A stretch of 7,620 nucleotides of DNA, taken from contig JAJYOH010000278.1 in NCBI GenBank assembly GCA_021796315.1, forward strand, positions 1 to 7,620, in the 5' to 3' direction. Source of the DNA: Chloroflexota bacterium (lineage in GTDB: Bacteria > Chloroflexota > Anaerolineae > Anaerolineales > Villigracilaceae). The first letter of the stretch is position 1, and each line of letters opens with the position of its first letter. The notes under the pieces are model-generated. The model did not search any database. It saw only the letters and a program-made list of their open reading frames with translations, and had not been told where the DNA came from. Made by a program: the position numbers and the translations under genes. This document shows, in pieces, positions 1-7,620 of the stretch.

Positions 1-290
1 TCCGCGGGCCGGGCGGCAGAAAACCGCAATTTATGACCGTGCAAAGTATAGATAGTCGTAAAAGCAATCAGCCCCGCGGCCGCGAGGTGCAAACCTGCCG
101 GAGGTGCCTGCACCAGATCAAGAACAGGAAAGAACAGACACACAAGCCAAAAGCAGGCATACAACCTCCATAGGCGCGGGGAAACTCCACTGGCAGCAAT
201 GATGTCGCCCAAGTTTAACTCGTTATCACTTCCAGCAGAAATCCAGCGCGAGCCTTGTCTGCTTTTCGAGTTAGATGCAAATGTTTCCAT
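1..290 (-). CDS. Probable sensor histidine kinase (DesK/NarX-like), N-terminal part only
   Basis: The frame opens at an ATG at 288-290 and stays open to the left edge, giving 96 complete codons. An AGGAG ribosome binding site lies 7 nt upstream of this ATG on the minus strand. The first 37 residues are polar. They are followed by SPRLWRLYACFW and two hydrophobic stretches at about residues 43-60 and 67-83, separated by a short Pro/Gly loop (QAPPAG), then a basic stretch (HGHKLR). An N-terminus of this kind, with 'PRLWRLY..FWLV' leading into several membrane helices, is typical of DesK-type sensor kinases that pair with LuxR-family response regulators. The catalytic part (DHp and HATPase) is outside the window, so the kinase call rests on style alone. 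The gene starts 79 bp after the stop of the DinB-family gene and is probably the fourth gene of the same operon. It could instead be an unrelated multi-pass membrane protein. The open frame and start are much more certain than the function. Confidence 0.6.
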   Translation of the reverse strand, partial: METFASNSKSRQGSRWISAGSDNELNLGDIIAASGVSPRLWRLYACFWLVCLFFPVLDLVQAPPAGLHLAAAGLIAFTTIYTLHGHKLRFSAARPA

Positions 291-369
291 GTCACAACTC
301 CTGGCAATGCGCCTCATTCCTCATTGACGCATTCTACCATTCCCCACCAATCCCAATTCCATCATGCTA

Positions 370-897
370 TTACCGCGCGATCTGTTCAATATGAAAGTTG
401 AAGTGGATCACCGGATAGTGAAACAGTTTTTCAATGGTCATGAAATCATTGAAGTTGGCATCCCAGCGGGTTGGATAACACATGCCGTGTTCCCACTCCT
501 CATCCTTGATTGAATTGATTTGCTTTATCAGGGAGAAGTAGATACGATCAAACAAATTCCCGATTCGATGGTACGTAAAAACTCGCGCCTGCATTCGGGC
601 GCCAAGTGCATTGATCCAATTGAATGGCACAGTAAATAAATTTAATAACCCTGCGAAAGGTCTGGATGTCCATTTGGGGAACCATCCCCATAGCCGCGCC
701 ATCGGCAGCAGGGCATTCAAGATGATGAATCCAAAAAGCATGTGAGCAAGGATTTCTCCGTTGGTCCAACCTGCGTTGCAGCTCTTCTTTCGCAAGTCGC
801 TTTCCGATAGAGAGTCGAGCAAGGCGTGAAACGTTGCTCGCGTGGATTCCAATTCAGCTTTGATGATATCTTTCGTTGAATGAGAGTCGATATTCAT
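370..897 (-). CDS. DinB-family four-helix-bundle protein (putative metal-binding)
   Basis: This 175-residue protein has the DinB/YfiT layout. An N-terminal helix holds 'ELESTRATFHALLDSLSESDL', roughly residues 15-35. Next comes the conserved turn GWTNGEILAHMLFG (43-56), with His52 in the usual first metal-ligand position, and a C-terminal helix containing HYPVIHFNFH (160-169). His165 and His169 form the HxxxH pair expected to complete the metal triad. Between them lies an unusually hydrophobic, Trp-rich stretch (about 57-100), which may mean the protein packs against the membrane or a partner. Known DinB-fold proteins include thiol transferases, hydrolases and self-resistance proteins, so the reaction cannot be stated. 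Its ATG overlaps the TGA of the upstream membrane-protein gene as ATGA (894-897). There is no clear Shine-Dalgarno sequence, so translation is probably coupled. Fold assignment is good; activity is unknown. Confidence 0.8.
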   Translation of the reverse strand: MNIDSHSTKDIIKAELESTRATFHALLDSLSESDLRKKSCNAGWTNGEILAHMLFGFIILNALLPMARLWGWFPKWTSRPFAGLLNLFTVPFNWINALGARMQARVFTYHRIGNLFDRIYFSLIKQINSIKDEEWEHGMCYPTRWDANFNDFMTIEKLFHYPVIHFNFHIEQIAR

Positions 898-1355
898 AGA
901 TCAGTCATTCTGACATGTGAATCCGGTTTCAGAAAATAAAGCTCAAGAAAGTAGGCGATGAAGGCGAGAATGAAGTTGGATGCCATCGCCAGTGAATAAT
1001 GATCTTCCTGAAAACCGGACAGGGTAAATAGTATGCCGCCGGCCATCGCCACAATGATGGTTAGCAAACCTAATGATCCAAAAATCTGTACGCTTTTTAT
1101 TTTCGATCTCAATGACAAAATCAAGGTCAGGATGGACAAAAGCGCCAGGAAACTACCTAGTCCGGCATGTATCAATGCCGCGGATCCCACTTGGTGAAGT
1201 GCATCTGAAATCTTGGTAAGTGAAAAACCAAAAGGTGAAAGATCAGGCAGGCTTGGGCCAAGGTTTATTACCATGCCCAGTTCATATTGGATAGCCAGTA
1301 AGGTCAAAATGACAATGACCGATGCACGCAGAAACTTATGTTGATTCGTTTTCAT
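894..1355 (-). CDS. Small four-TM integral membrane protein of unknown function
   Basis: This 153-residue, strongly hydrophobic protein has four likely membrane helices at about residues 9-31, 60-82, 89-111 and 121-142. A roughly 28-residue loop between helices 1 and 2 is rich in Pro, Ser and Leu. Basic residues (SLRSKIKS) sit between helices 2 and 3, which suggests a cytoplasmic loop there by the positive-inside rule. No catalytic motif is visible. The ATG at 1353-1355 is preceded by AAGGAGA about 10 nt upstream. It begins 24 bp after the dikinase stop, and its own stop overlaps the start of the DinB-family gene, so it is co-transcribed and probably translationally coupled to that gene. Such small membrane proteins often sit next to sensor kinases, but I do not recognise a named family and propose no function. 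Confidence 0.72.
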   Translation of the reverse strand: MKTNQHKFLRASVIVILTLLAIQYELGMVINLGPSLPDLSPFGFSLTKISDALHQVGSAALIHAGLGSFLALLSILTLILSLRSKIKSVQIFGSLGLLTIIVAMAGGILFTLSGFQEDHYSLAMASNFILAFIAYFLELYFLKPDSHVRMTDL

Positions 1356-1379
1356 TCTAAGCTGTCTCCTTCATCTTCA

Positions 1380-2303
1380 TTATTTTGTATTCGAAACCAA
1401 ACCACGCGAACCGTCCACTTGAATCCATTGTCCATCGTGAAGCTGCGTTGTTCCATTGAGGGCCCCCATCACTGCCGGGACGCCATATTCGCGGGCAACG
1501 ATGGCTGCGTGAGACACTGCGCCACCCGTATCAACGACAACCGCTGCCGCGCGCTGGAAGAGTGGAGTCCAGGCTGGATTGGTAAGTGGCGCAACCAGCA
1601 CATCTCCGGGTTGCAATTTTCCAAATTCAGAAACATCACGGACGATCCGCGCGGGACCGTGGGAAATTCCGGGGCTGCCGGCTGATCCGCGCAAGATGAC
1701 GTTTTCATCCGCCGATGTTTGTGACTCCATCACCAGCAGGCGAGGATCAAACATCGGTTGGTTCGCTAGTGATTCGCGCTTTGCTCGGCGGCGAACGATC
1801 AACGCGCGGACTCGCGCGATCGTTTCACTGGAGGGCGGCCATGGATTGCCAAACATCTCGAGTTCATCCAATTTCAAATGGAAAACATCCATGGTTTCAT
1901 CGAGCGCACCGACTTGACTCAGGCGATACCCAAGCTCCAGTGCCACATGTCGCACCAGTGGCTGCGCTAGTGTCGCATAAAAATGTGTATCCTCGCGAAT
2001 TTGAAATAACGCGCGTGTATTTGTAAGAGACTTCAAAAACAGTTGGCGTAACGGCCATCGTCCAAGCGCGTTACGCTCAAGTAATTCATCTCGCTCGCGT
2101 TTCCATTCGTGGTAACTACTCGTTTCTTGTGGATCGGAGGCGGCCAGGACTTTCAAGATTCCAAGCACCACCTCGGGCTGGTCTTTCCATGCCGGCTGAG
2201 AGATGGTCAATGCAGTTTCGCGATGACCATATTTGAAGAGAAACTTGGAGAAATTCTGAAGAAAGTCCTGGCCCGCCTGTGATCGCTGCAACGCTGAATG
2301 CAA
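1380..2303 (-). CDS. C-terminal half of an interrupted PEP-utilizing dikinase: linker plus phosphohistidine domain
   Basis: This 307-residue open stretch carries the swivelling phosphohistidine domain of the PEP-synthase/PPDK/rifampin-phosphotransferase superfamily. A linker region contains FLFKYGHRET (21-30) and ISQPAWKDQPEVVLGILK (34-51). Then come SPGISHGPARIV (210-221), VLVAPLTNPAWTPLF (235-249) and the catalytic motif TGGAVSHAAIVAREYG (259-274), with His265 the expected phospho-acceptor. The protein ends shortly after QVDGSRGLV. It therefore lacks the C-terminal PEP/pyruvate-binding TIM barrel of true PpsA, as in rifampin phosphotransferases. The frame is the same as that of the N-terminal half at 2343-4109. 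The two are separated only by a TAG in an inserted 163-bp element. The TTG at 2303 has no ribosome binding site, so independent translation is doubtful. In the uninterrupted gene this part would be residues 546-852, with the active His at 810. It is best read as the 3' part of a broken gene. Confidence 0.85.
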   Translation of the reverse strand: MHSALQRSQAGQDFLQNFSKFLFKYGHRETALTISQPAWKDQPEVVLGILKVLAASDPQETSSYHEWKRERDELLERNALGRWPLRQLFLKSLTNTRALFQIREDTHFYATLAQPLVRHVALELGYRLSQVGALDETMDVFHLKLDELEMFGNPWPPSSETIARVRALIVRRRAKRESLANQPMFDPRLLVMESQTSADENVILRGSAGSPGISHGPARIVRDVSEFGKLQPGDVLVAPLTNPAWTPLFQRAAAVVVDTGGAVSHAAIVAREYGVPAVMGALNGTTQLHDGQWIQVDGSRGLVSNTK

Positions 2304-2306
2304 TTC

Positions 2307-2314
2307 GTTTGAAT
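2307..2314. repeat. Target-site duplication, left copy (GTTTGAAT)
   Basis: An identical 8-mer directly abuts the left terminal inverted repeat of the 163-bp element. Its partner is at 2478-2485. On the minus strand both copies read through Ser-Asn codons (TCA AAC) in the same frame of the dikinase gene. This pins down the ancestral sequence as ...NDSNELHS.... Confidence 0.88.
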
Positions 2315-2477
2315 GTACTTGTTTACCGTGCGCAAAAGTGCCCTATCTGTGGCGGCCACGTTTGTTTTCGACTTGATTGCGCCACAGGTGCGGCCAGCAC
2401 CGGTGGCGCATTGCAGTTGTTTGGCGATTTAAATTCCATATGTGCCGCTTTTCTGACTCAAGACGGTAAACAAGTAC
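2315..2477. mobile_element. 163-bp MITE-like element inserted in the dikinase gene
   Basis: The element has perfect 15-bp terminal inverted repeats: GTACTTGTTTACCGT at 2315-2329 and its reverse complement at 2463-2477. It is bounded by the 8-bp direct repeat GTTTGAAT on both sides (2307-2314 and 2478-2485), a clean target-site duplication. At its centre (2378-2410) lies a nested hairpin: an 8-bp outer stem TGCGCCAC/GTGGCGCA, an A-G mismatch, a 5-bp inner stem GGTGC/GCACC and a 5-nt loop. There is no room for a transposase, so it must have been moved in trans. The 8-bp duplication and a GTA-starting end would fit IS66-like or other 8-bp-duplicating families, but I cannot assign one. It adds 57 codons with its duplication, keeping frame, and introduces one TAG in the minus-strand reading frame of the host gene. 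Confidence 0.88.
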
Positions 2478-4109
2478 GTTTGAATCATTTTGAGCAAATA
2501 TTTCATGCAGTGCAGCATCACGCCGAATTTGCATGGCAAGTGCTTCAAGCGCGCGATTGTTTTCCGTTGTCTTTGTCTCGGCACCTATGATCAAGGTGCC
2601 CAAATGGTTCTTCTCGCCACATATTGCCAACAAGGCCCACAGGATTCCCGCACTCAAAAGCGTTTGAGGAAGATATCGTTCGCGCAGATCCATCACGCGC
2701 GGGATCAAAGCCAGAGCCGCGTGCAAAGTTTCCAAGTTCTGTTCCCAACTAATTGACCTTGGATTGCGTTGCTCAAGTTCATGTGCACTTGCTAATACTT
2801 CAGGGATGATTGCTTTAACCTGCCATTGGAATGGATCGTAATGACGCGTTCGCCAAAGGGTGAGCCAGGGCGTGATCAACATACTCGGTGATGGATGAAC
2901 TTCCGGCGGCTCAAAGCGCACAACCACACCGTCTTCTTCCACCAGAGCCTTATCCGGATCTGGCGCGCTCCTGCCAATCATCACCACCAACAGATTTCCA
3001 ATCGCGCGCTCAATCGCGCCTGTGAATGTGGTGATATCCAGCGGATAGGGACACGTTGGCCACATCTCTACCAGCATCGGGACCACCATCCGCATTGGAC
3101 CCGTAATCTTCACGGGTTTCGGAAGCGCGGTCATCGGTCGTGCTTGAAGTATGTAAAACCTGCCTTTCTTTGATCCACCCATTACCCACGCCCATTCGAT
3201 ATCTTGGGGCGCGGTGTAATGCTTTTCGATCTGGCATCCCAATCTTGCCAGGCTACGCAATGCAGCAGGAGATAAGATTGTCGGGCCCCGCTGATCTGTG
3301 GGCGTTGTCTGCTCCGTTCCACCGCCTGCTTTGGATCGGATGATTACTTCACGTCTGCCGACACGTTGTTCCTTGATACGCAAGCTGCGCTTATTCACAA
3401 CAAAATGATCCGGTGTGACCAAGCCGCTGACAACTGCTTCGCCCAAACCGGGGTTGGCGTCAATCACCAATTCATCTCGTGTACCGCTCACTGGATTAGC
3501 TGTGAACATCACGCCAGCAACATCCGCCTGCACCATTCTTTGCACAACAACCGCCAGCTTAACGGAAGCCTGATCGATGTTTTGATGGGCGCGATAAAGG
3601 ATTGCACGTTCAGACCAGAGCGAAGCCCAACAGGTGCGGACCGCATCCAATAAGGCCTGTTCGCCAACAACATTCAGAATGGTTTCCTGTTGTCCCGCGA
3701 AAGCAGCGCCGGGTAAATCCTCAGCCGTTGCACTGGAACGAACGACTATTGCTCCACTGCCAAGTTGGCGATATGCATTTATGAAAGCATTCGCCATTGA
3801 GTCTGGTAAGGACGCGTGAAGAATCAAATCACGAATATCCTGACTGGCTTCCTTCACTGCGGCAGGATCATCTACCTGAATCACAGCAAGCTTCTTTTGC
3901 ATTTGTTCCTGCAGGCCATTGGCCCCAAGCATTGAATCGTATGCGGCGGTTATGATCACAAATCCTGGAGGAACATTGAAGCCTGCCTTGATTAGTTCTC
4001 CGAGATTTGCTCCTTTGCCCCCTGCAAGTGCTAGGCTCTTGTGCTCAAAGTATGCCAACGGTGCAACAAACAGCGAATTAGTATTGCGGGATTGAGATGA
4101 GATGAACAT
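2343..4109 (-). CDS. N-terminal half of an interrupted PEP-utilizing dikinase (PEP synthase/rifampin-phosphotransferase-like): ATP-grasp domain plus linker
   Basis: 588 residues from the chosen ATG at 4107-4109, which has TAGGAG 5 nt upstream. An ATG 45 nt further up (4154) has no ribosome binding site and overlaps the -10 box, so I reject it. ATP-grasp (PPDK_N-type) motifs appear in order: GGKGANLGEL (30-39), VRSSATAEDLPGAAFAGQQ (123-141), DVAGVMFTANPVSG (196-209), GLGEAVVSG (221-229), and DIEWAW...YILQARPMT (303-327). The domain uses ATP to phosphorylate a histidine on the C-terminal domain, which passes the phosphate on to a substrate. Residues from about 340 to 544 form the variable linker/substrate domain. 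The genuine sequence ends at Asn544 (codon ending at 2478). The last 44 residues are encoded by an inserted element and stop at TAG 2343-2345. Without the insertion the protein would be 852 residues, close to the length and domain order of rifampin phosphotransferases. Its real substrate is unknown. It is first in the operon, so the insertion may also affect downstream expression. Confidence 0.88.
   Translation of the reverse strand: MFISSQSRNTNSLFVAPLAYFEHKSLALAGGKGANLGELIKAGFNVPPGFVIITAAYDSMLGANGLQEQMQKKLAVIQVDDPAAVKEASQDIRDLILHASLPDSMANAFINAYRQLGSGAIVVRSSATAEDLPGAAFAGQQETILNVVGEQALLDAVRTCWASLWSERAILYRAHQNIDQASVKLAVVVQRMVQADVAGVMFTANPVSGTRDELVIDANPGLGEAVVSGLVTPDHFVVNKRSLRIKEQRVGRREVIIRSKAGGGTEQTTPTDQRGPTILSPAALRSLARLGCQIEKHYTAPQDIEWAWVMGGSKKGRFYILQARPMTALPKPVKITGPMRMVVPMLVEMWPTCPYPLDITTFTGAIERAIGNLLVVMIGRSAPDPDKALVEEDGVVVRFEPPEVHPSPSMLITPWLTLWRTRHYDPFQWQVKAIIPEVLASAHELEQRNPRSISWEQNLETLHAALALIPRVMDLRERYLPQTLLSAGILWALLAICGEKNHLGTLIIGAETKTTENNRALEALAMQIRRDAALHEIFAQNDSNVLVYRLESEKRHIWNLNRQTTAMRHRCWPHLWRNQVENKRGRHR
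2478..2485. repeat. Target-site duplication, right copy (GTTTGAAT)
   Basis: This is the second copy of the 8-bp duplication, directly after the right terminal inverted repeat. The distance between the two copies is 171 bp, an exact multiple of three. Confidence 0.88.
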
Positions 4110-4114
4110 ATAAA

Positions 4115-4120
4115 CTCCTA
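4115..4120 (-). promoter_or_regulatory. Ribosome binding site deciding the dikinase start
   Basis: The minus strand reads TAGGAG here, followed by TTTAT and the ATG at 4109. It is the only Shine-Dalgarno-like sequence near any candidate start of this frame. It therefore moves the start 15 codons downstream of the longest possible ORF. Confidence 0.8.
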
Positions 4121-4154
4121 AGACATGGAACGAGTACCACTTTTGATTTTTCAT

Positions 4155-4160
4155 AGTATA
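4155..4160 (-). promoter_or_regulatory. -10 box of the dikinase operon promoter
   Basis: The minus strand reads TATACT (one mismatch to TATAAT) about 45 nt upstream of the chosen start codon, giving a predicted leader of about 40 nt. No good -35 hexamer sits 16-18 bp upstream (the sequence there is close to TTCCTT). That fits a promoter needing an activator, and two related palindromic sites lie further upstream. Prediction from sequence only. Confidence 0.5.
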
Positions 4161-4205
4161 GCCAGCGGAGTTTGTTGAAGGAAGTGAAGTTTATTGTGAT
4201 ATGTG

Positions 4206-4221
4206 CATGGTAATTGTCGGA
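4206..4221. promoter_or_regulatory. Second, weaker copy of the operator-like site
   Basis: CATGGTAATTGTCGGA matches the perfect palindrome CATGACAATTGTCATG at 11 of 16 positions and shares the core AATTGTC. It starts exactly 24 bp away, a little over two helical turns, on the gene-proximal side. Two sites on roughly the same face of the DNA upstream of a -10 box with a poor -35 suggest cooperative activator binding. Confidence 0.4.
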
Positions 4222-4229
4222 GCTGTATC

Positions 4230-4245
4230 CATGACAATTGTCATG
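4230..4245. promoter_or_regulatory. Perfect 16-bp palindrome, probable operator of the dikinase operon
   Basis: CATGACAATTGTCATG is its own reverse complement. It lies about 70 bp upstream of the TATACT box, near -90 from the predicted transcription start. Symmetry of this TGACA-N2-TGTCA kind is what a dimeric LuxR/NarL-type response regulator could bind. The operon appears to end with a DesK-like sensor kinase, so its cognate regulator is a natural candidate. The palindrome is seen directly; the regulator is inferred. Confidence 0.55.
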
Positions 4246-4336
4246 ATGCGCATTTGCCCTCGTTAGCCCACAACAGCAGCTTCGATCTCAGCGCGTTGCT
4301 ACAATTAATAGAAGGCCATGTTTTGGTCTCATAGTT

Positions 4337-4632
4337 GCACAAGAATCAGTCCCGCGCGTGGACTATCAAAAGTTGAGTGGTGATCGTTTAGGCGAATTAT
4401 CGGAAACGATTCGTTGCCGCGTTGAATCTGCGCGGCAAAACAACGCGAACGATTCTCTGATATCAAGTCATCTAATCTCTTCGCTAACGCTGACATGCGC
4501 GTGGGGGAAAATTCGTCAGTTCTGCAAGTTGGATGAAGCAGGGGTGAGTCTGATCCGCACTGCGATGGGACAGATGAATCTTTCGGCGTGCAGTATCTGA
4601 CTACGGAGTATTGAGTAAATCACGAATTTTGA
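4337..4632 (+). pseudogene. Fragment of a ComM/YifB-family (Mg-chelatase-like) AAA+ ATPase, C-terminal domain
   Basis: The plus strand encodes the signature of the ComM/YifB C-terminal domain. It begins with VPRVDYQKLSGDRLGE (from about 4349) and RVESARQ, and continues in another frame with QRERFSDIKSSN and LFANADMRVGE (about 4445-4512). It then returns to the first frame with IRQFCKLDEAGVSLIRTAMG (about 4511-4570) and QMNLSA. A further shift near 4585 leads to a YGVLSKSR-like stretch matching the family's Y-H-R-V-L-K-L-A-R. ComM is a helicase-like ATPase aiding branch migration in natural transformation. The Walker A/B region and sensor motifs are absent. There is no usable start: the 80-residue open stretch from GTG 4358 has no ribosome binding site. 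With at least three frameshifts and no N-terminal two thirds, this is a dead remnant. The family call is firm; the exact ends are approximate. Confidence 0.75.
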
Positions 4633-4799
4633 AACGGAAACTTAAATAACGCTGTATGCTTTAGGCGCGTAGTGCTCTGCTAGGGTAAAAGCGAAGGAAA
4701 GGAGACTAACTGATCCGTAGTGTAAGATCATTTCTGTAAGATTGAATGAAAGGTAGGTCAAGTGTTATCCTTGCGGTGTTCAGACGAAAGGAAAACATC
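4633..4799. other. Gap between the ComM fragment and the transposase start
   Basis: No gene is supported here. The right part (about 4710-4799), including GTAAGATCATTTCTGTAAGATTG, most likely belongs to the 5' end of the IS256-family element and its promoter. The left part holds nothing I recognise. With no right IS end in the window, the left terminal inverted repeat cannot be proved by self-comparison. Confidence 0.4.
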
Positions 4800-5262
4800 A
4801 TGACCTACGGCGAAGATTTTACCTTACCTGCGGAGTTATTGGAGCAGGTGCAAGAGCAAGGACTGGATGTTTTGCCGGAGTTGATCCGGATCATGATCAA
4901 CCATGCGATGCTGGCTGAACGCGAACAGCATCTGCATGCAGAACCTTACCAGAGAACCATAGAGCGCGAAGTGCATGCCAATGGCTTCAAGCCGAAGACG
5001 ATGCGGACCCGTGTCGGAGAGATCGCCTTTGCAGTGCCACAAGTGCGGGAAGGCGGGTCTACCCACAGGCTCTGGAGAAGGGCTTGCGCAGTGAACGAGC
5101 TCTGACCTTGGCGCTGGCGGAGATGTATGTCCAAGGCGTATCCACTTGCAAAGTCAAAGCCATTACCGAACAGTTATGCGGAGTGAATGTCTCGTCATCG
5201 ACCCTGAAAGTGCGCGGGGCGTTGGTGGGCCAAGCGGCTGCGCAGATGGATGCGGAGCTTGA
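4800..5262 (+). pseudogene. IS256-family (mutator-type) transposase, truncated and frameshifted
   Basis: It starts at an ATG at 4800 with AAAGGA 7 nt upstream. The first 86 codons read MTYGEDFTLPAELLEQV... through VREGG, typical of the N-terminal part of IS256-type DDE transposases, including a HANGFKPKTMRTRVGEI stretch. At about 5058 one T is missing where GGFYPQALEKGL is expected. The sequence continues in the +2 frame as YPQALEKGLRSERALTLALA, then EMYVQGVSTCKVKAITEQLC and GVNVSSST. About 21 extra nucleotides follow before AAAQMDAEL. Similarity stops near 5262, at roughly residue 155 of an expected 400 or so, before all three catalytic acidic residues. It cannot encode an active enzyme. The left IS end is probably within 4710-4745, but I could not identify the terminal repeat with confidence. 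The right end is missing; there the sequence switches to a DUF4157 gene remnant on the other strand. Confidence 0.85.
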
Positions 5263-5265
5263 TCC

Positions 5266-5602
5266 TCGTGTGACCTGTTCGGCCACGCGATCTGCTTCGC
5301 GTTCGCAGGCATCTTGTGCGGTATTTACTGCTAACTTCGCTTGGAGTTTCGTTTGAGATTTGTGATGTAAAGGTATGAGGCTGAAATTTTGGCTAAAGTC
5401 TGTTGTTACTGGAGCTGTCGTGCCGGCATCCGATTTGTTAGATTTGAGGTTGAAGCAACCTTGGCGCCGGCCGTTTCTCAATTGAATGTTGCAGAGGCAG
5501 GAAAGGAACCGCCAGTTGACTTTGTTGAAACGCGTCTTTCCCTTGCCGCCTAAAGTTTGATGGGTTCTGCTTTAGAGATTGCTTTTGCGCAAAAGTTACC
5601 AT
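5266..5602 (-). pseudogene. N-terminal remnant of a DUF4157 (eCIS core domain) protein
   Basis: On the minus strand an ATG at 5600-5602 opens a frame beginning MVTFAQKQSLKQNPSN that runs to LLQPQI and then stops at about 5430. One base later the neighbouring frame continues with NKSDAGTTAPVTTDFSQNFS. It leads into the highly characteristic DUF4157 entry motif LQAKLAVNTAQDACEREAD followed by RVAEQVTR. Deleting a single base near 5430 would give QINKSDAG and join the two. DUF4157 proteins are linked to extracellular contractile injection systems and often carry a downstream HExxH metalloprotease-like motif. That part is lost because the homology ends at about 5266, where the truncated IS256 transposase begins on the opposite strand. 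The open frame that continues antisense through the transposase is accidental. No strong Shine-Dalgarno sequence precedes the ATG. Together with the two genes to its right it may have formed one minus-strand eCIS-associated set. Confidence 0.72.
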
Positions 5603-5672
5603 ATATCAATTTCTAATTAATGCATGGCTGTCCGAAAATGTACGTCAGCGCGTTTAGAAGGAGTTATTTAAC

Positions 5673-5843
5673 ATTACAGCGCAAGGTCAAGCAATCGTTC
5701 CTTGCCAATTCTCCCTCACCCTTTCCCTCTCCCAAAGGGAGAGGAGACTCCCTTCCCCATTTGAGGGAAGGGTTGGGGATGAGGGCGAAAACGGTAGAAA
5801 AGCCATGAGCAGAACCCTCAAAGCTCTAACTTTGCGCTGTAAT
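5673..5843. mobile_element. 171-bp MITE-like palindromic element with a C/G-rich repeat core
   Basis: The outer ends are inverted repeats of 15 bp with one mismatch: ATTACAGCGCAAGGT at 5673-5687 and the reverse complement of ATTACAGCGCAAAGT at 5829-5843. The inner 5711-5785 region is a different, imperfect inverted repeat. CCCTCACCCTTTCCCTCTCCC (5713-5733) can pair with GGGAAGGG...GGATGAGGG (about 5765-5785). A tight hairpin CTCTCCC-AAA-GGGAGAG lies within it (about 5727-5743). The CCCTCACCC...CCCTCTCCC motif is a widespread intergenic repeat type in bacteria. I see no clear target-site duplication at the outer ends; TTAA-like sequence occurs on both sides, but offset. It lies just after the stop of the transthyretin-like gene, so its hairpins may also influence the 3' end of that transcript. 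No protein is encoded. Confidence 0.6.
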
Positions 5844-5862
5844 ATTAATTTGTGTGAAAAAA

Positions 5863-6543
5863 TTATTTTTTCTTTCGACTTATTTTTGTAGTGTCATCAG
5901 CGCCGGTTTTGTTTTGTGTTTTGGCAGAGCGTTTGCTCAACTGTATCGCGAAATACTCCGACTTTCCCGCTTCAAAGCGGACCTGATCGCGCGTTGAGTA
6001 AAGTAGTTTTCCGGCCGCGTCTGAAACCATCACGTAAAGATCAGGAAGGTTTTCGCCGGTTTCTTTGAAATCGCGTTCGTGATAGACAATCGAAAAGGCG
6101 CCGTTCTCATCCGTGTTCGTTTCACCGAGCAAGTCATCGAATTTGCGATCTTTGTCAAAGACTCGCACAGTCAAACCACTGACCAGGTTATCTTGCGTAT
6201 CAGTCACAGTTCCAAAAACGATCCATTCATTTGATCGCGGCTTGGGCCAGCTTTTCAAACGCGTTGCCTGGCTGTCCATTTGAGATTTGAATTCATTCGT
6301 CGTGTCTGTGAGCGTTTGCAGTGCGACCGCGTCGGGATGTTTCTTTCCAAAATTATCGCTGATCGCTTTTGCAGCGTCGGCGAGACGCGCGGCGCGGCGT
6401 TCCTGCAGTTGGGAAAATGTATCGAGGGCTGAGCCGCCAACCGTCGCGGATTGTTGCATCATGCTTTGTAATAAATTCTGAAGTTGAGTCGGGTCAATCT
6501 GCGGCCCGGGATTCTGGCTGGAGAATTGCTGGTTCTGTGCCAT
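5863..6543 (-). CDS. Protein with C-terminal transthyretin-like / carboxypeptidase-regulatory-like beta-sandwich
   Basis: 226 residues from the ATG at 6541-6543, chosen because GGAGG (6549-6553) sits 5 nt upstream. The in-frame TTG at 6555 overlaps that site and is rejected. Residues 1-60 are rich in Gln, Ser and Met and look disordered or helical. Residues 45-100 form a charged helical stretch. From about residue 107 comes VFGTVTDTQDNLVSGLTVRV, then DKDRKFDDLLGETNTDENGAFSI broken by loops, PDLYVMVSDAAGKLLYST and VRFEAGKSEYFAIQL (to about 202). This is the G-x-V-x-D...L-G-x-x-x-T-D-x-x-G-x-F pattern of carboxypeptidase-regulatory/transthyretin-like domains. The last 24 residues are Lys-rich. 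There is no signal peptide and no catalytic motif. It follows the beta-helix gene by 34 bp, so the two are co-transcribed. A role in carbohydrate or partner binding within an exported or contractile complex is possible but not shown. Confidence 0.8.
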   Translation of the reverse strand: MAQNQQFSSQNPGPQIDPTQLQNLLQSMMQQSATVGGSALDTFSQLQERRAARLADAAKAISDNFGKKHPDAVALQTLTDTTNEFKSQMDSQATRLKSWPKPRSNEWIVFGTVTDTQDNLVSGLTVRVFDKDRKFDDLLGETNTDENGAFSIVYHERDFKETGENLPDLYVMVSDAAGKLLYSTRDQVRFEAGKSEYFAIQLSKRSAKTQNKTGADDTTKISRKKK

Positions 6544-6548
6544 TACGG

Positions 6549-6553
6549 CCTCC
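6549..6553 (-). promoter_or_regulatory. Ribosome binding site of the transthyretin-like gene
   Basis: The minus strand reads GGAGG followed by CCGTA and ATG. It fixes the start at 6543 rather than at the upstream TTG at 6555. Confidence 0.75.
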
Positions 6554-6577
6554 AAATCATAGTGTATATCATCTGCT

Positions 6578-7620
6578 TTAGAATAAAGTTAAGTTGTTGG
6601 CTTCCGCCTTTTTGGGCGCGTTGGTTACGAGGGCATGAGTCGCTTCGTTGCTGGTTGTCAGATTCATGGTCGACGCGTTGGACGCGTACGAGACATAATT
6701 TGAATACAATCTTTCCTCGATGCCATTGCCATCTGCTCGGATGACTGTGCCGGCTGTGCCGACCTGAATGAACTTCACTAAATATGCCCACAACTCTTCA
6801 ACAGTGATTTGTTTGTTTTGAAGTTTTTGGTAGCCATCCTGCACATAGAGCGGAACAGTCGCTTGGAATTGATTTCCATTTAACGAGATATCATCCAGCG
6901 AAATAATCAGCGTGGAAAAAGTCGCGGCAGCCCAGGCTCGTTGCGCCCACCCGCTGTCCAGTGGACCGAGGCTGGTGACAACTTCTTCTTCAGTCGTATT
7001 AAAAGTAACTTGATTATTATTGAACAACACGCGTCCATCAGGCAGGGATGCGGAGGAAGCATTGATCTTTTGATAATCTTGATGAATGTTCGTTTGTCCG
7101 GTGGACATCATTTGCCAGAGCACGGCAGCTCCCGGTAACCAGACCGGCATTCCCATGTCAAGTATATAAACACAAGCGCCTTTCTCACCGAAGTTCAACG
7201 GCGAAGTCGGTTGTTTCTTTCGCTCTCGTGTGGAGAATGTATTGCCATCTACCACAACTCCGCCCATGGCCATGACCGTCAATGCCTGACCTGTCGGGCA
7301 GACTACTTGATTGCCGTGAATTCGAAGGGCTGGATATCCAAGCAAACCTCCCGCCGCATTTCCTTTGGAAATCGTTCCAAGAAAATTGCCGTATACATGC
7401 TGCGCGGCGATTCCGGCTTGATAGGAATCCGGTTGTGCCTGATCTTCATTCGAACCATTTTCAAGAATCGTGTTGCCAGAAATTTCAATGTCACTGCCAT
7501 CCAGAATAAAAATTCCGCAGGCGGTCTGACGCGTAAGCCCATTCTCAAAAATAAAGTTATCTTGAATCTGAGAACCGAAAAGGCCGATGACAGCAATCCC
7601 GTCGCCTACAGTCGCGACCG
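6578..7620 (-). CDS. Right-handed parallel beta-helix repeat protein, C-terminal part
   Basis: The frame is open from the right edge to the TAA at 6578-6580, giving 346 visible residues; the N-terminus lies outside the window. The visible part begins VATVGDGIAVIGLFGSQIQD. It contains repeated beta-helix (PbH1-type) rungs with the G-(S/N)-x-I-x-(I/V)-x-x-N-x-(I/F) rhythm: CGIFILDGSDIEISGNTILE, ALRIHGNQVV, GGVVVDGNTFS, GRVLFNNNQVTFN and DDISLNGNQFQATVPLYV. Long insertions between some rungs look like loops. The C-terminus (THALVTNAPKKAEANNLTLF) has no transmembrane or anchor segment. No polysaccharide-lyase catalytic triad can be picked out by eye. Such proteins bind or cleave glycans or form fibrous parts of phage-like particles. 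The co-transcribed transthyretin-like gene and the DUF4157 remnant downstream suggest an eCIS or cell-surface setting. A start inside the window, such as the TTG at 7345, is rejected because the fold and frame extend upstream. Confidence 0.82.
   Translation of the reverse strand, partial: VATVGDGIAVIGLFGSQIQDNFIFENGLTRQTACGIFILDGSDIEISGNTILENGSNEDQAQPDSYQAGIAAQHVYGNFLGTISKGNAAGGLLGYPALRIHGNQVVCPTGQALTVMAMGGVVVDGNTFSTRERKKQPTSPLNFGEKGACVYILDMGMPVWLPGAAVLWQMMSTGQTNIHQDYQKINASSASLPDGRVLFNNNQVTFNTTEEEVVTSLGPLDSGWAQRAWAAATFSTLIISLDDISLNGNQFQATVPLYVQDGYQKLQNKQITVEELWAYLVKFIQVGTAGTVIRADGNGIEERLYSNYVSYASNASTMNLTTSNEATHALVTNAPKKAEANNLTLF

Follow-up and report, generated by a model that had tools for sequence, protein, structure and literature searches.

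A 163-bp MITE with IS66-type ends interrupting a dikinase-like gene in a Chloroflexota genome

The window (the whole stretch of DNA analysed, 7,620 nucleotides) contains a dikinase-like gene interrupted by a 163-bp non-autonomous element, a MITE. The explanation in which we place high confidence is that the MITE was moved by an IS66 transposase of the ISBst12 type, encoded elsewhere in the cell, and that the gene is very probably left without function. A single-ORF transposase of this type would recognise the 15-bp ends, acting, as we infer, in trans; the element would insert at a staggered 8-bp cut in the gene, and repair of the cut would leave an 8-bp duplication. Translation would then enter the element, proceed for 44 residues and halt at TAG, yielding a product that retains the ATP domain and some of the central one but lacks the phosphohistidine domain. 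The features involved are listed in Table 1.

Table 1. Positions in the window of the element, its predicted hairpins and the interrupted gene
Feature	Position	Strand	Remarks
MITE, 163 bp	2315..2477	.	one copy in the assembly
Left terminal inverted repeat, GTACTTGTTTACCGT	2315..2329	+	identical to the end of an IS66-type element on contig C16
Right terminal inverted repeat	2463..2477	-	perfect match to the left repeat over 15 bp
Target-site duplication, copy 1, GTTTGAAT	2307..2314	.
Target-site duplication, copy 2, GTTTGAAT	2478..2485	.
TAG stop contributed by the element	2343..2345	-	in the frame of the host gene
Interrupted gene, 5' part	2478..4154	-	with the element-derived tail, 588 residues in protein P0001, 603 in the longest reading
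Interrupted gene, 3' part	1380..2314	-	first in-frame start past the TAG is a TTG at 2303
PPDK_N ATP-binding domain (PF01326)	3117..4028	-	Pfam
PEP-utilizers phosphohistidine domain (PF00391)	1401..1613	-	Pfam
Consensus hairpin 1, arm 1 (columns 30-40)	2344..2354	+	11 of 11 pairs here and in G044, 10 in G017, 8 in G272
Consensus hairpin 1, arm 2 (columns 66-76)	2380..2390	+
Consensus hairpin 2, arm 1 (columns 83-95)	2397..2409	+	9 of 13 pairs here, 12 in G044, 11 in G017, 10 in G272
Consensus hairpin 2, arm 2 (columns 119-131)	2433..2445	+

Structure of the element

The terminal inverted repeats agree at 15 of 15 positions and the 8-bp duplication is likewise perfect, a ninth identical base being the element's own last C. 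Both can be seen directly in the sequence, as the initial annotation had reported. When inverted 12-mers up to 400 bp apart, flanked by a duplication of at least 6 bp, were searched for, the window produced a single match, and none was found in 300 random windows built from its dinucleotide frequencies. The 171-bp spacing of the duplicates corresponds to 57 codons, and the host frame is identical on either side of the element; ahead of the gene's own end, the sense frame contains one stop, the TAG, preceded by 44 element-encoded residues. The continuous frame and single stop described earlier are thus upheld, and the restored protein of 852 residues, proposed at the same time, agrees with the arithmetic from the start of the 588-residue P0001.

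The element is short, codes for no transposase, is bounded by terminal repeats and a target duplication, has ends like those of an autonomous element and belongs to a repeated family, all traits by which MITEs are recognised. Several copies per host genome are common among MITEs, not required; here there is one copy (11 of 11 candidates scored). Further copies, which the initial annotation had proposed to look for, are absent from this assembly, related ones being present in three other genomes, as described below.

In the window, no Rfam family is matched at gathering scores, and the + strand frame through the element matches no Pfam or NCBIfam family. A frame of 103 codons on the + strand (2279-2590) crosses the element and contains the motif CPICGG; comparison of the copies lends no support to coding. 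The element was rejected as a coding insert: mismatches between copies show no 3-base periodicity, and the copies from genomes G017 and G272 have stops in the + strand frame. A terminator-like site is present inside the element at 2348-2369, on the + strand, antisense to the host gene; two terminator-like sites occur in 2150-2650, against 0.6 expected.

The genome is a draft in 63 contigs, and the insertion might for this reason be an assembly artefact, or a variant present in a minority only, and so misrepresent the genome. This is most improbable: the target duplication is perfect, the flanks are intact and the site lies within a 133.6-kb contig. The truncated protein P0001, moreover, occurs on three contigs, possibly all from one sample, and the element is single-copy in the assembly, so that repeat collapse is unlikely.

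Two further traces of mobile elements are found in the window. Another MITE, about 180 bp long and unrelated to the first, lies at 5668-5848 and has imperfect terminal repeats of 20 bp. Of 174 candidate places in this genome, the 40 that were scored every one gave a match, at 94-98% for the 39 besides the window copy. Compared by eye, nine of ten copies are flanked by 4-bp duplications (TTAA, CTAA or CTAT), which suggests an IS5-type driver. At 4746-5356, a decayed fragment of an IS256 (Mutator) transposase is split over two frames.

The interrupted gene

When the protein database was searched using the 5' part of the gene, 7998 proteins were scored, the best 120 of which comprise the truncated P0001 (588 residues, on three contigs) and 119 homologues, 61-76% identical and mostly 840-870 residues long. 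The two gene halves were aligned separately to each of the 119: in 118 cases the overlap is exactly two residues, the ones that the duplicated 8 bp encode, and in the remaining case it is five. Since the aligned halves overlap, none of the 119 carries an insert at this site; the listed homologues read through without the 57 codons, as anticipated in the initial annotation. Its claim of a short element inserted in frame into a dikinase-like gene is borne out by this result and by related elements found elsewhere with 8-bp duplications of their own.

The position of the site within the protein was read from a model of one homologue (P0002), built from 62 sequences (mean pLDDT 80.8, pTM 0.64). 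In this protein the ATP domain spans residues 28-330 and the histidine domain 777-847; the duplicated residues correspond to 543-544. The model contains an all-helical stretch at about 409-724, which holds the insertion site, at the turn between helices 532-540 and 543-552. As modelled, the insertion falls within the central helical domain, some 210 residues past the ATP domain and about 230 ahead of the histidine domain. The first description, of a split exactly between the two functional halves, is therefore incorrect, although the TAG does separate the kinase part from the phospho-acceptor part, in that the stop removes the histidine domain.

Among solved structures, the best Foldseek match of the P0002 model is the Listeria rifampin phosphotransferase (E 8e-43), with a TM score of 0.45 and an rmsd of 12.5 over the whole chain. 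The rifampin phosphotransferase fold (PDB 5hv1, 5fbs) is similarly made of ATP, central and C-terminal histidine parts, and ATP, ligand and His domains are described for a model of an RPH-like protein in the available text of PMC10948481. The likeness has a limit: with NCBIfam NF041857 (rifampin phosphotransferase), all three homologues scanned score 404-413 bits, far under the curated cut-off of 999. Some sources name the homologues "pyruvate,water dikinase" or "rifampicin phosphotransferase".

The gene is an accessory one: one of five congeners has a match at E 1e-60, with 46% identity, and, this genome aside, none of 152 genomes of the family is listed with a match above 53%.

The 3' part of the gene has no ATG start near its beginning, and no sigma-70-like promoter was found in 2150-2650. 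Given a stop ahead of the histidine domain and a 3' part lacking an ATG start, the interruption has very probably abolished the function of the gene, which encodes an accessory enzyme; the plainest interpretation is that an accessory gene was lost. The two gene parts could in principle be made separately. The initial annotation had considered that the element is tolerated, or used as a switch, and some features fit: the 57 codons preserve the frame with a single stop, both domains are still recognised, and an insert might be tolerated at the site, a turn joining two helices (532-540 and 543-552) in the modelled homologue. Enzyme activity would then be kept by read-through of the stop or by separate translation, or restored by precise excision. 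We regard this as very unlikely, however. A preserved frame has a one in three chance, and the 3' part starts only at a TTG, with no sigma-70-like site in the region searched. No full-length allele close to this strain is present among the 120 proteins listed, the nearest full-length homologue being 76% identical, so that no intact close allele is in view. The element is, in addition, single-copy, and the proposal of a switch finds no support in these results.

Apart from the element, the gene has no further stop and no frameshift. Its conservation was evaluated against 114 full-length homologues, the five shorter sequences among the 119 being excluded; in this set 306 positions reach at least 95% conservation, and each homologue was left out in turn. 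The gene departs from the conserved residue at 10 of the 306 positions, the homologues at 0-12 (median 4), and 10 or more departures are found in nine of the 114. This degree of departure, somewhat higher than in most homologues, also speaks against a tolerated element; the pattern is compatible with a recent insertion, and perhaps with slightly relaxed constraint. A recent insertion, as had been suggested, is plausible in view of the perfect repeats and duplication and of the absence of other stops or frameshifts.

An in-frame position within genes is known from the Rickettsia palindromic elements, which are of similar size (about 150 bp) and, according to the available text of PMC10969869, form translational fusions; the present element, in contrast, brings a TAG stop, and the open frame through the element typical of the Rickettsia type was not found. 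Its in-frame length looks like chance.

Related copies and IS66 ends

Related elements were sought in three ways. A DNA search of 152 genomes of the family, with up to five candidates scored per listed genome, found related DNA in two others, G044 and G017. A pattern search of 400 genomes of the order, for the two ends spaced 118-147 bp apart, returned this copy, G044 and G272. A sequence model (R1) identified four genomes with the element among 400 of the order (this one, G044, G017 and G272) and this genome only among 396 of the class; for the model searches, seven first-look candidates per genome were scored among those shown, and copies may be missed. G272 belongs to another family than the other three. 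No exact match to the end-pair pattern was found in viral contigs, and no blastn match to the element in plasmids.

The copy in G044 is 162 bp long, with an exact duplication GAGTTAAG; the one in G272, 163 bp long, has CTGTATAA on either side, with one extra base on the right. In G044 (L009, 1714-2778), the gene that begins some 50 bp downstream of the element copy encodes a DDE transposase belonging to another family (PF13546). G017 contains seven half copies, three left and four right, each stopping at a contig end, as would be expected of a repeat whose copies are too alike to be assembled: all left halves have one sequence, as do the right ones over 85 shared bases. Two left-right pairs have common 8-bp flanks, TCTAACTC and TAATAGAA, and three halves are unpaired, from which at least five insertions follow; ten bases common to left and right halves imply a length of 163 bp there too.

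Gene contexts in G017, read from the sequence, are as follows: one copy (C90/C29; L154, L012), flanked by TAATAGAA, is located 13 bases past the ATG at which a flavodoxin-like gene apparently starts, another (C72/C154) 18 bp ahead of an Fpg-like gene, a third (C106) 16 bp ahead of an ATPase-like gene and a fourth (C183) 38 bp ahead of the apparent ATG of a glyoxalase-like gene, while the half on C91 is past the end of a PIG-L-like gene. Sites near gene starts thus appear to recur among these copies, small as their number is.

The exact 15-bp end is present at three sites in the 4.08-Mb assembly. Two are the element's own ends; the third (C16:372-386) immediately follows an IS66 transposase C-terminus, the rest of which is lost at the contig start (G000 C16:1-386). 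This fragment matches PF03050 and NF033517, the latter with 52 bits where the cut-off is 180, a shortfall that would be expected for a fragment. A second IS66 copy in this genome, on C41 (PF03050), is frameshifted; one of its ends was located, with two changes, whereas a search for the other gave nothing. With the C41 copy frameshifted and the C16 one cut, the assembly of this genome contains no intact cognate transposase. The start of contig C62 (L103) holds the C-terminus of another IS66 transposase, different by eye; it was set aside, with no end within four mismatches in the first 3000 bases.

Used as a query, the C41 protein matched six of 400 genomes of the order. Two IS66 elements, in G143 and G009, were found through their similarity to C41 (61-70%). 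The G143 element is 1576 bp long (1247-2822 of L139), has ends one base different and contains a sense ORF of 501 aa (1309-2814), which leaves no room for tandem ORFs, shorter overlapping frames and a long antisense frame being left out of this count; no matching duplication is found at its flanks. The G009 element (1593 bp) is frameshifted, its ends are two bases different and it is flanked by an 8-bp duplication, CCGTCAAG. A C-to-G change at end position 12 is common to MITE copies (G017, G272) and IS66 copies (G143, G009); each end in G009 carries one further change.

Single ORFs characterise the ISBst12 group of IS66, one member of which, ISDge4, has one ORF, 14-base ends and an 8-bp repeat (available portion of PMC12898284). 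The elements found here resemble ISDge4 in the single ORF (G143) and in ends starting with GT; the 8-bp duplication is present in G009 and absent in G143. Two Paracoccus IS66 elements are also listed with an 8-bp duplication, in the part of PMC3281130 available. The 163-bp element differs from the ISBst12 group in lacking a transposase, only the ends being in common.

It might be objected that a transposase of another family, also making 8-bp duplications, moved the element, the IS66 likeness of the ends being incidental: beyond the ends, the longest match of the MITE core to four IS66 sequences is 13 bp, and no close IS66 match was found in the three copy-bearing genomes. In G017, the genome richest in copies, no IS66 transposase was found, and those of G044 and G272 are distant (27% and 24%). 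Such a coincidence is nevertheless very improbable, considering that the 15/15 match is to an IS66 end in the same genome, with only three exact sites in 4.08 Mb, and that the same change at end position 12 recurs in MITEs and IS66 elements. Judging from the ends, the element was most likely moved by an IS66-family, ISBst12-like transposase.

The conserved core and comparison with known MITEs

Across four lineages, from two families, the length of the element is 162-163 bp, with one single-base gap at 62-83% identity; being nearly free of indels at this divergence, the core may be constrained. In the consensus fold of three full copies, the terminal stem encloses three hairpins, two of 11 pairs each and a small one. 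In a five-row alignment 92.2% of the paired cells are able to pair, against 28-46% with the partners slid, and the two hairpins contain 82 pairs, against at most 57 under column shuffling (2000 shuffles). Changes on both sides are seen at five pairs, including one in the terminal repeat; 25 of 500 shuffles attain this count, and 91 of 500 attain the observed number of further pair types. Because the consensus structure was derived from the same sequences, these controls are biased towards it.

Folded alone, the window copy prefers another hairpin, formed by arm 2 of hairpin 1 with arm 1 of hairpin 2, and the G272 copy also folds otherwise than the two-hairpin consensus. With the terminal repeats removed, folding energies are only mildly below those of shuffled sequences (z of -2.5 here, -2.4 in G044 and -0.9 in G272; -1.1 and -1.3 for the G017 halves). 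With so few sequences, a structured core is a hint only. That selection keeps the length and the two internal hairpins, the core having a job of its own as a structured RNA, as a regulatory sequence near gene starts or as a transposition structure, is accordingly a doubtful, if conceivable, proposal.

Bacterial MITEs already described include MITEPsy1 (100 bp) and MITECca01 (about 240 bp), which, in the available text of PMC3189936 and PMC9769881, resemble the present element in being short, without a transposase, and in having terminal repeats similar to those of an IS of the host genome; MITEPsy1 likewise makes target duplications and interrupts two loci. They differ in the partner element: MITEPsy1 is related in its ends to ISPsy2 (listed as "IS5?"), with target duplications of 4 nt, and MITECca01 goes with an IS982 element, whereas the ends found here are those of IS66 and the duplication is of 8 bp. 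The present MITE is single-copy in the genome analysed, and G017 has five or more insertions of it. Text searches of the open literature, not exhaustive, found no paper on an IS66-type MITE, and "IS66" has no occurrence in the available text of a 2024 review of prokaryotic MITEs (PMC10969869).

The element thus represents a new MITE family of a familiar kind, of modest novelty, whose mechanism is ordinary and well supported. It provides a clean gene interruption by a MITE with IS66 (ISBst12-like) ends. For the host, this would be an ordinary loss of an accessory gene; should the core be under selection, the family would be a small test case for what bacterial MITEs contain apart from their ends.
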